Notes under the pieces: model-generated
The model's input: only the letters and a program-made list of their open reading frames with translations
What the model was told of the DNA's origin: nothing
Databases searched by the model: none
Part shown: positions 1-64,000 of the stretch, in pieces
How the letters are laid out: the number at the start of each line of letters is the position of its first letter
How positions within the stretch are numbered: position 1 is the stretch's first letter
Position numbers and translations under genes: made by a program
Assembly (NCBI RefSeq): GCF_000620145.1
Contig: NZ_JHVM01000013.1
Coordinates: 1 to 64,000, forward strand
Reading direction: 5' to 3'
DNA: 64,000 bases
Source of the DNA: Deefgea rivuli DSM 18356
GTDB taxonomy: Bacteria > Pseudomonadota > Gammaproteobacteria > Burkholderiales > Chitinibacteraceae

Positions 1-38
1 TGAATGCGGCTGAAGATATAGTCAACCCAAGTAACAAA
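1..38 (+). rRNA. Possible 3' end of 23S rRNA (partial)
   Basis: The window opens with TGCGGCTGAAGATATA, which resembles the GCGGCTTGA...ATATA tail that I recall at the 3' end of betaproteobacterial 23S rRNA. A 5S gene follows about 170 bases later, the expected order. Only some 35 bases would lie in the window, so the exact end cannot be fixed. It could also be spacer. Confidence 0.4.
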
Positions 39-210
39 AATACTTAAATAGTGTTGATTGGTGTGTAGTATAATTACTTCTTCTATTGAATTCGAGTTAG
101 CGCTGTAGGCTGATTGCGGAGATGAGACATGAAAATGTTTAAATCGAGCGAAAAGCAGAATGCGATAACTCTCGTGTGGTGAGGAGACTCACTGCATCAG
201 ACAAGTTTTT
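39..210 (+). other. 23S-5S spacer
   Basis: This stretch between the presumed 23S end and the 5S gene shows no tRNA and no convincing reading frame. It should be part of the rRNA precursor. A short open frame running through it and the 5S gene was rejected. Confidence 0.5.
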
Positions 211-325
211 GTCTGGCGACCATAGCGAGGTGGTCCCACTCCTTCCCATCCCGAACAGGACAGTGAAACACCTCAGCGCCGATGATAGTGCGGATTGCCC
301 GTGTGAAAGTAGGTCATTGCCAGAC
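211..325 (+). rRNA. rrf: 5S ribosomal RNA
   Basis: The gene begins GTCTGGCGACCATAGCG and ends GTCATTGCCAGAC, so the 5' GTCTGGC pairs with the 3' GCCAGAC to form helix I. Inside are the universal 5S strings CCCATCCCGAACAGG and CGCCGATGATAGT. The 115-nt length fits bacterial 5S rRNA. It is the last gene of an rRNA operon entering from the left and is followed at once by a terminator. Confidence 0.96.
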
Positions 326-340
326 TCCCCTTTAAGTAAG

Positions 341-369
341 AAGCCCGATTCAAAAGAGTCGGGCTTTTT
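341..369 (+). terminator. Rho-independent terminator of the rRNA operon
   Basis: AAGCCCGA and TCGGGCTT form an eight-base-pair stem followed by a T run. It lies 15 bases past the 5S 3' end. Confidence 0.9.
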
Positions 370-397
370 GCTGTCCGCGAGATATGAAGTGAAGTAA

Positions 398-448
398 TGG
401 GTATTGCTCGCTAGCCATTTATAAATAAGGAATATATCGATATACCCA
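398..448. repeat. 51-bp palindromic repeat, copy 1
   Basis: TGGGTAT...ATACCCA, 51 bp, with TAG at element positions 15-17. It lies between the rRNA terminator and the stop codon of nnrD (convergent), 37 bp from that stop. It belongs to the eleven-copy family described in the findings. Confidence 0.85.
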
Positions 449-485
449 ATATATTCGCTCTCACTATTTAACTTTGGTTAAGTTA

Positions 486-1334
486 TTAATTTATTGAAAG
501 GGCTGTATTAAGTGCCGTACGTGCCCAATGAATGGTTTCACTGGCTGTTAGACCTACTCCATTTGGATAGTTGTTACGCCACAAGTCTGCGGCACGACCA
601 TGTAGATAGACCCCGCCACAGCTTGCATCAATGAGTTCAAGCCCTTGTGCCCATAGCGCTAGAATAATTCCGCCGAGTACGTCACCTTGCCCAGCGCTGC
701 TCAGTGCTGAGTTTCCGGTATGGTTTTTAAACATAATGTCACCACCACAGTAAATCAGCGATTCATGACCTTTCAGAATCGCCGTGCAGTTCAGTTCTTT
801 GCTGAGTTGGGTAATGGCTTGTTGACGATTATTTTGCACTTCTGGTGTTGTGCATTTGAGCAGGCGTGCAGCTTCTGTTGGATGGGGGGTGATTAAAGTT
901 TCATTTTGCCGTTTTTGTAGCATTAACTTCAATGAGTTATTGCTGGCAATCAGGTTCAAACCATCGGCATCAATAATCAGCTGAGTATTTGATTTTAGGC
1001 ATAAGGCCAGTAAATCCAACGCTTCCTTGCTTTGTCCTAAACCTGGGCCAATGAGTAGATGTGTTGGCTTATGACTGGCTAATAGTATTTCTGCTTCAAG
1101 AATCATCAACTCGGGTTGGAGTGGATCAACGGTAATGTTTCGATTCAGTAAGCCTAGCCATACTTTTCCTGCGCCTAAGTAAAGTGCTGCCCGCCCAGCC
1201 AGTAGAGTCGCTCCGACCATGCCCGTAGCGCCTCCAAGCACGGCAACGCTGCCGTAAAGCCCTTTATGGCTATCAGCGCAGCGAATGAGTTGTCGCAATG
1301 CGGCGGGTGGCAAGCTGATCGGCTGGATTTGCAT
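486..1334 (-). CDS. nnrD: ADP-dependent NAD(P)H-hydrate dehydratase
   Basis: The enzyme dehydrates damaged S-NAD(P)HX back to NAD(P)H in the cytosol. The 282 residues match the stand-alone C-terminal half of the YjeF family; no epimerase domain is attached. Visible motifs are GPGLG near residue 96, DADGLN at 122, TPHPTEAARLL at 149 and GQGDVLGG at 215-222, the usual G-T-G-D-V-L-S-G ATP-site motif with the catalytic Asp at 218. Its ATG overlaps the stop of the upstream PilZ gene by one base (TAATG), so the two are probably translated together. The epimerase partner is not in this window. Confidence 0.9.
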   Translation of the reverse strand: MQIQPISLPPAALRQLIRCADSHKGLYGSVAVLGGATGMVGATLLAGRAALYLGAGKVWLGLLNRNITVDPLQPELMILEAEILLASHKPTHLLIGPGLGQSKEALDLLALCLKSNTQLIIDADGLNLIASNNSLKLMLQKRQNETLITPHPTEAARLLKCTTPEVQNNRQQAITQLSKELNCTAILKGHESLIYCGGDIMFKNHTGNSALSSAGQGDVLGGIILALWAQGLELIDASCGGVYLHGRAADLWRNNYPNGVGLTASETIHWARTALNTALSIN

Positions 1335-2074
1335 TATTCAAGCGCTAAGCGTTTGCGATCAACCTGATTAATATAGCGCTGCAATAAGGTTTGACCACTG
1401 CCTGATAGGTTAATGAAACGGCAGCCGCTGCGTAATGTTCGAATCCCATTTTTGAGGAGTTGCTCACTACTGGTGCAAACTTCGACATCGGCGGTAATGA
1501 CGCCTATTAGTGGTAATTCAATCCGGCAATTTTTTAATATGCTGCCTACATCGAGTGAAATGTCGGGAAAGTAGCCGAGCAGACCCATGCCACCTAAACT
1601 GATATCCGAAATAGAAATTTCGGCATCACCGTTGTTTAAAGGAATTAAGCAGGATAGGGGCGTAGAGAGTGGGACAGAAAGTCGATAAAAATCACGCCGT
1701 TGCAAGCGTAGAATTTGTTGGGGGCGTGGGCATTGGAATGCGGGCTTATTATTAAAAATAATTGTGCTAATTGCGTTGAAATCAAATTGGTAATGCACGC
1801 TACTGAGGTGAGCAACACAGCAAATACTGTTGGCGGATAACAAGCGCCGATTGAGGTCTTGATCGGGACCATAATCAAATAAAATTGTCTCTGGATTAAC
1901 TGCTAATAAAGCGCTTAATACAAATAAATGGCGTTGCTGATCGGCGTATAAGCAGGCAAGCTCGGGTTTTTTTGCGAGCCGATTGAGCGTGTACTCAATT
2001 TCATCCGCATTGCTCACAAGGTATGGGCTTGGATCTTTAAGGTAAATTGGCGTTAATGATTGCTTGCCGGACAT
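1334..2074 (-). CDS. PilZ-domain c-di-GMP receptor (YcgR-like)
   Basis: A 246-residue protein with an N-terminal YcgR-type domain (about 15-115) and a C-terminal PilZ domain (about 120-240). The c-di-GMP motifs are visible: RRDFYR (R127-x3-R131) and DISLGG at 157-162. In known YcgR proteins such a layout couples c-di-GMP to the flagellar motor. No flagellar gene is present here, so motility control is only inferred. It overlaps nnrD by one base and follows the nucleotidyltransferase-like gene by 17 bases, so all three are probably one transcript. Confidence 0.8.
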   Translation of the reverse strand: MSGKQSLTPIYLKDPSPYLVSNADEIEYTLNRLAKKPELACLYADQQRHLFVLSALLAVNPETILFDYGPDQDLNRRLLSANSICCVAHLSSVHYQFDFNAISTIIFNNKPAFQCPRPQQILRLQRRDFYRLSVPLSTPLSCLIPLNNGDAEISISDISLGGMGLLGYFPDISLDVGSILKNCRIELPLIGVITADVEVCTSSEQLLKNGIRTLRSGCRFINLSGSGQTLLQRYINQVDRKRLALE

Positions 2075-2091
2075 AGCGTTGCTTCCTGCGC

Positions 2092-2691
2092 TTATTTTTC
2101 TGTTGCGACTACTTGATTAGATTGGTAATTCGCAATCAGTTGTTTGAGTTGTTCGTAATTGGCACGATCATTTTTTTTTGAATTTTGATGCCGTGCAATG
2201 CTGGGTAAAACTTGTAAATGAACTTGGGTATTATCAAACCAAAATGCAATTGCGGGGGCATCTGTCTGGCGAAACTGGGTTTTTCTGGCACGACAGCTGT
2301 AGTCAATTTGCTGGTTGAGTAAAAAAATCTCGATGGCTTTGGGGTCATCGGAATAGACCAGCAAATTGATGTCTGAGTGTTTATTGGCGCTGCCTTTTAA
2401 TACTGAGCCCATTAAATAAGGCTGGAAGGCTTGAAAAAAATCCAATAAGGCGAGTGATTTTTGTCGTAAAGCGAGTAAATCAATGTCGTAATCAGGGCTA
2501 AATAATTGTCGATAATCCGCCACTGCAGCTTCGATTTCATCCACGCTGGGCTGGATTTCTTTTTTCGATAAACCTAGCTCAATCGTAGCTTGCTGGCTAG
2601 CTTGTTTTAAGTCGCTTTGTTGATGGTTGCAGATCAACTGAGCCGCGCGTTGTGCGATGCGCGTTGCGGTTGAGATTGTTGAGGTCGTCAT
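2092..2691 (-). CDS. Degenerate nucleotidyltransferase-fold protein
   Basis: 199 residues, first gene of a run with the PilZ protein and nnrD. Residues 95-109 read G-S-x9-S-D-I-N, close to the GS...DxD signature of the polymerase-beta nucleotidyltransferase fold, but the second Asp is Asn (N109). The strand that should carry the third carboxylate reads VHLQVLP. The fold is therefore plausible while catalysis is doubtful. Similar betaproteobacterial proteins are often given unrelated ligase names, which I see no support for. Function unknown. Confidence 0.55.
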   Translation of the reverse strand: MTTSTISTATRIAQRAAQLICNHQQSDLKQASQQATIELGLSKKEIQPSVDEIEAAVADYRQLFSPDYDIDLLALRQKSLALLDFFQAFQPYLMGSVLKGSANKHSDINLLVYSDDPKAIEIFLLNQQIDYSCRARKTQFRQTDAPAIAFWFDNTQVHLQVLPSIARHQNSKKNDRANYEQLKQLIANYQSNQVVATEK

Positions 2692-2796
2692 ATTGTCCTT
2701 CCCGATTGCGCGTGAAAATAACAGGCGGCCGTTTTTGCTGAATCAGCTTAGATTATGGCAGGACAAAATTGCACTTGTGTAAATAAATTAAAACAA

Positions 2797-2847
2797 TAGG
2801 TATATGACTCTAGCCATTATTTAATAGCGGACAGAGTCATATACCTA
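2797..2847. repeat. 51-bp palindromic repeat, copy 2
   Basis: This copy has the most perfect arms, TAGGTATATGACTC paired with GAGTCATATACCTA (14 bp). It ends 5 bp from the mrcA stop codon, between two minus-strand genes. Confidence 0.9.
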
Positions 2848-2852
2848 GTTGA

Positions 2853-5153
2853 TTAAAATAGCTGTTCTTTGATCTCATCGATTGGGGCAGTTTCGCTTTC
2901 GCCACTGCCGCCACTTAGACCCAATTGTGGATTGGTTGACTGAAATTCTTGGTAAAAATATTCTGTAATCGGACCACGTTCAGTTTCTGTGGTTTTAGCA
3001 ATGACACCCTCTGGCATCTGCCATGGTGATTCGGGCACATTTTTGAGTGCTTTACTCATGAAATTAACCCAGATTGGCAGTGCTGCGGCCCCCCCAGTTT
3101 CTCGTGCGCCAAGGCTTTTGGGTTGGTCAAAGCCGATCCAAGTAATGGTGACCAAGCTGGGCTGAAAGCCCGCAAACCAAGCATCAAATGCATCATTGGT
3201 GGTCCCTGTTTTACCGGCCAGATCATTGCGGCCTAGCGCTTTGGCTTTAGTTGCAGTTCCCATCCGAATTACATCGCCCATCATTGAACTCATAATGAAT
3301 GCATTTCGAGCATCCAGAGTGCGTGGTGCGTTTTTTCCGGCAATTTCGGGTTGAGTCTGCGCCAGTACTTTACCTCGAGCATCTTCGATTCGGTCTACAA
3401 AAAACGAGCGAACACGGTAACCGGTATTGGCAAAGACGGCATAGCCTTCGGCCATTTGCAGTGGTGTGACGCTGCCCGCACCAAGTGCCATAGTGAGGTA
3501 GGCGGGGTGTTGCTTCGGATCAAAACCAAAACGGGTGAGATGCTGCTGCGCATAATCAGCGCCAATCGCTTGTAAGATCCGCACGGAAACCAAGTTCTTG
3601 GAAAAAGTTAAAGCGCGTCGTACAGAGGTCATCCCGGAAAAGCTGCCGTCGTAGTTTTTCGGCTCCCAACGTTGTCCACCCACTTCAATGACCAGCGGCG
3701 CATCGTTAATCATTGTGGCGGGCGTCACACCGCGCTCCAAGCTGGCCGAGTAAATAAAGGGTTTAAAGCTTGAGCCGGGTTGTCGCCACGCTTGAGTGAC
3801 GTGGTTGAAGTTGCTGTTATTAAAATCAAAGCCACCGACCAGTGCGCGAATCGCGCCATTCGCCGGGTTCATCGCAACAATTGCACCTTCGACTTGCGGT
3901 AGCTGAGTGATCGCCCAGCCTTTTTCAGTGGCATTCACTCGGATAATTGCGCCAGGACGGATGCGGCTGGCTGGCGGAATTTTGTCGGAAAGTGCATTTC
4001 TAGCAAAGCGTAAGCCATCACCTTGAATGGTGATTTTTTCGCCACCGTGCAAATAGGCTGTGACTTGGTTCACATTGCTGGATAGGACGATGGCTGCGCG
4101 TAGCTCATCGGCATCTTTGGTATTGCTGAGCGTTTCATCGAGTTGCTCATCTTGCTGTGCGTTAAGTAGCGCTGCATCAATAAAGCCTTCAGGGCCTTTG
4201 TAACCGTGTCGATTGTCGTACTCCAAAATGCCACTGCGTAGTGCCGTATAGGCATCTTGCTGAGCTTGGCTATTGATGGTGGTGTAAACCTTGAAGCCTT
4301 GGGTATACGTCGCTTCTTGATACTTTTTGAGCATCATTTGCCGTACCATTTCTGCGACATATTCGGCATGAATTGGGAATTGCTGGTTGCTGCGCTTAAA
4401 AACCAACTGCTCGGTCTGAGCTGCTTTGTATTGGGCTTCGTCGATGAAATTAAGCTCAGCCATGCGGCGTAAAACGTACATTTGTCTTAATGTGGCACGT
4501 TTCGGATTAACGATTGGATTGTAGGCTGATGGGGCTTTTGGTAAGCCTGCTAGCATGGCAAATTCGGCGATACTGAGGTCTTTAAGTTCTTTTCCAAAGT
4601 AGGTTTGCGCCGCAGACGAGAAGCCATAAGCTCGCTGACCGAGGTAAATTTGGTTGATATAGAGTTCTAAAATCTGATCTTTGGATAAGTTGTGCTCAAT
4701 TTTAAACGACAGAAGGGCTTCATTAAATTTGCGCGTGTAGGTTTTTTCATTCGATAAATAGAAGTTTTTTGCAACTTGCATTGTGATCGTACTGGCCCCC
4801 GATTGCGAATGGCCAGAGAGTAAATTGCCAACAATGGCACGTAGTACGCCAATGTAATCAATGCCGCCATGCTGATAAAAACGCTCATCTTCAGCGGCGA
4901 GTAATGCTTTAATCATTAACGGTGGAACTTGGTTAATCGGGGTAAATGCGCGTCGTTCTTCACCAAACTCGCCGATTAACACCTTATCTTCGCTGAAAAT
5001 CCGGAGTGGTATTTTAGGTTTGTAGTCGGTAAGGGCGTCTAGGGACGGTAGTTTTGGATAGGTAACAATAACAGCGAGTGTCGCCAAACTAATGCCAATA
5101 ATCGCCAAGCCAAAAAATGCGATGAATAGGGAAATAACTAATTTTTTTGCCAT
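2853..5153 (-). CDS. mrcA: Penicillin-binding protein 1A
   Basis: A bifunctional class A PBP that polymerises and cross-links peptidoglycan in the periplasm, anchored by one N-terminal membrane helix (residues 5-31). The GT51 glycosyltransferase domain carries EDERFYQHGG with catalytic Glu88. The transpeptidase domain has SSFK with the nucleophile at Ser461, SKN at 518-520 and KTGT at 648-651. The 766 residues are normal for the family. It is divergent from pilM, an order common in proteobacteria. The start lies 144 bp from pilM, so the two promoters share that spacer. Confidence 0.96.
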   Translation of the reverse strand: MAKKLVISLFIAFFGLAIIGISLATLAVIVTYPKLPSLDALTDYKPKIPLRIFSEDKVLIGEFGEERRAFTPINQVPPLMIKALLAAEDERFYQHGGIDYIGVLRAIVGNLLSGHSQSGASTITMQVAKNFYLSNEKTYTRKFNEALLSFKIEHNLSKDQILELYINQIYLGQRAYGFSSAAQTYFGKELKDLSIAEFAMLAGLPKAPSAYNPIVNPKRATLRQMYVLRRMAELNFIDEAQYKAAQTEQLVFKRSNQQFPIHAEYVAEMVRQMMLKKYQEATYTQGFKVYTTINSQAQQDAYTALRSGILEYDNRHGYKGPEGFIDAALLNAQQDEQLDETLSNTKDADELRAAIVLSSNVNQVTAYLHGGEKITIQGDGLRFARNALSDKIPPASRIRPGAIIRVNATEKGWAITQLPQVEGAIVAMNPANGAIRALVGGFDFNNSNFNHVTQAWRQPGSSFKPFIYSASLERGVTPATMINDAPLVIEVGGQRWEPKNYDGSFSGMTSVRRALTFSKNLVSVRILQAIGADYAQQHLTRFGFDPKQHPAYLTMALGAGSVTPLQMAEGYAVFANTGYRVRSFFVDRIEDARGKVLAQTQPEIAGKNAPRTLDARNAFIMSSMMGDVIRMGTATKAKALGRNDLAGKTGTTNDAFDAWFAGFQPSLVTITWIGFDQPKSLGARETGGAAALPIWVNFMSKALKNVPESPWQMPEGVIAKTTETERGPITEYFYQEFQSTNPQLGLSGGSGESETAPIDEIKEQLF

Positions 5154-5237
5154 GTCTGCGAATCGATTATTTGATAGAGAAGTAATTTACGGGTTTTATC
5201 TGGATGTTGCAAAAAAAGAGATTAAGGTCTAGCTTAC

Positions 5238-5267
5238 TTTACAGGAGTAAGGTCTCACTGATAGGAT
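5238..5267 (+). promoter_or_regulatory. Candidate promoter of pilMNOPQ
   Basis: TTTACA and TAGGAT are separated by 18 bases and lie about 30 bases ahead of the pilM start. Read by eye as a sigma-70-type site; a weaker alternative pair lies just upstream. Confidence 0.35.
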
Positions 5268-5297
5268 TTTTTACCAATTAGAATAGGGAATATTGCG

Positions 5298-6371
5298 TTG
5301 AACCTCGATTTTCTTAAACCGAAAGCCCCACCGCTGATCGGTGTGGACATCAGCTCGTCGGCCGTGAAAATGGTGGAGCTGAGCCAAGCCGGGCGCAATT
5401 TCAGCCTTGAACGGTATGTCATTGAGCCTTTACCTAAAGATGCGGTCACCGATAATAATATCGTGAACGCAGAGGCCGTTGCGCTGGCGATTCGCAATGC
5501 GTGGCGAAGGATGGGGAGTAAGGTTAAGAACGTCGCCGCAGCGCTACCCGCTTCAGCCGTGATTACGAAAAAAATTCTCGTTCCTGCTGGCCTGACCGAG
5601 CGAGAACTAGAAAGCCAAGTGGAAACAGAGGCGAACCAGTACATTCCATTCTCATTGGATGAAGTGAATCTGGACTTTCAGGTATTAGGCCCAGCAATCA
5701 ATAATCCTGAAGAAGAAGATGTTTTGATTGCCGCCGCCAAGAAAGACAAAGTTGATGAGCGCGTTGCTGCCATTGAAGAGGCGGGCCTAAAAGCGGTCGT
5801 ATTGGATGTTGAATCTTATGCGACTCAAGCCGCGTTCGAGTTAATGCGACCTCAGCTGCCCAATGGCGGCGAAAATCAAATCGTGGCGGTCGTCGATATC
5901 GGCTCAACTGCTATGCACATGAATATTTTTAAAGATGGTCAGTCGATCTATAGCCGTGATCAAGGCTATGCAGGGAATCAATTGACGCAGGAAATTCAAA
6001 GAAAATTCAATATGTCGGCAGAAGAAGCCGAGCAAGCCAAACGCCAAGGTGGCTTACCAGACAATTATGAGCCAGATGTTTTACAGCCATTTATGGACAC
6101 AATGGCGCTTGAAATATCGCGTTCCTTGCAATTTTTCTATACATCTAGTAATTACAATTCAGTAGATCACATTTTACTCGCTGGCGGTTGCAGTGTTATC
6201 CATGGTTTGGATGAGGCTGTATCAAGTCGAACACAGGTTGCGAGTACGATGCGTGCGAATCCATTTTTTAGCATGTCGACAGGCAAAATAAAAGGTAAGC
6301 AAATTCAATTGGATGCACCTTCATTGTTAATTGCTTGTGGCTTGGCTATGCGGAGGTTTGACCCAGTATGA
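5298..6371 (+). CDS. pilM: Type IV pilus assembly protein PilM
   Basis: A cytoplasmic actin-like ATPase-fold protein of the pilus alignment complex that binds the N-terminus of PilN. The 357 residues begin with the phosphate-binding strand IGVDISSSAVKMVEL and contain a second one, VVDIGSTAMHM, near residue 200, as in FtsA/PilM proteins. The chosen start is TTG, preceded by a GGGAA ribosome-binding site 7 bases upstream; no ATG fits better. First gene of the operon pilM-N-O-P-Q, whose members overlap by 4 bases or lie close together, then aroK-aroB. Confidence 0.95.
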   Translation: MNLDFLKPKAPPLIGVDISSSAVKMVELSQAGRNFSLERYVIEPLPKDAVTDNNIVNAEAVALAIRNAWRRMGSKVKNVAAALPASAVITKKILVPAGLTERELESQVETEANQYIPFSLDEVNLDFQVLGPAINNPEEEDVLIAAAKKDKVDERVAAIEEAGLKAVVLDVESYATQAAFELMRPQLPNGGENQIVAVVDIGSTAMHMNIFKDGQSIYSRDQGYAGNQLTQEIQRKFNMSAEEAEQAKRQGGLPDNYEPDVLQPFMDTMALEISRSLQFFYTSSNYNSVDHILLAGGCSVIHGLDEAVSSRTQVASTMRANPFFSMSTGKIKGKQIQLDAPSLLIACGLAMRRFDPV

Positions 6372-6958
6372 TTCGAATTAATCTGCTTCCGCACCGTGAG
6401 CAAAAAAGAATAGCAAGACAAAGACGCTATGTTTCGATGTTGGTGATGTCTTTTCTGGCTGCTGCAGGGATCGTGCTCGCCGGTTATATGTTTCTTTCTG
6501 CAAAGATTGATATTCAAGCTGGCAGGAATCAATTTCTCACCGAAGAAAATGCAAAGCTAGATCGCGAAATTGCTGAAATTGATAAATTAAAAGCTGAAAA
6601 ACAAGCGCTATTGGATCGGAAAAAAATTGTTGAGCGTTTGCAATCGAATCGAACTGAGACGGTTCATTTGCTAGATCAGTTGACTCGCCAAGTCCCTGAA
6701 GGTGTGTATTTACGAGATGTAAAACAGACGAATGATCAGTTGGTGTTGATGGGTTACGCACAATCCAACGCTCGGGTTTCGACGTTAATGCGCAACTTAA
6801 ATGACTCTCCCGTATTTGAGCAACCGCTGCTCGTTGAAGTTAAATCCGCTATGGTTGGTAATCAACGTCTGTCTGATTTTACTTTAAACGTGAAATTGAC
6901 TCGTGCTGATGAGTTAACAGAATCTACTGCAAGTGCGGTTAAAAGAGGTCAACCATGA
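6368..6958 (+). CDS. pilN: Type IV pilus assembly protein PilN
   Basis: A bitopic inner-membrane protein of the alignment complex. Its N-terminus, MIRINLLPHRE, is the conserved tail that docks in PilM. One membrane helix (about 22-46) is followed by a coiled coil (about 55-95) and a ferredoxin-like periplasmic domain. Its ATG overlaps the pilM stop (ATGA). At 196 residues it is normal in length. Confidence 0.96.
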   Translation: MIRINLLPHREQKRIARQRRYVSMLVMSFLAAAGIVLAGYMFLSAKIDIQAGRNQFLTEENAKLDREIAEIDKLKAEKQALLDRKKIVERLQSNRTETVHLLDQLTRQVPEGVYLRDVKQTNDQLVLMGYAQSNARVSTLMRNLNDSPVFEQPLLVEVKSAMVGNQRLSDFTLNVKLTRADELTESTASAVKRGQP

Positions 6959-7584
6959 CACTTGATGATTTAAGAAACCTTGACCCAAAAGATGCGGGGA
7001 ACTGGCCAATACAGGTTCAGCTCTCCTCTTTATTAGTGGTTTTAATTTTGGTTGTGGCAGGGGGGTATTTCTATCTGTGGAGTGATCAGATGGATGAACT
7101 CACTGCTGCTAAGGCAACTGAAGAGCAACTAAAAGTTGATTTTCTAGATAAAAAGAAACGTGCAATTAATCTTGCTGAATATAAGCAGCAACTACTGGAA
7201 ATTCAGCAATCTTTCGGTGCATTGTTGAAGCAGCTGCCTAATCGCTCGGAAATGGAAACGTTATTAACCGAGATTAATCAGGCTGGGGTTGGTCGTGGTT
7301 TGTTGTTTGAGCTCTTTAAACCGGGCGTTGAAATTAAAACTGCAGAATTTGTCGAAGCTCCAATCTCAATTAAAGTGATTGGTAGCTACCATGATTTAGC
7401 GGCGTTTGTGAGCGATATTGCACAGCTTTCGCGCATTGTTATTCTAAGCGATGTGAAACTGATTGGCACAAAAGATCAAATGCTAACGATGGAAGCAACG
7501 ATTAAAACGTATCGTGCATTAGATGAAGCAGAGTTGCAGGCAATTCGCCAGGCTGAAGCTGAAGCGCGTAAAAAGAAAAAATAA
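6955..7584 (+). CDS. pilO: Type IV pilus assembly protein PilO
   Basis: Partner of PilN in the inner-membrane alignment complex. One membrane helix spans about residues 22-44, followed by a coiled coil (about 50-90) and a periplasmic globular domain ending in a Lys-rich tail. It overlaps pilN by four bases. The 209 residues fit the family. Confidence 0.95.
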   Translation: MTLDDLRNLDPKDAGNWPIQVQLSSLLVVLILVVAGGYFYLWSDQMDELTAAKATEEQLKVDFLDKKKRAINLAEYKQQLLEIQQSFGALLKQLPNRSEMETLLTEINQAGVGRGLLFELFKPGVEIKTAEFVEAPISIKVIGSYHDLAAFVSDIAQLSRIVILSDVKLIGTKDQMLTMEATIKTYRALDEAELQAIRQAEAEARKKKK

Positions 7585-7605
7585 AGGTCTATCGGAGAAT
7601 ATATT

Positions 7606-8130
7606 GTGAAAAGATGGCTCCTTTACGTGCTGTTACTGAGTGGGCTTACTGGCTGCTTTGGTGATGAGCATAGTGATTTAAAAGATTGGATGGCTGAGCA
7701 ATCCAAAGGATTGCGCGGTAAGGTTGAGCCTTTACCTGAGGCAAAAGTTTATGTTGCATTTCCATACGATGCTTTTGAGCTAGCAGATCCATTTCGGGCT
7801 AGTAAAATGGAATTAGCTAAAAAAAGTAATGGTACTGGTTTAGCTCCAAATACAAACCGAGTTAAAGAAGTTTTAGAAAACTACGATTTAGAAAAGCTGC
7901 GAATGGTGGGCACTTTGCAACAAGGTAAAACGGTGCAAGCTTTAGTTCGTGCTCCGGACGGCAATCTGTATCGAGTTAAGCAAGGTAGTTATATGGGACA
8001 GAACTTCGGTATGGTGGTAAAAGTTTCTGAAACTGAAATTTCGTTAAAAGAAATTGTTGAGGATAGTGGTGGTGATTGGGTTGAGCGGACCACTAGTTTG
8101 AGCTTGGATGATGCGGAGCAGAAAAAATGA
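7606..8130 (+). CDS. pilP: Type IV pilus lipoprotein PilP
   Basis: An inner-membrane lipoprotein that links the PilN/PilO complex to the secretin PilQ. The GTG start is placed by the GGAGA site seven bases upstream. The signal peptide ends in the lipobox L-T-G-C (Cys17). The beta domain that contacts PilQ lies near residues 95-165 (VGTLQQGKTVQALVRAPDG region). 174 residues, normal length. Its stop overlaps the pilQ ATG. Confidence 0.94.
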   Translation: MKRWLLYVLLLSGLTGCFGDEHSDLKDWMAEQSKGLRGKVEPLPEAKVYVAFPYDAFELADPFRASKMELAKKSNGTGLAPNTNRVKEVLENYDLEKLRMVGTLQQGKTVQALVRAPDGNLYRVKQGSYMGQNFGMVVKVSETEISLKEIVEDSGGDWVERTTSLSLDDAEQKK

Positions 8131-10217
8131 TGATTAATAAATTCGTAACTCGTTTAAGCCAAGTCGCTTTGTGTGTCTTTGCGCCTTTTGTATTTGCTGT
8201 AGAAGCTTCAAATATTACGCATATCGAAGTGAGTAGTGTTAGTGCTGATAAGCAGATTGTTAAAGTCACATTTAATGATGCTCCGCCAACACCAACAAGT
8301 TTTTCAGTGAATACCCCGCCTCGTATCGCGTTTGATTTTGCCAATACAGCAAATCAGACAGGAAAAAATAGTTTCCAAGTGAACGGTGCCGCACTACGGA
8401 CTTTGAATGTCGCTGAAGGCACTGGCCGGACACGATTGGTATTTAATTTACAAAAGCAAGCAGGCTACGAAACGAGAGTCGAGGGTAATTCACTGTTTAT
8501 TACGGTGGATGCCGCCGCCGGATCCTCTGCGACTACGACTGCTAATACGGCACCAGTGCAAAAAAATACGCCATTTGCCGAGGTAAAAGCATCTGGTAAG
8601 CGTGAGGGAATTCAGAATATCGATTTTCGTCGTGGTACAAGTGGTGAAGGCAAGGTCGTTATTGATCTTTCAAGCCCAAATGTGGGCATTGATATTCGCC
8701 AGCAAGGTAAAAACTTAGTGGTTGAGTTTGCAAAAGCGGGTTTGCCTAAGAATTTAGAGCGCAAATTGGATGTCACTGACTTTGGTACACCAATTCAAAA
8801 AATTGAAACTTTTGCTCAAGGCGATTCGGTCAAAATGCTGATCGAACCAAAAGGAAATTGGGAGTATTCAGCTTACCAAACTGAAAATCGTTTTGTAGTT
8901 GAAGTTCGCGATGCGACACTTAACAAAGATAAGCTAGCGGCGAAGGCAAACTTTAAAGGCGAGAAGCTATCGCTGAATTTTCAGAATGTAGAGGTTAGAA
9001 CTGTTCTGCAAGTCATTGCTGAGTTTACTGGTTTGAATATTATTACTAGCGATTCTGTTGGTGGTGCGCTGACATTACGTTTAAAAGACGTACCTTGGGA
9101 TCAGGCACTAGATATTATTTTACAAGCCAAAGGTTTGGATCAACGTAAAACCGGTAATGTAATGTGGATTGCCCCCCGTGATGAATTGGCGGCAAAAGAA
9201 AAATCAGAACTTGAAAGCAGAAAGCAAATTTCAGAATTAGAACCAACTCGGACTGAGTTCTTTCAGCTGAAATATCATAAAGCAGACGCGTTGAAAGTAA
9301 TTTTGAGTGATGAAAAACAGCGTATTTTGTCTCCGAGAGGTTCCGCTGTTATCGATCAGCGAACCAATCAAGTTGTGGTACAAGATATTCCTTCCAAGCT
9401 TGAGCAAGTTCGTGAATTATTGTCCAAGATTGATATTCCTGTGCGGCAGGTGATGATTGAGTCGCGGATTGTTGAGGCTGAAGATGGCTTTCAACGTAAT
9501 TTGGGTGTGAAGTTACACGGACTTTATGCAAAAAATAGTACTGCCGTCGGCGGTGGTCTAACTACAAAAGATCTTACAGGCTCAGATGGTTCAACATTCC
9601 CAGGGCCAGCGATTAATGGCGGCGCTCCTTCGGTAAACTTACCTGCAGCTGGTATTGGTGGTTTTAACCCTGGTTCGATTGCGATGTTGATTGCGGGTTC
9701 AGATGGTATTTTAGGACTTGAATTAAATGCACTTGAGCAGGATGGCAAATTAAAAATCATTTCAAGTCCACGATTAGTGACTGCGGATCAAGTTGAAGCA
9801 GTTATTGAGGATGGCCAAGAAATTCCATATTCAAGTTCTTCACAGAATGGTGCAACAACGGTTGAGTTTAAGAAAGCAACTCTTTCTTTACGGGTGACAC
9901 CGCAAATCACGCCAGATGGCAGTGTATTTATGGATGTACAAGTGAATAAAGATAGCCGTGGTGAAAATACACTGAGCGGCCCTGCAATTAATACGAAGCA
10001 AATTAGAACTAAGGTTTTAGTTGAAAGTGGTGGCACAGTGGTGATTGGTGGTATTTATATTGAGGACAATAGCAACACAGTGACTCAGGTACCACTATTG
10101 GGTGATGTTCCAGTTATCGGTAATTTGTTTAAAAACCGCGCTGTGAATAAAGTTCGCCGTGAACTATTGATTTTCTTAACACCACGAGTTTTGGAGTCTG
10201 ATCTTACTTTGCGCTAA
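8127..10217 (+). CDS. pilQ: Type IV pilus secretin PilQ
   Basis: The outer-membrane ring through which the pilus leaves the cell. 696 residues: signal peptide (about 1-25), two AMIN domains (about 30-130 and 155-260) that bind peptidoglycan, an STN/N0 domain (about 280-345), an N1 domain (about 375-440) and the secretin core (about 450-690), which contains the conserved [14 protein letters not shown] near 650. Expressed with pilMNOP. The stop is followed by two strong hairpins before aroK. Confidence 0.96.
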
Positions 10218-10225
10218 GTTTTTTG

Positions 10226-10247
10226 AGCGAGTCTTTGCTGACTCGCT
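10226..10247 (+). other. Perfect hairpin after pilQ
   Basis: AGCGAGTC and GACTCGCT form an 8-bp stem with a 6-base loop. There is no T run after it, so it is an RNA-stabilising or pausing element rather than a complete terminator. Confidence 0.55.
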
Positions 10248-10269
10248 AAGCCGCAGATATTCAAGTAAA

Positions 10270-10800
10270 ATGCCTGGCATGAAGATGCCAGGCAATTTTT
10301 ATTTAGTCGGCCTAATGGGGGCTGGCAAAACGACCGTAGGGCGTGCCCTAGCGCGTGCAACCCAAAAAACCTTTTACGATTCTGATCACGAAATCGAAGC
10401 ACGAACTGGCGCTAAGATTCCGATGATTTTTGAAATCGAAGGGGAGGGCGGATTCCGTGAGCGTGAAGCTGAATCAATCGTTGAGTTGACTAAGCTGCAG
10501 GGGATTGTTCTTGGAACGGGGGGCGGTGTTGTTCTGAACCCAATCAATCGAAATCTGCTACGCCGCAACGGCTATGTGATTTATCTGCGCGCAAGTCCAG
10601 AAGAACTCTACTCGCGAACATGTCACGACAAAAATCGCCCTTTACTGCAGACTGCAGACCCTCTTGGTAAACTTAAAGAGCTGTATCAAATCCGCGATCC
10701 GCTGTATCGAGAGGTGGCTGATTTAGTCATTGATACCAGCCAACAAACTGTGAATTCCCTCTTGCAATTATTGCTTAAAGAATTGGAGCGTCAGCCATGA
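10270..10800 (+). CDS. aroK: Shikimate kinase
   Basis: Phosphorylates shikimate to shikimate 3-phosphate in the aromatic amino acid pathway. The P-loop GLMGAGKTT lies at residues 14-22, followed by the shikimate-site residues D in YDSD and R in GGFRERE, GGG at about 79-81 and the lid region near R115. 176 residues from 10270; ATG codons at 10279 and 10285 would also serve and none has a clear Shine-Dalgarno site. The start region is folded into a hairpin. It overlaps aroB by four bases. Confidence 0.95.
10271..10304 (+). terminator. Terminator-like hairpin overlapping the aroK start
   Basis: TGCCTGGCAT, GAAG loop and ATGCCAGGCA make a perfect 10-bp stem followed by ATTTTTATTT. It looks like an intrinsic terminator for pilMNOPQ, yet it contains or touches every candidate aroK start codon (10270, 10279, 10285). 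Confidence 0.6.
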
Positions 10801-11888
10801 TCCGCACTGTGCACGTCGATATCGACCAAGCGCCCTACAGCATTTTAATTGGCGAGGGTTTGCTGCAATCGGTCGCGGCCATTTTGCCGTTGCTTGCGCA
10901 AAAGCGTGTGGCGATTGTGACTAATGAAACGATTGCACCTTTATATCTAGCGGGCTTAGTGACTCAATTACAGCAAGCTGGTGTTGAGTGCCAATCCATT
11001 ATTTTGCCTGATGGCGAAAAATATAAAACATGGGAAAGCCTGAATCAGATTTTTGATGCGCTGCTCACTGAGCGTGCTGAGCGTAAAACGACGTTGATTG
11101 CTCTAGGTGGTGGCGTGATTGGTGATATGACGGGTTTTGCGGCGGCGGTGTATCAGCGCGGCGTACCGTTTATTCAAATTCCAACGACGCTGTTAGCTCA
11201 GGTCGATTCGTCGGTTGGTGGAAAGACGGCAATTAATCATCCACTCGGCAAGAATATGCTCGGTGCTTTTTATCAGCCGAAATTGGTATTGGCGGATTTA
11301 AGCACTTTATCGACCCTACCGCAGCGTGAATTTTCTGCAGGCATGGCAGAGGTCATTAAGTATGGTTTGATTGATGACCTAGAGTTTTTGGTTTGGCTTG
11401 AGCAAAATATTGACGGTTTAATGGCGCGTGATACCGAATTGATTGCGTATGCGGTTGAGCGTTGCTGCCAAAATAAAGCGCGTATTGTGGCTGCTGATGA
11501 AAAAGAAATGGGGCAACGCGCACTACTCAATTTAGGTCATACATTTGGTCATGCGATTGAAGCCGGCTTGGGTTACGGCGCTTGGCTGCATGGTGAAGCG
11601 GTCGCTGCAGGGATGGTATTGGCGACTTATGCTTCACGCGCAATGGGGCATCTAACGGATGCCGATGTGGCGCGAGTGATTAGCTTGCTGGAGCGAGCCG
11701 CTTTGCCGGTGGTTTCTCCTGCGTTGGGGCATGACCGCTATAAAGCACTCATGGCGCAAGACAAAAAAGTCGATGCAGGCCGCATCAAATTTATTCTCTT
11801 GCGCGCTTTGGGCGATGCTTATATTGGTGAATTGCCTGAAGTTGCAATTGATGCTGCTTTATTATCAGGTTGCGAATTAGCTAAATAA
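10797..11888 (+). CDS. aroB: 3-dehydroquinate synthase
   Basis: Second enzyme of the shikimate pathway; converts DAHP to 3-dehydroquinate using NAD+ and a metal. The 363 residues contain the NAD-binding [13 protein letters not shown] (about 102-114), the [11 protein letters not shown] motif and the metal ligands in GHTFGHAIE and the following HGEAVA. It is coupled to aroK by ATGA. The last 70 bases overlap the 3' end of yihY on the other strand. Confidence 0.96.
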
Positions 11889-13096
11889 TCTGCAAGTGAT
11901 AAATCAAGCGCAGAGCGGGCTAACTCTAAACGAGATTCTAGCCCGCTTTCTACTTCGCTATTCAGTGGGCTGACCACCAATTCAAAGACGGCCAATAGGC
12001 TGATTTTCTCAGGGCTGCAAGCGATGAGCCATTCTCCATTTCGGGTTGACTCCACCCAATGCCGTTGCGTCATTTTCTCTAAAATTTGCTGAGTCGCATC
12101 AACGCCTAGCTCAACTTGACGACGCAATTGGTTGATATGCAATACGCGCCCTTCCTTGTGCGCAATCGCTAGCGCTCGCAGTACGCGCACTGCTTGCTCA
12201 AAGCGGGTTCCGTGGTGATTATCCCAACGCCAGCCATCGCCATACCAATACGATAGTGTTGCCGACAATACCGCACCACCCAAAATCAACACCCAGCATA
12301 AATACAGCCAAATTAAGAAAATGGGGAAACTTGCAAATGCGCCGTAGACCAGATTGTAAGTGGCGAATTGCTTGATGTACTCACCAAAAAGAACTTTCAT
12401 TAGCTCTAAACAGGTACTGGTAATCAAGGCGGCAGTCAGCGCATGGGCGCGCGGTACAAAGCAATTGGGTAGGGTTAAATACAGCAGGCTCAAGGTACTA
12501 AAGATCAAGAGCCAAGACGATAATTTGAGAGCAGGAAAATTAATGCCTCCCAAGCCAGCATTTTGCGAAAACCAGCTAGTTAAGGAGAGACTCAAGCCGA
12601 TTAGAATCGGCGCTAAGGTGAGTGTCGCCCAATACGTTAAGGTTCGAGAGAGAAGTTTTCTCGGGCGGTCAACGCGCCAAATCGTATTAAATGTTTTCTC
12701 AATGGTAAACATTAATAGCAGCGCGGTCGCGACCAAGCCGATCATGCCTGCTGCGGTGAGGCTGCCCGCATTATCGGCAAATTGGCGCATATACACGCCA
12801 ATCACTTTTCCGGATGCTTCCGGCACTAAATTAGTCAGAATAAAATTGCGAAAACGGCCGCTATTAATACTGAACATCGGAAAAGCAGAAATCAAAGTGA
12901 GCGCAATCGTAAATAGCGGCACCACCGCCAATAGCGTGGTATAGGTTAAACTGCCCGCGCTTTCTAAACAGCGATCATTAATCAGGCGACGGCCAACAAA
13001 GCGCGAAAAACCGCTAATTCGAGCCAAAAAAGGAAAGGTGCTGGCAAAGTTCATGGTAAGCCACGGTAACAAGCGAATCCCATTATAATAGCGCAT
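11819..13096 (-). CDS. YihY/BrkB family membrane protein
   Basis: An inner-membrane protein once called ribonuclease BN, an activity now assigned elsewhere. 425 residues with about six hydrophobic helices between 40 and 290 and the family string [13 protein letters not shown] near the start; the last 130 residues are a winged-helix-like soluble tail ([22 protein letters not shown] region). The natural start may be the ATG at 13054 (MNFASTF), because the TATAAT-like element at 13082-13087 suits a message beginning between these two starts. The 3' end overlaps aroB by 70 bp. Role unknown. Confidence 0.82.
13082..13089. promoter_or_regulatory. Symmetric -10 element between yihY and wrbA
   Basis: ATTATAAT reads TATAAT on both strands. 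On the plus strand it is 28 bases before wrbA; on the minus strand it precedes the ATG at 13054. No good -35 is visible, so one back-to-back promoter is suggested only. Confidence 0.35.
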
Positions 13097-13101
13097 CCTG
13101 A

Positions 13102-14093
<992 letters not shown>

Positions 14094-14128
14094 CCTTCGT
14101 GCGGGCCTTGGTTTAAATGCTGTTGATG

Positions 14129-14179
14129 TGGGTATTTGGTGCTAGCCATTGCTAATTAATTCCTAGAGGCATATACCCA
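14129..14179. repeat. 51-bp palindromic repeat, copy 3
   Basis: TGGGTAT...ATACCCA, 51 bp, with both the inner TAG (15-17) and its mirror CTA (35-37). It lies 35 bp after the DUF2069 stop, between convergent genes. Confidence 0.88.
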
Positions 14180-14185
14180 TTTTAG

Positions 14186-14217
14186 AAAAAAGCCCCGTTG
14201 GATAAACGGGGCTTTTT
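14186..14217. terminator. Bidirectional terminator, DUF2069 / leuA
   Basis: AGCCCCGTT and AACGGGGCT form a 9-bp stem with A's before and T's after, so it can stop transcripts from both sides. Confidence 0.9.
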
Positions 14218-14344
14218 AGTTTACGGTCGGTTTCTAGCTTATCTCGCTGAGGTTCGCGAGCGGCTTAGCTTGAGCACTGCCACTTGTGGCGGCAGCCTCG
14301 CGGATCAACTGGGTAAGTCGATCCGCTCCAGAGTCGCAATAGAT

Positions 14345-16147
14345 TTAAACCGGTTGCGGGTGAACGCGGTTGATATTGTTGTGAATTTTGTTCAGCGCGG
14401 AAATATACGCTTTCGCGCTGGCGACAATAATGTCGGTATCTGCACCTTGGCCGTTGACGATTTTCGTGTCTTTCATCAAGCGCACTGTCACTTCACCTTG
14501 GCTGTCCGTACCCGAGGTAATTGCATTCACCGAGTACAATTGCATTTCTGCGCCACTATTAAACAAAGATTCAATCGCTTTAAAGGTCGCATCGACTGTA
14601 CCGTCGCCCAAGGCGGTAGCGCGGCGCTCGACGCCTGCTTCGCTCACCACCAATTCGGCGCTCGGTGTTTCGCCGGTTTCGGAAACCACTTTCAACGAGA
14701 TCAATTTGATGTGTTCTTGCTCGATGGAAATCAATTCATCTGACACCAAGGCATGTAAATCTTCGTCGAAAATCTCACGTTTTTTATCGGCCAAGGTTTT
14801 AAAGCGCGCAAAGGCTGCGTTCAGGGCTTCTTCCGATTGCAATTGGATGCCTAATTCAAGTAATTTAGTCTTGAACGCATTGCGACCCGACAATTTGCCC
14901 AAGCTCAAGCGGTTCGTGCTCCAACCCACTGATTCGGCGCTCATAATTTCATAGGTTTCGCGGCATTTCAAAATACCGTCTTGGTGAATCCCTGATTCGT
15001 GAGCGAAGGCATTGGCGCCGACAATCGCTTTATTCGGCTGAACTGGGTAGCCGGTAATCGTTGACACCAATTTGCTGGTGGTGACGATTTGTGTGGCGTC
15101 GATTCCGCATTCCACATTAAACACATCGCGGCGGGTGCGAGTCGCCATAACGATTTCTTCCAACGCCGCATTACCTGCGCGCTCGCCCAAGCCATTAATA
15201 GTGCATTCCACTTGGCGTGCGCCGCCCAAAACTGCAGCCAATGAATTGGCAACGGCCATGCCCAAATCATTATGGCAATGTGCCGACCAGATTACTTTAT
15301 CGCCGCCGACGGTTTTGGCGATCAATTCACGGAAAAAGCTTTCAGTGCGTTGTGGTACGGCGTAACCGACGGTATCTGGCACATTCAATGTCGTTGCGCC
15401 AGCTTCGATTACAGCGCCAAAAATCCTAGCCAAGAAATCAATATCGCTACGCAATGCGTCTTCTGCCGAAAATTCCACGTCGTTAGTGTATTCCAGCGCG
15501 ATTTTCACTGCTTTGACTGCGGCATCAACGACCTGATCCGGTGTCATGCGCAATTTGTGTTCCATATGAATCGGGCTGGTCGCGATAAAGGTATGAATCC
15601 GGCCGCGTTTCGCGTCTTTAATCGCTTCACCAGCGGCGCGCACATCACGCTCGTTGGCGCGCGCCAAAGAACAGACCGTGCTGTTCTCAATAATGCCAGC
15701 GATGGTTTTGATTGCATCGGCGTCGCCAGGGCTGGCTGCAGCAAAACCAGCTTCGATCACATCCACGCCCAATTTTTCCAATTGGCGAGCGATGCGGATT
15801 TTTTCTTCTTTGGTCATTGACGCGCCCGGCGATTGTTCGCCATCGCGCAAAGTGGTATCAAAAATAACCAAACGGTTGTTATTGCGATCGTTCATGGTGC
15901 TCTCCTGAATGGGTTGGGCTGCGGATTGCGCGCCTGTCATATAGTTTTGGATGTTGAAGCTACGGCCTTGGCTTGTGGCCAATTGGGCCAGTTTGTCCAC
16001 TTGGGTGAGTGGCAAACTGCCGCGTTCACGCCATTTATAAATCGCAGCTCGGGAGACTGGGTCAGCTGGAAATGCAGCATTAAGCTGATCTGCCAAAGTG
16101 CTTGGTCCACCAAAATCAGCGATTAGACGATCAATGTCTAATGACAC
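14345..16147 (-). CDS. leuA: 2-isopropylmalate synthase with N-terminal HTH extension
   Basis: Makes 2-isopropylmalate from acetyl-CoA and 2-oxoisovalerate, the first step of leucine synthesis. The catalytic TIM barrel starts with [18 protein letters not shown], has the HxH metal site in SAHCHNDLG, and ends with the LeuA regulatory domain. The frame opens at a GTG (16147) giving 600 residues, about 85 more than usual. Residues 1-70 look like a small Cro/YdaS-type helix-turn-helix (PSTLADQLN ... [13 protein letters not shown]). A normal LeuA start, ATG at 15895, has its own site AGGAGAGCACC; the outer GTG has AGGAGAGCACT. Both products are therefore likely. Confidence 0.93.
15895..15907 (-). 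promoter_or_regulatory. Internal ribosome-binding site and start of canonical LeuA
   Basis: On the minus strand AGGAGAGCACC directly precedes the ATG of [12 protein letters not shown]. The outer start (GTG at 16147) is preceded by AGGAGAGCACT, a 10 of 11 match, as though a leader had been duplicated around the HTH segment. Confidence 0.7.
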
Positions 16148-16283
16148 AGTGCTCTCCTTTGCGTTGATAGGCTTAGATTAGATATTTTCAGACGTAGTGT
16201 CAAATTGTTTAGGCGAAAAAATAGCGGCCGTGTTGTTTTGACCGCTAATTGATTCTATTTTATGAGTTTATTGGACTAAATGT

Positions 16284-17057
16284 CTAATTTGTCGTTGGTG
16301 TAGGGTGTTTAATGATTTTCCACAGCCAATACACATAACCCGATGCGGCATAGCAAATGAAAAAGCTAAATAGCACCAGCGCTGGGCGAGATGCGCCGAT
16401 CAGTAAGATCAGCGTTGCAATCAATAAAGTTACAAACGGCACTGTCTTGCGCATGTGAAGCTCTTTGAAACTCCAAAATGGCACGTTAGACACCATCGTC
16501 AGGCCAGCAAACAGCGTGAAAAACATCGCCGCATACGGTAGCAATTCGGCCAGCGGTGCGAGATCTTCATGATATTCAATATTGATCCACACCAAGCCAG
16601 CCACCAGTGCCGCCGCCGCCGGGCTGGGTAAGCCCTGAAAAAAACGCTTATCAACCACTTCAATATTGGTATTAAAGCGCGCCAAACGCAGCGCCGCGCC
16701 AGCGCAATAAATAAACGCCACCGCCCAACCCAGTTTGCCAAAACCCGACAAACCCCATTCATACATAATCAGCGCGGGCGCAACGCCAAACGACACCATA
16801 TCGGACAAACTATCAAATTGTGCACCAAATTCCGATTGAGTATGCGTCATGCGAGCGACGCGGCCATCGAGTCCATCCAAAATCATCGCAGCAAAAATCG
16901 CCAAGGCAGCGTGTTCAAACTTGCCATTCATTGCTTGAACGATGGCGTAAAAGCCAGAAAATAAAGCGGCCAGCGTGAATAAATTCGGCAGTAAATAAAT
17001 ACTCTGGCGGCGCAGTGTTTGCGCGCGGTTCGGCTGTGGATGGGGAGATTGCTGCAT
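16284..17057 (-). CDS. pssA: CDP-diacylglycerol-serine O-phosphatidyltransferase
   Basis: Makes phosphatidylserine at the inner membrane. The CDP-alcohol phosphotransferase motif DGLDGRVARMTHTQSEFG ... D-x3-D is present around residues 62-86. Several hydrophobic helices follow. 257 residues, the short Bacillus-like type II enzyme. It is divergent from psd, which carries out the next step, so the two ends of phosphatidylethanolamine synthesis share one intergenic region. Confidence 0.94.
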   Translation of the reverse strand: MQQSPHPQPNRAQTLRRQSIYLLPNLFTLAALFSGFYAIVQAMNGKFEHAALAIFAAMILDGLDGRVARMTHTQSEFGAQFDSLSDMVSFGVAPALIMYEWGLSGFGKLGWAVAFIYCAGAALRLARFNTNIEVVDKRFFQGLPSPAAAALVAGLVWINIEYHEDLAPLAELLPYAAMFFTLFAGLTMVSNVPFWSFKELHMRKTVPFVTLLIATLILLIGASRPALVLFSFFICYAASGYVYWLWKIIKHPTPTTN

Positions 17058-17177
17058 TGAAAGCCTCGTAGTACATGGCGAATTGACGCAACATTGTAAC
17101 CGACGCGCAGTCGCGTCGATAGCACGGCAAGGGATACGTTATAATTCGCGCTCTTTATTGGTTTTGTGGGGACTTTT

Positions 17178-18017
17178 GTGTCCGAGCGTCTTTTTGTATG
17201 TTTGCAGTATGTGATTCCTAAGCTGGCTTTGACGCGATTAATGGGTTTTTTAGCGGGTTTACGTGCCGGTGGCCTAACTACTGCAGTGATTCGTGGCTTT
17301 GTGGCCAAATATCAAGTCAATATGAGCGAGGCGGCCAATCCGGATATCGCCGCCTATCCGACATTTAATGAGTTTTTCACCCGCGCTCTCAAAGACGGCG
17401 CGCGCCCTTTGGCCAATGCCGAGCTGATTTGCACGGTGGATGGTGCGATTAGCCAGTGTGGGTCTATCGAAAAAGATCAGATTTATCAGGCTAAAGGCAA
17501 AAAATTTAGCACTACCGCGCTATTGGCTGGCGATGCAGCCTTGGCGAAGAAATTTGAAAACGGCCTGTTTGCGACGATTTACCTAAGCCCCAAAGATTAT
17601 CACCGTATTCACATGCCTTGCCGTGGCCGCTTGCTGGAAATGACCTATGTGCCGGGGGAATTGTTTTCGGTAAACCCCGCCACCGCGCGCGGTGTCGATG
17701 CGCTGTTTGCGCGCAATGAGCGTGTGATTTGCGTGTTTGAGGGTGATAAAGGCATGTTCGTGCAAGTACTGGTCGGAGCGACGATTGTCGGCAGTATGGC
17801 AACCGCTTGGCATGGCGTCGTGAATCCACCGCGCAGCAATGCGGTGTGGAGCAACGATTATCGCGATCAAAACATCGTACTAGAGCAGGGTGCTGAAATG
17901 GGCCGCTTCTTGCTCGGCTCAACCGTGGTGCTCTTGTTCCCTGAAGGCGATTTGGAATTTAATGCCGATTGGAAAGCGGGGCGCGGTGTTCGCCTTGGCG
18001 AAGTCATGGCTGATTGA
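17178..18017 (+). CDS. psd: Phosphatidylserine decarboxylase proenzyme
   Basis: Converts phosphatidylserine to phosphatidylethanolamine. The self-cleavage site LGST is present near the C-terminus (FLLGSTVVLLFP), where Ser becomes the pyruvoyl group; the conserved His lies in KDYHRIHMP. I chose the GTG at 17178 because GGGGA lies six bases ahead; an in-frame GTG at 17166 would add four residues. A TATAAT at 17140-17145 is the probable -10. Repeat copy 4 begins three bases after the stop. Confidence 0.94.
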   Translation: MSERLFVCLQYVIPKLALTRLMGFLAGLRAGGLTTAVIRGFVAKYQVNMSEAANPDIAAYPTFNEFFTRALKDGARPLANAELICTVDGAISQCGSIEKDQIYQAKGKKFSTTALLAGDAALAKKFENGLFATIYLSPKDYHRIHMPCRGRLLEMTYVPGELFSVNPATARGVDALFARNERVICVFEGDKGMFVQVLVGATIVGSMATAWHGVVNPPRSNAVWSNDYRDQNIVLEQGAEMGRFLLGSTVVLLFPEGDLEFNADWKAGRGVRLGEVMAD

Positions 18018-18020
18018 GTA

Positions 18021-18071
18021 TGGGTATATGGCTGTAGTCATTTATCAATATAACCTACATGTATATACCCA
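18021..18071. repeat. 51-bp palindromic repeat, copy 4
   Basis: TGGGTATATG...GTATATACCCA. Starts three bases past the psd stop and ends 42 bases ahead of the next plus-strand gene. Confidence 0.9.
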
Positions 18072-18113
18072 TTGTATTTTTGTTGAATTAAAGAATAGGT
18101 TGGTGGGGCTTAA

Positions 18114-18638
18114 ATGAGCGCAATCCGAGTTTTAGGCCACATCACGATTCCTGAATCGCTCAAGCAAAACTTGGCCGAAATTAAGCAAACGCGCAGCTCG
18201 GCGTTTGCTGCCAAAGGCGTCATCGAAGTGCATTATTATCCGCAAGGCAATCCAAACTTGCCTGTGGGCGAGGCTTGGCAACTGGATGCAGACAAAGCCG
18301 CATTTGGTTTAGCACTGCTGAGCCGCCTCGGTTTATCGACCAATTATATGCACGACGCCGCCTTGATGGGCTACGCACAGCTTGATCCGCATACCGATAT
18401 TGGCTTTTTAGTGCAAGGCGAGCCGGTCGCTTTTTTGCATGTTGTTTTGACTGGCAGCGGCACTTTATTGATGCCTAGTCTTAGCGATCCAGCACTGCAA
18501 ATGCTGCGCCTTACTGAAGGCATGGTCTTCATCCTCAATCCCGAAACCGAACACGCTTTCGGCGACTGCCCTGATATTCTATTCTCGCTGTCGATGGTTG
18601 TTCCTCGTTCTAAGATGCTGGATTTACCGCTGTTATAA
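18114..18638 (+). CDS. Unknown protein with possible Fe(II)-binding beta-barrel
   Basis: 174 residues, no signal peptide or membrane helix. Residues 93-95 read H-T-D in LDPHTDIGFLV and His147 lies in NPETEHAFGD, so an HxD...H iron-binding triad like that of 2-oxoglutarate oxygenases is possible; strands around 105-135 fit a jelly roll. No family is recognised with certainty. It follows psd by about 100 bases with a 51-bp repeat between, and has a terminator after it. Confidence 0.6.
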   Translation: MSAIRVLGHITIPESLKQNLAEIKQTRSSAFAAKGVIEVHYYPQGNPNLPVGEAWQLDADKAAFGLALLSRLGLSTNYMHDAALMGYAQLDPHTDIGFLVQGEPVAFLHVVLTGSGTLLMPSLSDPALQMLRLTEGMVFILNPETEHAFGDCPDILFSLSMVVPRSKMLDLPLL

Positions 18639-18693
18639 GCATTTGTTGGATGGGTTGGGCGTAACCATTTCCATCATTCCCAAATAAAGAGCA

Positions 18694-18725
18694 TAAAAAA
18701 ACCAGCTTGTTAGGCTGGTTTTTTT
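18694..18725. terminator. Bidirectional terminator, unknown gene / ilvC
   Basis: AACCAGC and GCTGGTT form the stem, flanked by seven A's and seven T's. Confidence 0.92.
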
Positions 18726-18739
18726 GTATTTCAAACCAA

Positions 18740-20324
<1,585 letters not shown>

Positions 20325-20330
20325 CTCTCC

Positions 20331-22091
20331 TTAGCAAAGATTGCCGTAATCACGGTTGTTTTCAAATGGCACCAGCTGCATCGATTGCATATGCGGCGGC
20401 AAGTCCATTTGGTTCAAACCACGACCGTTTTGAATCATCGGGAACACATTGGCTTTTGGATTGGTGAGGAAATCCATAAATACCAAGCGCTCTTTCATCG
20501 CAAACGCTTCACGCAGCGCAGGTTCAACATCAGCAGGCTTAGTGATTTGCATACCAACGTGACCATAGGCTTCAGCCAATTTCACGAAATCAGGCAGTGC
20601 ATCCACGTACGATTCGGAATAACGCGTGCCGTAGAAGAATTCTTGCCATTGGCGAACCATGCCGAGATAACCATTATTCAAATTAATGATTTTCACTGGC
20701 GTGTGGTATTGCTTGCACGTCGACAATTCTTGGATATTCATCTGAATTGAGCCATCGCCGGTAATACACGCCACCGTTGCATCTGGATTGGCGAGTTGCG
20801 CGCCCATTGCGGCTGGCAAACCAAAACCCATCGTGCCAAGACCGCCGGAATTGATCCATTGGCGTGGACGATTGAAGGCGTAGTATTGCGCCGTGTACAT
20901 TTGATGCTGGCCCACGTCCGAAGTAATGATGGCGTTGCCACCTGTTACTTCATACAGTTTTTCCATTACAAATTGCGGCTGAATGATTTCGCTATCTTGT
21001 GCATACCACAAGCTTTTCGGTGCGCGCCATTCGTTGATTTGATCCCACCACGCGTTCAAAGCTTTTTCGCTTGGACGGGCATTGGTTTCTTTTAAAACTG
21101 CGATCAAATCTTTGAGTACGTCTTTCACGTCACCAACGATAGGCACATCGACTTTCACGCGTTTCGCAATCGACGATGGATCGATGTCGATTTGTACAAT
21201 GCGCTTGGTTTGCGATAAGAATTGCGCTGGATTCGAAATTACGCGGTCATCAAAACGCGCGCCAATCGCGATAATTGTATCGGCGTATTGCATTGCCATA
21301 TTGGCTTCATACGTGCCGTGCATGCCGAGCATACCGACAAACAGCGGATCTGAACCCGGATACGCGCCCAAACCCATTAGCGTATTGGTACAAGGCAGAT
21401 TGAGCATCCGCACCAATTCGATGACTTCTTCGGAAGCATTACCCAGTACCGCACCGCCGCCTACATAAATGAAGGGGCGTTTGGCTTCAGCGAGCATTTG
21501 CGCCGCTTTTTTGATCTGGCCTGGGTGGCCTTTCACGGGCGGGTTGTAGCTGCGAATCGAGACTGATTTTGGATATTCAAAGGCGAATTTGGCTTGCGTC
21601 ACGTCTTTTGGCACATCAATCACTACGGGGCCAGGGCGGCCTGTCGTGGCGATATAAAAGGCTTTTTTGATCGTCGTCGCCAGATCTTTAACGTCTTTCA
21701 CCAAGAAATTGTGTTTCACAATCGGGCGTGAACAGCCGACCATGTCCACTTCTTGGAAGGCATCCGAGCCAATCGATGGCGTACCGACTTGGCCGGAAAT
21801 CACCACCATCGGAATCGAATCCATAAACGCCGTCGCAATGCCGGTTAAAGCATTGGTCGCGCCGGGGCCGGATGTTACCAACGCTACGCCAATTTTTTGT
21901 GAGGAGCGTGAGTAAGCATCAGCCGCATGAACGGCAGCTTGTTCGTGACGAACGAGTACGTGTTTAAATTTATTTTGTTTGAAAATCGCATCATAGATTT
22001 CCAAAACAGCGCCGCCGGGATAGCCAAATACAAATTCGACATTTTCTTCAGCAAGGCAGCGCGCGAGAATTTCAGCGCCGGAAATCTGCAT
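20331..22091 (-). CDS. ilvI: Acetolactate synthase large (catalytic) subunit
   Basis: A thiamine-diphosphate enzyme that makes acetolactate or acetohydroxybutyrate. Glu in VRHEQAAVHAADAY activates the cofactor; GDGSIQMNIQELSTCKQYHTPVKIINLNN is the ThDP/Mg2+ motif. 586 residues, complete. First gene of ilvI-H-C. Its leader is unusually long and contains a 106-bp repeat and two further hairpins. Confidence 0.97.
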   Translation of the reverse strand: MQISGAEILARCLAEENVEFVFGYPGGAVLEIYDAIFKQNKFKHVLVRHEQAAVHAADAYSRSSQKIGVALVTSGPGATNALTGIATAFMDSIPMVVISGQVGTPSIGSDAFQEVDMVGCSRPIVKHNFLVKDVKDLATTIKKAFYIATTGRPGPVVIDVPKDVTQAKFAFEYPKSVSIRSYNPPVKGHPGQIKKAAQMLAEAKRPFIYVGGGAVLGNASEEVIELVRMLNLPCTNTLMGLGAYPGSDPLFVGMLGMHGTYEANMAMQYADTIIAIGARFDDRVISNPAQFLSQTKRIVQIDIDPSSIAKRVKVDVPIVGDVKDVLKDLIAVLKETNARPSEKALNAWWDQINEWRAPKSLWYAQDSEIIQPQFVMEKLYEVTGGNAIITSDVGQHQMYTAQYYAFNRPRQWINSGGLGTMGFGLPAAMGAQLANPDATVACITGDGSIQMNIQELSTCKQYHTPVKIINLNNGYLGMVRQWQEFFYGTRYSESYVDALPDFVKLAEAYGHVGMQITKPADVEPALREAFAMKERLVFMDFLTNPKANVFPMIQNGRGLNQMDLPPHMQSMQLVPFENNRDYGNLC

Positions 22092-22138
22092 GGGTCAGAG
22101 TCCTGAGTCAATTAGTTGATCGGTTGGTGCACGCTGCC

Positions 22139-22244
22139 CAAGTAGAAAGACAAAACCTCTCACGCTGCGTTGCTGCGTCTCGCCGTACAAAACGTACTGT
22201 CTTCGACTTTGCGCCTTGCGTGAAAAATTTTGTACCATTACTTA
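22139..22244 (-). repeat. 106-bp palindromic repeat, copy 1 (subfamily A)
   Basis: Read on the minus strand it matches copy 3 over its length: ACGCAAGGCGCAAAG, AGACAGTAC, TACGGCGAG and GCAACG in the same order and spacing. It lies 48 bp ahead of ilvI, inside the leader. Confidence 0.85.
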
Positions 22245-22256
22245 GTACAGCAGGCC

Positions 22257-22331
22257 ACTGCAATGCTTTTGATTGCAGTAAACGCCGTCGCATCGACAAG
22301 ATAAGACTTGTCGCCTCCTGCGGGCGTTTTT
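22257..22331. other. Paired hairpins in the ilvI leader
   Basis: First, ACTGCAAT and ATTGCAGT form an 8-bp stem with a 7-base loop (22257-22279). Next, CGACAAG and CTTGTCG (22294-22313) sit inside longer arms AAACGCC and GGCGTTT, followed by a T run on the plus strand. On the plus strand this resembles an intrinsic terminator, though no plus-strand gene precedes it. On the minus strand AGGAGG lies in the stem ahead of a short open frame. Confidence 0.5.
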
Positions 22332-22468
22332 GTTTAACTGGACATTCCGCCGTCTACTGGCTTTTGGCCATCTAAGACGAAAGTGTGATGCGCTCGCGGT
22401 TTATCTCAGTGCCCCTGCCGTCTAGTTTAAACGACCGGTCGCTATAGTGACTTTTGTGTAGGGGGCTA

Positions 22469-22497
22469 AAGGTAAACGATAGACCTTATTTTGGCAA
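22469..22497 (-). promoter_or_regulatory. Candidate promoter of ilvI-ilvH-ilvC
   Basis: On the minus strand TTGCCA and TACCTT are 17 bases apart. If used, it gives a leader of about 370 nt before ilvI. Confidence 0.35.
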
Positions 22498-22578
22498 GTT
22501 TTTCTGGCTGAATATTTGCTGCTTTGTTAGTATCAATCTCCTGTTTTTGCTGGTTTTTTAACTCTGAATTTGGTTTTG

Positions 22579-22684
22579 AAGTACTGAGGCAAAAGTTTTA
22601 TGGCAAGGCGTCAAAGCCGCAGGCAGTACATTTCGTACGGCAAGGCGAGACAACGATGCAAGAAAACTTTTGCTTATTTACTTA
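22579..22684 (+). repeat. 106-bp palindromic repeat, copy 2 (subfamily B)
   Basis: Shares ATGGCAAGGCG, GGCAGTAC and GAGACAACGATGCAA with copy 4. Its right end abuts the AAGGAGG ribosome-binding site of the sigma factor gene. Confidence 0.85.
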
Positions 22685-22694
22685 AGGAGGTCGT

Positions 22695-23261
22695 TTGGCA
22701 AGCTCACAGCAATTAAATGACTTCTTGGGCAGCGTCGAGCGCCGTGCTTGGCGGCAAGCGCAGTACGCGGTTCGCGATAACGAACACGCTTTGGATATCG
22801 TACAAGACGCGATGCTCAAACTGGCGACGCGCTATAGCGACAAGACTGAGGCCGAGTGGCCGCTGCTATTTCAAACTATTTTGCAAAACACGATACGGGA
22901 TTTTCAGCGCCGCGCTAAATTGCGCAATTTTTGGGTGTCTTTATTTTCTAAGTTTTCTACGTCAGATACTGAAGATGAAGCCAGTGCGGATCCGCTCAAT
23001 TATTTGCCGCACACCAGCGACTTAAATCCAAGTGCCGAGAGTGAGTTGGTGCAGCAGCAAACGATGGCTTTGATCGAGGCGGGCATGACTTTATTACCTG
23101 CCCGTCAACGCGAAGCCTTTCTGCTGCGTTATTGGGAGGAGTTGGATGTGGCCGAAACGGCGCAGGTGATGGGCTGCTCGGAAGGTAGCGTAAAAACGCA
23201 TTGTTCACGTGCCTGTCATACCTTGGCCGATTGGCTCAAAGAAAGGGGAGTGACCCTATGA
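22695..23261 (+). CDS. ECF-type RNA polymerase sigma factor
   Basis: 188 residues with sigma region 2 (about 12-80, HALDIVQDAMLKL) and region 4 (about 125-185, LPARQREAFLLRYWEELDVAETAQVMGCSEGSVKTH). The TTG start is decided by AAGGAGG at 22684-22690. First gene of a four-gene run with DUF3619, DUF3106 and RDD proteins, joined by four-base overlaps. The next gene encodes a small membrane protein that may act as anti-sigma factor; this is inference from position. Confidence 0.92.
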   Translation: MASSQQLNDFLGSVERRAWRQAQYAVRDNEHALDIVQDAMLKLATRYSDKTEAEWPLLFQTILQNTIRDFQRRAKLRNFWVSLFSKFSTSDTEDEASADPLNYLPHTSDLNPSAESELVQQQTMALIEAGMTLLPARQREAFLLRYWEELDVAETAQVMGCSEGSVKTHCSRACHTLADWLKERGVTL

Positions 23262-23581
23262 ATGAAGAACAAATTGGCCGCTTAAGCCGACAAATCGCCG
23301 ATGCGCCGGTACCAGAAAGCGTGCGCGCGCGATTATTGAAGTCTCGTCAGTTGGCTAGCGCGCAAGTGCAGTCAGTTGAGCCGCGCGGCAATGTACTGGT
23401 GTTACTACGCCAGCATCCGGTGTTGAGTTTAGCGAGTCTGGTTTTGTTGGCGATGATAGCGCTGACTTTTGTGCAGCAGAATCAGCATCAAAATGATATT
23501 GCGATTGATCTTGCTCTATTGACCAGCGATGTGCCGATGGAAGCTTTGCTTGATCCGGCTTTGCTGGATAGGGCGCAATGA
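23258..23581 (+). CDS. DUF3619 membrane protein, possible anti-sigma partner
   Basis: 107 residues from the ATG at 23258, which overlaps the sigma factor stop (ATGA); a longer frame to the left is an artefact. One membrane helix spans about residues 50-70, with a short cytoplasmic N-terminal part and periplasmic tail. The family normally sits between an ECF sigma factor and a DUF3106 protein in betaproteobacteria. The shape suits an anti-sigma factor but no zinc motif is visible. Confidence 0.75.
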   Translation: MNEEQIGRLSRQIADAPVPESVRARLLKSRQLASAQVQSVEPRGNVLVLLRQHPVLSLASLVLLAMIALTFVQQNQHQNDIAIDLALLTSDVPMEALLDPALLDRAQ

Positions 23582-23970
23582 TGAAACGATATTTCTATCT
23601 GATCGTGGCTGCGATCTTGTTATCGAGTGGTGCTTTTGCTGCAGATTCAGTCGATTGGGCGGCGCTGACACCCGCTCAGCGCGAAGTCCTCGCGCCGATG
23701 GCGCAGCAATGGGCGAGTTTGCCCGCTGAGGATCAACAGCGATTTTCAGCAATGGCAACGCGTTTACCAAAAATGCCGCCAGAAAAACAAGCTAGAATGC
23801 GCGAGCGTTTAAATCATTGGGCGGCGTTATCGCCCGAGCAGCGCGAACGTGCCCGCGAAAATTATCGCCGCCTGCAAGCGATGTCGCCGGAAGAGCGGCG
23901 AAAAGTGCTGCATGAGTTACATCAAAAAACGGCTCGCCACGCAAGTCAAATCCAACCTTTAGATCATTGA
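23578..23970 (+). CDS. DUF3106 periplasmic protein
   Basis: 130 residues with a signal peptide ending SSGAFA (about 1-21). The mature part is helical and made of repeats of the form W-A-x-L-(S/T)-P-x-Q-R (WAALTPAQRE, WAALSPEQRE, LQAMSPEERR), typical of DUF3106. It resembles LTXXQ-type periplasmic stress proteins, so an envelope sensing role is possible. Overlaps its neighbours on both sides by four bases. Confidence 0.8.
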   Translation: MMKRYFYLIVAAILLSSGAFAADSVDWAALTPAQREVLAPMAQQWASLPAEDQQRFSAMATRLPKMPPEKQARMRERLNHWAALSPEQRERARENYRRLQAMSPEERRKVLHELHQKTARHASQIQPLDH

Positions 23971-24539
23971 GTTTTATGAGCGATATTCTGCCAACCGCCG
24001 GTCTTGTACGCCGCGTGGTGTCTTTTTTGTATGAAATTTTATTGTTAACCGCTTTGTTGCTGATTGCCGAAGGGATTTTTCAAGGAATCTTTCAGCTGGT
24101 TTCTGGCCTGAAAGTAACGCAACTGACTGATTACCCGTGGATAGGCGTACTCAATTTCGTGTATCTGATGCTGATCACGCTACTGTATTTTGGCTGGTGC
24201 TGGACGCAAGGTGGGCAAACGCTGGCGATGAAAACTTGGCGCAGTCGTTTGTTGATGCAAGACGGCAGCAATGTGACGCGTAAAGCCGTTTTGATCCGTT
24301 TTAGCGTGGCCAGCCTGTGCTATGTACCGCTGTTGCCAGTGTATTTGTTGGCGCGCAAGCAAGCCGAATATCAGCCGCTGCTCTGGGTTGCTGTCGCTTT
24401 ATTTGTTTTACCTTTGCTGTGGGCGCTGTTTGATCGCGATCGGCAGTTTCTCTATGATCGCTTAGCTAAAACTCGTTTAGTGTTTTCTGCGAAGGGCGTG
24501 CCATCCAAACATGCTAAGCCGGGACAGAATGAGGATTGA
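23967..24539 (+). CDS. RDD-family membrane protein
   Basis: 190 residues with three or four membrane helices (about 20-42, 55-75, 115-150) and the RDD features GLVRRVVSFLYE near the start and LFDRDRQFLYDRLAKTRLV near the end. The TTG at 23967 overlaps the previous stop; an ATG at 23976 is an alternative. Role unknown, perhaps transport. Last gene of the sigma factor operon; repeat copy 6 begins two bases after its last base. Confidence 0.82.
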   Translation: MSFMSDILPTAGLVRRVVSFLYEILLLTALLLIAEGIFQGIFQLVSGLKVTQLTDYPWIGVLNFVYLMLITLLYFGWCWTQGGQTLAMKTWRSRLLMQDGSNVTRKAVLIRFSVASLCYVPLLPVYLLARKQAEYQPLLWVAVALFVLPLLWALFDRDRQFLYDRLAKTRLVFSAKGVPSKHAKPGQNED

Positions 24540-24540
24540 G

Positions 24541-24591
24541 TGGGTATATGCTTCTAGGTTTTGTAATGAAGTGCTTAGCTTGATATACCCA
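24541..24591. repeat. 51-bp palindromic repeat, copy 6
   Basis: TGGGTATATG...GATATACCCA, abutting the stop of the RDD gene and 24 bp before the lnt stop (convergent pair). Confidence 0.9.
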
Positions 24592-24614
24592 TGATGTTAT
24601 CGTTGGTGAGGTTT

Positions 24615-26081
24615 TTAATCTTGACGGCGCTGTTGCCATGCTGCCAGCAAGAGCAATCCAATTAAAAAGCCAATCACCGGTTTGTCGCCAGCCCATTGAT
24701 ACGGCGTTGTGCCTTGCATATGCCGTACTTCGCCTTCCAAAATGCCCATTGTTTCTGCCGGTAAACTGCTGACAAATTGTCCTTTTGGATTAATGATCGC
24801 GGTTTTGCCGGTGTTGGTGGCGCGGATCAAGTAGCGGCCATTTTCGAGTGCGCGGGCGCGCGCCATTTGCGCGTGTTGCTCCGCCGCCCAAGAGCCATCA
24901 AACCACGCCATATTGGTGAAGTTGGCTAGCAAGGTCGCATTGGCGGCATTGATGCGAATTTCATCGCCAAACACATCTTCGTAGCAAACATTCGCCGCGA
25001 TTTTACCGCCAGCAATATCAAACGGGACTTGGGTTAATGGTGCGCGCTGAAAGCCGCTGAGTGGCATATCGAGTATTTTGTAAATGCCGCCAAACAGCCA
25101 CGGTAGCGGAATATATTCGCCAAAAGGCACTAAATGCGATTTGGCATAGGCATTGCGCTGCGGTTCGGCGAGGTTAATCACCGAGTTGTAATAATGCTGC
25201 GGGTTTTCGCCTTGCGTGGCAACGCCGAGCAAGAGCGTTGCCGATTTGGCTGCGGCGGTCGTGCGTAATTCTTCGATATACCAAGCGGGAATGTCTTTGA
25301 AGAAAGACGGGATCGCTGTCTCTGGTAGCAAAATCAGCTGGCCTTTGGCTTGCAGCGTGAGCTTTAAGTAATTTTCCAGACTTTGCATGTAAAACGCGTC
25401 ATTCCACTTCATGCTTTGCTGGATATTGCCTTGTAAAATACTGACCTTGACTGGCTCGCCAATCGGCTGAGTCCATGCAATCTGGCTGAGCAAACTGCTG
25501 GTACTGAGTACGGCGATGACTAGGCCGAGCGCAAAGCGCTTGTCGACTAAAAAAACGCTCACACACAGTGTCAACAGCCAGCCTACGCCATAGCTGCCAA
25601 TAAGAGGGTATAGGCCACCAAGCCAATCAATCTGAGAGCTGCCGATCGATGCCCAAGGGAATCCGGTAAACAGCCAGCCGCGTAGCCATTCAGTCAAAAT
25701 AAATAGCGTTGGCGCGAGCAAGGTAAAGCGCCATTTGCTCGGGCAGGGCAGTCGCCAAGTCAGCCAAGCCGCCAGCATCGGAAACAGCGCCAAGTAGGTG
25801 GCGAATAATAAAACGGCCGCGCCAGCAAACGGCGCAGGCATATTGCCATGGGTATGTAAGCTGATGTAAATCCAGCCGGCGTTGGCAGCGAAATACCCCA
25901 GCCCCCAGGCAAAACTAGGTAGCAAGGCGCGTTGTGCTGAGCCAGCTTGTTGCCAGCCGTAAAATAGAACCCACAGCGAAATCAGCATCAGCCATGCTTG
26001 CGACAGTGGCGCAAAAGCGGCAACGGCGGCTGCACCGCTCAGAAATTGGATGGTAAGTTGGACATAGCGATTTTTGAGCAT
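24615..26081 (-). CDS. lnt: Apolipoprotein N-acyltransferase
   Basis: Adds the third acyl chain to lipoproteins at the inner membrane. Eight or so hydrophobic helices fill residues 1-200, followed by a carbon-nitrogen hydrolase domain with the triad E (LLPETAIPSFF), K (YAKSHLVPFGEY) and C (NVCYEDVFG). 488 residues, with a final helix near 465-482. Last gene of the miaB-phoH-ybeY-corC-lnt run, with a repeat element in the spacer to corC. Confidence 0.95.
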   Translation of the reverse strand: MLKNRYVQLTIQFLSGAAAVAAFAPLSQAWLMLISLWVLFYGWQQAGSAQRALLPSFAWGLGYFAANAGWIYISLHTHGNMPAPFAGAAVLLFATYLALFPMLAAWLTWRLPCPSKWRFTLLAPTLFILTEWLRGWLFTGFPWASIGSSQIDWLGGLYPLIGSYGVGWLLTLCVSVFLVDKRFALGLVIAVLSTSSLLSQIAWTQPIGEPVKVSILQGNIQQSMKWNDAFYMQSLENYLKLTLQAKGQLILLPETAIPSFFKDIPAWYIEELRTTAAAKSATLLLGVATQGENPQHYYNSVINLAEPQRNAYAKSHLVPFGEYIPLPWLFGGIYKILDMPLSGFQRAPLTQVPFDIAGGKIAANVCYEDVFGDEIRINAANATLLANFTNMAWFDGSWAAEQHAQMARARALENGRYLIRATNTGKTAIINPKGQFVSSLPAETMGILEGEVRHMQGTTPYQWAGDKPVIGFLIGLLLLAAWQQRRQD

Positions 26082-26132
26082 TCAGGATTCTAAAAGAAAT
26101 GAGTGGCTGGTGAGGGGGATCAAAACCAGTAG

Positions 26133-26372
26133 TCCACGAAAGACACGAAAGGCACGAACAAAAATGGATAAGGACATAGCTCGAAATAAATCCCGAAATA
26201 GAGTTCGTCATTCCCGAATGATTTTATCGGGAATCCAGCCGCGCTGCTGGATTCCCGCCAAAGGCGCGCGGGAATGACGACCGTTTAAAAATCGGGACGT
26301 GAGCAGTATCCTCAGTCAGGCTCACCCATTGTGTGGGGCTTTTCGGCCTTGTTCGTGCCTTTCGTGATCCGC
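26133..26372. repeat. Inverted-repeat element between corC and lnt
   Basis: CACGAAAGGCACGAAC (26144-26159) and its exact complement GTTCGTGCCTTTCGTG (26351-26366) bound about 190 bases that hold a second palindrome. The same CACGAAAG-type arms occur on the other side of corC. Confidence 0.75.
26205..26280. repeat. Nested palindrome of the GTCATTCCCG type
   Basis: Outer arms TCGTCATTCCCG / CGGGAATGACGA and inner arms CGGGAATCCAGC / GCTGGATTCCCG. This type of dispersed repeat is widespread in proteobacteria. Confidence 0.8.
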
Positions 26373-26374
26373 CC

Positions 26375-27223
26375 TTAAGCGTCGTGTGCATCGGTGGTTT
26401 TTTCGAGCAAAATCGAATGCACGCGGCGGCTGTCGGCGCGTAGGATCAGGCAACGATAGCCATGGCAATCAACGCTTTCGCCGCGTTTTGGTACATGACC
26501 AAAGCAATCCATCATCACGCCAGCAATCGTGTCGAATTCGTCGGTAGGAAAGCGGCTGCCGATGGTTTCGTTCAAATCGGTGATTTCAGTCACGCCTTTG
26601 ACGCGCCAAGCGCCACGGCGATCTTGCACCATATTGTCTTCGTCTTCATCTTCGTCGTATTCGTCTTCGATATCGCCGACGATTTGTTCCATCACGTCTT
26701 CAATCGTCACCAAACCGGCCACGCCGCCGTATTCATCGACAACAATCGCCATATGGTTACGATTATTGCGAAAGTCTTTTAGCAGCACATTCAGGCGTTT
26801 GGCTTCGGGGATGTAGATCGCGGGGCGGAGCTTGTCGCGGACATTAAATTCGGCGTCTTCGGCGTAATAGCGCAGCAAATCTTTCGCGAGCAGCACGCCC
26901 AGCACATGATCTTTGCTACCGTCGACAACCGGAAAGCGCGAGTGAGCGGTTTCAATGACAAAGGGGATAAATTCGGCGGGGGAGTCGTTGATGTCGATGA
27001 CATCCATTTGCGAGCGCGGCACCATCACATCGCGCACTTGCATATCGCCTACATTGAGCACGCCTTCGATCATACCGAGCGCGTCGGCGTCGAGCAGTTG
27101 GCGCTCAAAAGCAGAGTGAAGAATTTCAACCAGTTCGCCGCGGTTTTCCGGCTCCCGTAACAGGAAATGAGTCAGTCTTTCTAGTAGGCTAGGCTTATGA
27201 CTCGGGGACGGAACGTCGTCCAT
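26375..27223 (-). CDS. corC: CorC/YbeX-type CBS-domain protein
   Basis: A cytoplasmic protein of the HlyC/CorC family linked to magnesium and cobalt efflux. 282 residues: two CBS domains (about 60-190) starting [13 protein letters not shown], then an acidic linker ([11 protein letters not shown]) and the CorC transporter-associated domain (about 205-275). No membrane part, as usual for the short form. AAGGAG lies 11 bases ahead of the start. It is bracketed by two inverted-repeat elements within the operon. Confidence 0.92.
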
Positions 27224-27268
27224 AATGCGTGTTGCTCCTTGATATGTACGCCAGAGGCGTTGAAAAGT

Positions 27269-27344
27269 GGATCACGAAAAGCACGAAGTGAACAGCAAAA
27301 CCAAAATAAGGAGCTTGGATTTATTTTCGTGTCTTTCGTGATCC
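27269..27344. repeat. Inverted-repeat element between ybeY and corC
   Basis: GGATCACGAAAAGCACGAA and TTCGTGTCTTTCGTGATCC are inverted, 17 of 19 matching, around 38 bases. The arms resemble those of the element at 26133-26372. Confidence 0.78.
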
Positions 27345-27360
27345 GCTGTGCTGAATTGGT

Positions 27361-27843
27361 TTATTCGCGTTCAGCTTGGTAAGGGTCATCATAACCCAGC
27401 TTCGTGACAATTTGTGTTTCGAGCAGTTCCATCGCCTCGGCTTCGGCTTCATCGATGTGATCGAATCCCTGCAAATGCAGCGTGCCGTGCACAATCATGT
27501 GGCAATAATGCGCCAGTAGCGGCTTTTTCTGCTCAAACGCTTCGCGCTCAATGACCGAGCCGCACAAGACCAAATCGCCAAATAAAGGCGTATTCGCCAC
27601 TTGCGGCAACTCATCATCAAAAGTGAAGGTCAGCACATTGGTTGCATAATCTTTTTGCCGATAATCCCGATTGAGGGTTTGGCCTTCCTCAGCGTCGACA
27701 AAGCGCAACGTGATTTCGGCGCTTTGGATTTGCTGGGACAACGCAGCACGCACCCATTTTTTAATTAAGCTTTTACGTGGAATCGGGCTGGCGCGGCTTT
27801 CGTTTTGGATCGTAATTTGAATTGAATTGGGCATAGTGCTCAT
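27361..27843 (-). CDS. ybeY: Endoribonuclease YbeY
   Basis: A metal-dependent RNase for 16S rRNA 3'-end maturation and ribosome quality control. The zinc site H119-x3-H123-x5-H129 is visible in IVHGTLHLQGFDH. 160 residues; a second ATG at 27834 is a possible start. The family neighbours phoH, corC and lnt are all present. Confidence 0.95.
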   Translation of the reverse strand: MSTMPNSIQITIQNESRASPIPRKSLIKKWVRAALSQQIQSAEITLRFVDAEEGQTLNRDYRQKDYATNVLTFTFDDELPQVANTPLFGDLVLCGSVIEREAFEQKKPLLAHYCHMIVHGTLHLQGFDHIDEAEAEAMELLETQIVTKLGYDDPYQAERE

Positions 27844-27875
27844 AAGTTGGTGCGGCTTATTGCGGATTTATTTGC

Positions 27876-27981
27876 TAAGTAACAGTACAAAAGTTTTCAC
27901 GCAAGGCGCAAAGCCGAAGACAGTACAAGTGGTACGGCGAGGCGTAGCAACGAAGCGTGGGAACTTTTGTCTGCCTACTTA
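27876..27981 (+). repeat. 106-bp palindromic repeat, copy 3 (subfamily A)
   Basis: Matches the complement of copy 1 closely. It fills the spacer ahead of ybeY, and its last six bases supply the final codons and stop of the DUF5329 reading frame. Confidence 0.85.
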
Positions 27982-28332
27982 TTGCGTAGGCGTTTTAGTT
28001 CGGCGTTGAGCCACGTCCCGGCGGGCTGTTGTGCCGATTGTGGGCACAAGATTTGATACGCTTTGCCGCTCATATAGCTTTTACTGGCGACTTCATTAAT
28101 AAAATCTTCAGTGCTGTTAATTTTATCGCGCGCTTTACCGTATTTCATTGTCAGATGTTCTTGTGCTTGGGTTGCTGTGTAGTTATTGCCGCTGCGAATA
28201 AAGGTACAACCCGATTTACCAACAAAGCGCAGTAGTTTTTGCACTTCAACATCGGCAGCGGGTGTAATCGCCGACGGCATTGACTGAAATTCCGCTTAGC
28301 ATCAGCGCGGTCAACAGAAGGGTATATTTCAC
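27975..28332 (-). pseudogene. DUF5329 family gene, apparently frameshifted
   Basis: A GTG at 28332 overlaps the phoH stop (GTGA) and opens a signal peptide, MKYTLLLTALMLSGISVNA, but that frame stops soon after. The body of the protein, LLRFVGKSGCTFIRSG ... SKSYMSGKAYQILCP, continues one frame away from the ATG at 28280 to 27975 and looks like DUF5329, a secreted family with two Cys. Removing one base near 28283 would join them. Either a real frameshift or a sequence error. The C-terminus is set by repeat copy 3. Confidence 0.65.
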
Positions 28333-29336
28333 GCAGAAAGATCCTTGCTGGTGCGACGTTGTGCATCGCGGGCGATTTCTTGTGCGGCGCGCTGCGCGGC
28401 AGTTTTTTCGTAGGCGGTGACGATTTTTTGCACTAAAGGATGGCGCACCACGTCCGCAACGGTGAAATGATGAATACCAATGCCGCGCACGCCTTGCAAG
28501 ACTTCTTGTGCGTCGGTGAGACCAGATTTTTGATGCTTGGGCAAGTCAACTTGCGTTGCATCGCCCGTAATCACCGCTTTGCTACCAAAACCAATTCGCG
28601 TTAAAAACATTTTCATTTGTTCGGGCGTCGTATTTTGCGCTTCGTCCAAAATGATAAAAGCATGGCTTAAAGTGCGGCCACGCATAAACGCCAGTGGCGC
28701 GATTTCGATGATTTGTTTTTCAAACAGCTTGGTGACTTTTTCCACGCCCATTAAATCGTAGAGCGCGTCGTATAGTGGGCGCAGGTAGGGATCGACTTTT
28801 TGCACCAAATCGCCGGGCAAGAAACCGAGCTTTTCACCTGCTTCGACCGCAGGGCGAACTAAGATCAGTCTTTGCACAGTATCGCGCTCTAGCGCATCAA
28901 TGGCGCTGGCTACAGCCAGATACGTCTTGCCTGTGCCTGCTGGGCCAATGCCAAAAGTCACGTCATGTTCGGCAATCGCTTTGATATAGGTATTCTGCCC
29001 TGCAGTGCGGCCGCGCAAATCGCCGCGTTTGGTGCGCAGCTGCGGCACGGTGGGGTCAATAATGACTTCAGTCGGGCTGCGCAAAATCTCAATCAAACCC
29101 AATTGCACCGTATCAATATCGAGCGGGTGATCGGCGTCTTCGTAAAAGATTTCCAATGCATCGAGCGCTTTACGTGCCGCTTTGATCGCGCCAGACACTT
29201 TAAAAACCTCATTGCGCCGACTAATGCTGACGTCCAGCGCAACTTCGATTTGCTTCAAATTATCATCCAGCGCCCCGCACAGATTGTCGAGGCGAACGTT
29301 ATCGATGGGCGTGAAGCTGATAGATTCAGTGTGCAA
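28329..29336 (-). CDS. phoH: PhoH-family ATPase (YbeZ)
   Basis: A cytoplasmic ATPase that works with YbeY in RNA metabolism. The N-terminal region (about 10-100) is KH-like, and the P-loop GPAGTGKT lies at 131-138 with Walker B FIILDEAQNTT near 228. 335 residues from a TTG start, with no strong ribosome-binding site. Its stop overlaps the next start (GTGA), showing translational coupling to the DUF5329 frame. Confidence 0.94.
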   Translation of the reverse strand: MHTESISFTPIDNVRLDNLCGALDDNLKQIEVALDVSISRRNEVFKVSGAIKAARKALDALEIFYEDADHPLDIDTVQLGLIEILRSPTEVIIDPTVPQLRTKRGDLRGRTAGQNTYIKAIAEHDVTFGIGPAGTGKTYLAVASAIDALERDTVQRLILVRPAVEAGEKLGFLPGDLVQKVDPYLRPLYDALYDLMGVEKVTKLFEKQIIEIAPLAFMRGRTLSHAFIILDEAQNTTPEQMKMFLTRIGFGSKAVITGDATQVDLPKHQKSGLTDAQEVLQGVRGIGIHHFTVADVVRHPLVQKIVTAYEKTAAQRAAQEIARDAQRRTSKDLSA

Positions 29337-29478
29337 GGGCGGGCTCTCGAATATTTAATTGGGGCAATACTCAGCAAGAATTTCAATGTTACAACTGACT
29401 TCAGAAACAAAAATCGCTCGATAGATACATGTTTAATTGACTTTAACACTGCGATCTTTGTTCTGATGTGCAGGTCGA

Positions 29479-30837
29479 TTAGCTTGTCGTTACAATTTCA
29501 GCTGTCACGATTTCGCCACGCAAACTACGCGGGAAGGCTTCAGTTATGCGGACTTCGACAAACTGATTCATTAAGCGTGGATTGCCAACGAAATTCACGA
29601 TGCGATTATTGTCGGTACGGCCTGCTAGTTCGGTTTTGTCTTTTTTCGCAAAGCGTTCGACCATCACGCGCTGTACGCTGCCGACCATCGCCAGATTAAT
29701 CGCTTCGGCTTGCTGTTCCAAACGTTTTTGCATGCGTTGCAAGCGCGCCAGTTTCACTTCTTCTGGCACATCATCCGGCAGATCCGACGCTGGCGTACCA
29801 GGGCGACGGCTGTAAACAAAGCTGTAGCTGGTGTCAAAACCGACGTCTTCGATCAGCTTCATCGTGCGCTCGAAGTCTTCTTCGGTTTCGCCAGGGAAGC
29901 CGACAATAAAGTCACTCGAGAAGCACAAATCAGGGCGCGCTTCGCGCAATTTGCGAATCACCGACTTGTATTCCAAGGTCGTGTAGCCGCGTTTCATATT
30001 CACCAACACGCGATCTGAGCCCGCTTGCACTGGCAAATGCAGTTGCGAGCACAGCTTTGGCAGCGTGCGGTAGCAGTCGATAATCCGTGCCGTCATTTCT
30101 TTTGGGTGGCTGGTGGTGTAGCGGATGCGCTCGATGCCGGGGATTTCGTGCACGTATTCAAGCAGCGTCGCCAAATCGGCAATTTCGCCTTCATCGTCGC
30201 CATCTAATATCACACCGCGATAGGCATTCACGTTTTGGCCGAGTAAATGCAGCTCTTTGACGCCTTGCTGCGCCAAATGCGCGACTTCGGTCAGGATGTC
30301 TTCAAATGGACGCGATACTTCTTCGCCGCGTGTGTATGGCACGACGCAGAAACTGCAATATTTCGAACAGCCTTCCATAATCGACACATACGCAGCGCCG
30401 CCTTCAACGCGAGCAGGCGGTAGGTGGTCGAATTTTTCGATTTCAGGGAAGGAAATATCCACTTGGCTGAGGCCAGAAGCGCGGCGTTTTGCGATCAACT
30501 CTGGCAAGCGATGCAAAGTTTGCGGGCCAAATACGACGTCAACATACGGCGCGCGTTTCACAATCGCATCGCCTTCTTGCGACGCGACACAGCCGCCAAC
30601 GCCGATGACGATATTGGGATTGGCGAGTTTGAGTTCACGCACGCGGCCTAAATCCGAGAACACTTTTTCTTGCGCTTTTTCGCGCACGCTACAGGTGTTA
30701 AACAAAATCACGTCGGCTTCTTCGACGTTGTCAGTTTTGACCAGGCCTTCGGAGGCGTGCAACACATCGGCCATTTTGTCCGAATCGTATTCGTTCATTT
30801 GGCAGCCGAAGGTTTTAATAAATACTTTTTTGCTCAT
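29479..30837 (-). CDS. miaB: tRNA-2-methylthio-N6-dimethylallyladenosine synthase
   Basis: A radical SAM enzyme that adds the methylthio group to i6A37 of tRNA. The N-terminal UPF0004 domain ([14 protein letters not shown]) binds one iron-sulfur cluster, the CSKYCSFC motif binds the SAM cluster, and a TRAM domain ends the protein. I place the start at the ATG 30837 ([11 protein letters not shown]), with AAGAAG upstream, rather than at a TTG six codons earlier. About 452 residues. First gene of the run to lnt, separated from phoH by about 140 bases. Confidence 0.95.
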
Positions 30838-30862
30838 TGCGTAACTTCTTTTCAAAAAACTG

Positions 30863-30913
30863 GATGTATATGCTTGGCCGCAATAATTAGTAATGCATTG
30901 GTAGGTATACCCA
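30863..30913. repeat. 51-bp palindromic repeat, copy 7 (degenerate)
   Basis: The right end GGTATACCCA is intact, while the left end reads GATGTATATG. It is the only copy that lies ahead of a start codon (miaB) and not right after a stop. Confidence 0.7.
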
Positions 30914-31363
30914 TGAAAGACGATGAAGAGCGGCGTTGCGTTGTATCGTGCGGATGGTAGACATTAAATTATTGAGCTGGATTTTAACGCAAATTGCCAT
31001 AGGAGCGGCGCTGATCGAGTGAGGATTTGTTACTAAAAACAGAGGCTTGCTGCGAAGTGAGCTGTTTTTGGTGCTTAGGTCGAAACGAGGGGCGCGAATT
31101 TAGCGCGGTGATATGAGCAATGTTGGCTCAAAAAAATGATACCTTGCCGAAGGATGACTTACTTTTGGAGTGAGCAAATAGAGCCCAACTAGCCATGCTG
31201 TGATTAAGAATTAGGTTGCCCCCGGCACTCTCTTGCACGCTGCGTTTATCGACAGCTGAACTAAACAGCGTGCAAGGAGGAGTCTCTGTGCGCAAATTGC
31301 AAATCGATTACTGAGTACGCATCGCTACGAGACTATGAAACTAGCTGCGAGCTTGTTCAGCGC
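30914..31363. other. Non-coding stretch with two strong hairpins
   Basis: No convincing gene is seen in these 450 bases. AAAAACAG (31035) and CTGTTTTT (31062) form a terminator-like stem usable on either strand. TTGCACGCTG (31233) and CAGCGTGCAA (31266) form a perfect 10-bp stem around 23 bases, with weaker pairing outside. It might hold a small RNA or only the 3' end of the next minus-strand message. Confidence 0.45.
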
Positions 31364-31729
31364 TTAGCATTGAACAAATAAACACTCTAAACCAAAGAAA
31401 CTAGTCCTTGGCTCTTTGATCCGGCCAATCGACTTGAGATAAGCCACTTCCTCAGGCGACAAAATCCACGCCCGCCAGATCAAATCTTGTCTGCTTGGCT
31501 CAACCTGAACCCAAATCGGCACATCTTTAGGTACTTGCTGTGGTGGAATCAAACGATTCTGAGTATCCCGAATCTGAAATGCCGCCGAAGTCTGATAGTC
31601 CTTCCCGTCCAGGCGTATCGTTGGCTGCGAGTATGAATCCAGCTGCGTATATGCACCTTCGGGCAGGATGCGGGCGGCGAGGGTGGGGCAGGTGTAGAAA
31701 ATAAGAAAAATAAATACAAGTCGAATCAT
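31364..31729 (-). CDS. Small secreted protein of unknown function
   Basis: 121 residues with a signal peptide (about 1-19, FIFLIFYTCPTLAA). The mature part contains two Cys near its end (GLECLFVQC) and is likely periplasmic. No family is recognised. It stands alone: the island genes lie upstream on the same strand and a non-coding stretch follows. Confidence 0.6.
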   Translation of the reverse strand: MIRLVFIFLIFYTCPTLAARILPEGAYTQLDSYSQPTIRLDGKDYQTSAAFQIRDTQNRLIPPQQVPKDVPIWVQVEPSRQDLIWRAWILSPEEVAYLKSIGRIKEPRTSFFGLECLFVQC

Positions 31730-31877
31730 TGATGTTTTCCTATATAGGTAAACTGTTGATTTTAAATTTAGCGATTTAATTGATACTTGGTGTTGGTTGC
31801 TATTTTTAATTGATTTTTGGTGATTAAGGGTTTTTTTGATATTTTCTTTATTGTTATGCTTAACAAGGTGTTATCTT

Positions 31878-32696
31878 TTAGAAAGACCAGGCTTCTTTCT
31901 TACATTGCTTCAAAAGATTGTGCCTTTCTACTTGTGGGGTAGTTTTTATTTTTGATAGAGTGATAAAAAATTCATGTCCTATTGTTGGGGTGTGCTCAAT
32001 AATGTGAAGGTTGATAAGTTCAAGATTTAATAGGTCTTGTAAAATTAATAAGGTGTGAGTTGGTGTAAAACACCATTCATGAATGTCGTAAAATTGCTGA
32101 TTATTAATGATGTTATTTAATGCTTGTTTAGCATCATCTAAGTTGTGCACACAACTAAACTGTGGATTAACTGTTGTACTTGAATTCCATGCAATTTTAC
32201 CATCTTTCGATGTGGCATTTAAAAAATATTCGATAACTGCTCCCGCAGAATGTATCTTTTGATTATTTAAATGATTGTCAATGATTCTAGATAAACCAGA
32301 AACGGGGCGAAAGTGGTCGAAGCAATATCTTTTATCAGGGATTGCCAATGATAAAATTCCATTTTCATTTAGTAAGTTAGAGCAATCATTTAGAAAACCA
32401 ATCAAATCTGTCGTGTGTTCTATGACGTGGGATGCAATAATCCAGTCGTAAAAATTCGTTCGCCCAGTTAAATCACTGTAGCTTTCTCCGTTCCAGATGA
32501 AGTCGACATCTTCTATGTTGGCAATGTTTACACCGTGATCTTTGTATTTATCAATAAGACTGCTTTTATCAAGATGATCGATAATTTGTACGTTATATCC
32601 TGCTTTCTTTGGTGCGATGGGATTGTGGCTAGAACCAACTTCAATACCGCGTCCATTTTTAATTACGTGCTTTAAAATTATTTCTTTTCGATTCAT
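31878..32696 (-). CDS. Class I SAM-dependent methyltransferase
   Basis: 272 residues. Motif I reads GIEVGSSHNPI at about 17-27 and motif II YDWIIASHVIEHTTDL around 83-98, as in the Methyltransf_11 group acting on small molecules or sugars. It lies 13 bases after the large glycosyltransferase and is very AT-rich, like the rest of the island. Together they suggest that a glycan is built and methylated, possibly on the pilins of this locus; the substrate is not visible. Confidence 0.75.
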   Translation of the reverse strand: MNRKEIILKHVIKNGRGIEVGSSHNPIAPKKAGYNVQIIDHLDKSSLIDKYKDHGVNIANIEDVDFIWNGESYSDLTGRTNFYDWIIASHVIEHTTDLIGFLNDCSNLLNENGILSLAIPDKRYCFDHFRPVSGLSRIIDNHLNNQKIHSAGAVIEYFLNATSKDGKIAWNSSTTVNPQFSCVHNLDDAKQALNNIINNQQFYDIHEWCFTPTHTLLILQDLLNLELINLHIIEHTPTIGHEFFITLSKIKTTPQVERHNLLKQCKKEAWSF

Positions 32697-32709
32697 GAGA
32701 TTCTCATCC

Positions 32710-35700
32710 TTAATTTAGCCAAGCTTTTTTCCATTCGGCTATGTTTCTTTGTAAAATCCAGCGATCATCAATCTTTTGTTTTAGTGCCGCAGCCATGTTT
32801 ATTAGAGTTGTTCGATCATTGTTGAGCCAGTTGATCGCTTCAATCCATTCGTCTTGGTTATTTACTCGAATTACAGGGAAGTCACCAAAGTACGGATCAA
32901 TATTGCTGCACAGCACCGGAATGCCTAGAAAGCCAAATTCAATGATCTTTAGGTGTGACTTTCCTCGATTGAAAATATTGTTTTCTAGTGGTGCTATGGC
33001 CAAATCAATATTTAACGATGCGAGTCGAGCGGGATAGGCATCAAAGCCAACACCGGGAATGATTTCTTTTACAAAAGGACGAATTTCAGATGGGCACATC
33101 CCAAAGAAAATCCAATCAACTATATGTGCTGTTTTTTGGATAACAGACTTTATACTTAGGATATCATCCCGATGTGAGCTACCACCTGCCCAGCACACTC
33201 TTAATTTAGCACTATTATTTGCAATGTTTCTTAATCCACCCCAACGTGTAGCATCAATGAAATTGTTGACTATGCGAATATCCTTTATGAAGTCAGAGTA
33301 ATAATTTGCAAGGAAATCGGTAGTTGTTACTAAAAAATCAGCGTTTTTTAAGGTGTAATTGGTGAGGTCGATACTTTGTGCGAATGAAGGATCCTGATGT
33401 ATTGGATTAGACGCTGGGACTTCATGAATCAGGTCGTCAAGTTCAATTCCTAGTTTGCAATTAAGAGTCAAATTATTGTATTGGACAATTTGTCGCGTTA
33501 CTTTTTCGAATACGGGGCGCTGTAAAATAATGGTGCTTGGATTAACTGCAGATATATCAATTAAGCCAAAGCCTTTTAATGACATAAGGCTTATACCTTG
33601 TATGTCATTATTAGTTTTCAGTGCTTTTAACGGTTCTTCCGTTCGATATGCAGCTACAGCGCCATGATCATTAGTCATGGTCAGAATTGTATCTAAGGGG
33701 GCAATATCTATTACATTTGTATTTGAAATGATTCTGAAGTCTGGTTCCCAATAGTGATGAGGCGTTGCTTGTCGACTGTATCGTGCCCAGATCAGGGGAT
33801 TGGTTAGCCAGCGCTCTTTAAATGTGTCACTTTCGTGATGCCATACTGGTTTTCTAGCATCTAATGTTGTTTTTTCATGTTTAGATTTTAGTGATTTTGA
33901 CTCTTTGTGAATTAATGCCGTTTCGGCAATGTATTGAATAGTAAGCCCGTGCATTGCAACCTTCATGCACAAGTCGATATCCTGATAAAAGGTCGTTAAT
34001 TCTTCATCCATTCCATTTACTTGCTGGTATAAATTTTTTCGTATGCCAAGGCAGGCACCTGTAACAGCGGGTACGGCATGAGAAGTGCAACCAAAGAACA
34101 TATAGGTCGCTTTCGCTTTTTCTTTATAAAAATAATGCCCGGCAACACCACCAAGGCCTACGCCTACACCGGCGTGTTGCAGTGTGCCATTTTCAAAGAG
34201 TAGTGGAACACCGACGATGCCCACATTGGGTTGCTCTAATGCTCCTGCAATTGTTGATAGCCAGTTTGGATCAATAATTACTGTGTCATTGTTGAGCTGA
34301 ATCAGGATTTCGCCGCTAGCTTGTTGAGCTGCAGTGTTAATTAATTTTGAATAGTTGAATGGGCCAGGGTGTTGGAGAACGGTGAACTTAAATTCTTTAT
34401 TGTCGTTGTAAAGAAAATCAATTGTTTCTTTTTTTGTGCTTCCATTGTCGATGATAATGATTTCATAGTTTTTGTACAGAGTTAATTTGTGAATTGAGTC
34501 TAAGCAGTCATGCAAGTCTGGTAAATTATCTTTGGTTGGGATTAGTATTGATATACTTGGCTGGCTGGAGGGTCCATAAAAAATTTTATTACCAAGTGTG
34601 TTAATGTTTTTTGATGTTTTGGCTTGGATTTTGCATCTTGATAGATGCTCATTTAGTACTGTTAACTGTTCTTCTTCGCAGAATTCAATAGGGTAAATAT
34701 TATGACCTCCATCTGTGTGGTGGAAGTATAAAATTTCATCAATGCGGTGTGGTGGATTATTTTGTTCAATCGTAAATTGAAGCTTGAATTTGTAATAAGC
34801 TGAAGATGCTAAATTAGCATCTAATTTGATGCCATCTGCTTTTTTAGGGTTAAACCAAAATGCATCGCTGAAATAGTCCATGCGGCGTAATAATTCAGAA
34901 TCAAACTCAGGCAATAATGTTGGTTTGCTGATGTTGGCATGTGAATCAATAAAAACTGTATTGCAATAATATGCTGGTTTGTTTACGTGTAAGTGTTCTG
35001 CAGCAACGATTGTTAAACCGTAGTTGGCTAATTGATCTCCTGCCTCAATAATGGCACTGAGGCCGTCTGTATCAAAGAGGAAGTTATTAATTATATCGGT
35101 ACTGTCCTCTTCATCTGTTAATTCATGCCATTTAATATTGTTATGAGGCTGAATAGAGGAGGGGGTAAATCCAATAATTAAAAATTTCCAGTTACTGTGC
35201 GTTTGACAGCATAAACTGTTAATTGATTCTAATAATAGATGCTCTTTTCCTGGTAGTACAACGCAGGCTATCGAAAATCTAACTTCTTCAGTTAGGTATT
35301 TTTCTTTTAGATGTTGTATTTTATCTCGTGTAAATTTACGAGCTTCAGTAGCGAGTAATACGGTTTGGATGTACTGATTTTTATGCGCTAAGCCTATGCC
35401 TTTTCTGATTTCCTTAGAAAACTCTTCATAAGGCTCTTCGTAATCTGCTCCCACTGCATCGGGTATGCTGAAGTATTGATTCGGCAGGTTGGGGGCGATA
35501 GCTTTGTGGGCCAAAGGAAAAACAAAATCCAGTAACTTGATATTTTCGGTGGCAAAGGATTCGTGCACAACTAATCTAAGCGTATCAATGCCGTGCCATA
35601 TTTTTTGGAAAATACAAAGCTCTCCGAGGGTTGAGCTAAACATACAACTACTGAGTAAAGTGAGGTCCCGAACGAAAGGGGTTAATTGAACCAAGTAATT

Positions 35701-35934
35701 TTCGCAGGATGCAGTGGTTCCTTTTATGGCTAAATAATTATTTTCAGTTGCTTGCTCTATGGCGATAGAGGCTGACTCAATTTGGGGTTGGTAGTTTTCG
35801 GGTATAAACCAAAGCCAGTCATGGGTACTTGTATCCGTTAAGTCGCTCAGTAGGATTTCATTTTTATTTTTTGCTAGGTCGATTATGTTCTTAATGAAAT
35901 CATGGTTAATGGTAATGTATTTAATTTTATTCAT
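32710..35934 (-). CDS. Multi-domain glycosyltransferase (GT2-GT2-GT4 layout)
   Basis: I choose the ATG at 35934 (MNKIKYITIN), which overlaps the ABC ATPase stop, over a frame opening at 36003 that would overlap by 77 bp. About 1074 residues. A first, degenerate GT2-like region lies near 215-330 (ESINSLCCQTHSNWKFLIIG). The clear GT2 domain at about 465-740 has IPTKDN, IDNGST and QLNNDTVII. The C-terminal part (about 910-1070, VCWAGGSSHRDD ... SHLKIIEFGFLGIPVLCSN) resembles GT4. Such proteins build O-antigens or modify surface proteins. Confidence 0.82.
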   Translation of the reverse strand: MNKIKYITINHDFIKNIIDLAKNKNEILLSDLTDTSTHDWLWFIPENYQPQIESASIAIEQATENNYLAIKGTTASCENYLVQLTPFVRDLTLLSSCMFSSTLGELCIFQKIWHGIDTLRLVVHESFATENIKLLDFVFPLAHKAIAPNLPNQYFSIPDAVGADYEEPYEEFSKEIRKGIGLAHKNQYIQTVLLATEARKFTRDKIQHLKEKYLTEEVRFSIACVVLPGKEHLLLESINSLCCQTHSNWKFLIIGFTPSSIQPHNNIKWHELTDEEDSTDIINNFLFDTDGLSAIIEAGDQLANYGLTIVAAEHLHVNKPAYYCNTVFIDSHANISKPTLLPEFDSELLRRMDYFSDAFWFNPKKADGIKLDANLASSAYYKFKLQFTIEQNNPPHRIDEILYFHHTDGGHNIYPIEFCEEEQLTVLNEHLSRCKIQAKTSKNINTLGNKIFYGPSSQPSISILIPTKDNLPDLHDCLDSIHKLTLYKNYEIIIIDNGSTKKETIDFLYNDNKEFKFTVLQHPGPFNYSKLINTAAQQASGEILIQLNNDTVIIDPNWLSTIAGALEQPNVGIVGVPLLFENGTLQHAGVGVGLGGVAGHYFYKEKAKATYMFFGCTSHAVPAVTGACLGIRKNLYQQVNGMDEELTTFYQDIDLCMKVAMHGLTIQYIAETALIHKESKSLKSKHEKTTLDARKPVWHHESDTFKERWLTNPLIWARYSRQATPHHYWEPDFRIISNTNVIDIAPLDTILTMTNDHGAVAAYRTEEPLKALKTNNDIQGISLMSLKGFGLIDISAVNPSTIILQRPVFEKVTRQIVQYNNLTLNCKLGIELDDLIHEVPASNPIHQDPSFAQSIDLTNYTLKNADFLVTTTDFLANYYSDFIKDIRIVNNFIDATRWGGLRNIANNSAKLRVCWAGGSSHRDDILSIKSVIQKTAHIVDWIFFGMCPSEIRPFVKEIIPGVGFDAYPARLASLNIDLAIAPLENNIFNRGKSHLKIIEFGFLGIPVLCSNIDPYFGDFPVIRVNNQDEWIEAINWLNNDRTTLINMAAALKQKIDDRWILQRNIAEWKKAWLN

Positions 35935-36802
35935 TTCTGGCAGCTTCAATAAATTGTTCTTCAAGATTTTTTCTAGAGTGGATGTCAATAAGAGTGTTGC
36001 CATGCTTTCTTATTGTGTCTAGTTGGTGCCATAAATTTTCATGTGTACATGTGATTTTATTTTCATTTTCAGAGTTGTCTAGTTGCTTGTGATCAATATA
36101 GGTAATGGTATAAGTATTACTTGATTCTGAGGTGGATCCAATTTTTTTTATCTGGCCTTGATGAATTAATGCAAACCGATCAGCCAATCGCTCTACGTCG
36201 TGTAGTACATGCGAGCTAAAAAAGATACTCCCACCTTGTTTTTTATATTCAGACAGGCAGTCAACCACTAGCTGCCTGCCTATGGGGTCTAAGCCAGACA
36301 ACGGCTCATCTAAAATTAGTAATCTAGGCTCAATTGCCATTGCATGAGCTAGTGCAGTCCTTTGCATCATGCCTTTAGAGAAACCACGAATTGTTTTGTT
36401 TGCTACATGCGCGATTTCAAATCGCTCTAACCATTTAATACAGTGAGTTTTTATTTGTTGAGGTAAAATTGATTTATGTGCTTTAACGCCCATCTGTAAA
36501 ATTTCAAAGGGCGTTAAATAATCATAAAGGTATGGACTTTCTGGCACGTAGCCCATTTTCTTTCGTGCATCTGAATTACTTGCATCGCATCCGAAAATTT
36601 GCACAACTCCGCTATCTGCGCGCAGTGCTCCTGTAATGATTTTGATTGTTGTACTTTTTCCAGCACCATTGGCCCCAATAAAGCCAAAGGCTTCTCCTTC
36701 AGTTATCTTCAGGGATACATCTGTTAATGCTTGTATTTTATTATTTAGCCTTTTTCGAAATTTCTTGCTGACGGATTCAAGATTAATTGCGTATCGAGTC
36801 AT
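35927..36802 (-). CDS. ABC transporter ATP-binding protein (PilH-like position)
   Basis: A complete nucleotide-binding domain: Walker A GANGAGKST, signature FSKGMMQR and Walker B LLILDEPLSGLDP. About 290 residues from the ATG at 36802; a TTG five codons earlier is possible. It is of the type paired with ABC-2 permeases and the permease is two genes upstream. Location behind pilin genes recalls pilH of Myxococcus xanthus, an ABC ATPase needed for pilus assembly. The link here is inferred from order alone. Confidence 0.88.
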   Translation of the reverse strand: MTRYAINLESVSKKFRKRLNNKIQALTDVSLKITEGEAFGFIGANGAGKSTTIKIITGALRADSGVVQIFGCDASNSDARKKMGYVPESPYLYDYLTPFEILQMGVKAHKSILPQQIKTHCIKWLERFEIAHVANKTIRGFSKGMMQRTALAHAMAIEPRLLILDEPLSGLDPIGRQLVVDCLSEYKKQGGSIFFSSHVLHDVERLADRFALIHQGQIKKIGSTSESSNTYTITYIDHKQLDNSENENKITCTHENLWHQLDTIRKHGNTLIDIHSRKNLEEQFIEAARNE

Positions 36803-36833
36803 ATGGGTACACTGCAAAATGAGCTGGAAAAAA

Positions 36834-37664
36834 TTATTGTGTTTTTGCTTCTTGTGAAATTATTTGTCCATTGGGACTTAGAATAAATAGCCCGCCTAGA
36901 GGGTCTGTAGGTATTGTAGTGCCAGAATCAGTAAGCTGTTTTAAATGACTTAGTCTTTGACCATTATTTTTTTCTTCCCATTTTAGCTTGGCTTTATTTA
37001 GCATTGACAGTATATCCATACGCGTAGCACGTTTTTTCAAATAGGCCGAGAATGCTTTATTTCTAGTTTCTTGAGCCATTAATCTTAAAATTTTTGCTGC
37101 TTCAGCTTTATCACCCATTCCATACCATCGAGCCGCTAGTGCCTCCATCGAGGTTTTATTCTTTTCATCTTGCATTAATTTGGCTGAATCTCTAAGGGTA
37201 TTTGCTGCTTTTATTGGTGCGGATTCAAAATGTAGTTGATTAAAGGCGTAGAAAAATGCAGGCATTGGGTCGTTTGGACGGCTGTTTTTTGCTGCGTTTA
37301 GAATGTATTGTGCTTCAGTTAGGTGATTGTTCCAAGGGAGTGTTGCTGCGGCTACATAGTAATTGTCTTCATGTGCAGGATTGTAGAACGCAGCATCTTT
37401 CTGGAGTTGCGCCTGTACTGCTAGTGTTTCAGCTGGTAATTTATCCGTTCCCACCATAAATGTTCGTATGACATTAATATTTGCAGCTAAATATCTATCG
37501 CCTAGAGCATTAATTAGCTGTGCAGGAACTGGCAGATAGATACTCATATAGTCACGTGTTGCTTGTCTTGGTTTATTTAAATTGTATTTACTTGTTGTGT
37601 AATGGACTATTACTAGGGCAATTAAGATTAAAACAACAACTGAATTTTTAAATACTAGTTGCAT
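36834..37664 (-). CDS. Membrane-anchored helical repeat protein
   Basis: 276 residues with one N-terminal membrane helix (about 5-24) and a large periplasmic part made of helix pairs (about 85-215), probably TPR-like (FYNPAHEDNYYVAAATLPWNN, NDPMPAFFYAF). It ends with PTDPLGGLFILSPNGQII. Its ATG touches the permease stop (TAAATG), so the two are translated together. Not assigned to a family; position between ABC permease and ATPase suggests an accessory like PilG of Myxococcus. Confidence 0.68.
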   Translation of the reverse strand: MQLVFKNSVVVLILIALVIVHYTTSKYNLNKPRQATRDYMSIYLPVPAQLINALGDRYLAANINVIRTFMVGTDKLPAETLAVQAQLQKDAAFYNPAHEDNYYVAAATLPWNNHLTEAQYILNAAKNSRPNDPMPAFFYAFNQLHFESAPIKAANTLRDSAKLMQDEKNKTSMEALAARWYGMGDKAEAAKILRLMAQETRNKAFSAYLKKRATRMDILSMLNKAKLKWEEKNNGQRLSHLKQLTDSGTTIPTDPLGGLFILSPNGQIISQEAKTQ

Positions 37665-38480
37665 TTATGAAAACTCTCTTTTATTAAACGCAAAAACACC
37701 AATTGCTAAGATTACTATTGTGTAGCTTGTAATTGAAAGATTGGATGCCAAAAAAATTGAAAAATCCGGTTTGATTCCATATAAAGGCCATGAGCGAATA
37801 TCGAGGCGATCTAAGTCGGGAATTAACCATGCAATTTTATTGATAATTGGGGTGAAGTTATTGGCTAGTTCTGTATCTCCATCTGCACCTTGAGAAAGGT
37901 AGGTCAGAATTGGTCCCATCATTCTTGCTGAAAGCGCAAAGCCAATTCCGCAAAGCAGTGGCATGATTGCAGAAGTGGAAATCAGTGCAATTGACATTGC
38001 TACGGCTGTTACAACTGATAGATCTAATAAAATACCCAATAAGGTCCAAATCAGAGGCCACCCTAACTGCAGTTGGTGAGGAACAATGTAGCCCCAATTG
38101 GCTGCTTTAACTACAAGTACTAATACTATGGCTAGAAAAATAAGAGCGACACCTAACATGCTCATAATGCCGAAATAACGCCCTAAAACGTATACCTTTC
38201 TTGATTGTGGGTATGCTAATACAAAAAAAACGGTGCGTTTTTCAATTTCTCGACCAACTAATTCTTGTATCCAAGATAGGCTTAATAGTGTCAATGAAAT
38301 TCTTATCGCCGATAATCCTACATCCAGTGCCACTGCTTGAGGTTGTCTTGCTGAAAACGCTGCGGCGAGCCAAGCGCAAGCGATAAGCCCGAGGCCGATA
38401 ATACTTACGGCGATAAATGCTCTGCTACGCCAACCAGATTTCCATGTTGTGCAAAAATGACTAATAAATCCTGTAAACAT
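37665..38480 (-). CDS. ABC-2 type permease
   Basis: 271 residues with about six membrane helices and the ABC-2 strings GREIEKRTVFFVLAYPQSRKVYVLGRYFG (about 79-108) and a C-terminal FNKREFS. It is the membrane half of the transporter whose ATPase is at 35927. Its start is preceded by a possible -10 TATAAT (minus strand, 38519-38524). A terminator separates it from the pilin genes, so it probably has its own promoter. Confidence 0.85.
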   Translation of the reverse strand: MFTGFISHFCTTWKSGWRSRAFIAVSIIGLGLIACAWLAAAFSARQPQAVALDVGLSAIRISLTLLSLSWIQELVGREIEKRTVFFVLAYPQSRKVYVLGRYFGIMSMLGVALIFLAIVLVLVVKAANWGYIVPHQLQLGWPLIWTLLGILLDLSVVTAVAMSIALISTSAIMPLLCGIGFALSARMMGPILTYLSQGADGDTELANNFTPIINKIAWLIPDLDRLDIRSWPLYGIKPDFSIFLASNLSITSYTIVILAIGVFAFNKREFS

Positions 38481-38607
38481 GCAATGTTTCCGTTGTGTAA
38501 TGGATTGATGCTTTTTTGATTATAAAACTTATGAAGTGGTTTTATATTGACAATCAAATAACTATATTTTAACAATATTTTTCTATGGGGGAGTTAAAGT
38601 TTTACAT

Positions 38608-38641
38608 AAAAAAAAGCCTCACAAGTGTGAGGCTTTTTTTT
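38608..38641. terminator. Terminator after the pilin genes
   Basis: AAGCCTCAC, AAGT loop, GTGAGGCTT, flanked by A and T runs, so it can act both ways. It ends the pilin transcript on the minus strand. Confidence 0.93.
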
Positions 38642-38650
38642 ATTTTGTGC

Positions 38651-38941
38651 TTAGCAAGTGCCAGCTGCGCCAGTTAATGAGCCGCCATCGCTTGAACCTG
38701 AATATAAAGTTTTACCTTTAGTAGAGCATGCTTTTGTAACAGTAATTACTGTTGAACTTGTGTCTGCGTAATCTAGTTTTACGTTTTTCGAGCAATTCAT
38801 ATTAAATCCTTGCTGGATAAAAGCGCCTGTGGCTACGGCCACTTGTTGCGGTGTGGTCGCGCCAGTGCAAACGGTAATTGCTGATGCGGATGTAGCAACG
38901 GTTGCTGCTGCAATCGCTAAGAGTAGGTCGGATTTTTTCAT
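38651..38941 (-). CDS. Secreted Cys-rich protein, candidate detached pilin globular domain
   Basis: 96 residues with a Sec signal peptide ending SASA (about 1-21). The mature 75 residues contain four Cys (25, 50, 72, 96), the last being the final residue. The stretch ACSTKGKTLYSGSSDGG resembles the C-terminal part of type IVa pilins. Its AAGGGG site overlaps the stop of the short pilin upstream, so the two are coupled. I read it as the globular half of a split pilin, comparable in arrangement to PilA-N/PilA-C (Spc) of Geobacter. This is inference. Confidence 0.65.
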   Translation of the reverse strand: MKKSDLLLAIAAATVATSASAITVCTGATTPQQVAVATGAFIQQGFNMNCSKNVKLDYADTSSTVITVTKACSTKGKTLYSGSSDGGSLTGAAGTC

Positions 38942-38951
38942 GGTATTCCCC

Positions 38952-39137
38952 TTAGTTTACAGTGCCGTTAGCCACAGCGTTGCTTAAGAAATTACGGCCA
39001 TCAGATTGAGCTGCTTTGTCTTCGCCTTTTTTAGTGTATTCACTAAATTGAGGAATTGCGATCGCAGCTAAGATACCAATAATCGCAACGACGATCATTA
39101 GTTCGATCAAAGTAAAGCCTTTTTGCATTTTTTTCAT
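38952..39137 (-). CDS. Short type IV pilin (second copy)
   Basis: 61 residues from the ATG at 39137, chosen because AAGGAA lies nine bases upstream; a longer frame is unlikely. The prepilin peptidase site is [26 protein letters not shown] with Glu5 of the mature chain. After the hydrophobic helix only about 30 residues remain ([18 protein letters not shown]...), so the beta-sheet domain is absent. Preceded by a sigma-54-type site and followed, 10 bp on, by the secreted Cys-rich gene. Confidence 0.88.
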
Positions 39138-39186
39138 GATCTTGTTCCTTGTTGAAAAGGGTGGGTAGTCCACTTAGTGTTGATAA

Positions 39187-39203
39187 AGCATAAACTGTGC
39201 CAA
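39187..39203 (-). promoter_or_regulatory. Sigma-54-type promoter ahead of the second pilin
   Basis: On the minus strand TTGGCACAGTTTATGCT matches the -24/-12 consensus with GG and GC correctly spaced and a perfect TTGGCAC. It begins directly after the stop of the first pilin, giving a leader of about 40 nt. Confidence 0.65.
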
Positions 39204-39383
39204 TTAATTGCTTTGTGTGTCTGTACTAGCAGCGGTTAAAAAATTACGTGCATCACTTAGAGCCGCTTTGTCTTCCGCTTGCTTTGTGAATTGTGCATAT
39301 TGTGGTACTGCAATACTCGCCAAAATCCCAATAATGGCAACGACAATCATCAATTCGATCAGGGTGAATCCATTGATTTTCAT
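39204..39383 (-). CDS. Short type IV pilin (first copy)
   Basis: 59 residues starting [14 protein letters not shown]. The leader is five residues, with cleavage at G|F and Glu5 present. The hydrophobic helix continues ...[14 protein letters not shown], and the protein ends after ADKA-like helical residues in STDTQSN. It is a paralogue of the pilin at 38952: both have EDKAA-x-SD-x-RNFL in the same place. No globular domain. A sigma-54-type site lies 41 bases ahead. Confidence 0.85.
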
Positions 39384-39423
39384 GATGTGCTCACTGAGTT
39401 GGGTTTAGCTAGATATTATAGTT

Positions 39424-39440
39424 AGCAGATTTAATGCCAA
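39424..39440 (-). promoter_or_regulatory. Sigma-54-type promoter ahead of the first pilin
   Basis: On the minus strand TTGGCATTAAATCTGCT has the -24 GG and -12 GC ten bases apart as required, with one mismatch in each half. Pilin genes are sigma-54 dependent in several proteobacteria. Confidence 0.55.
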
Positions 39441-39728
39441 CTGTTTATTGCGCTACCTTGAAGTCAAAGTATCGTGTTGATTTGCTTGATTTTGAACGAC
39501 GGATCAAGAAAAGAGCTGATTAGCGGCTGATTGAGGGTGATGTAGAGGTGCGGCGTAGTTGGAGTATTAGTAATGCCTAATTCATGCGGAAATGTGACGT
39601 AAATCGTCAGTTGCTACGTTGATTATTGTTGGCTCGGTGATCTGGGGTTGTCTTGCTGGGTTATTTTATATTTTTAACTCAGTGCATTTACTAAAATTTC
39701 AAGGTATAGGTTTCGATACGTACTCTAT
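39441..39728. other. Upstream region of the pilin genes
   Basis: No gene is seen between the first pilin promoter and the nrdG stop. A perfect palindrome TGACGTAAATCGTCA lies at 39595-39609, about 155 bases from the -24 element, a normal distance for the binding site of a sigma-54 activator. No terminator for nrdG is obvious. Confidence 0.4.
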
Positions 39729-40187
39729 TTAAAGTGAACTAATCTGTAGGAGGGGCATCAGTCGTTGATTCCTAGAACCGCGCCAAGGCAGGCTAGTTGG
39801 CTGGTCTTGCTCGTACTTTCCATCAATAATCACATCAACATATTCTAGTATTTCTAGCTCAGCGATTTCCTCATAGACATACCCCGTCCACAGCCAAATA
39901 TTCTTGTCTGGATAACGTTGTTTGAAGGCTTTGCAGAGTTCGAGGATGGCGTCGCGGTTGGCGGGGTGGAGGGGGTCGCCGCCGGAGAGACTGAGGCCGT
40001 CGTGATTTTCGCAGGCGTCTAACAATTCTTGTTGAGCTTGTGCCGTAAAAGGTAAGCCTGATTTCCTATCCCACGTCGATTCGTTGTAGCAGCCTGCGCA
40101 GGCGTGGAGGCACCCCATGACGAAAAGCGTCACTCGGATGCCTTCGCCATTCACTAAATCGTGGGTGTAATAGCGATCAAAATTCAT
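39729..40187 (-). CDS. nrdG: Anaerobic ribonucleotide reductase activating protein
   Basis: A radical SAM enzyme that makes the glycyl radical on NrdD. The cluster motif C-x3-C-x2-C is seen in MGCLHACAGCYN, followed by LSGGDPL. 152 residues, normal. Its ATG overlaps the nrdD stop (ATGA). Confidence 0.95.
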   Translation of the reverse strand: MNFDRYYTHDLVNGEGIRVTLFVMGCLHACAGCYNESTWDRKSGLPFTAQAQQELLDACENHDGLSLSGGDPLHPANRDAILELCKAFKQRYPDKNIWLWTGYVYEEIAELEILEYVDVIIDGKYEQDQPTSLPWRGSRNQRLMPLLQISSL

Positions 40188-42430
40188 ACGCTTACATAGG
40201 ATTCTTGGGTATTGGCTTGTAGCTCTTTTTTGATAAGTTCTGCAGCCTTATACCCGTAGTTTTTTTGGACTTGCGCATAGTGTTTAACTCGGCGCATCAC
40301 TTCTTTTTGTTTTCCCGCATTAAATGGGCGCGCATTGGGGCTGCCGAGATAGCCGCAGACGCGGCGGGTGACCGATAGCGTGGCGCTGTCGGTATTGCCG
40401 CAGTCGGGGCAGGTGAATCCCTCAAGGGTCGCCAGCGTTTCGCCCATAAAGCCACATTGCCCACACGCGTCAACAGGCGTATTACTGCCGAAATACGGCA
40501 CTTTTTCGACGGCATAGTCCCAAATGCGCTCAAGCGCTAATAAATTGTGCTTCATATTGGGTAATTCGACGTACGTAATGTGTCCGCCCGTGGCGAGTTC
40601 GGCGTAACCGGTTTCGAAATCGATTTTTTCAAATGGATTGACCTTGTGCTGCACATCCAGATGGAAGGAGTTGGTGTAGTAACCCTTTGCGATCACTTCG
40701 GCAACTTCGGGGATGGTCCTAAATCGTTGTTGATCCAATTTGCAAAAACGATGGCACAGCGATTCGCTCGGTGTGGAATACAGTGAATAGCCAAATCCCG
40801 TTTCGGCTTTCCAGCGTTTCGTCGCTTCACTCATCGTTTGAATCACGCCATGCAAAAATTCGCGTGCGGTCGCGCTTTGCTCTGGGTGTGCACCAAACAT
40901 CAGCGTGCTGACTTCGTGCAGCCCAATAAAGCCTAAAGAAATTGATGCGCGGCCGTTTTTGAAAATATTGATGATGTCGTCTGTGGCTTGCAGCCGAATG
41001 CCGAATGCACCTTCCATATATAAGATAGGCGCGACATTGGCTTTAACGCCTTCTAAGCGTTGAATCCGTAAATGTAGCGCCCGAAAGCAGACTTGCAGCC
41101 GTTCTTGCAATATTTCAGCAAAGTGAGCTTGATCGCCCTTGGCTTCAATCGCGATGCGAGGCAGGTTTAGGCTGACTACGCCGAGGTTATTCCGGCCATC
41201 AAGTTGTTCGATACCGTTTTCATCACGCCACGCGGGTAGAAAGCTGCGGCAGCCCATTGGCGATACGGGAACGCTAGAGCCGGTAATCTGCCGATTGAGT
41301 TTGGCCGAAATAATATCCGGATACATGCGTTTGGATGTGCATTCCAGCGCTAGCTGTTTGATGTCGTAATTGGGGTCGGCAGGCTTAAGATTGATGCCTT
41401 CATCGATAAAGAACACCAGTTTGGGGAACACGGGCGTAGTGCCTTCTTTTCCCAGGCCTTTAATCCGCACGCGCAAGATGGATTGTTGAATGATGCGCTC
41501 TGCCCAACTGGTGCCCATACCAAACGAAAACGTCACAAAGGGCTGTTGGCCATTCGAGCTAAATAGCGTGTTGATTTCGTATTCGCAGGCTTGAATGCCG
41601 TCGTAGGCTTCTTTTTCGGTACGCTCTTTGGCGTAGCGTTCTGGCTCGGCGATGCCGTATTCATGCGCGACGGCGAGATTTTTTTCATACGATTTGAGCA
41701 CATACGGCGCGAGGGTTTGATCGATATTCGGAATCGTCGTTCCGCCGTATTGATGGCTGGCGACTTGCGCGATGATTTGCGCTGTAACGGCGCAAGCGAC
41801 GCCGACCGATTTTGGGCTTTCGATTTTGGCATTGCCTAATCGAAAACCGTCACGCAGCATGCCTTTTAGATCGACCAAGCAGCAATTAGTAAAGGGCAGA
41901 AAAGGCGAGTAATCCAAGTCATGAAAATGAATATCGCCGCTGTTGTGTGCTTCGAGAATGTCTTTGGGTAAAAAGGTACTGGCAAATTGTTTGGAGACTA
42001 TCCCCGCCATTAAATCGCGCATGACGGGGAACACGTTGGCATCTTTATTGGCGTTTTCAGTGGTGGCATCAATATCGGTTTTGTTCACTAAACCCATTAA
42101 CTTAGCGTGCAGCTCAGAGCCTTGCGCGCGGATGCGATCGCGCTCGAATCGATACTGTATATATGTACGCGCGACTTCGGGGTAATCGTGCATCAATGCA
42201 TTTTCAACCAGCTGTTGAATCGTCGGAATATCAAGCAATGAAGGTGTTTTATTGAAAAGGTCGGCTTCATTGAGCCTGCGACATTCATTTTCAACGTAGG
42301 TTGTGATTTGCTCGGCCAGAAGCTCAGGTTCGGCGTATTTGGCAGCCGTGGCGGCGCGGCGGCAGGCATCATAAATTTTGCTGGCCTCAAAAGCGGCTTT
42401 AGCGCCGTCGCGTTTAATCACTTTGAGCAT
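40184..42430 (-). CDS. nrdD: Anaerobic (class III) ribonucleoside-triphosphate reductase
   Basis: Makes deoxyribonucleotides without oxygen. The ATP-cone (about 1-95) begins MLKVIKRDGAKAAFEASKIYDA. The C-terminal zinc site is built from CGQCG and CPDCG, and the radical Gly lies in RRVCGYLGSPNARPFNAGK. 748 residues, complete. The leader of more than 200 nt contains a terminator; NrdR-type and FNR-type sites lie further upstream. Indicates a facultative anaerobe. Confidence 0.97.
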   Translation of the reverse strand: MLKVIKRDGAKAAFEASKIYDACRRAATAAKYAEPELLAEQITTYVENECRRLNEADLFNKTPSLLDIPTIQQLVENALMHDYPEVARTYIQYRFERDRIRAQGSELHAKLMGLVNKTDIDATTENANKDANVFPVMRDLMAGIVSKQFASTFLPKDILEAHNSGDIHFHDLDYSPFLPFTNCCLVDLKGMLRDGFRLGNAKIESPKSVGVACAVTAQIIAQVASHQYGGTTIPNIDQTLAPYVLKSYEKNLAVAHEYGIAEPERYAKERTEKEAYDGIQACEYEINTLFSSNGQQPFVTFSFGMGTSWAERIIQQSILRVRIKGLGKEGTTPVFPKLVFFIDEGINLKPADPNYDIKQLALECTSKRMYPDIISAKLNRQITGSSVPVSPMGCRSFLPAWRDENGIEQLDGRNNLGVVSLNLPRIAIEAKGDQAHFAEILQERLQVCFRALHLRIQRLEGVKANVAPILYMEGAFGIRLQATDDIINIFKNGRASISLGFIGLHEVSTLMFGAHPEQSATAREFLHGVIQTMSEATKRWKAETGFGYSLYSTPSESLCHRFCKLDQQRFRTIPEVAEVIAKGYYTNSFHLDVQHKVNPFEKIDFETGYAELATGGHITYVELPNMKHNLLALERIWDYAVEKVPYFGSNTPVDACGQCGFMGETLATLEGFTCPDCGNTDSATLSVTRRVCGYLGSPNARPFNAGKQKEVMRRVKHYAQVQKNYGYKAAELIKKELQANTQESYVSV

Positions 42431-42530
42431 CTTGGATTTATCCTTGGGTCAGCGGCGTGCTGACTGCGTTTTGTTGATGAATAGGTTATTCAGATTGTGT
42501 TGCTCATGGCTCTGCAATCGATGTGCAGTG

Positions 42531-42561
42531 AAAAAAATGGGCGAGCTGATTGCGCTCGCCC
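42531..42561 (-). terminator. Intrinsic terminator inside the nrdD leader
   Basis: On the minus strand GGGCGAGC, seven-base loop, GCTCGCCC and ATTTTTTT. It lies about 100 bases ahead of the nrdD start and works only in the direction of nrdD. No other minus-strand gene ends here, so it may be an attenuator. Confidence 0.7.
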
Positions 42562-42685
42562 CAAGTGGCATTGGGTATAGCGCCGAGCCCTAGACTTTAC
42601 TTGTGCTGGATCAATATACTGCCGAGCAACATTCTGCGTTTTGATTCAATGTTTAGGCTTTATATGTGTTGCTGAGTACGACTAA

Positions 42686-42701
42686 ACACAATATATGGTG
42701 T
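42686..42701. promoter_or_regulatory. NrdR-type box 1
   Basis: ACACAATATATGGTGT fits the 16-bp NrdR palindrome (ACACwATATATwGTGT) with one mismatch. Placed ahead of nrdD. Confidence 0.65.
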
Positions 42702-42719
42702 TTATTCTAAGTTTGCAGC

Positions 42720-42733
42720 ACACAATGCTGTGT
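42720..42733. promoter_or_regulatory. NrdR-type box 2 (weaker)
   Basis: ACACAATGCTGTGT is a palindrome with the same half-sites but a shorter centre. Its centre is 33 bp from that of box 1, about three helical turns, as in paired NrdR boxes. Confidence 0.45.
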
Positions 42734-42735
42734 TT

Positions 42736-42749
42736 TTGACGAAGGTCAA
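42736..42749. promoter_or_regulatory. FNR/CRP-family box
   Basis: TTGACGAAGGTCAA is a perfect palindrome of the form TTGAC-N4-GTCAA, close to the FNR consensus TTGAT-N4-ATCAA. It sits between nrdD and the outer-membrane protein gene and could serve either. Confidence 0.55.
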
Positions 42750-42870
42750 ATCCTGACGGTGTGAATGAAGAGGGCGAGTGGGTGTTGGGTATTTGTTCGT
42801 GGAAGAGTGTCGACTGAAGGGGGCGATTCGCTTGATGTTATCCTACGTTTTTTTGTCTTGGGTACGTGCG

Positions 42871-43818
42871 ATGTTGCAAATGAAATGGCTTTCTGGTGTG
42901 CTATTGCTCCTGCTGTTAACGCCAGCGCAGGCGCTAGAAAAACCTGATTTTCATTTGAAAGATCGAGGGAGCGTAAAACGTCAGGCTGATGCGGTGTTGG
43001 CCTTGATGTCGTATTCGGTGATTTTGGATTTGGCGTCGAGCAATCTGACGATTCAAAACTCGAATAGCGATGAAAAGAATTTAGTGATGTCGCAATTAGG
43101 CGGCGGGGATGTGATTAGTGAAACAACGCCTTTGTACCTAGAGGGCGCAATTGCCTATAGCCGTTTTGACCCGACTTTTGTCGCGACTAACGGCACAGAA
43201 ACTCGCGATATTCCATTGAAATGGACGACGATCACCGGAACTGGCGGCATCGGCTGGGATTTTCCATTGAGCGAAAATTGGGTCGTGCGGCCGATTTTTG
43301 ATTTTTCACTCGGTAAAGTGGTGAGTGATTTGCGTGCCGCTAATTGGTGGGTGAATCAGAAAGCCCAGACCGATTTTGATTTTTTTAAAAATGGCTCAAT
43401 GAACGCTTATGGCTTGGGCGGCGCTTTGATGTTTGATTACGAGCTAGTCAAACCAGAGTATGAAGTCGATGTGGAGCTGCGTTTTTCGGCGATGCATTTA
43501 GAAACCTTTAAATCGAGCGACATTGTTTCCGGTAGCGCTGATTCGCAAACAGCCAATATCTGGACACGTTATCGTGCGCCAACGGGGATGACGCTATTGC
43601 AACGCCCAGTGCGCTATGTGCTGGAAGCATCGCATTCACATTATTTTGGCGATCAAGCGGGTGTACTCGGCTTTGATTATTTATCGACTGTGGGTGTCGG
43701 TTTGGAATTGGATTCCAGCGCGTATTCGGTCATCGTGACGCGAACTCGCTTAGTGGGTCGCTATATGTTTGGGCCTGGTGTATCTGGTTTTGGGGTCGGT
43801 TTGGCGGTGAGTTTTTAA
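42871..43818 (+). CDS. Outer-membrane beta-barrel protein of unknown function
   Basis: The signal peptide MKWLSGVLLLLLLTPAQA sets the start at ATG 42871 or 42880; the frame is open further left. About 310 mature residues with alternating amphipathic strands and a terminal Phe (VGLAVSF), typical of BAM-inserted barrels. No family is recognised. It is divergent from nrdD, with the FNR-type and NrdR-type sites between. Followed by 51-bp repeat copy 8. Confidence 0.72.
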   Translation: MLQMKWLSGVLLLLLLTPAQALEKPDFHLKDRGSVKRQADAVLALMSYSVILDLASSNLTIQNSNSDEKNLVMSQLGGGDVISETTPLYLEGAIAYSRFDPTFVATNGTETRDIPLKWTTITGTGGIGWDFPLSENWVVRPIFDFSLGKVVSDLRAANWWVNQKAQTDFDFFKNGSMNAYGLGGALMFDYELVKPEYEVDVELRFSAMHLETFKSSDIVSGSADSQTANIWTRYRAPTGMTLLQRPVRYVLEASHSHYFGDQAGVLGFDYLSTVGVGLELDSSAYSVIVTRTRLVGRYMFGPGVSGFGVGLAVSF

Positions 43819-43825
43819 TGTTTAA

Positions 43826-43876
43826 TGGGTATTGCGATGTAGCCATTGTTTATAAATGGCTGCATGGCAATACCCT
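43826..43876. repeat. 51-bp palindromic repeat, copy 8
   Basis: TGGGTATTGC...GCAATACCCT with long inner arms TAGCCATT / AATGGCTG. It lies seven bases after the barrel gene stop and 10 before the hslU stop (convergent). Confidence 0.9.
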
Positions 43877-43886
43877 TGTTGTTTAC

Positions 43887-45209
43887 TTAAAGCATAAACC
43901 GCGCTAAATCATGATTTGTTGCCACGCTGGCGAGTTTGCTGCTAACAAATTCAGCATCAATCGTCACCGTGCCGCGTTTGGCTTCAAACGAAATTTCTTC
44001 TAGCAAGCGTTCCATCACCGTATACAAACGGCGCGCGCCGATGTTCTCAGTCGATTCGTTTACATGCCACGCCATTTCAGCCAAGCGTTTAATTCCATCT
44101 TCGGTGTAAATCAATTCAACATCTTCAGTTGCCAACAAAGCTTGATATTGCTTGGACAGGCAAGCATCGGTGCCCGTCAGAATACTGGCAAAATCCTCGA
44201 CGGTCAGCGATTTCAGCTCAACCCGAATCGGAAAGCGGCCTTGCAGTTCGGGAATCAAATCCGATGGTTTGGCCAAATGAAACGCGCCGCTGGCGATAAA
44301 TAGAATATGGTCGGTTTTGACCATGCCGTATTTAGTCGTCACCGTCGTGCCTTCAACCAGCGGCAGCAAATCGCGCTGCACACCTTGGCGCGATACTTCG
44401 CCACCTTGGCCTTCTGAGCGCGTGGTTACTTTATCGATTTCATCGATAAACACAATGCCATTTTGCTCGACCATACGCAGCGCTTCGGCTTTGGTATCGT
44501 CGTCGTTGACGAGCTTGGCGGCTTCTTCATCGATTAAGGCTTTCAGTGCCTCAGGCACTTTGAGCTTTTGCGATTTTTTCTTGTCGCCCATTGCGCCTTT
44601 AAACATATTTTGAATTTGGCTGGAAAAATCTTCCATGCCCGGCGGCGCAAATACTTCCATTGTTGGCGCGGCTGCGGCGACTTCGATCTCGATTTCTTTA
44701 TCGTCGAACTTGCCTTCGCGCAGCATTTTGCGGAATTTCTGCCGCGTATCGTTCAGGCTGTCATCGTTATTGACCGCGCCATAGCTGGGCGTCGCAGGTG
44801 GCAGCAACACATCGAGCACGCGATTTTCGGCGGCGTCTTCAGCTTTGACACGATTTTTGCTGATTGCGCTATCGCGGATTTGTTTGATCGCAATTTCCAT
44901 CAAGTCGCGAATAATGCTGTCGACGTCTTTGCCGACATAGCCGACTTCGGTGAATTTAGTTGCTTCCACTTTAATAAACGGCGCATCAGACAGCTTGGCT
45001 AAACGGCGCGCGATTTCGGTTTTACCGACGCCGGTAGGGCCTATCATCAGGATGTTTTTGGGTGTGATTTCGCTACGCAGTGGTTCAGCCACTTGCTGAC
45101 GTCGCCAGCGATTACGCAGCGCAATCGCGACGGCTTTTTTGGCCGCAGCTTGGCCGACAATGTGCTTGTCGAGTTCGTGGACGATTTCTTGCGGAGTCAT
45201 TTGGGTCAT
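43887..45209 (-). CDS. hslU: ATP-dependent protease ATPase subunit HslU
   Basis: The AAA+ unfoldase of the HslUV protease. Walker A GPTGVGKT lies at 57-64, the I domain with an acidic stretch at about 120-240, and Walker [10 protein letters not shown] follows. I start at the ATG 45209 ([10 protein letters not shown]), with AGGA nine bases upstream, rather than 11 codons earlier. About 440 residues. The peptidase gene hslV, normally just upstream, is missing here; instead there is a promoter and a 106-bp repeat. Confidence 0.96.
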
Positions 45210-45298
45210 TGCTTCTATCCTGTCAATGCGGTTTATTCTCACATCGGGGCAAGGGCGACTTTTTTAAAGATCAAGCCAGGCTGGATGTGAATTTGGCC

Positions 45299-45328
45299 GT
45301 TATAAGAGCCGTCAATTGCTGGGTGCAA
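45299..45328 (-). promoter_or_regulatory. Candidate hslU promoter
   Basis: On the minus strand TTGCAC and TATAAC are 18 bases apart, about 90 bases ahead of the ATG. No heat-shock (sigma-32) consensus was recognised. Confidence 0.4.
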
Positions 45329-45375
45329 TTTTAAAATTTTTGACTAGGCTGATACATAGCACACTGCGTCTGGCT

Positions 45376-45481
45376 AAGTAGTAAAGCAAAATTTTTTTTG
45401 CATCGTTGTCTCGCCTTGTCGTACGAACTGTACTGCCTTGGGCTTGCCCGCCTTGCCATAAAACTTTTGCACAAGTACTTA
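45376..45481 (-). repeat. 106-bp palindromic repeat, copy 4 (subfamily B)
   Basis: Its complement shares ATGGCAAGGCG, GGCAGTAC, TTCGTACG and GAGACAACGATGCAA with copy 2. It lies in the divergent region between hslU and the response regulator. Confidence 0.83.
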
Positions 45482-45589
45482 TGTGCTTGGTTTGCTATTG
45501 ATAGGCGCAGAGGCGACATAAGAAAACGCCAAATGATGGGGCGATTGAGGATTGATACGCCGCATGAATGGTTTTAATAAGGGGGCGCA

Positions 45590-47158
45590 ATGATTGATGA
45601 TGATAACTGGCTTGAAGACGACACGGATGCGCAGGCTAGTGTCCACCTTGAGCCATGGAATGTGTTGGTGGTGGATGATGAGCCCGATATTCATCATGTG
45701 ACCAAATTGGCGCTATCCAATATTGATTTCTTGAAACGGCCATTGAATATTTTGTCTTGCTATTCGGGTGCTGAAGCGCTGGATTTGCTCGCAACGCGTG
45801 ATGATATTGCGCTGGTGCTGCTCGATGTGGTCATGGAATCGGAAGACGCTGGGCTGAATGTCGCGCGGGATATTCGCGAAAAACTGCATAATCATCACAT
45901 CCGGATTATTTTGCGTACCGGCCAGCCCGGCGTGGCGCCAGAACGGCATGTCATTGAAAACTACGATATCAACGATTACAAAGCCAAAACTGAGCTAACG
46001 CGCGATAAATTGTATACCGCCGTCTTGGGCACTTTGCGCTCGTATAACGACATTATGTTGATCGAGCATCAACGTCGCCAGTTGGAGGCTAATCGGCGTG
46101 GATTGATTAAAGTCGTTGATGCGTCGACGACGATTTTCAAGCAACAATCCGTGCAGAAATTTGCCCAAGGCGTGTTAGAGCAATTGCAGTCTTTACTGTT
46201 TTTTGAACAAGACGCATTGTATGTGGTGGTCAGTGGTGGCATCGCGGCGCTCAGTGATAGTGATAATTTAAAAGTCATGTATGCCACGGGCGGCTATCAG
46301 GCGTATTGCGGGCAGTCGCTGGCCGAAGCGGATTTAACGCGTTTACGGCCATCGATTGATGAGGCCTTAGAAAAACGGCAAAGCGTCTTTGCGCCCGATC
46401 ATTTTGTTGGTTTTTTTCAAGCGCCGCACGGTGCGCTTAACTTGTTAATTATTGATGGCCCGGTCGAACTCTCGCATCCTGATGCCGATTTAATTGATTT
46501 ATTCTGCAAAAATGTCGCGATTGCCTACGAAAATCTGATGCTCAATAAAGAGATCGAAGATACGCAGCGCAGCATTATTTATCAGTTGTCCGAAGTGATC
46601 GAAAACCGCTCTAAAGACACCGGCAAGCACATTCATCGCATGGCAGAGTTCTCACATGTTTTAGCATTGGAATTAGGTTTGAGTGAAGAAGACGCTGAAA
46701 TTATCCGCACCGCCAGCCCGCTGCATGATATTGGCAAGGTTGGCATTCCTGATCTGGTGCTCAATAAGCCGGGTGTTTTAGATGCGCAAGAGCGTGCGGT
46801 CATGGATACGCACGCGCAGCTGGGTTATGACATGCTCAAAGAATCCAAGCCACGGATCTTAAAAATGGCGGCGATTATCGCGCATCAGCATCACGAAAAA
46901 TGGGATGGCAGCGGTTATCCGCGCAAATTAAAAGGCGAAGAAATCCATATCGCAGGGCGGATTATTGCTTTGGCTGATGTGTATGATGCGCTGGCGCATT
47001 CACGCTGCTATAAACCGCCGTGGTCACGCGAGCGCGTACTGGAAACCATACAGGCAGGATCTGGCATTCATTTTGATCCCGAGGTGGTGGATGCGTTTTT
47101 TCGCTGCCTGCCAAAAATAGAAGAAATTCGTTTGGCTTATCGAGATTGCGAGGCGTAA
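45590..47158 (+). CDS. Response regulator with HD-GYP phosphodiesterase output
   Basis: 522 residues: receiver domain (about 23-150, phosphate acceptor Asp79 in LVLLDVVME), a middle DUF3369-type sensory domain (about 165-315) and an HD-GYP domain (about 325-515) with the HD pair at 379-380 and HHEKWDGSGYP at 434-444. All catalytic residues are present, so it should degrade c-di-GMP in response to a partner kinase. No kinase gene is adjacent. GGGGG lies just upstream of the ATG. Its target may include PilZ proteins such as that at 1334-2074. Confidence 0.93.
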   Translation: MIDDDNWLEDDTDAQASVHLEPWNVLVVDDEPDIHHVTKLALSNIDFLKRPLNILSCYSGAEALDLLATRDDIALVLLDVVMESEDAGLNVARDIREKLHNHHIRIILRTGQPGVAPERHVIENYDINDYKAKTELTRDKLYTAVLGTLRSYNDIMLIEHQRRQLEANRRGLIKVVDASTTIFKQQSVQKFAQGVLEQLQSLLFFEQDALYVVVSGGIAALSDSDNLKVMYATGGYQAYCGQSLAEADLTRLRPSIDEALEKRQSVFAPDHFVGFFQAPHGALNLLIIDGPVELSHPDADLIDLFCKNVAIAYENLMLNKEIEDTQRSIIYQLSEVIENRSKDTGKHIHRMAEFSHVLALELGLSEEDAEIIRTASPLHDIGKVGIPDLVLNKPGVLDAQERAVMDTHAQLGYDMLKESKPRILKMAAIIAHQHHEKWDGSGYPRKLKGEEIHIAGRIIALADVYDALAHSRCYKPPWSRERVLETIQAGSGIHFDPEVVDAFFRCLPKIEEIRLAYRDCEA

Positions 47159-47192
47159 TCCACGCGTTAACAGGCACTTTTACGGTTAGAAT

Positions 47193-47221
47193 GGGCGATT
47201 GCTGTTTGAATCGCCCTTTTT
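47193..47221 (+). terminator. Terminator after the HD-GYP gene
   Basis: GGGCGATT and AATCGCCC form an 8-bp stem followed by five T's. Confidence 0.9.
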
Positions 47222-47286
47222 GTCGTCTGTTGAAGCATGCTTGAGCTGTGAGGCTGATTCATGTGATTAATCAAAGGTCTCTGCGA

Positions 47287-48804
47287 ATGAATATAGATTA
47301 TCTTGAACGAACATTATCCGCCCGAGTGTATGACGTGGCGATTGAATCGCCCTTAGAGCATGCGCCTAATTTGTCTCGCCGTATTGGCAATGCCGTTTAT
47401 TTCAAGCGCGAAGATATGCAACCGGTGTTTTCGTTCAAGATTCGGGGCGCGTATAACAAAATGGTGCAACTCTCCCGCGCTGATTTAGAGCGCGGTGTCA
47501 TTGCCGCGTCAGCCGGTAATCACGCACAAGGTGTAGCGATGGCGGCGCAGCATTTGAAATGCCGTGCCACGATTGTGATGCCAGCCACTGCGCCGCGAAT
47601 TAAAGTCGATGCAGTGACGCGGCGTGGCGCTGAAGTCGTGCTGATTGGCGATTCGTATTCAGATTGTTACGAGCACGCGATGAAGCTGGTTGCTGAGTCG
47701 GGCGCAACCTTTGTGCATCCTTATGATGATCCCGATGTGATTGCCGGGCAGGGCACGGTGGCGATGGAAATTTTGCGCCAGCACCCAGATCCGATTCATG
47801 CGGTATTTATTCCTGTCGGTGGCGGTGGTTTATTGGCTGGAATGGCCGCGTATATCAAACGTTTGCGCCCCGAAGTTAAAGTCATCGGTGTTGAGCCAAC
47901 CGATGCTAACGCGATGTATTTATCGCTGAAATTGGGCGAGCGCATCACCTTGCCGCAAGTCGGTATTTTTGCTGATGGCGTGGCCGTGAAACAAGTCGGC
48001 GAAGAAACTTTCCGCTTGTCGCAAGAGTTTGTCGATGACGTGATTTTGGTCGACACCGATGCGATGTGCGCGGCAATTAAAGACGTGTTTGAAGATAATC
48101 GCTCGATTTTAGAACCGGCAGGTGCGCTGGCGATTGCGGGGATGAAAGCGTGGGCAGCGCGTGAAAATGTGCAAGAGAAGACTTTGGTCGCCATTGCATC
48201 GGGCGCAAATATGAATTTTGATCGTCTGCGCTATGTCGCCGAGCAAGCCGAAATGGGCGAGCAGCGCGAAGCGATTATGGTCGTTACGGTGCCAGAAAAA
48301 CCAGGCAGTTTCCGTACCTTCTGTAGCTTGATTGGCGCACGTAATGTCACAGAGTTTAACTATCGCTATGCCAAAGATTCAGAAGCACATGTATTTGTCG
48401 GGCTGTCGATTCAGCAACGTTCAGAAGTGGTCGATTTAATCGAAAAATTGGCTGAGCATCAGTTAGCTGCGGTGGATTTAACGGATAATGAATTGGCCAA
48501 ATTGCATATCCGCCATTTGGTGGGCGGTCATGCGCCGCAAGCGGTGAATGAGCGTTTGATTCGATTTGAATTTCCAGAACGCCCAGGCGCTTTACTGAGT
48601 TTTCTCAATGGCATGAGTGATAACTGGAATATTTCGCTATTTCATTACCGGAATCATGGTGCTGACTATGCTCGAGTTTTGGTTGGGATTCAGGTGCCAT
48701 CGACCGACGACGAGCAATTTAGTGCATTCTTAGCCCGTTTGGCTTATCCCTACTGGATTGAAACGCAAAATCTGGCATACCAACTTTTTCTCGGTGCCGA
48801 CTAA
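47287..48804 (+). CDS. ilvA: Threonine ammonia-lyase, biosynthetic
   Basis: A PLP enzyme that deaminates threonine to 2-oxobutyrate for isoleucine synthesis. The PLP Lys is K51 in FSFKIRGAYNKM, the phosphate loop GGGGL near 190, and two C-terminal ACT-like domains (about 330-500) give isoleucine feedback. I start at ATG 47287, with AAAGG nine bases ahead; the frame opens 13 codons earlier. About 505 residues, normal. Functionally it feeds the ilvI-H-C operon at 19-22 kb. Confidence 0.96.
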   Translation: MNIDYLERTLSARVYDVAIESPLEHAPNLSRRIGNAVYFKREDMQPVFSFKIRGAYNKMVQLSRADLERGVIAASAGNHAQGVAMAAQHLKCRATIVMPATAPRIKVDAVTRRGAEVVLIGDSYSDCYEHAMKLVAESGATFVHPYDDPDVIAGQGTVAMEILRQHPDPIHAVFIPVGGGGLLAGMAAYIKRLRPEVKVIGVEPTDANAMYLSLKLGERITLPQVGIFADGVAVKQVGEETFRLSQEFVDDVILVDTDAMCAAIKDVFEDNRSILEPAGALAIAGMKAWAARENVQEKTLVAIASGANMNFDRLRYVAEQAEMGEQREAIMVVTVPEKPGSFRTFCSLIGARNVTEFNYRYAKDSEAHVFVGLSIQQRSEVVDLIEKLAEHQLAAVDLTDNELAKLHIRHLVGGHAPQAVNERLIRFEFPERPGALLSFLNGMSDNWNISLFHYRNHGADYARVLVGIQVPSTDDEQFSAFLARLAYPYWIETQNLAYQLFLGAD

Positions 48805-48936
48805 GGGTTATTGACGTCTGGTTTGCGGTGCGCTCAAGCGGTTTAGGCGCTTCGCATTCCTGAGCGGTCTTGTCTCGTATGAGGTGGTGCAAGCTGGCAT
48901 AGGCTGAGATACGCTCTATATTGATGAATGAATCCG

Positions 48937-48962
48937 GCCCTGCATTCCTGTGCAGGGCTTTG
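48937..48962 (+). terminator. Terminator after ilvA
   Basis: GCCCTGCA and TGCAGGGC form an 8-bp stem followed by TTTGTT. Confidence 0.8.
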
Positions 48963-48982
48963 TTATCTCAAACTGAGTCTTT

Positions 48983-51157
48983 ATGCAAAACATCCGACAA
49001 TTTGCCGCTGCTTTACTGGCTTTGCTACTGGGCATTTTTCTGACCGCAGCCTGCGTGGGGCTGGTGTATAGCCAGATGCAGGCATCGGGCAAGCTTCGCT
49101 GGCAAGACAGCAGTGCTGCGATTGCGAAGCAACTAGCGGCTCGCTTGGCTTTGCAGGAGGAAAGCCTGCATTCAATTCAGGCTGCTTTTATCGCTCAGCC
49201 TCAATTGTCGCGCCAGCAATTTAATCAATTGGTGCTCAATAGTAATCTGTCGATTCGCACGCCTGCTGTGCTGGCGATGGGTTTTATACGTCCAGTTGAA
49301 TCGCAATATATTGAGCAATACATTGCGAAAAACCGTAGCGATACTAGCTTTGCAGCCGCTTACTATTCAAATTTTGCTGTGGCAGCAGATTCGCAGCGGA
49401 CGCAACTGCAGGTGCTAGAGCTGGTCAGTCCGCTCAATCGCACCACCGCGCAATGGCTGGGGGATGATCTAAGCAATGTTCAGCGCTTAAAAGCCCATTT
49501 GGAACAAGCGCGTGATCGCGGTCAGGCTTGGGGAGCGCCGATGCAAATTCGGGGCTCGGCTGTGGCGGGCTCGTATGCTTTTTATATGCCGATTTATCAG
49601 AGCCTACTTGAGCGGCCAACGGTTGAAACACTGCGAAATAATTATTTAGGCAGTGTGGTGATGTGGCTGAAACTCAGCGAATTACTCGCCGATACTGAAC
49701 GTACCGCCCACGCTTCCGGCCTTGCCGTGCGCCTGCTTGATCACAGTGAACCTAATCAAGCGCCGCTGTATAGCTCGGCGAAATGGGCTGCGGCGACTGC
49801 AAGCCCACTCGAGCCGCAGCTTATCAATGCACTCGGTCGTCAATGGCGTTTAGAGTTTGTCCCGCTGGGGCCGCCTATCAATAGTGCCGAATATCAAACC
49901 TTACTTTTGCTGGCGCTGATCGGCTTACTACTGAGCGTGCTGCTGGCGATGTTGATTCATTATGTGTATCGCCGCTCTTTTGTATTACAGCAAGCCGACA
50001 CGGCAGCACAGCAGGAAATGCAGCATCGTTTGGCGCATGAGCGGCAAAATCACGCCATTCTTGAGGCGGTCAGTGATCCGCTGGTGCTGCGCGACACGGC
50101 CGGGAAAATCACCTATGCCAATGCAGTCGCCGAGCATCGCTTTGGCCAGACTGAGCAAAGCATTGTGGGACAGAGCGATGCATTGCTGGATGCGCGCGAG
50201 CTGGGCATCTTGGCCATGCCGGTGCAATTAGCGATCAACCATACTGATCGCGATGGTGTGGCGCGGCACTACGATGTGATTTTGAAACCGCTGCGAGATG
50301 ACCATCTCAATTGGATAGGCACAATCTTGCATGCCCGCGATATCAGTATCGGCTCTGCCAGCATTGCTGATTTGCGCTACAAACTAGACCGGCTTACCGA
50401 AATGGTAGAAATTTCGAGTGACTGGTTTTGGGAGCAAGATGCCCAAGCGCGCTTTACCCATGTATCGGGCGGATTTTTTGCCGAATTAGACATTAATCCC
50501 GCCGTGTTTATGGGCAAATGTCGTTGGGAGCTGGGAGCGGGTGGTTTAAGTGAAGCGCAATGGGCAGCGCATCGCGCCGTATTGGCGGCGAAACAACCCT
50601 ATCGCGATTTTGAATATCAAGCTTACTTAAATAATCAAACCCTCTATTTCAGTGTTTCTGGGCGGCCCGTGTTTAATGCCGCAGGGGAATTTGTCGGATA
50701 TCGTGGTGCAGGGCGCAATGTAACGCCGATGCGTAATGCACAAGTCGCGTTGATCGAAGCGCAGCAACGCGCGCAAGCGACGCTCGAATCGATTGCCGAT
50801 GGTGTGTTAACGACGGATATCAAAGGTCGAATTGATTACATCAATCCGGTCGCATCGGCCTTATTGGGTTGGGAGCTTGAAATGGCGCGCGGCCAGTCTT
50901 TGGGTACGGTCTACCAATCGGTCGATGCCAAAACGCGCTTGCCGCTGGCCAATTTAGTCACCGCTGCATTGCATGGTGGCGTCGATAACCAAGGCGCAAG
51001 ACGCAGCGTATTGCTCAATAAATTGGGTTTGAATTTCCAAATCGAAGAAAGTGCAGCGCGGATTCGCGATGAAGAGAATCGGACTTTAGGCGCAGTTTTG
51101 GTGTTTCGAGATATCAGTAATTGGCGTGATGAAGCGGAAAGAGCTTCTGTTGATTAA
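48983..51157 (+). CDS. CHASE-PAS sensory membrane protein without output domain
   Basis: 724 residues: membrane helix (about 8-30), periplasmic CHASE domain (about 45-295), second helix (about 307-328), a coiled segment and three PAS domains (about 350-455, 465-595 and 600-715). Such proteins usually continue into GGDEF, EAL or kinase domains. Here the chain ends shortly after the last PAS (VLVFRDISNWRDEAERASVD), exactly where a GGDEF would begin. Repeat copy 9 starts two bases after the last base of the stop. It may be a truncated enzyme or a pure sensor that acts with a partner. Confidence 0.82.
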   Translation: MQNIRQFAAALLALLLGIFLTAACVGLVYSQMQASGKLRWQDSSAAIAKQLAARLALQEESLHSIQAAFIAQPQLSRQQFNQLVLNSNLSIRTPAVLAMGFIRPVESQYIEQYIAKNRSDTSFAAAYYSNFAVAADSQRTQLQVLELVSPLNRTTAQWLGDDLSNVQRLKAHLEQARDRGQAWGAPMQIRGSAVAGSYAFYMPIYQSLLERPTVETLRNNYLGSVVMWLKLSELLADTERTAHASGLAVRLLDHSEPNQAPLYSSAKWAAATASPLEPQLINALGRQWRLEFVPLGPPINSAEYQTLLLLALIGLLLSVLLAMLIHYVYRRSFVLQQADTAAQQEMQHRLAHERQNHAILEAVSDPLVLRDTAGKITYANAVAEHRFGQTEQSIVGQSDALLDARELGILAMPVQLAINHTDRDGVARHYDVILKPLRDDHLNWIGTILHARDISIGSASIADLRYKLDRLTEMVEISSDWFWEQDAQARFTHVSGGFFAELDINPAVFMGKCRWELGAGGLSEAQWAAHRAVLAAKQPYRDFEYQAYLNNQTLYFSVSGRPVFNAAGEFVGYRGAGRNVTPMRNAQVALIEAQQRAQATLESIADGVLTTDIKGRIDYINPVASALLGWELEMARGQSLGTVYQSVDAKTRLPLANLVTAALHGGVDNQGARRSVLLNKLGLNFQIEESAARIRDEENRTLGAVLVFRDISNWRDEAERASVD

Positions 51158-51158
51158 T

Positions 51159-51209
51159 TGGGTATATGAACGTAGGCATTATTTATTAATGCTTTTGTCC
51201 ATATACCCA
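51159..51209. repeat. 51-bp palindromic repeat, copy 9
   Basis: TGGGTATATG...CATATACCCA; abuts the stop of the CHASE-PAS gene and lies 9 bp from the cysK stop (convergent). Confidence 0.9.
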
Positions 51210-51218
51210 TTGATCTAA

Positions 51219-52151
51219 TTAGTCAGCCAAACCTTCAAATAATTTAGTCGACAAGTAACGCTCACCAAATGATGGGATGATGATCGCAATCAGTTTGCCC
51301 GCGTTTTCTGGGCGTTTCGCCACTTGAATCGCCGCCCACGTTGCAGCACCCGCTGAAATTCCGCACAAAATCCCTTCTTGCGTCGCCATTAAGCGCGCCA
51401 TCGCAAATGCGTCGTCGTTGGTCACGCGAATCACTTCATCGTAAATCGCGGTGTTCAGTACCGCAGGAACGAAACCTGCGCCAATGCCTTGAATTGGATG
51501 CGGGCCTTTTGCGCCACCACTGAGCACCGGGCTGGCATCGGGTTCAATCGCAATCGCTTGGAACGATGGTTTTTTCGCTTTGATGACTTCAGCCACGCCG
51601 GTAATCGTGCCGCCCGTGCCAACACCTGAAATCAAAATATCGATCTGGCCATCAGTGTCTTCCCATAATTCCACTGCTGTTGTATTGCGGTGAATTTCTG
51701 GATTGGCTGGATTTTCAAATTGTTGCAGTAGCAAGTAATTGCTGTGCTCTTCAGTCAAAGCTTTGGCCTTGCCAATCGCGCCGCCCATACCATCGGGGCC
51801 TGGCGTTAAAATCAATTCAGCGCCATAACCGCGTAAGAGCGCACGACGTTCTTTCGACATTGTTTCTGGCATCGTCAGCACCAATTTATAACCGCGTGCC
51901 GCGCAGACCATCGCCAAACCAATGCCGGTATTACCTGACGTCGGCTCAACAATCACCGTGTCAGCATTGATTTGTCCCGCAGCTTCCGCCGCATCAATCA
52001 TGCTGACTGCAATCCGATCTTTCACCGAATGCGATGGATTCATGTACTCGAGCTTGGCAACCAAAGTCGCGACGCAGCCTTCCGTTACGCGGTTGAGTTT
52101 AACCAGCGGCGTGCGGCCGATCAGTTCGGTGACATCATTTGCGATTTTCAT
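51219..52151 (-). CDS. cysK: Cysteine synthase
   Basis: A PLP enzyme that makes cysteine from O-acetylserine and sulfide. The PLP Lys is K44 in [20 protein letters not shown] binds the substrate and GVGTGGT the phosphate. 310 residues. I favour CysK over CysM from its overall resemblance, but the two are close. It is divergent from cca. Confidence 0.93.
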
Positions 52152-52245
52152 ACGTTCATCCTGAAAGAGAATTGGGGGATAATCAGCAGATTGTAGTCTG
52201 ACTTCTATGCTCAGTTGAAGTAACTCTTCATTTTAAGGAAAGAAT

Positions 52246-53472
52246 ATGCAGGTCTATCGCGTCGGTGGTGCTGTCCGAGATCGATTGTTGGGACTGCCCG
52301 TCAAAGACATCGATTGGGTCGTAGTCGGCGCAACGCCGCAGCAGATGCTCAATTTGGGCTATCAGGCCGTTGGCAAAGATTTTCCCGTGTTTTTGCATCC
52401 GAAAACCCATCAGGAGTATGCGCTTGCACGCCTTGAACGCAAAAGCGGCCATGGCTATACCGGCTTTGAAGTGGATGCCAGCGTCAATGTCACGCTCGAA
52501 GAAGACTTGCTGCGCCGTGATTTAACGATCAACGCGATTGCCGAAGATGAGCACGGCAACTTGATTGACCCGTATGGCGGGCAAGCGGATTTGGCTGCGA
52601 AAGTGTTGCGCCATGTGTCACCCGCATTTGCGGAAGATCCCGTCCGAATTTTGCGCTTGGCGCGTTTTGCTGCGCGCTTTGGTTTTAGCGTTGCGCCAGA
52701 AACGATGGCTTTGATGCGAAAAATGGTCGTCGATGGCGAAGTCGATCATTTGGTCGCCGAGCGCGTTTGGCAAGAAATGGCCAAAGGCTTGATGGAAGAT
52801 CAGCCCAGCTTGATGTTTGAAATCTTGCGTGAATGCGGCGCCTTGGCGCGAATTGCGCCCGAAATCGATGCGCTATGGGGCGTGCCGCAGCGTGCGGATT
52901 ACCATCCAGAAGTCGATACCGGCGTGCACGTCATGCTGGTGCTGGATTACACCGCCGCGCAAAGTTGGCCTTTGGCGACTCGCTTTGCCGCGCTATGCCA
53001 CGATTTGGGCAAAGCGAAAACGCCGCAGGATGTATTGCCGCGCCACATCATGCACGAAGCGCGCGGCGTGCCGCTGGTTGAGGCGCTGTGCCAACGTTTA
53101 CGCGTGCCTAGCGATTGTAAAGACCTCGCGGTACTGACTTGCCGTGAACATACCTTGGTGCATACCGCCCAGCAATTACGGCCAGAAACAGTATTGGCGC
53201 TGCTCATGCGCTGCGACGCGCTGCGCCGTCCTGAGCGGTTTAGGCAGTTGCTCGATGCCTGCCTTGCTGATGCGCGTGGCCGCTATCAATTTGAGCTGTG
53301 CGACTATCCGCAGCACGCGTATTTATTGCAAATGCGCGCTGCCGCAGCGGCGGTCGATGCGGGTGCCATCGCGGCGCAATGCAGCAATCCCAAGGAGATC
53401 GCTGCGGCAGTGGAAGCCGCGCGGGTAGCGGCGATTGCTGAGTTTAAAAAACTGAGTTCAGACAAGCCGTGA
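52246..53472 (+). CDS. cca: Multifunctional CCA-adding tRNA nucleotidyltransferase
   Basis: Adds or repairs the 3' CCA end of tRNAs. The nucleotidyltransferase head has GGAVRD at 7-12 and the catalytic D21-x-D23; RRDLTINAIA follows. An HD domain with LCHDLGK near 250 gives phosphatase or phosphodiesterase activities, as in the bacterial class II enzyme. 408 residues, complete. Preceded by AAGGAAAG. Confidence 0.96.
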   Translation: MQVYRVGGAVRDRLLGLPVKDIDWVVVGATPQQMLNLGYQAVGKDFPVFLHPKTHQEYALARLERKSGHGYTGFEVDASVNVTLEEDLLRRDLTINAIAEDEHGNLIDPYGGQADLAAKVLRHVSPAFAEDPVRILRLARFAARFGFSVAPETMALMRKMVVDGEVDHLVAERVWQEMAKGLMEDQPSLMFEILRECGALARIAPEIDALWGVPQRADYHPEVDTGVHVMLVLDYTAAQSWPLATRFAALCHDLGKAKTPQDVLPRHIMHEARGVPLVEALCQRLRVPSDCKDLAVLTCREHTLVHTAQQLRPETVLALLMRCDALRRPERFRQLLDACLADARGRYQFELCDYPQHAYLLQMRAAAAAVDAGAIAAQCSNPKEIAAAVEAARVAAIAEFKKLSSDKP

Positions 53473-53489
53473 TGGGGTTTAGAACGTGT

Positions 53490-53885
53490 TTAGGCGGGAA
53501 AATGTTCAACGTGGGTTTGCCCTAGTCGACCGTAGTAACTGACATGTTGACCAGCCAGCCACACGGTGTAAGCCACGCAGCCCGCTGCGCGTGAAAGCGC
53601 GAGAAATTCGGGATACTTCACCTTGCCGCTTTGCGCGCCTTTGATGGCTTGTTGTAAAGCACTGATGTCGAATTCTTTGGGGATGGTGGTATTCGGTGCG
53701 GCAAGCGCTATTGCATGTGTATCGGAATTTTCTAGATAATAAGTCGTTGTGTTTGCTCGATAATCGACGCAATAGGCTTCGACGCCGACCCCAATCAGAG
53801 CTTTGACGATATCAGGAAAATATGCGCTACCGTCCATGGAGGCTGCTGCACATTGCTCGATGATTTGCTGAGTAGAAAGTTGCAT
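53490..53885 (-). CDS. DUF1398 family protein (YbcV-like)
   Basis: 131 residues with no signal or membrane part. The strings FPDIVKALIGVGVEAYCVDYRANTTTYYL and the C-terminal GCVAYTVWLAGQHVSYYGRLGQTHVEHFP match my memory of DUF1398. No function is known. It is convergent with cca, 17 bases apart. Confidence 0.82.
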   Translation of the reverse strand: MQLSTQQIIEQCAAASMDGSAYFPDIVKALIGVGVEAYCVDYRANTTTYYLENSDTHAIALAAPNTTIPKEFDISALQQAIKGAQSGKVKYPEFLALSRAAGCVAYTVWLAGQHVSYYGRLGQTHVEHFPA

Positions 53886-53966
53886 TGCGATTCTCCCTAG
53901 AAACTGAATAAAGCCAAATCGGCGGATACTTTCGCCTCGTTTGTTGTTTGTATTTTTTATACCATA

Positions 53967-53998
53967 AAAAATGGCGACACCGCAGTGTCGCCATTTTG
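53967..53998. terminator. Terminator after the chitinase gene
   Basis: ATGGCGACAC, CGCA loop, GTGTCGCCAT with A's before and T's after. It serves the minus-strand chitinase. Confidence 0.9.
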
Positions 53999-54014
53999 CG
54001 TTTACTCGCTTAGA

Positions 54015-55814
54015 TTATTTTGCAAAGTAAGCGCTGTGGCTTTTTGCAAATTGGTAAGCTTGTTTGCTGTCCCAGTTGATTGACCACGTCATAATGCCGC
54101 GGAAATCAGGTTGTGCTTTTGCTGGTTTGTAAGTGCCGCAGTTTTGCAATTTCATAATGCAATCTAGCGCTTTTTGCGTGTCGGCAATCGACAAGTAGCC
54201 GCCCGATGGCGCGGCGCCTGCGGTTGATGGCAAGCCAAAGCCAACTTGATCGGCGCGCAATGGTGGGAATGGTTTGCTCACGTCGCCGCCCAGATTAAAG
54301 CCAGACAACAACATATCGCTCATCGCCACTTGGAAATCGATGGTGCTTTGCGCGTAGATTTTGCCGTCCGGTGCATTGATACTGCCGGTGTTGTAATGCT
54401 GAACGTGCAGCATATTCAGGTCATCACGCAGGCCGTGGATGATAGGCAAGTAGCCGCCCCATGTGCCGCCATAGTAGCCGTAGCCACCTTGCACGTAGTT
54501 CACTTCTGGCGCCATCGTCAGGATGAATTTGTCACCAAAGCGTGCTTTGATGGCTTTCACGCCGGCAATGATATTGACGATTTGCGGTGTCACTGGTTTA
54601 CGGAAATCATCGCTCGCGGTGATGGTGAGATTGTTTTCCATATCCAAATCAAGGCCATCGAAACCGTATTTCGCGATGATGTCGCCTAGGGTTTTGATAA
54701 AGCGCTCACGGGCTTCAAGCGAATCAATGACGATCACGCCATTCGCGCCGCCCAAGGACACCAATACTTTGGTGCCTTGTGATTGCTTGAGTTTAATGTC
54801 GGCTATGAATTCAGCTTCATTAAACAATTTATCCAGCACAAACGCAGCCGTGCCTTTTGGCGCGGCTTGATCGCCTTCAACAAACGACACATTGATAATG
54901 TTGTATTCAGCCGGCACGTCTTTCAAACGCATCACGCCAGAACCATTATCAAAGTTGTGCCAGTAACCGACCACCACGTGTTTTGGCAGCAAGCCAGTGC
55001 TTGGCGTGGTGCTTGGTGTTGGCGTAGTTGAAGGTGTTGCAGTTGGTGTCGCAGTCGCAGTTGGGGTTGGCGTTGCGATTAAAATTTGTTTCCAGCCTAT
55101 CGTGCAACCAGAGGCGTCTTTAATCGCCTCGTAAGTGTATCCGGCAGGAGGAGGCATCAAGGTTGGCAAGCTTGGGCAAGCAGATGCCGATGGTGTTGGC
55201 GTGACTACGATTGGCGTAGCAGTTGCTGTTGGTGTCGGCGTTACGGCTGTGCCAGAAACCAATTTCCACGGTCCCCATTGATCCGCGCCCGGTACATTGC
55301 CTTGCGTCCACCATTTTGCTTCATATACAGCGCTACCGACGCTAACACGAGCGCCGCCGTTATACACGGTGGCGGCGTTCCATGCTGGTATACCAGCTAC
55401 AGGTGTTGCTGTGGCGGTTGGCGTTGGTGTTGGTGTTGGAGGAGGCGTTGCTGTGCCGGTAACGACCCATTCTGTAGCGCAGGTCACTGAATCTATTATT
55501 TTCCAGTAGCCGTACTGAGATGGTGTTCTGATTGGGCATACTGGTGGCGCTGTAAATGTCGGCGTTGGTGACGGTGTCGCGCTGCTGGTTCCCGTTTCTT
55601 TCCATAATGTTGGCGTAGAAGCTGGGTTCCAGCCTGCGCCCGCATAGGCAGTATGGGTAACCAAAGCGCTATAGGTTTTGCCGTTGTAATCAACAACGGT
55701 ATTGACTTGATACGTCGTGTCTTCTTGCCAAGCCGCTGCGTGAACGCCTGCAGCGAGCAGCAGGCCGCCGAGTAGGGCGGCTAAGCGAGTTTTATTTGAG
55801 CGTGATTTTGCCAT
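54015..55814 (-). CDS. Secreted GH18 chitinase with four binding modules
   Basis: 599 residues. Signal peptide (about 1-26); CBM5/12-type modules at 28-75 (AWQEDTTYQVN) and 142-188 (AWNAATVYNGG), both rich in Trp; two small Cys-pair modules at 92-118 and 212-246; Thr-Pro linkers between; GH18 catalytic domain from about 277 with DGLDLDME at 386-393 (acid Glu393) and SLGG near 353. The enzyme should cleave chitin outside the cell. The linkers are repetitive at the DNA level and prone to slippage. No regulator is adjacent. Confidence 0.95.
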   Translation of the reverse strand: MAKSRSNKTRLAALLGGLLLAAGVHAAAWQEDTTYQVNTVVDYNGKTYSALVTHTAYAGAGWNPASTPTLWKETGTSSATPSPTPTFTAPPVCPIRTPSQYGYWKIIDSVTCATEWVVTGTATPPPTPTPTPTATATPVAGIPAWNAATVYNGGARVSVGSAVYEAKWWTQGNVPGADQWGPWKLVSGTAVTPTPTATATPIVVTPTPSASACPSLPTLMPPPAGYTYEAIKDASGCTIGWKQILIATPTPTATATPTATPSTTPTPSTTPSTGLLPKHVVVGYWHNFDNGSGVMRLKDVPAEYNIINVSFVEGDQAAPKGTAAFVLDKLFNEAEFIADIKLKQSQGTKVLVSLGGANGVIVIDSLEARERFIKTLGDIIAKYGFDGLDLDMENNLTITASDDFRKPVTPQIVNIIAGVKAIKARFGDKFILTMAPEVNYVQGGYGYYGGTWGGYLPIIHGLRDDLNMLHVQHYNTGSINAPDGKIYAQSTIDFQVAMSDMLLSGFNLGGDVSKPFPPLRADQVGFGLPSTAGAAPSGGYLSIADTQKALDCIMKLQNCGTYKPAKAQPDFRGIMTWSINWDSKQAYQFAKSHSAYFAK

Positions 55815-56066
55815 TGTCGTCTCTTCCTCTTATTAGTTTGCGGCGACAGGGTCTGCCGCGTTTGGCCTGAATCGAATGTTCAGGTCTCACGCGATCTTAT
55901 CTGCTTTTCTTACGAAGTAAAAACCTTGCTGGTCAAATGTGGTTTATCCAGACAAGTGGTGGCTGATTGAATTGGATTTATTGTGGGTATGAATTGCGCT
56001 CATGCCAAAGCGGGCTGTGGAGTGGTAACATTCACTTCTTTGTGATTGTGAATAAGTTGCCGCGCT

Positions 56067-56903
56067 ATGACCCATCCTTTGCGTCCGATTAGTTTTGAAT
56101 TTTTCCCGCCAAAAACCGACGAAGGTGCGGCTAAATTGGCGACAACGCGCAGGCAACTCGCGCAATTTAACCCTGAATTTTTCTCGGTAACGTTTGGCGC
56201 GGGCGGCACAACGCAAGAAGGCACTTTGCGCGCCGTGGTAGATATTCAAGCCGCTGGTCATTCGGCTGCACCGCATTTATCTTGCGTTGGTTCGACCAAA
56301 GAGAATATTCGCGCTGTGGTGCAGCAATATAAAGATCACGGTATCAAGCATATTGTCGCGCTGCGCGGCGATATTCCATCGGGTATGGGCGAGTTTGGTG
56401 AGTTTCGTTACGCCAATGAATTGGTCACTTTTTTACGCAATGAATTTGGCGATTGGTTTCATATCGAAGTCGCCGCTTATCCAGAATTTCATCCGCAATC
56501 GCCCAACGCCGAAGCTGATATTCGCAACTTTGTGAATAAAGTGAACGCGGGTGCGAATTCGGCGATTACGCAGTATTTCTTTAATGCCGATGCCTACTTC
56601 CGTTTTGTCGATGAAGTACAAGGGCGCGGTGTGAATATCCCAATCGTGCCGGGCATTATGCCAATTCAAAACTACAGCCAATTGCAGCGTTTCTCGGATA
56701 TGTGCGGCGCAGAAATCCCGCGCTGGTTGCGTTTGCGTTTGCAATCGTATTCTGACGACACCGCGTCGATTCGTGCTTTTGGTTTGGATTTTGTTACAGA
56801 ACTATCAGATCGCCTGTTAGCGGGCGGCGCACCGGGCCTGCATTTCTATACCTTGAATGCCGCAGGCGCGGTATCGACGGTGTGTCAGCGACTGGGGTAT
56901 TAA
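56067..56903 (+). CDS. metF: 5,10-methylenetetrahydrofolate reductase
   Basis: An FAD TIM-barrel enzyme that makes 5-methyl-tetrahydrofolate for methionine synthesis. The N-terminal SFEFFPPKTDEG motif holds the catalytic Glu; LRGD and GANSAITQYFFN follow. 278 residues, normal. No SAM or SAH riboswitch was seen in the 250 bases upstream. Repeat copy 10 starts right after the stop, then a terminator. Confidence 0.96.
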   Translation: MTHPLRPISFEFFPPKTDEGAAKLATTRRQLAQFNPEFFSVTFGAGGTTQEGTLRAVVDIQAAGHSAAPHLSCVGSTKENIRAVVQQYKDHGIKHIVALRGDIPSGMGEFGEFRYANELVTFLRNEFGDWFHIEVAAYPEFHPQSPNAEADIRNFVNKVNAGANSAITQYFFNADAYFRFVDEVQGRGVNIPIVPGIMPIQNYSQLQRFSDMCGAEIPRWLRLRLQSYSDDTASIRAFGLDFVTELSDRLLAGGAPGLHFYTLNAAGAVSTVCQRLGY

Positions 56904-56954
56904 TGGGTATTGTTCGCTAGCTATTGCTAGAGAAAGCTCATATCAATATACCCG
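56904..56954. repeat. 51-bp palindromic repeat, copy 10
   Basis: TGGGTATTG...CAATATACCCG. It starts at the base following the metF stop codon. Confidence 0.88.
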
Positions 56955-56957
56955 TAG

Positions 56958-56986
56958 AAGGCTTGCCGTGTGGCAAGCCTTTTTTA
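56958..56986 (+). terminator. metF terminator
   Basis: AAGGCTTGCC, GTGT loop, GGCAAGCCTT and a T run. It overlaps the stop codon of the convergent lipoprotein gene. Confidence 0.9.
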
Positions 56987-57448
56987 TTTCTGGATAGGGA
57001 GCGCTTGAACGCGGGCTGTTTGGCCGTTGGTGATGACGTCGACTTTTTGCCCAATCTGAAACGCCGGTTGCATGTCTTGCACAATCACCAAGCGCTCGCC
57101 GTTGTCTTGCATCCTTATCGTTAGTTCTTGCGCGGTTTTTTGTGTGAGTTCTCGCTCCATCTGATTACCCAAAAAGCCACCTAATAGCGCGCCAAATACG
57201 CTGCTAATTGCGCTACCACTGCCGTTTCCAATATGGTTGCCGGCCAAAATACCACCGATCACGCCACCGGCAATACTGCCAATGCCGCTACTGTCTTGCA
57301 CGGCTATCATGTGAATTCGCTCAATCTGGCCGCTACGCGCTTGTGCGATTGGGCGAGCCGGTGTGCCGTCGATGGTGGGGGCGGTGCTGCAGGCACTGAG
57401 CAACAGGCTGGCGCCCAAGAGGATCTGGCAGAATAAGGTTTTAGACAT
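56984..57448 (-). CDS. Glycine-zipper 2TM lipoprotein (SlyB/17-kDa antigen type)
   Basis: 154 residues. The signal peptide ends in the lipobox L-S-A-C (about Cys20). A glycine-zipper region at about 55-98 (GSIAGGVIGGILAGNHIG, FGALLGGFLGNQMER) fits the family. It is expected in the outer membrane, and its role is structural or unknown. Convergent with metF. Confidence 0.87.
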   Translation of the reverse strand: MSKTLFCQILLGASLLLSACSTAPTIDGTPARPIAQARSGQIERIHMIAVQDSSGIGSIAGGVIGGILAGNHIGNGSGSAISSVFGALLGGFLGNQMERELTQKTAQELTIRMQDNGERLVIVQDMQPAFQIGQKVDVITNGQTARVQALPIQK

Positions 57449-57518
57449 GGCAGGCTCGTCGATTTTCTTTTAATTCTGTTATTTTACGCTTGCTGAGCCG
57501 TATTCGCTGTGCACTTTG

Positions 57519-58115
57519 TCAGTTTGCGCGGCGGCGATACCAGCCTGTGAGCGAGAGGCGTTCGCGCTGTGCAGGCAGCACTTCGTGCTCAAATCGATTG
57601 GATAAAAACACCACCAAAGTGCCGCCATGCGGCGTGACATCGATGTGGTTTTCAGCGTCCAGATAAATCCGCAACTGCCCGCCGTCGGCCTCGCCCCAAT
57701 TGTGATTTAGATATTGCACGATGGTGACGACGCGCGTGTCTTGATCGCGGTGTTGATCTAAATGGCGGCGGTAAAAGCTGCCAATTGGATAGCGCGCAAA
57801 ATGCCATTCCAGCTCAGCCAAGCCCAGATACAGCTCTCGGTTAAGCAGCTGCTGCAAGTCGCTCATACGCTGATTGGCCGCAGCCATCTCTGCATCATCG
57901 TTTTCAACCCACAGCACCGCATCGCCGCGAATCTCTTGGCGCACTTGATGCGCTGCTTCACGCCCTACGCCAGCTGCGACAAATTGCGCTTGCCGCACGC
58001 TGGCTAAGTTTTGCAACTCAGCCAGCGCCTCAGCGGGCAGAAAATTAGGCAACACAATCCAGCCAGGGCCCGCTAGCGCATCGGCGATGATTTCGTTGAG
58101 TGCGGCAGAACTCAT
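57519..58115 (-). CDS. 2OG-Fe(II) oxygenase (prolyl hydroxylase-like)
   Basis: 198 residues. The iron triad is H118-x-D120 in RRHLDQH and H177 in RFEHEVLP; R186 (RLSLTGWYRRR) should bind 2-oxoglutarate. This is a complete catalytic set of the P4Hc type. The substrate is unknown. It overlaps the upstream gcr-type gene by four bases. Confidence 0.9.
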   Translation of the reverse strand: MSSAALNEIIADALAGPGWIVLPNFLPAEALAELQNLASVRQAQFVAAGVGREAAHQVRQEIRGDAVLWVENDDAEMAAANQRMSDLQQLLNRELYLGLAELEWHFARYPIGSFYRRHLDQHRDQDTRVVTIVQYLNHNWGEADGGQLRIYLDAENHIDVTPHGGTLVVFLSNRFEHEVLPAQRERLSLTGWYRRRAN

Positions 58116-60109
58116 GCGCTTTTGTCCTCGATAGCAACCGTTTTGGGGGCGATAAACAAATCAAGCGGTCTGCTCAGTGCACGGCGCCAGAATTTGCCCC
58201 ACAGCGGTTGTAACTCGCGCAGATGGCGTTTACGCGAGCGCATCGCGACCCATAGCGCCAAAGTGAAACTAACAAATAAATTGGTCGCTCCTATCATCGC
58301 AACGCAAGCTGCGCCCCATGCCACAATCGGCCACGCCAGCGTGAAATCGAAGGCAACGACGGCATAAGCTAGGTTGGCCGCAGAGAAAGTAATGTGGCGT
58401 ATATCGAGCGGTAGCCCGAGTAGAAAGCCGATGGTGCCGATACTCCCTAGCATAATCCCGAAATAGAAATTACCCGCCAGCGCGCCCAGATTGTGCTCGA
58501 TATATTGGCCAAGGCGGCGGCTACGGTTTTCACCGAAAATTTTATTCAGTAGCGGCAGTGCGGCAATGCGTTGCGGGATTTGGTTATACAGCGATTTATT
58601 ATCGTAATAGCCTGAAATCAAACCGGCTAAAAACAGGCAGCAACCCGCAATCGCCGCGTAAAACAGCGCATGGCCAGTAATCGGCTGTAATTCGCTCAGC
58701 ATTTTGGTGGCCTTGGTGGTGTCGACCACGTGATAGCCCAATTCATACCACCAGAACCATGCAATCCCCAGCGCGACCGGAATCGCCAGCAATACATTAC
58801 CGATAATGGCGATAAATTGAGTGCGGATGACTTTGACCATCAGGTCGACCAGTTCGCCATAAGTGTCGACTTTTTTGTTTTCAAGCGAAGGGAGTACGGC
58901 GGCAATCCGTGCTGCGGTCATCGCCGGCTGCTTGGTGGCCACGGTGAAGTGCAGAATATGAATCAGCATAAAGCCCAGTGCGTAATTCATGCTGAATGCA
59001 AAGGCTTCGAGCAGTGGCGGTAAATGCGCTTTGGCCGATAAAATTTTGATCAAAGCCATAAAGCCGACAATCACACCGGCACCTGCGGCCGAGCGGAACA
59101 TTTGCAGCCATTCGCGGCGCGTTTCCGAAATATAGTGCTCGCCGGTATGGCTGGCGTGCTCGGTGATTTGTAGCGCCAGCAGTTCGGTGTTTTCGGCAAG
59201 TACATCGCGAATGCTGTACTTGCGATTTTCGGCTTTAACCAGTTCAAGGAATAAGCCTAATAAAGCGGGAGAATGCTTGGCTTCGGGTGTGGAATCGACC
59301 AACTGAAATAGTGTTTTTAGTCGATCAATATGCTGCTTTAAGCGTAATAAATGATAAGTCAGGCTCACTGATGCGCCATTCTTGGCGGCACGTTTCCAGA
59401 CTTTGGCAATGATGGTTTCGCACTGCTCAAGCAAGACCAGAATATGCAAATGATCTTCATCGGGTGGACGGCGGGCGGTGAGGTCTTCGCGATAGCGCTC
59501 GATATAGCTCAATACTTCGGCATTTAAGCGCACAAACGGCGATTCAAATCGTTCAACATCAGGATGATTTAAAACGATTTCTGGCTCAAGGCCAATCGCC
59601 GACAATCGGCAAGACAGCACTTGAATCGCTTCCAGCTGTTGCAAGCGAATATGTGTGGGGATTTCAATGGGGTTGAGTTCTTCAATATGTGCTGCTGCAC
59701 CAACTTCAAACCAAACCTCTTGGGGTATGGCGTTCAACCATATGTAATCATAATGGTTGGGGAATAATACCCCGAATAAATCTTTGAGATATTCAGGCTT
59801 AACGGGCGGTGGTAAGAGTTTGGAGCCAATCCGGCGAATGATTGCAGTCGAAATACTCTCATTGGATAAAATGCCGGTATCGGTATAGAGCTGAACTTGG
59901 CGAGTAGTGCCCAATAAAGCAAATAATTGTGTGCGCAGCGCAGCGCGATATTCGGGGTGTTGTTCTAGCAAATAGCATAGCGCGCGGGTGTTATTAATAG
60001 CGGTAACGGTATCGCTGATTTTACCGGGACGCAGTGCGTCGACTAGTTCTTTGAGGCTAGTGAGTGGATCGCTTTTGGCGTCCATCATGCGGCGTAGAGT
60101 GTGTTCCAT
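58112..60109 (-). CDS. Gcr-family membrane protein ('site-specific recombinase')
   Basis: 665 residues. The N-terminal 300 are soluble and helical; several membrane helices follow between about 335 and 640. The sequence matches what is often called site-specific recombinase in Neisseria and other betaproteobacteria, but no tyrosine or serine recombinase motif is visible and the many membrane helices argue against such a role. Co-translated with the 2OG oxygenase. The true function is unknown. Confidence 0.78.
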   Translation of the reverse strand: MEHTLRRMMDAKSDPLTSLKELVDALRPGKISDTVTAINNTRALCYLLEQHPEYRAALRTQLFALLGTTRQVQLYTDTGILSNESISTAIIRRIGSKLLPPPVKPEYLKDLFGVLFPNHYDYIWLNAIPQEVWFEVGAAAHIEELNPIEIPTHIRLQQLEAIQVLSCRLSAIGLEPEIVLNHPDVERFESPFVRLNAEVLSYIERYREDLTARRPPDEDHLHILVLLEQCETIIAKVWKRAAKNGASVSLTYHLLRLKQHIDRLKTLFQLVDSTPEAKHSPALLGLFLELVKAENRKYSIRDVLAENTELLALQITEHASHTGEHYISETRREWLQMFRSAAGAGVIVGFMALIKILSAKAHLPPLLEAFAFSMNYALGFMLIHILHFTVATKQPAMTAARIAAVLPSLENKKVDTYGELVDLMVKVIRTQFIAIIGNVLLAIPVALGIAWFWWYELGYHVVDTTKATKMLSELQPITGHALFYAAIAGCCLFLAGLISGYYDNKSLYNQIPQRIAALPLLNKIFGENRSRRLGQYIEHNLGALAGNFYFGIMLGSIGTIGFLLGLPLDIRHITFSAANLAYAVVAFDFTLAWPIVAWGAACVAMIGATNLFVSFTLALWVAMRSRKRHLRELQPLWGKFWRRALSRPLDLFIAPKTVAIEDKSA

Positions 60110-60416
60110 CTTGGTTTTAATCCATCGTAATCGTCGGAATGAAGGCGCAGCAGCTTGGATCTGACAGGCTGCACGATGAAGCGTTCGATCTACTTTATTA
60201 CAGTAGCCGTCCGAGTTTGATAGCGCCGATTGTACCTTGCTTTAATTCAAGGCATGAATTCAAGTCAGCGTATTAAGCACAATTTGGCCGAGTTGCACCG
60301 TGCGTATTGGCCGCTTTGCACTTCAATCGGCAGCCTTGCAATGGGCTGGGCGCGTACGTGGACGTTGCCAATGTCATCCCCTACAATGGTGCTTTCTGTA
60401 AAAGAAAGGTACTGCA
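60110..60416. other. Divergent promoter region, Gcr / GST
   Basis: No supported gene in these 307 bases. A plus-strand frame at 60230-60439 lacks family features and runs into the GST gene. It should contain the promoters of both flanking genes; none stands out. Confidence 0.4.
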
Positions 60417-61112
60417 ATGTTAACGTTACATGGCTTTAGCCCTGCTTTTGGTTTACCCGATGTCAGCCCATTTGTGATTAAAGCGCAGCTTTTACTGAAA
60501 CTTTCAGGCTTGCCGTTTGAGATGCGCTACAGCGGCCTAAAAGGCGCACCGAATGGCAAATTGCCGTGGCTAGAAGACGGCGCTGCTGTTATTGCTGATT
60601 CAACCCGAATTCGTTGGCATCTAGAGCAACAGCATGGTGTTGATTTCTCGGGTGGCTACGACGCTAACGCACTCGCTGTAGCGTGGGCTGTTGAGAAAAT
60701 GCTCGAAGATCATTGCTATTGGCTTGGCGTGTATGCGCGCTGGGCGGACGATAGCAATTTTTCTAGCAGCACGGTGAAGCTGTTCAGAAAAGTCCCGCTG
60801 CCTCTGCGCGGTGTGGTGAGTTGGATGGTGCGGCGGCGATTTAACGCCGCTTTGCACGCGCAAGGTACATCGCGTCTGAGCGATGTTGATCGTGCGCGGC
60901 TGGCGCAAGAACTGATGCGTTCAGTGGCCGTCATTTTGGGCGACAAACCTTACTTACTCGGCGACACGCCCTGCGGTGCAGATGCCACCGTCTTCGCCTT
61001 CATCGCCACCGCCCTCAGCCCCAATTTCACCTCATCTCTTCGAGACGCTGCCCAAGCGCAGCCGAATCTGGTCGCTTATGTTGCGCGATTGCGGGAGATG
61101 TATTTTGCGTGA
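60417..61112 (+). CDS. Glutathione S-transferase family protein
   Basis: 231 residues. The thioredoxin-like N-terminal domain (about 1-75) ends with GKLPWLEDGAAVIADS, the usual cis-Pro and Ser region that binds glutathione, and an all-helical C-terminal domain follows with CGADATVFAF near 195. It looks closer to the metaxin/FAX-type GST branch than to detoxifying ones. AAAGG lies eight bases ahead of the ATG. Substrate unknown. Confidence 0.86.
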   Translation: MLTLHGFSPAFGLPDVSPFVIKAQLLLKLSGLPFEMRYSGLKGAPNGKLPWLEDGAAVIADSTRIRWHLEQQHGVDFSGGYDANALAVAWAVEKMLEDHCYWLGVYARWADDSNFSSSTVKLFRKVPLPLRGVVSWMVRRRFNAALHAQGTSRLSDVDRARLAQELMRSVAVILGDKPYLLGDTPCGADATVFAFIATALSPNFTSSLRDAAQAQPNLVAYVARLREMYFA

Positions 61113-61137
61113 ATGGGTTAGAGCTTAGAAATACTAA

Positions 61138-61188
61138 TGGGTATGTTCACGTATTCTTTAATATTAAAGGCTTATGTGTATATACCTA
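61138..61188. repeat. 51-bp palindromic repeat, copy 11
   Basis: TGGGTATGTT...GTATATACCTA, with TAT instead of TAG at positions 15-17. It lies 25 bases after the GST stop. Confidence 0.8.
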
Positions 61189-61271
61189 TGTTTTATTTTT
61201 TCTTGTTGTTGAGTTGTTATTTTTCGTAAGTCATCGCATTTGAAATGCGTCTTGTAATGCAATCTTCTACT

Positions 61272-61305
61272 TAAAGTTGAGTAATCCTCAACTTTTATCT
61301 TTTTT
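61272..61305 (+). terminator. Terminator-like hairpin after the GST gene
   Basis: AAAGTTGAG and CTCAACTTT form a 9-bp stem followed by TATCTTTTTT. It is about 160 bases past the stop and ahead of the protease promoter. Confidence 0.6.
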
Positions 61306-61346
61306 ATATCTGGCATAATGCAGCGTCAAAATGTCTTGAGCCTGTC

Positions 61347-64000
61347 ATGAAAAAAACAATGCTTCTATCTCTTACCTTGCTAATGGCATATCCAGTTTTT
61401 GCTGCACCAGAAAAACTGCCCCCGATTCCTCATCTGCATTCCAGTGTGATCCAAGGCCAATTGCCTAATGGTTTGCGCTATTTGATCAAACCGATTGCAC
61501 CGCAAGCGGGTCAATCTAGCGAAGTGGAGCTGCGCTTGCTGGTCAATAGCGGCTCGCTCAGCGAAGACAAAGATGAGCGTGGTATCGCGCATTTGATCGA
61601 ACATATGGCATTTCGGCAGACCCAAAATTTCGGTAAAGATGAAATCAAAGCGCTGTATTCCAGCAACGGTATGCGCATGGGCAATGACAGTAATGCCTTT
61701 ACTGGACATGAAAATACGACGTATTTCTTCAAATTTAAGCGTGAATCTTTAGACCGTGGCCTGCTGCTGATGGCCGATTGGGCCAATGGCAAGATTGTGT
61801 TTGACCCCGAAGAGCTGAAAACCGAGCGGCAAGTGGTGATCGATGAGATGAATCTACGTAAAGTCGATACAGTCAATTGGCGTAGTTTTTATTCGGTGTT
61901 GATTCCTGATGCGCCGCATCTAGAAAATATGCCGATTGGCTTTGAGGAAAATGTACGTGATTTGTCGCCCGAGCGGATCGAGGCGCTGTATCGCAAGCTG
62001 TATCAGCCGCAAAAAATGACTTTGGTGATTGCTGGCGATGTGCCAAAAAACATCGAGCAAACCATCAAAACGCTGTTTGTCAAAGCGCCGATGGGTGATC
62101 AAGCTAGCCAATACCCTGCTTTACCTTTAACGCCTAAAGTGCGTAGCTATCGCGGCAATCCATGGCCGCAAGATGAGTTGGCGGTGTCTTGGGGATTCTT
62201 GCAACCGCCAATCAGTGATGCACGACAGGTTCAATTACAAAAACTGGCTATGCTGGCTTTGTCGCAACGGCTAAGCAAAATGTCTACCTTGGAAAATGAA
62301 CCGTTTGCCAATGCGTCGATGGCCGACTGGAGTGGCAGTATCGGCCGCGAGTCATACTTGACCTTATATGCTGCAGTCAGGGAGCAAAATCCAGGTGCCA
62401 CGCTCACTCAGATGTATCGAGAAATTCGCCGTGCGCGCGAATTTGGCTTAACTGCGGCTGAAGTGACCGAGGCCATCGATATGTACATGTTGGCGATAAA
62501 GAATATTCCAGCATCGAATGAAACTTGGGCCAATAGCTTAACGAGTTCGGCCAAAATGGGCGTGCCTGAATTGTATGTCGCTGAGCAGAAATCGATTTTC
62601 GATCCGGCAATGATCACGCCGCAAGCGGTGAATGCCGCGCTACAGCAAATCTTAACTACGCCCGATCAGGTCGCCATTTTAATTGGTAAGACCACGACGA
62701 AGGCCGCAAATGAGGATTATTACAGCTGGCATGACGATAAATTGAACGCGATGATCGCCGCAGTGGAGACAGAGACTTTGCAAGCGCCGGTCGCCCATGT
62801 TGCAAAACCGCTGCTGGCCAAAGAGCCACCGCGTGGCAAGGTCGTACAGACAAAAACAGAAAATGGCGTCACCGTTTGGACGTTGAGCAACGGCGCGCAA
62901 GTTTTAGTTCGCCAGCAACGTCAGCCAGACGAGCGCATTGGCATTAATGGACGCTTTGCGGGAGGCGCATTGGCCTTGCCCAAAGAGTGGCGCTTTGTCT
63001 CGCAAATCTTGCCCAAGTATATGGCGGCAGCGGGAGCTGGGAATTTGACGGCTGCCGAGATTGGCCAAGCGATTCGTAATGAAGAGCTGCAATTGCAACC
63101 GATGTTTGAAACTGCCCAGCATGGTTTTGGCGGTGTCGCTGCAGAGCGCTCTTTGAAACCCTTGATGCAGTTGATTTACCTTGGTCTTGCTGAGCCGCGC
63201 AGTGATGACGCAGCCCGAAAAAATACGCCAGATCAAGCGTATGCCGCTTATTGGCCTAACGGCCCCGGCTTTTTGCAAAATCTCTACGGTGCTGCGTGGC
63301 CTTATCGGGTTTGGGGCAGTCTGACCGACTTTGAGATTACAACTGAAAAACTCAATGAGCTACGTGACCAGTTGTATGGCAATCCAGCGCAGTTGCGGAT
63401 CGTTTTAACTGGCGTTGCGGACATGTCGCAGATGAAAGACTTGGTGGAGCGCTATATCGCCAGTATTCCGCCAGCGAGGCCAACGGCAGTGTCCTTGTTA
63501 CCGACCAAAATTGAACCGAAAGTCCAATCTTTATCGAACACAGTGTTAAGTGAACGTCTGAAAGAGTCGCTAAAGACATTTACGTTTCGTGATGATAAGT
63601 ATACGGTCTGGAGCGTTGCATTAGATGGTTCAGGGTCGAATACCCAGAATGCCTTCCTGCAAGAAGGCTTAAACGATGTGATTAAACAGCGCTTGTTTAC
63701 GACATTGCGCGAGCAAGCGGGGGATTCTTATGCCGTGAATAGCGCTGGCGAAATGTCGCCCTACTATGGTCCTACGCTCGATATTAGTTACAGCGTATCG
63801 CGTGAAAAATGCGGAGAGGCTTTAGTGCTCACCGCGCAGGAATTAAGAAAACTGAGCCAAAATTCGGTCACCGATGCCGAGTTGAAGTCTATGCATGAGT
63901 TGATGCAAAAAGGCTTGGATAATGGCCCGAAATATCCGTTTGGATATGCTTATTCACAAATGTTCCATTGGGTGAATAATAGCGATTTAAGCTGGGTGAA
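61347..64000 (+). CDS. M16 family zinc protease, partial at the window end
   Basis: The frame stays open from the ATG at 61347 to the end (884 codons). The signal peptide MKKTMLLSLTLLMAYPVFA directs it to the periplasm. The inverted zinc motif H82-L-I-E-H86 is followed by a downstream Glu in ELKTERQVVIDEM, so the first M16 domain is catalytic; a second, inactive-like domain begins near residue 505 (VWTLSNGAQVLVRQQ). The layout resembles the PqqL type of about 930 residues. A CATAAT at about 61313 could be its -10. Confidence 0.93.
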   Translation, partial: MKKTMLLSLTLLMAYPVFAAPEKLPPIPHLHSSVIQGQLPNGLRYLIKPIAPQAGQSSEVELRLLVNSGSLSEDKDERGIAHLIEHMAFRQTQNFGKDEIKALYSSNGMRMGNDSNAFTGHENTTYFFKFKRESLDRGLLLMADWANGKIVFDPEELKTERQVVIDEMNLRKVDTVNWRSFYSVLIPDAPHLENMPIGFEENVRDLSPERIEALYRKLYQPQKMTLVIAGDVPKNIEQTIKTLFVKAPMGDQASQYPALPLTPKVRSYRGNPWPQDELAVSWGFLQPPISDARQVQLQKLAMLALSQRLSKMSTLENEPFANASMADWSGSIGRESYLTLYAAVREQNPGATLTQMYREIRRAREFGLTAAEVTEAIDMYMLAIKNIPASNETWANSLTSSAKMGVPELYVAEQKSIFDPAMITPQAVNAALQQILTTPDQVAILIGKTTTKAANEDYYSWHDDKLNAMIAAVETETLQAPVAHVAKPLLAKEPPRGKVVQTKTENGVTVWTLSNGAQVLVRQQRQPDERIGINGRFAGGALALPKEWRFVSQILPKYMAAAGAGNLTAAEIGQAIRNEELQLQPMFETAQHGFGGVAAERSLKPLMQLIYLGLAEPRSDDAARKNTPDQAYAAYWPNGPGFLQNLYGAAWPYRVWGSLTDFEITTEKLNELRDQLYGNPAQLRIVLTGVADMSQMKDLVERYIASIPPARPTAVSLLPTKIEPKVQSLSNTVLSERLKESLKTFTFRDDKYTVWSVALDGSGSNTQNAFLQEGLNDVIKQRLFTTLREQAGDSYAVNSAGEMSPYYGPTLDISYSVSREKCGEALVLTAQELRKLSQNSVTDAELKSMHELMQKGLDNGPKYPFGYAYSQMFHWVNNSDLSWV

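Follow-up and report, generated by a model that had tools for sequence, protein, structure and literature searches.

We conclude, with a probability of about 0.82, that a minus-strand locus of Deefgea rivuli DSM 18356 encodes the split (PilA-N/PilA-C heterodimeric) major pilin of a type IVa pilus, accompanied by a PilGHI-like ABC module. The heterodimeric nature of the major subunit is inferred by analogy with Geobacter, where PilA-N and PilA-C are described as forming a heterodimeric subunit (PMC11046646, excerpt). The stretch of DNA analysed here, referred to as the window, comprises 64,000 nucleotides with a G+C content of 47.6%, in a genome of 3.7 Mb.

Two short pilins, pilin A (39204..39383, 59 aa) and pilin B (38952..39137, 61 aa), are followed on the same minus strand by a secreted partner of 96 aa with four cysteines (38651..38941), as the initial annotation had correctly described. 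Both pilins matched N_methyl PF07963 above the cut-off and consist of a normal prepilin segment and helix, at which they stop; the head domain is missing. Pilin B and the partner are ten bases apart, counted from stop codon to ATG, and a purine run, AAGGGGAA as read by eye, overlaps this stop codon. Cleavage at G^F leaves mature pilins of 54 aa each with four aromatic residues (F/Y at positions 1, 24, 27, and 43; 7.4%), so that several aromatics had been noted rightly, but are nothing special. When pilin B alone was used as query against the PDB, geopilin domain 1 sequences were the first three of the 21 matches listed (9egp_A, E = 2.9e-15; 7tgg_A, 4.1e-15; 2m7g_A, 4.2e-13). Their alignments reach residues 51–53 of pilin B, beyond the motif SDxRN, and 17 of the 18 other chains among the matches listed end at residue 47 or before. 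Judged from these alignments, pilin B is nearer to geopilin domain 1 than to the other solved pilins. Furthermore, the mature length was 52–55 aa in all 94 pilins found in 75 named loci, where no longer pilin was found (pilins and partner starts being assigned from a pattern and the longest ORF). At two loci of relatives (L036 in G006 and L037 in G007), a divergent secreted protein rich in Cys, whose link to the partner profile is only marginal, lies between a pilin and a second short pilin.

The leader of the partner is of the Sec type and ends in ASA^ITVC as read by eye, and the cysteines are located at positions 25, 50, 72, and 96. No Pfam or NCBIfam model matched the partner above the cut-off, and matches to PF23262 and to a rhamnosidase, which lay far below it, were rejected. 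As a single sequence, the partner had no relative in the PDB, the best matches being picornavirus capsid fragments (E = 0.12), and 208 pattern matches to genome contigs included none that was confirmed. With a profile of 63 relatives, the best PDB sequence was Geobacter PilA-C (9egp_B, E = 1.9e-4), and PilA-C likewise ranked first, at modest scores, for the predicted structures of two partners (Foldseek, VIA-align). In the match lists of smaller profiles antibody heavy chains outnumbered PilA-C and one outranked it; several were still listed with the larger profile, all weaker than 9egp_B, and they were judged to be chance matches arising from a shared 'S-KG' stretch. Ralstonia lectin folds, found at low scores by Foldseek and VIA-align, were taken for a common beta arrangement. 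The partner is a strand-rich, secreted protein related to Geobacter PilA-C in sequence profile, and the predicted structures show the same fold as PilA-C. The proposal of the initial annotation that the genes are arranged as Geobacter PilA-N with PilA-C is therefore borne out by the sequence profile, the two structure predictions, and the conserved gene order. Its suggestion of an unusually thin filament is unsupported, since the partner is predicted to be a head domain and would occupy the space left by the absent one.

Among the 77 partners kept, 52 have four cysteines, ten have six, seven have two, and eight have an odd number. Conservation is much lower in the partner than in the pilins, the mean column identity being 27% (alignment A6) as compared to 69%. 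Some genomes carry two tandem partners behind one short pilin (L091, L093, L102, L114, and L126), and genome G307 possesses five partners at several loci; multiple partners might possibly allow subunit switching.

The pilin-partner pair had been called unexpected next to a pilMNOPQ set, a view that did not hold, since the arrangement is recurrent; at least eight named genera carry it, as do 21 of 399 genomes of the order. Short pilins were present in 12 of 61 genomes (the genome itself and 60 relatives), eight of which 61 were matched by the single partner sequence at E ≤ 0.01. Partner profile A2 gave 31 matches in the 21 genomes of the order (E ≤ 1e-3), and a short pilin (51–55 aa mature) was found near the partner at 29 of the 30 loci fetched; the remaining locus (L083) contains masked bases, and short-pilin tails are visible in an overlapping locus (L070). 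When named genomes were scanned with an alignment restricted to the pilin tail, the 75 named loci were obtained. Several of these share one genome (three from Parachitinimonas), and all counts are uncorrected for relatedness. A partner ORF was present in 74 of these 75 loci; the one locus without it (L155) ends at a contig edge right after the pilin, and at L148, on a short contig, the partner lies upstream of the matched pilin. Because the 74 partners were obtained with a query devoid of partner sequence, the linkage between pilin and partner is beyond chance. Named carriers include Chitinimonas viridis, Leeia oryzae, Parachitinimonas caeni, Chitiniphilus eburneus, C. shinanonensis, and Chitinilyticum piscinae, as well as Thauera, Sulfuritalea, Sulfurisoma, a Rugosibacter bin, a Thiobacillus bin, and many Accumulibacter records. 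Applied to 398 genomes of the phylum at a threshold of E ≤ 1e-5, the partner profile detected four, namely the genome itself and three of family f55.

Past the partner, the minus strand continues with a terminator-like hairpin (38606..38643) and, from 38480 to 35927, with genes for an ABC-2-type permease (37665..38480, 271 aa; Pfam match below the cut-off), an accessory protein (36834..37664, 276 aa; without Pfam or NCBIfam match), and an ABC transporter ATPase (35927..36817, 296 aa). The scan lists the hairpin on the plus strand, but its stem is almost symmetric and flanked by an A-run and a T-run on opposite sides, so that either strand can use it. Of 61 loci, 53 have a hairpin with a T-run immediately downstream of the partner. 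The corresponding numbers were 27 of 183 for shuffled sequences, 13 of 61 for windows shifted by a further 250 bases, and 1 of 61 for the partner start; this test was designed after the hairpin had been seen in the window, and the 61 loci are those of the 75 in which partner and permease lie within 400 bases of each other. Relatives of the permease, the accessory protein, and the ATPase were present at 68, 58, and 56 of the 75 named loci, respectively, many of which are cut by contig or flank ends. The accessory profile detected 22 of the 399 genomes of the order at E ≤ 1e-10, namely all 21 partner-bearing genomes plus G363, which is 87% complete and whose accessory copy starts at base 67 of a contig; this profile (A8) was built from linked members only, and its threshold compares with E ≤ 1e-3 for the partner. 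By these sequence matches, the ABC-2 cassette is co-inherited with the pilin-partner pair.

Across the phylum, the accessory protein was detected in 48 of 398 genomes at E ≤ 1e-6. Ten of its loci were inspected: seven contain a short pilin of 52 aa (four in family f55 and three in genus g230 of family f79), six of these seven with a partner match (E ≤ 0.001), and the other three, from other genera of f79, contain full-length pilins near the ABC genes. As the pilins at these loci are either short or full-length, the ABC module seems to accompany one pilin lineage, whether split or not. Since one f79 genus has split pilins and others (L186, L187, and L188) have full-length pilins near like ABC genes, this family is a possible place for observing pilin gene fission or fusion. 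When the partner profile was compared by hhalign with five full-length pilins near like ABC genes, the expected segment was aligned, but not significantly, and one full-length pilin (L186) weakly matched the partner profile (E = 0.0069). These alignments are a suggestion that the head may once have been fused to the full-length pilins near the ABC genes; one published view regards a common ancestor of PilA-C and the pilin as unlikely (PMC6201914, excerpt).

Two kinds of neighbouring genes were rejected as components of the system. Anaerobic ribonucleotide reductase-like genes, which we take to be nrdG/nrdD-like from their sequence, lie upstream of the pilins at 39729–42430, and nrdG adjoins the pilins in four other members of the host's family (G004, G006, G011, and G036), but in none of the 75 named loci. 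An O-antigen-ligase-like gene, a possible pilin glycosylation enzyme, was noticed beside L161 (3504–4784, Wzy_C), L091, L093, and L141, but with only three of the 75 named loci flanked by such a gene, pilin glycosylation was dismissed as part of the system.

PilB, PilM, and PilQ are present in the genome. The pilM to pilQ cluster (5298..10217, plus strand), which is likely the assembly machinery, had been annotated as a standard pilMNOPQ set; pilM and pilQ are supported by NCBIfam, and the three ORFs between them, to which NCBIfam gave no clear name, are pilN, pilO, and pilP by position only. We propose that the short pilins would be cleaved at G^F by the prepilin peptidase and sit in the inner membrane as PilA-N, while the partner would be exported by Sec and its cysteines would pair up in the periplasm, the disulfides holding the small head together. 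The partner may subsequently dock on the exposed C-terminal half of the PilA-N helix, in the SDxRN region, where it would replace the missing head, and PilB would, together with the PilMNOPQ machinery, polymerise the resulting heterodimer. A second or alternative subunit could be provided by the other, slightly divergent PilA-N, and the hairpin after the head gene might raise pilin transcript levels above those of the ABC genes. By analogy with PilGHI of Myxococcus, the ABC module would most likely function in delivery or maturation of this pilin type, which is the least certain step.

Alternative explanations concern the role of the short pilins, the partner, and the transporter. It is improbable that the short pilins and the partner form a minor or second pilus, with the main filament made from another pilin such as the 151-aa gene at G000:C1:17346. 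The genome does possess 20 further N_methyl genes, some of which are PilE-like and of about 150–180 aa, and a PF00114 match was found in 8 of the 26 genomes with the pair (5 of the 12 short-pilin genomes at E ≤ 0.01 and 3 of 14 further pair genomes, one of these below the cut-off; the second scan covered 15 genomes, one of them shared with the 12). Full-length pilin-like genes, which would refute the reading of the initial annotation if they supplied the filament with the short pilins unexpressed, exist in the genome; by eye, however, they fall into two minor-pilin-like clusters, pseudopilin-like clusters, and others that stand alone, and no gene in the whole genome matched PF00114 above the cut-off, the only match, far below it, reaching 14.4 bits over a frame with stops. 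Among relatives without the pair, PF00114 was matched in 43 of 49 genomes, although the two sets are unmatched, the 49 being close relatives and 14 of the 26 coming from the wider order. Moreover, matches to pilin B at E ≤ 1e-12 in the 61 genomes consisted of short pilins only in 12 genomes and of open frames of 128 aa or more only in 35 others, and none of the 61, classified by open-frame length, combines the two; 18 of these long-frame loci were scanned and most contain full-length pilins, with none found by pattern at L047. Still less credible is an independent role for the partner as a secreted surface protein or adhesin that is merely co-expressed with a pilus of helix-only pilins: its identity of 27% as compared to 69% for the pilins would fit such a role, but PilA-C is its best structural and profile match and its linkage to short pilins is near-complete. 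Just as little weight is given to the pili being conductive nanowires for extracellular electron transfer, for which homology to Geobacter PilA-N might speak; the mature pilins contain only four aromatics in 54 residues, many carriers are, judged by name, chitin degraders or sludge bacteria, and conductivity, like thin filaments, is unsupported. Finally, a frameshift in a full-length pilin gene would yield a truncation, but short pilins as decayed remnants are hardly conceivable and are refuted by conservation, with the length fixed at 52–55 aa in 94 pilins and both the tail and the linked partner conserved.

The rival with most weight, although we hold it to be rather unlikely, is that the ABC cassette exports polysaccharide, as proposed for Geobacter xapD, and that it adjoins the pilins for co-regulation only. 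In G. sulfurreducens, the ABC ATPase XapD (GSU1501), for which a role as sugar ABC transporter has been described, is encoded near pilA (GSU1496) and ascribed to polysaccharide (PMC5585712, PMC3495685; excerpts). A large glycosyltransferase-like gene follows in the window. Against this stand the tracking of the pilin pair by the cassette across 399 genomes and the scarcity of O-antigen-ligase-like genes at the named loci. Polysaccharide export concerns the transporter only and is compatible with a split pilin. As a separate observation, the glycosyltransferase-like gene (32710–36003, same strand) encodes a protein of 1097 aa that could glycosylate a surface structure; the gene overlaps the ABC ATPase gene at the end of the latter. 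Returning to the split major pilin with its ABC module, a wider reading is possible, but offered tentatively: rather than being a nanowire invention of Geobacter, split pilins may be a widespread pilus class with a dedicated ABC exporter for a lineage of split or fused pilins, this lineage may have taken the place of the usual major pilin in Betaproteobacteria that degrade chitin, denitrify, or accumulate polyphosphate, and the Geobacter xapD 'polysaccharide' exporter may be the same pilus module.

Whether short pilins serve to conduct electrons has long been argued from Geobacter, and the conservation of a PilA-N/PilA-C pair in Betaproteobacteria of ordinary water and sludge offers natural cases for comparison. 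Should these pili prove heterodimeric and non-conductive, a short pilin could not be read as a sign of a nanowire. Because the ABC genes co-occur almost perfectly with the pair, the little-understood requirement for PilGHI becomes testable outside Myxococcus, in a bounded system. Accumulibacter and Thauera are sludge bacteria, in which the pili may matter in practice. With no Pfam or NCBIfam model for the partner, the pair has probably been overlooked in annotation.

The closest known system is Geobacter PilA-N/PilA-C (GSU1496/GSU1497; PDB 6vk9, 7tgg, 9egp), which shares the helix-only short pilin with the gene of a secreted head directly beside it; the heads described here are related to PilA-C in sequence profile and predicted fold, and an ABC ATPase gene (xapD, GSU1501) likewise lies a few genes from pilA-N/pilA-C according to the excerpts cited above. 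Contrarily to Geobacter, the hosts are Betaproteobacteria and often encode two short pilins, the heads mostly have two, four, or six cysteines (69 of 77), and the pilins are a little shorter, with 52–55 aa compared to 61 aa (PMC11046646, excerpt). The same excerpt mentions betaproteobacterial major pilins down to 42 aa, and a paper of 2016 lists truncated pilins of Neisseriaceae and Ca. Accumulibacter (PMC5174107, excerpt), so that short pilins of this kind had already been noticed in Betaproteobacteria; in that excerpt, however, the adjacent head gene is described for Geobacter genomes and no ABC linkage is seen. Among titles and abstract starts of the matches listed in open-licence literature, no report of the pilin-partner pair or of the ABC linkage in Betaproteobacteria was found. 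In Myxococcus, an ABC permease, an ATPase, and an accessory gene are likewise tied to the pilin gene, but PilA is full-length, and the cassette described here is likened to PilGHI by gene content. PilG, PilH, and PilI are said to be essential for pilin translocation (PMC3724824, excerpt), while ABC transport is described as lacking supporting experimental data in an excerpt of PMC6060248. Taken all together, the Geobacter pair and the short pilins of Accumulibacter were known, and the partner and its linkage to a three-gene ABC-2 cassette in Betaproteobacteria appear to be new.
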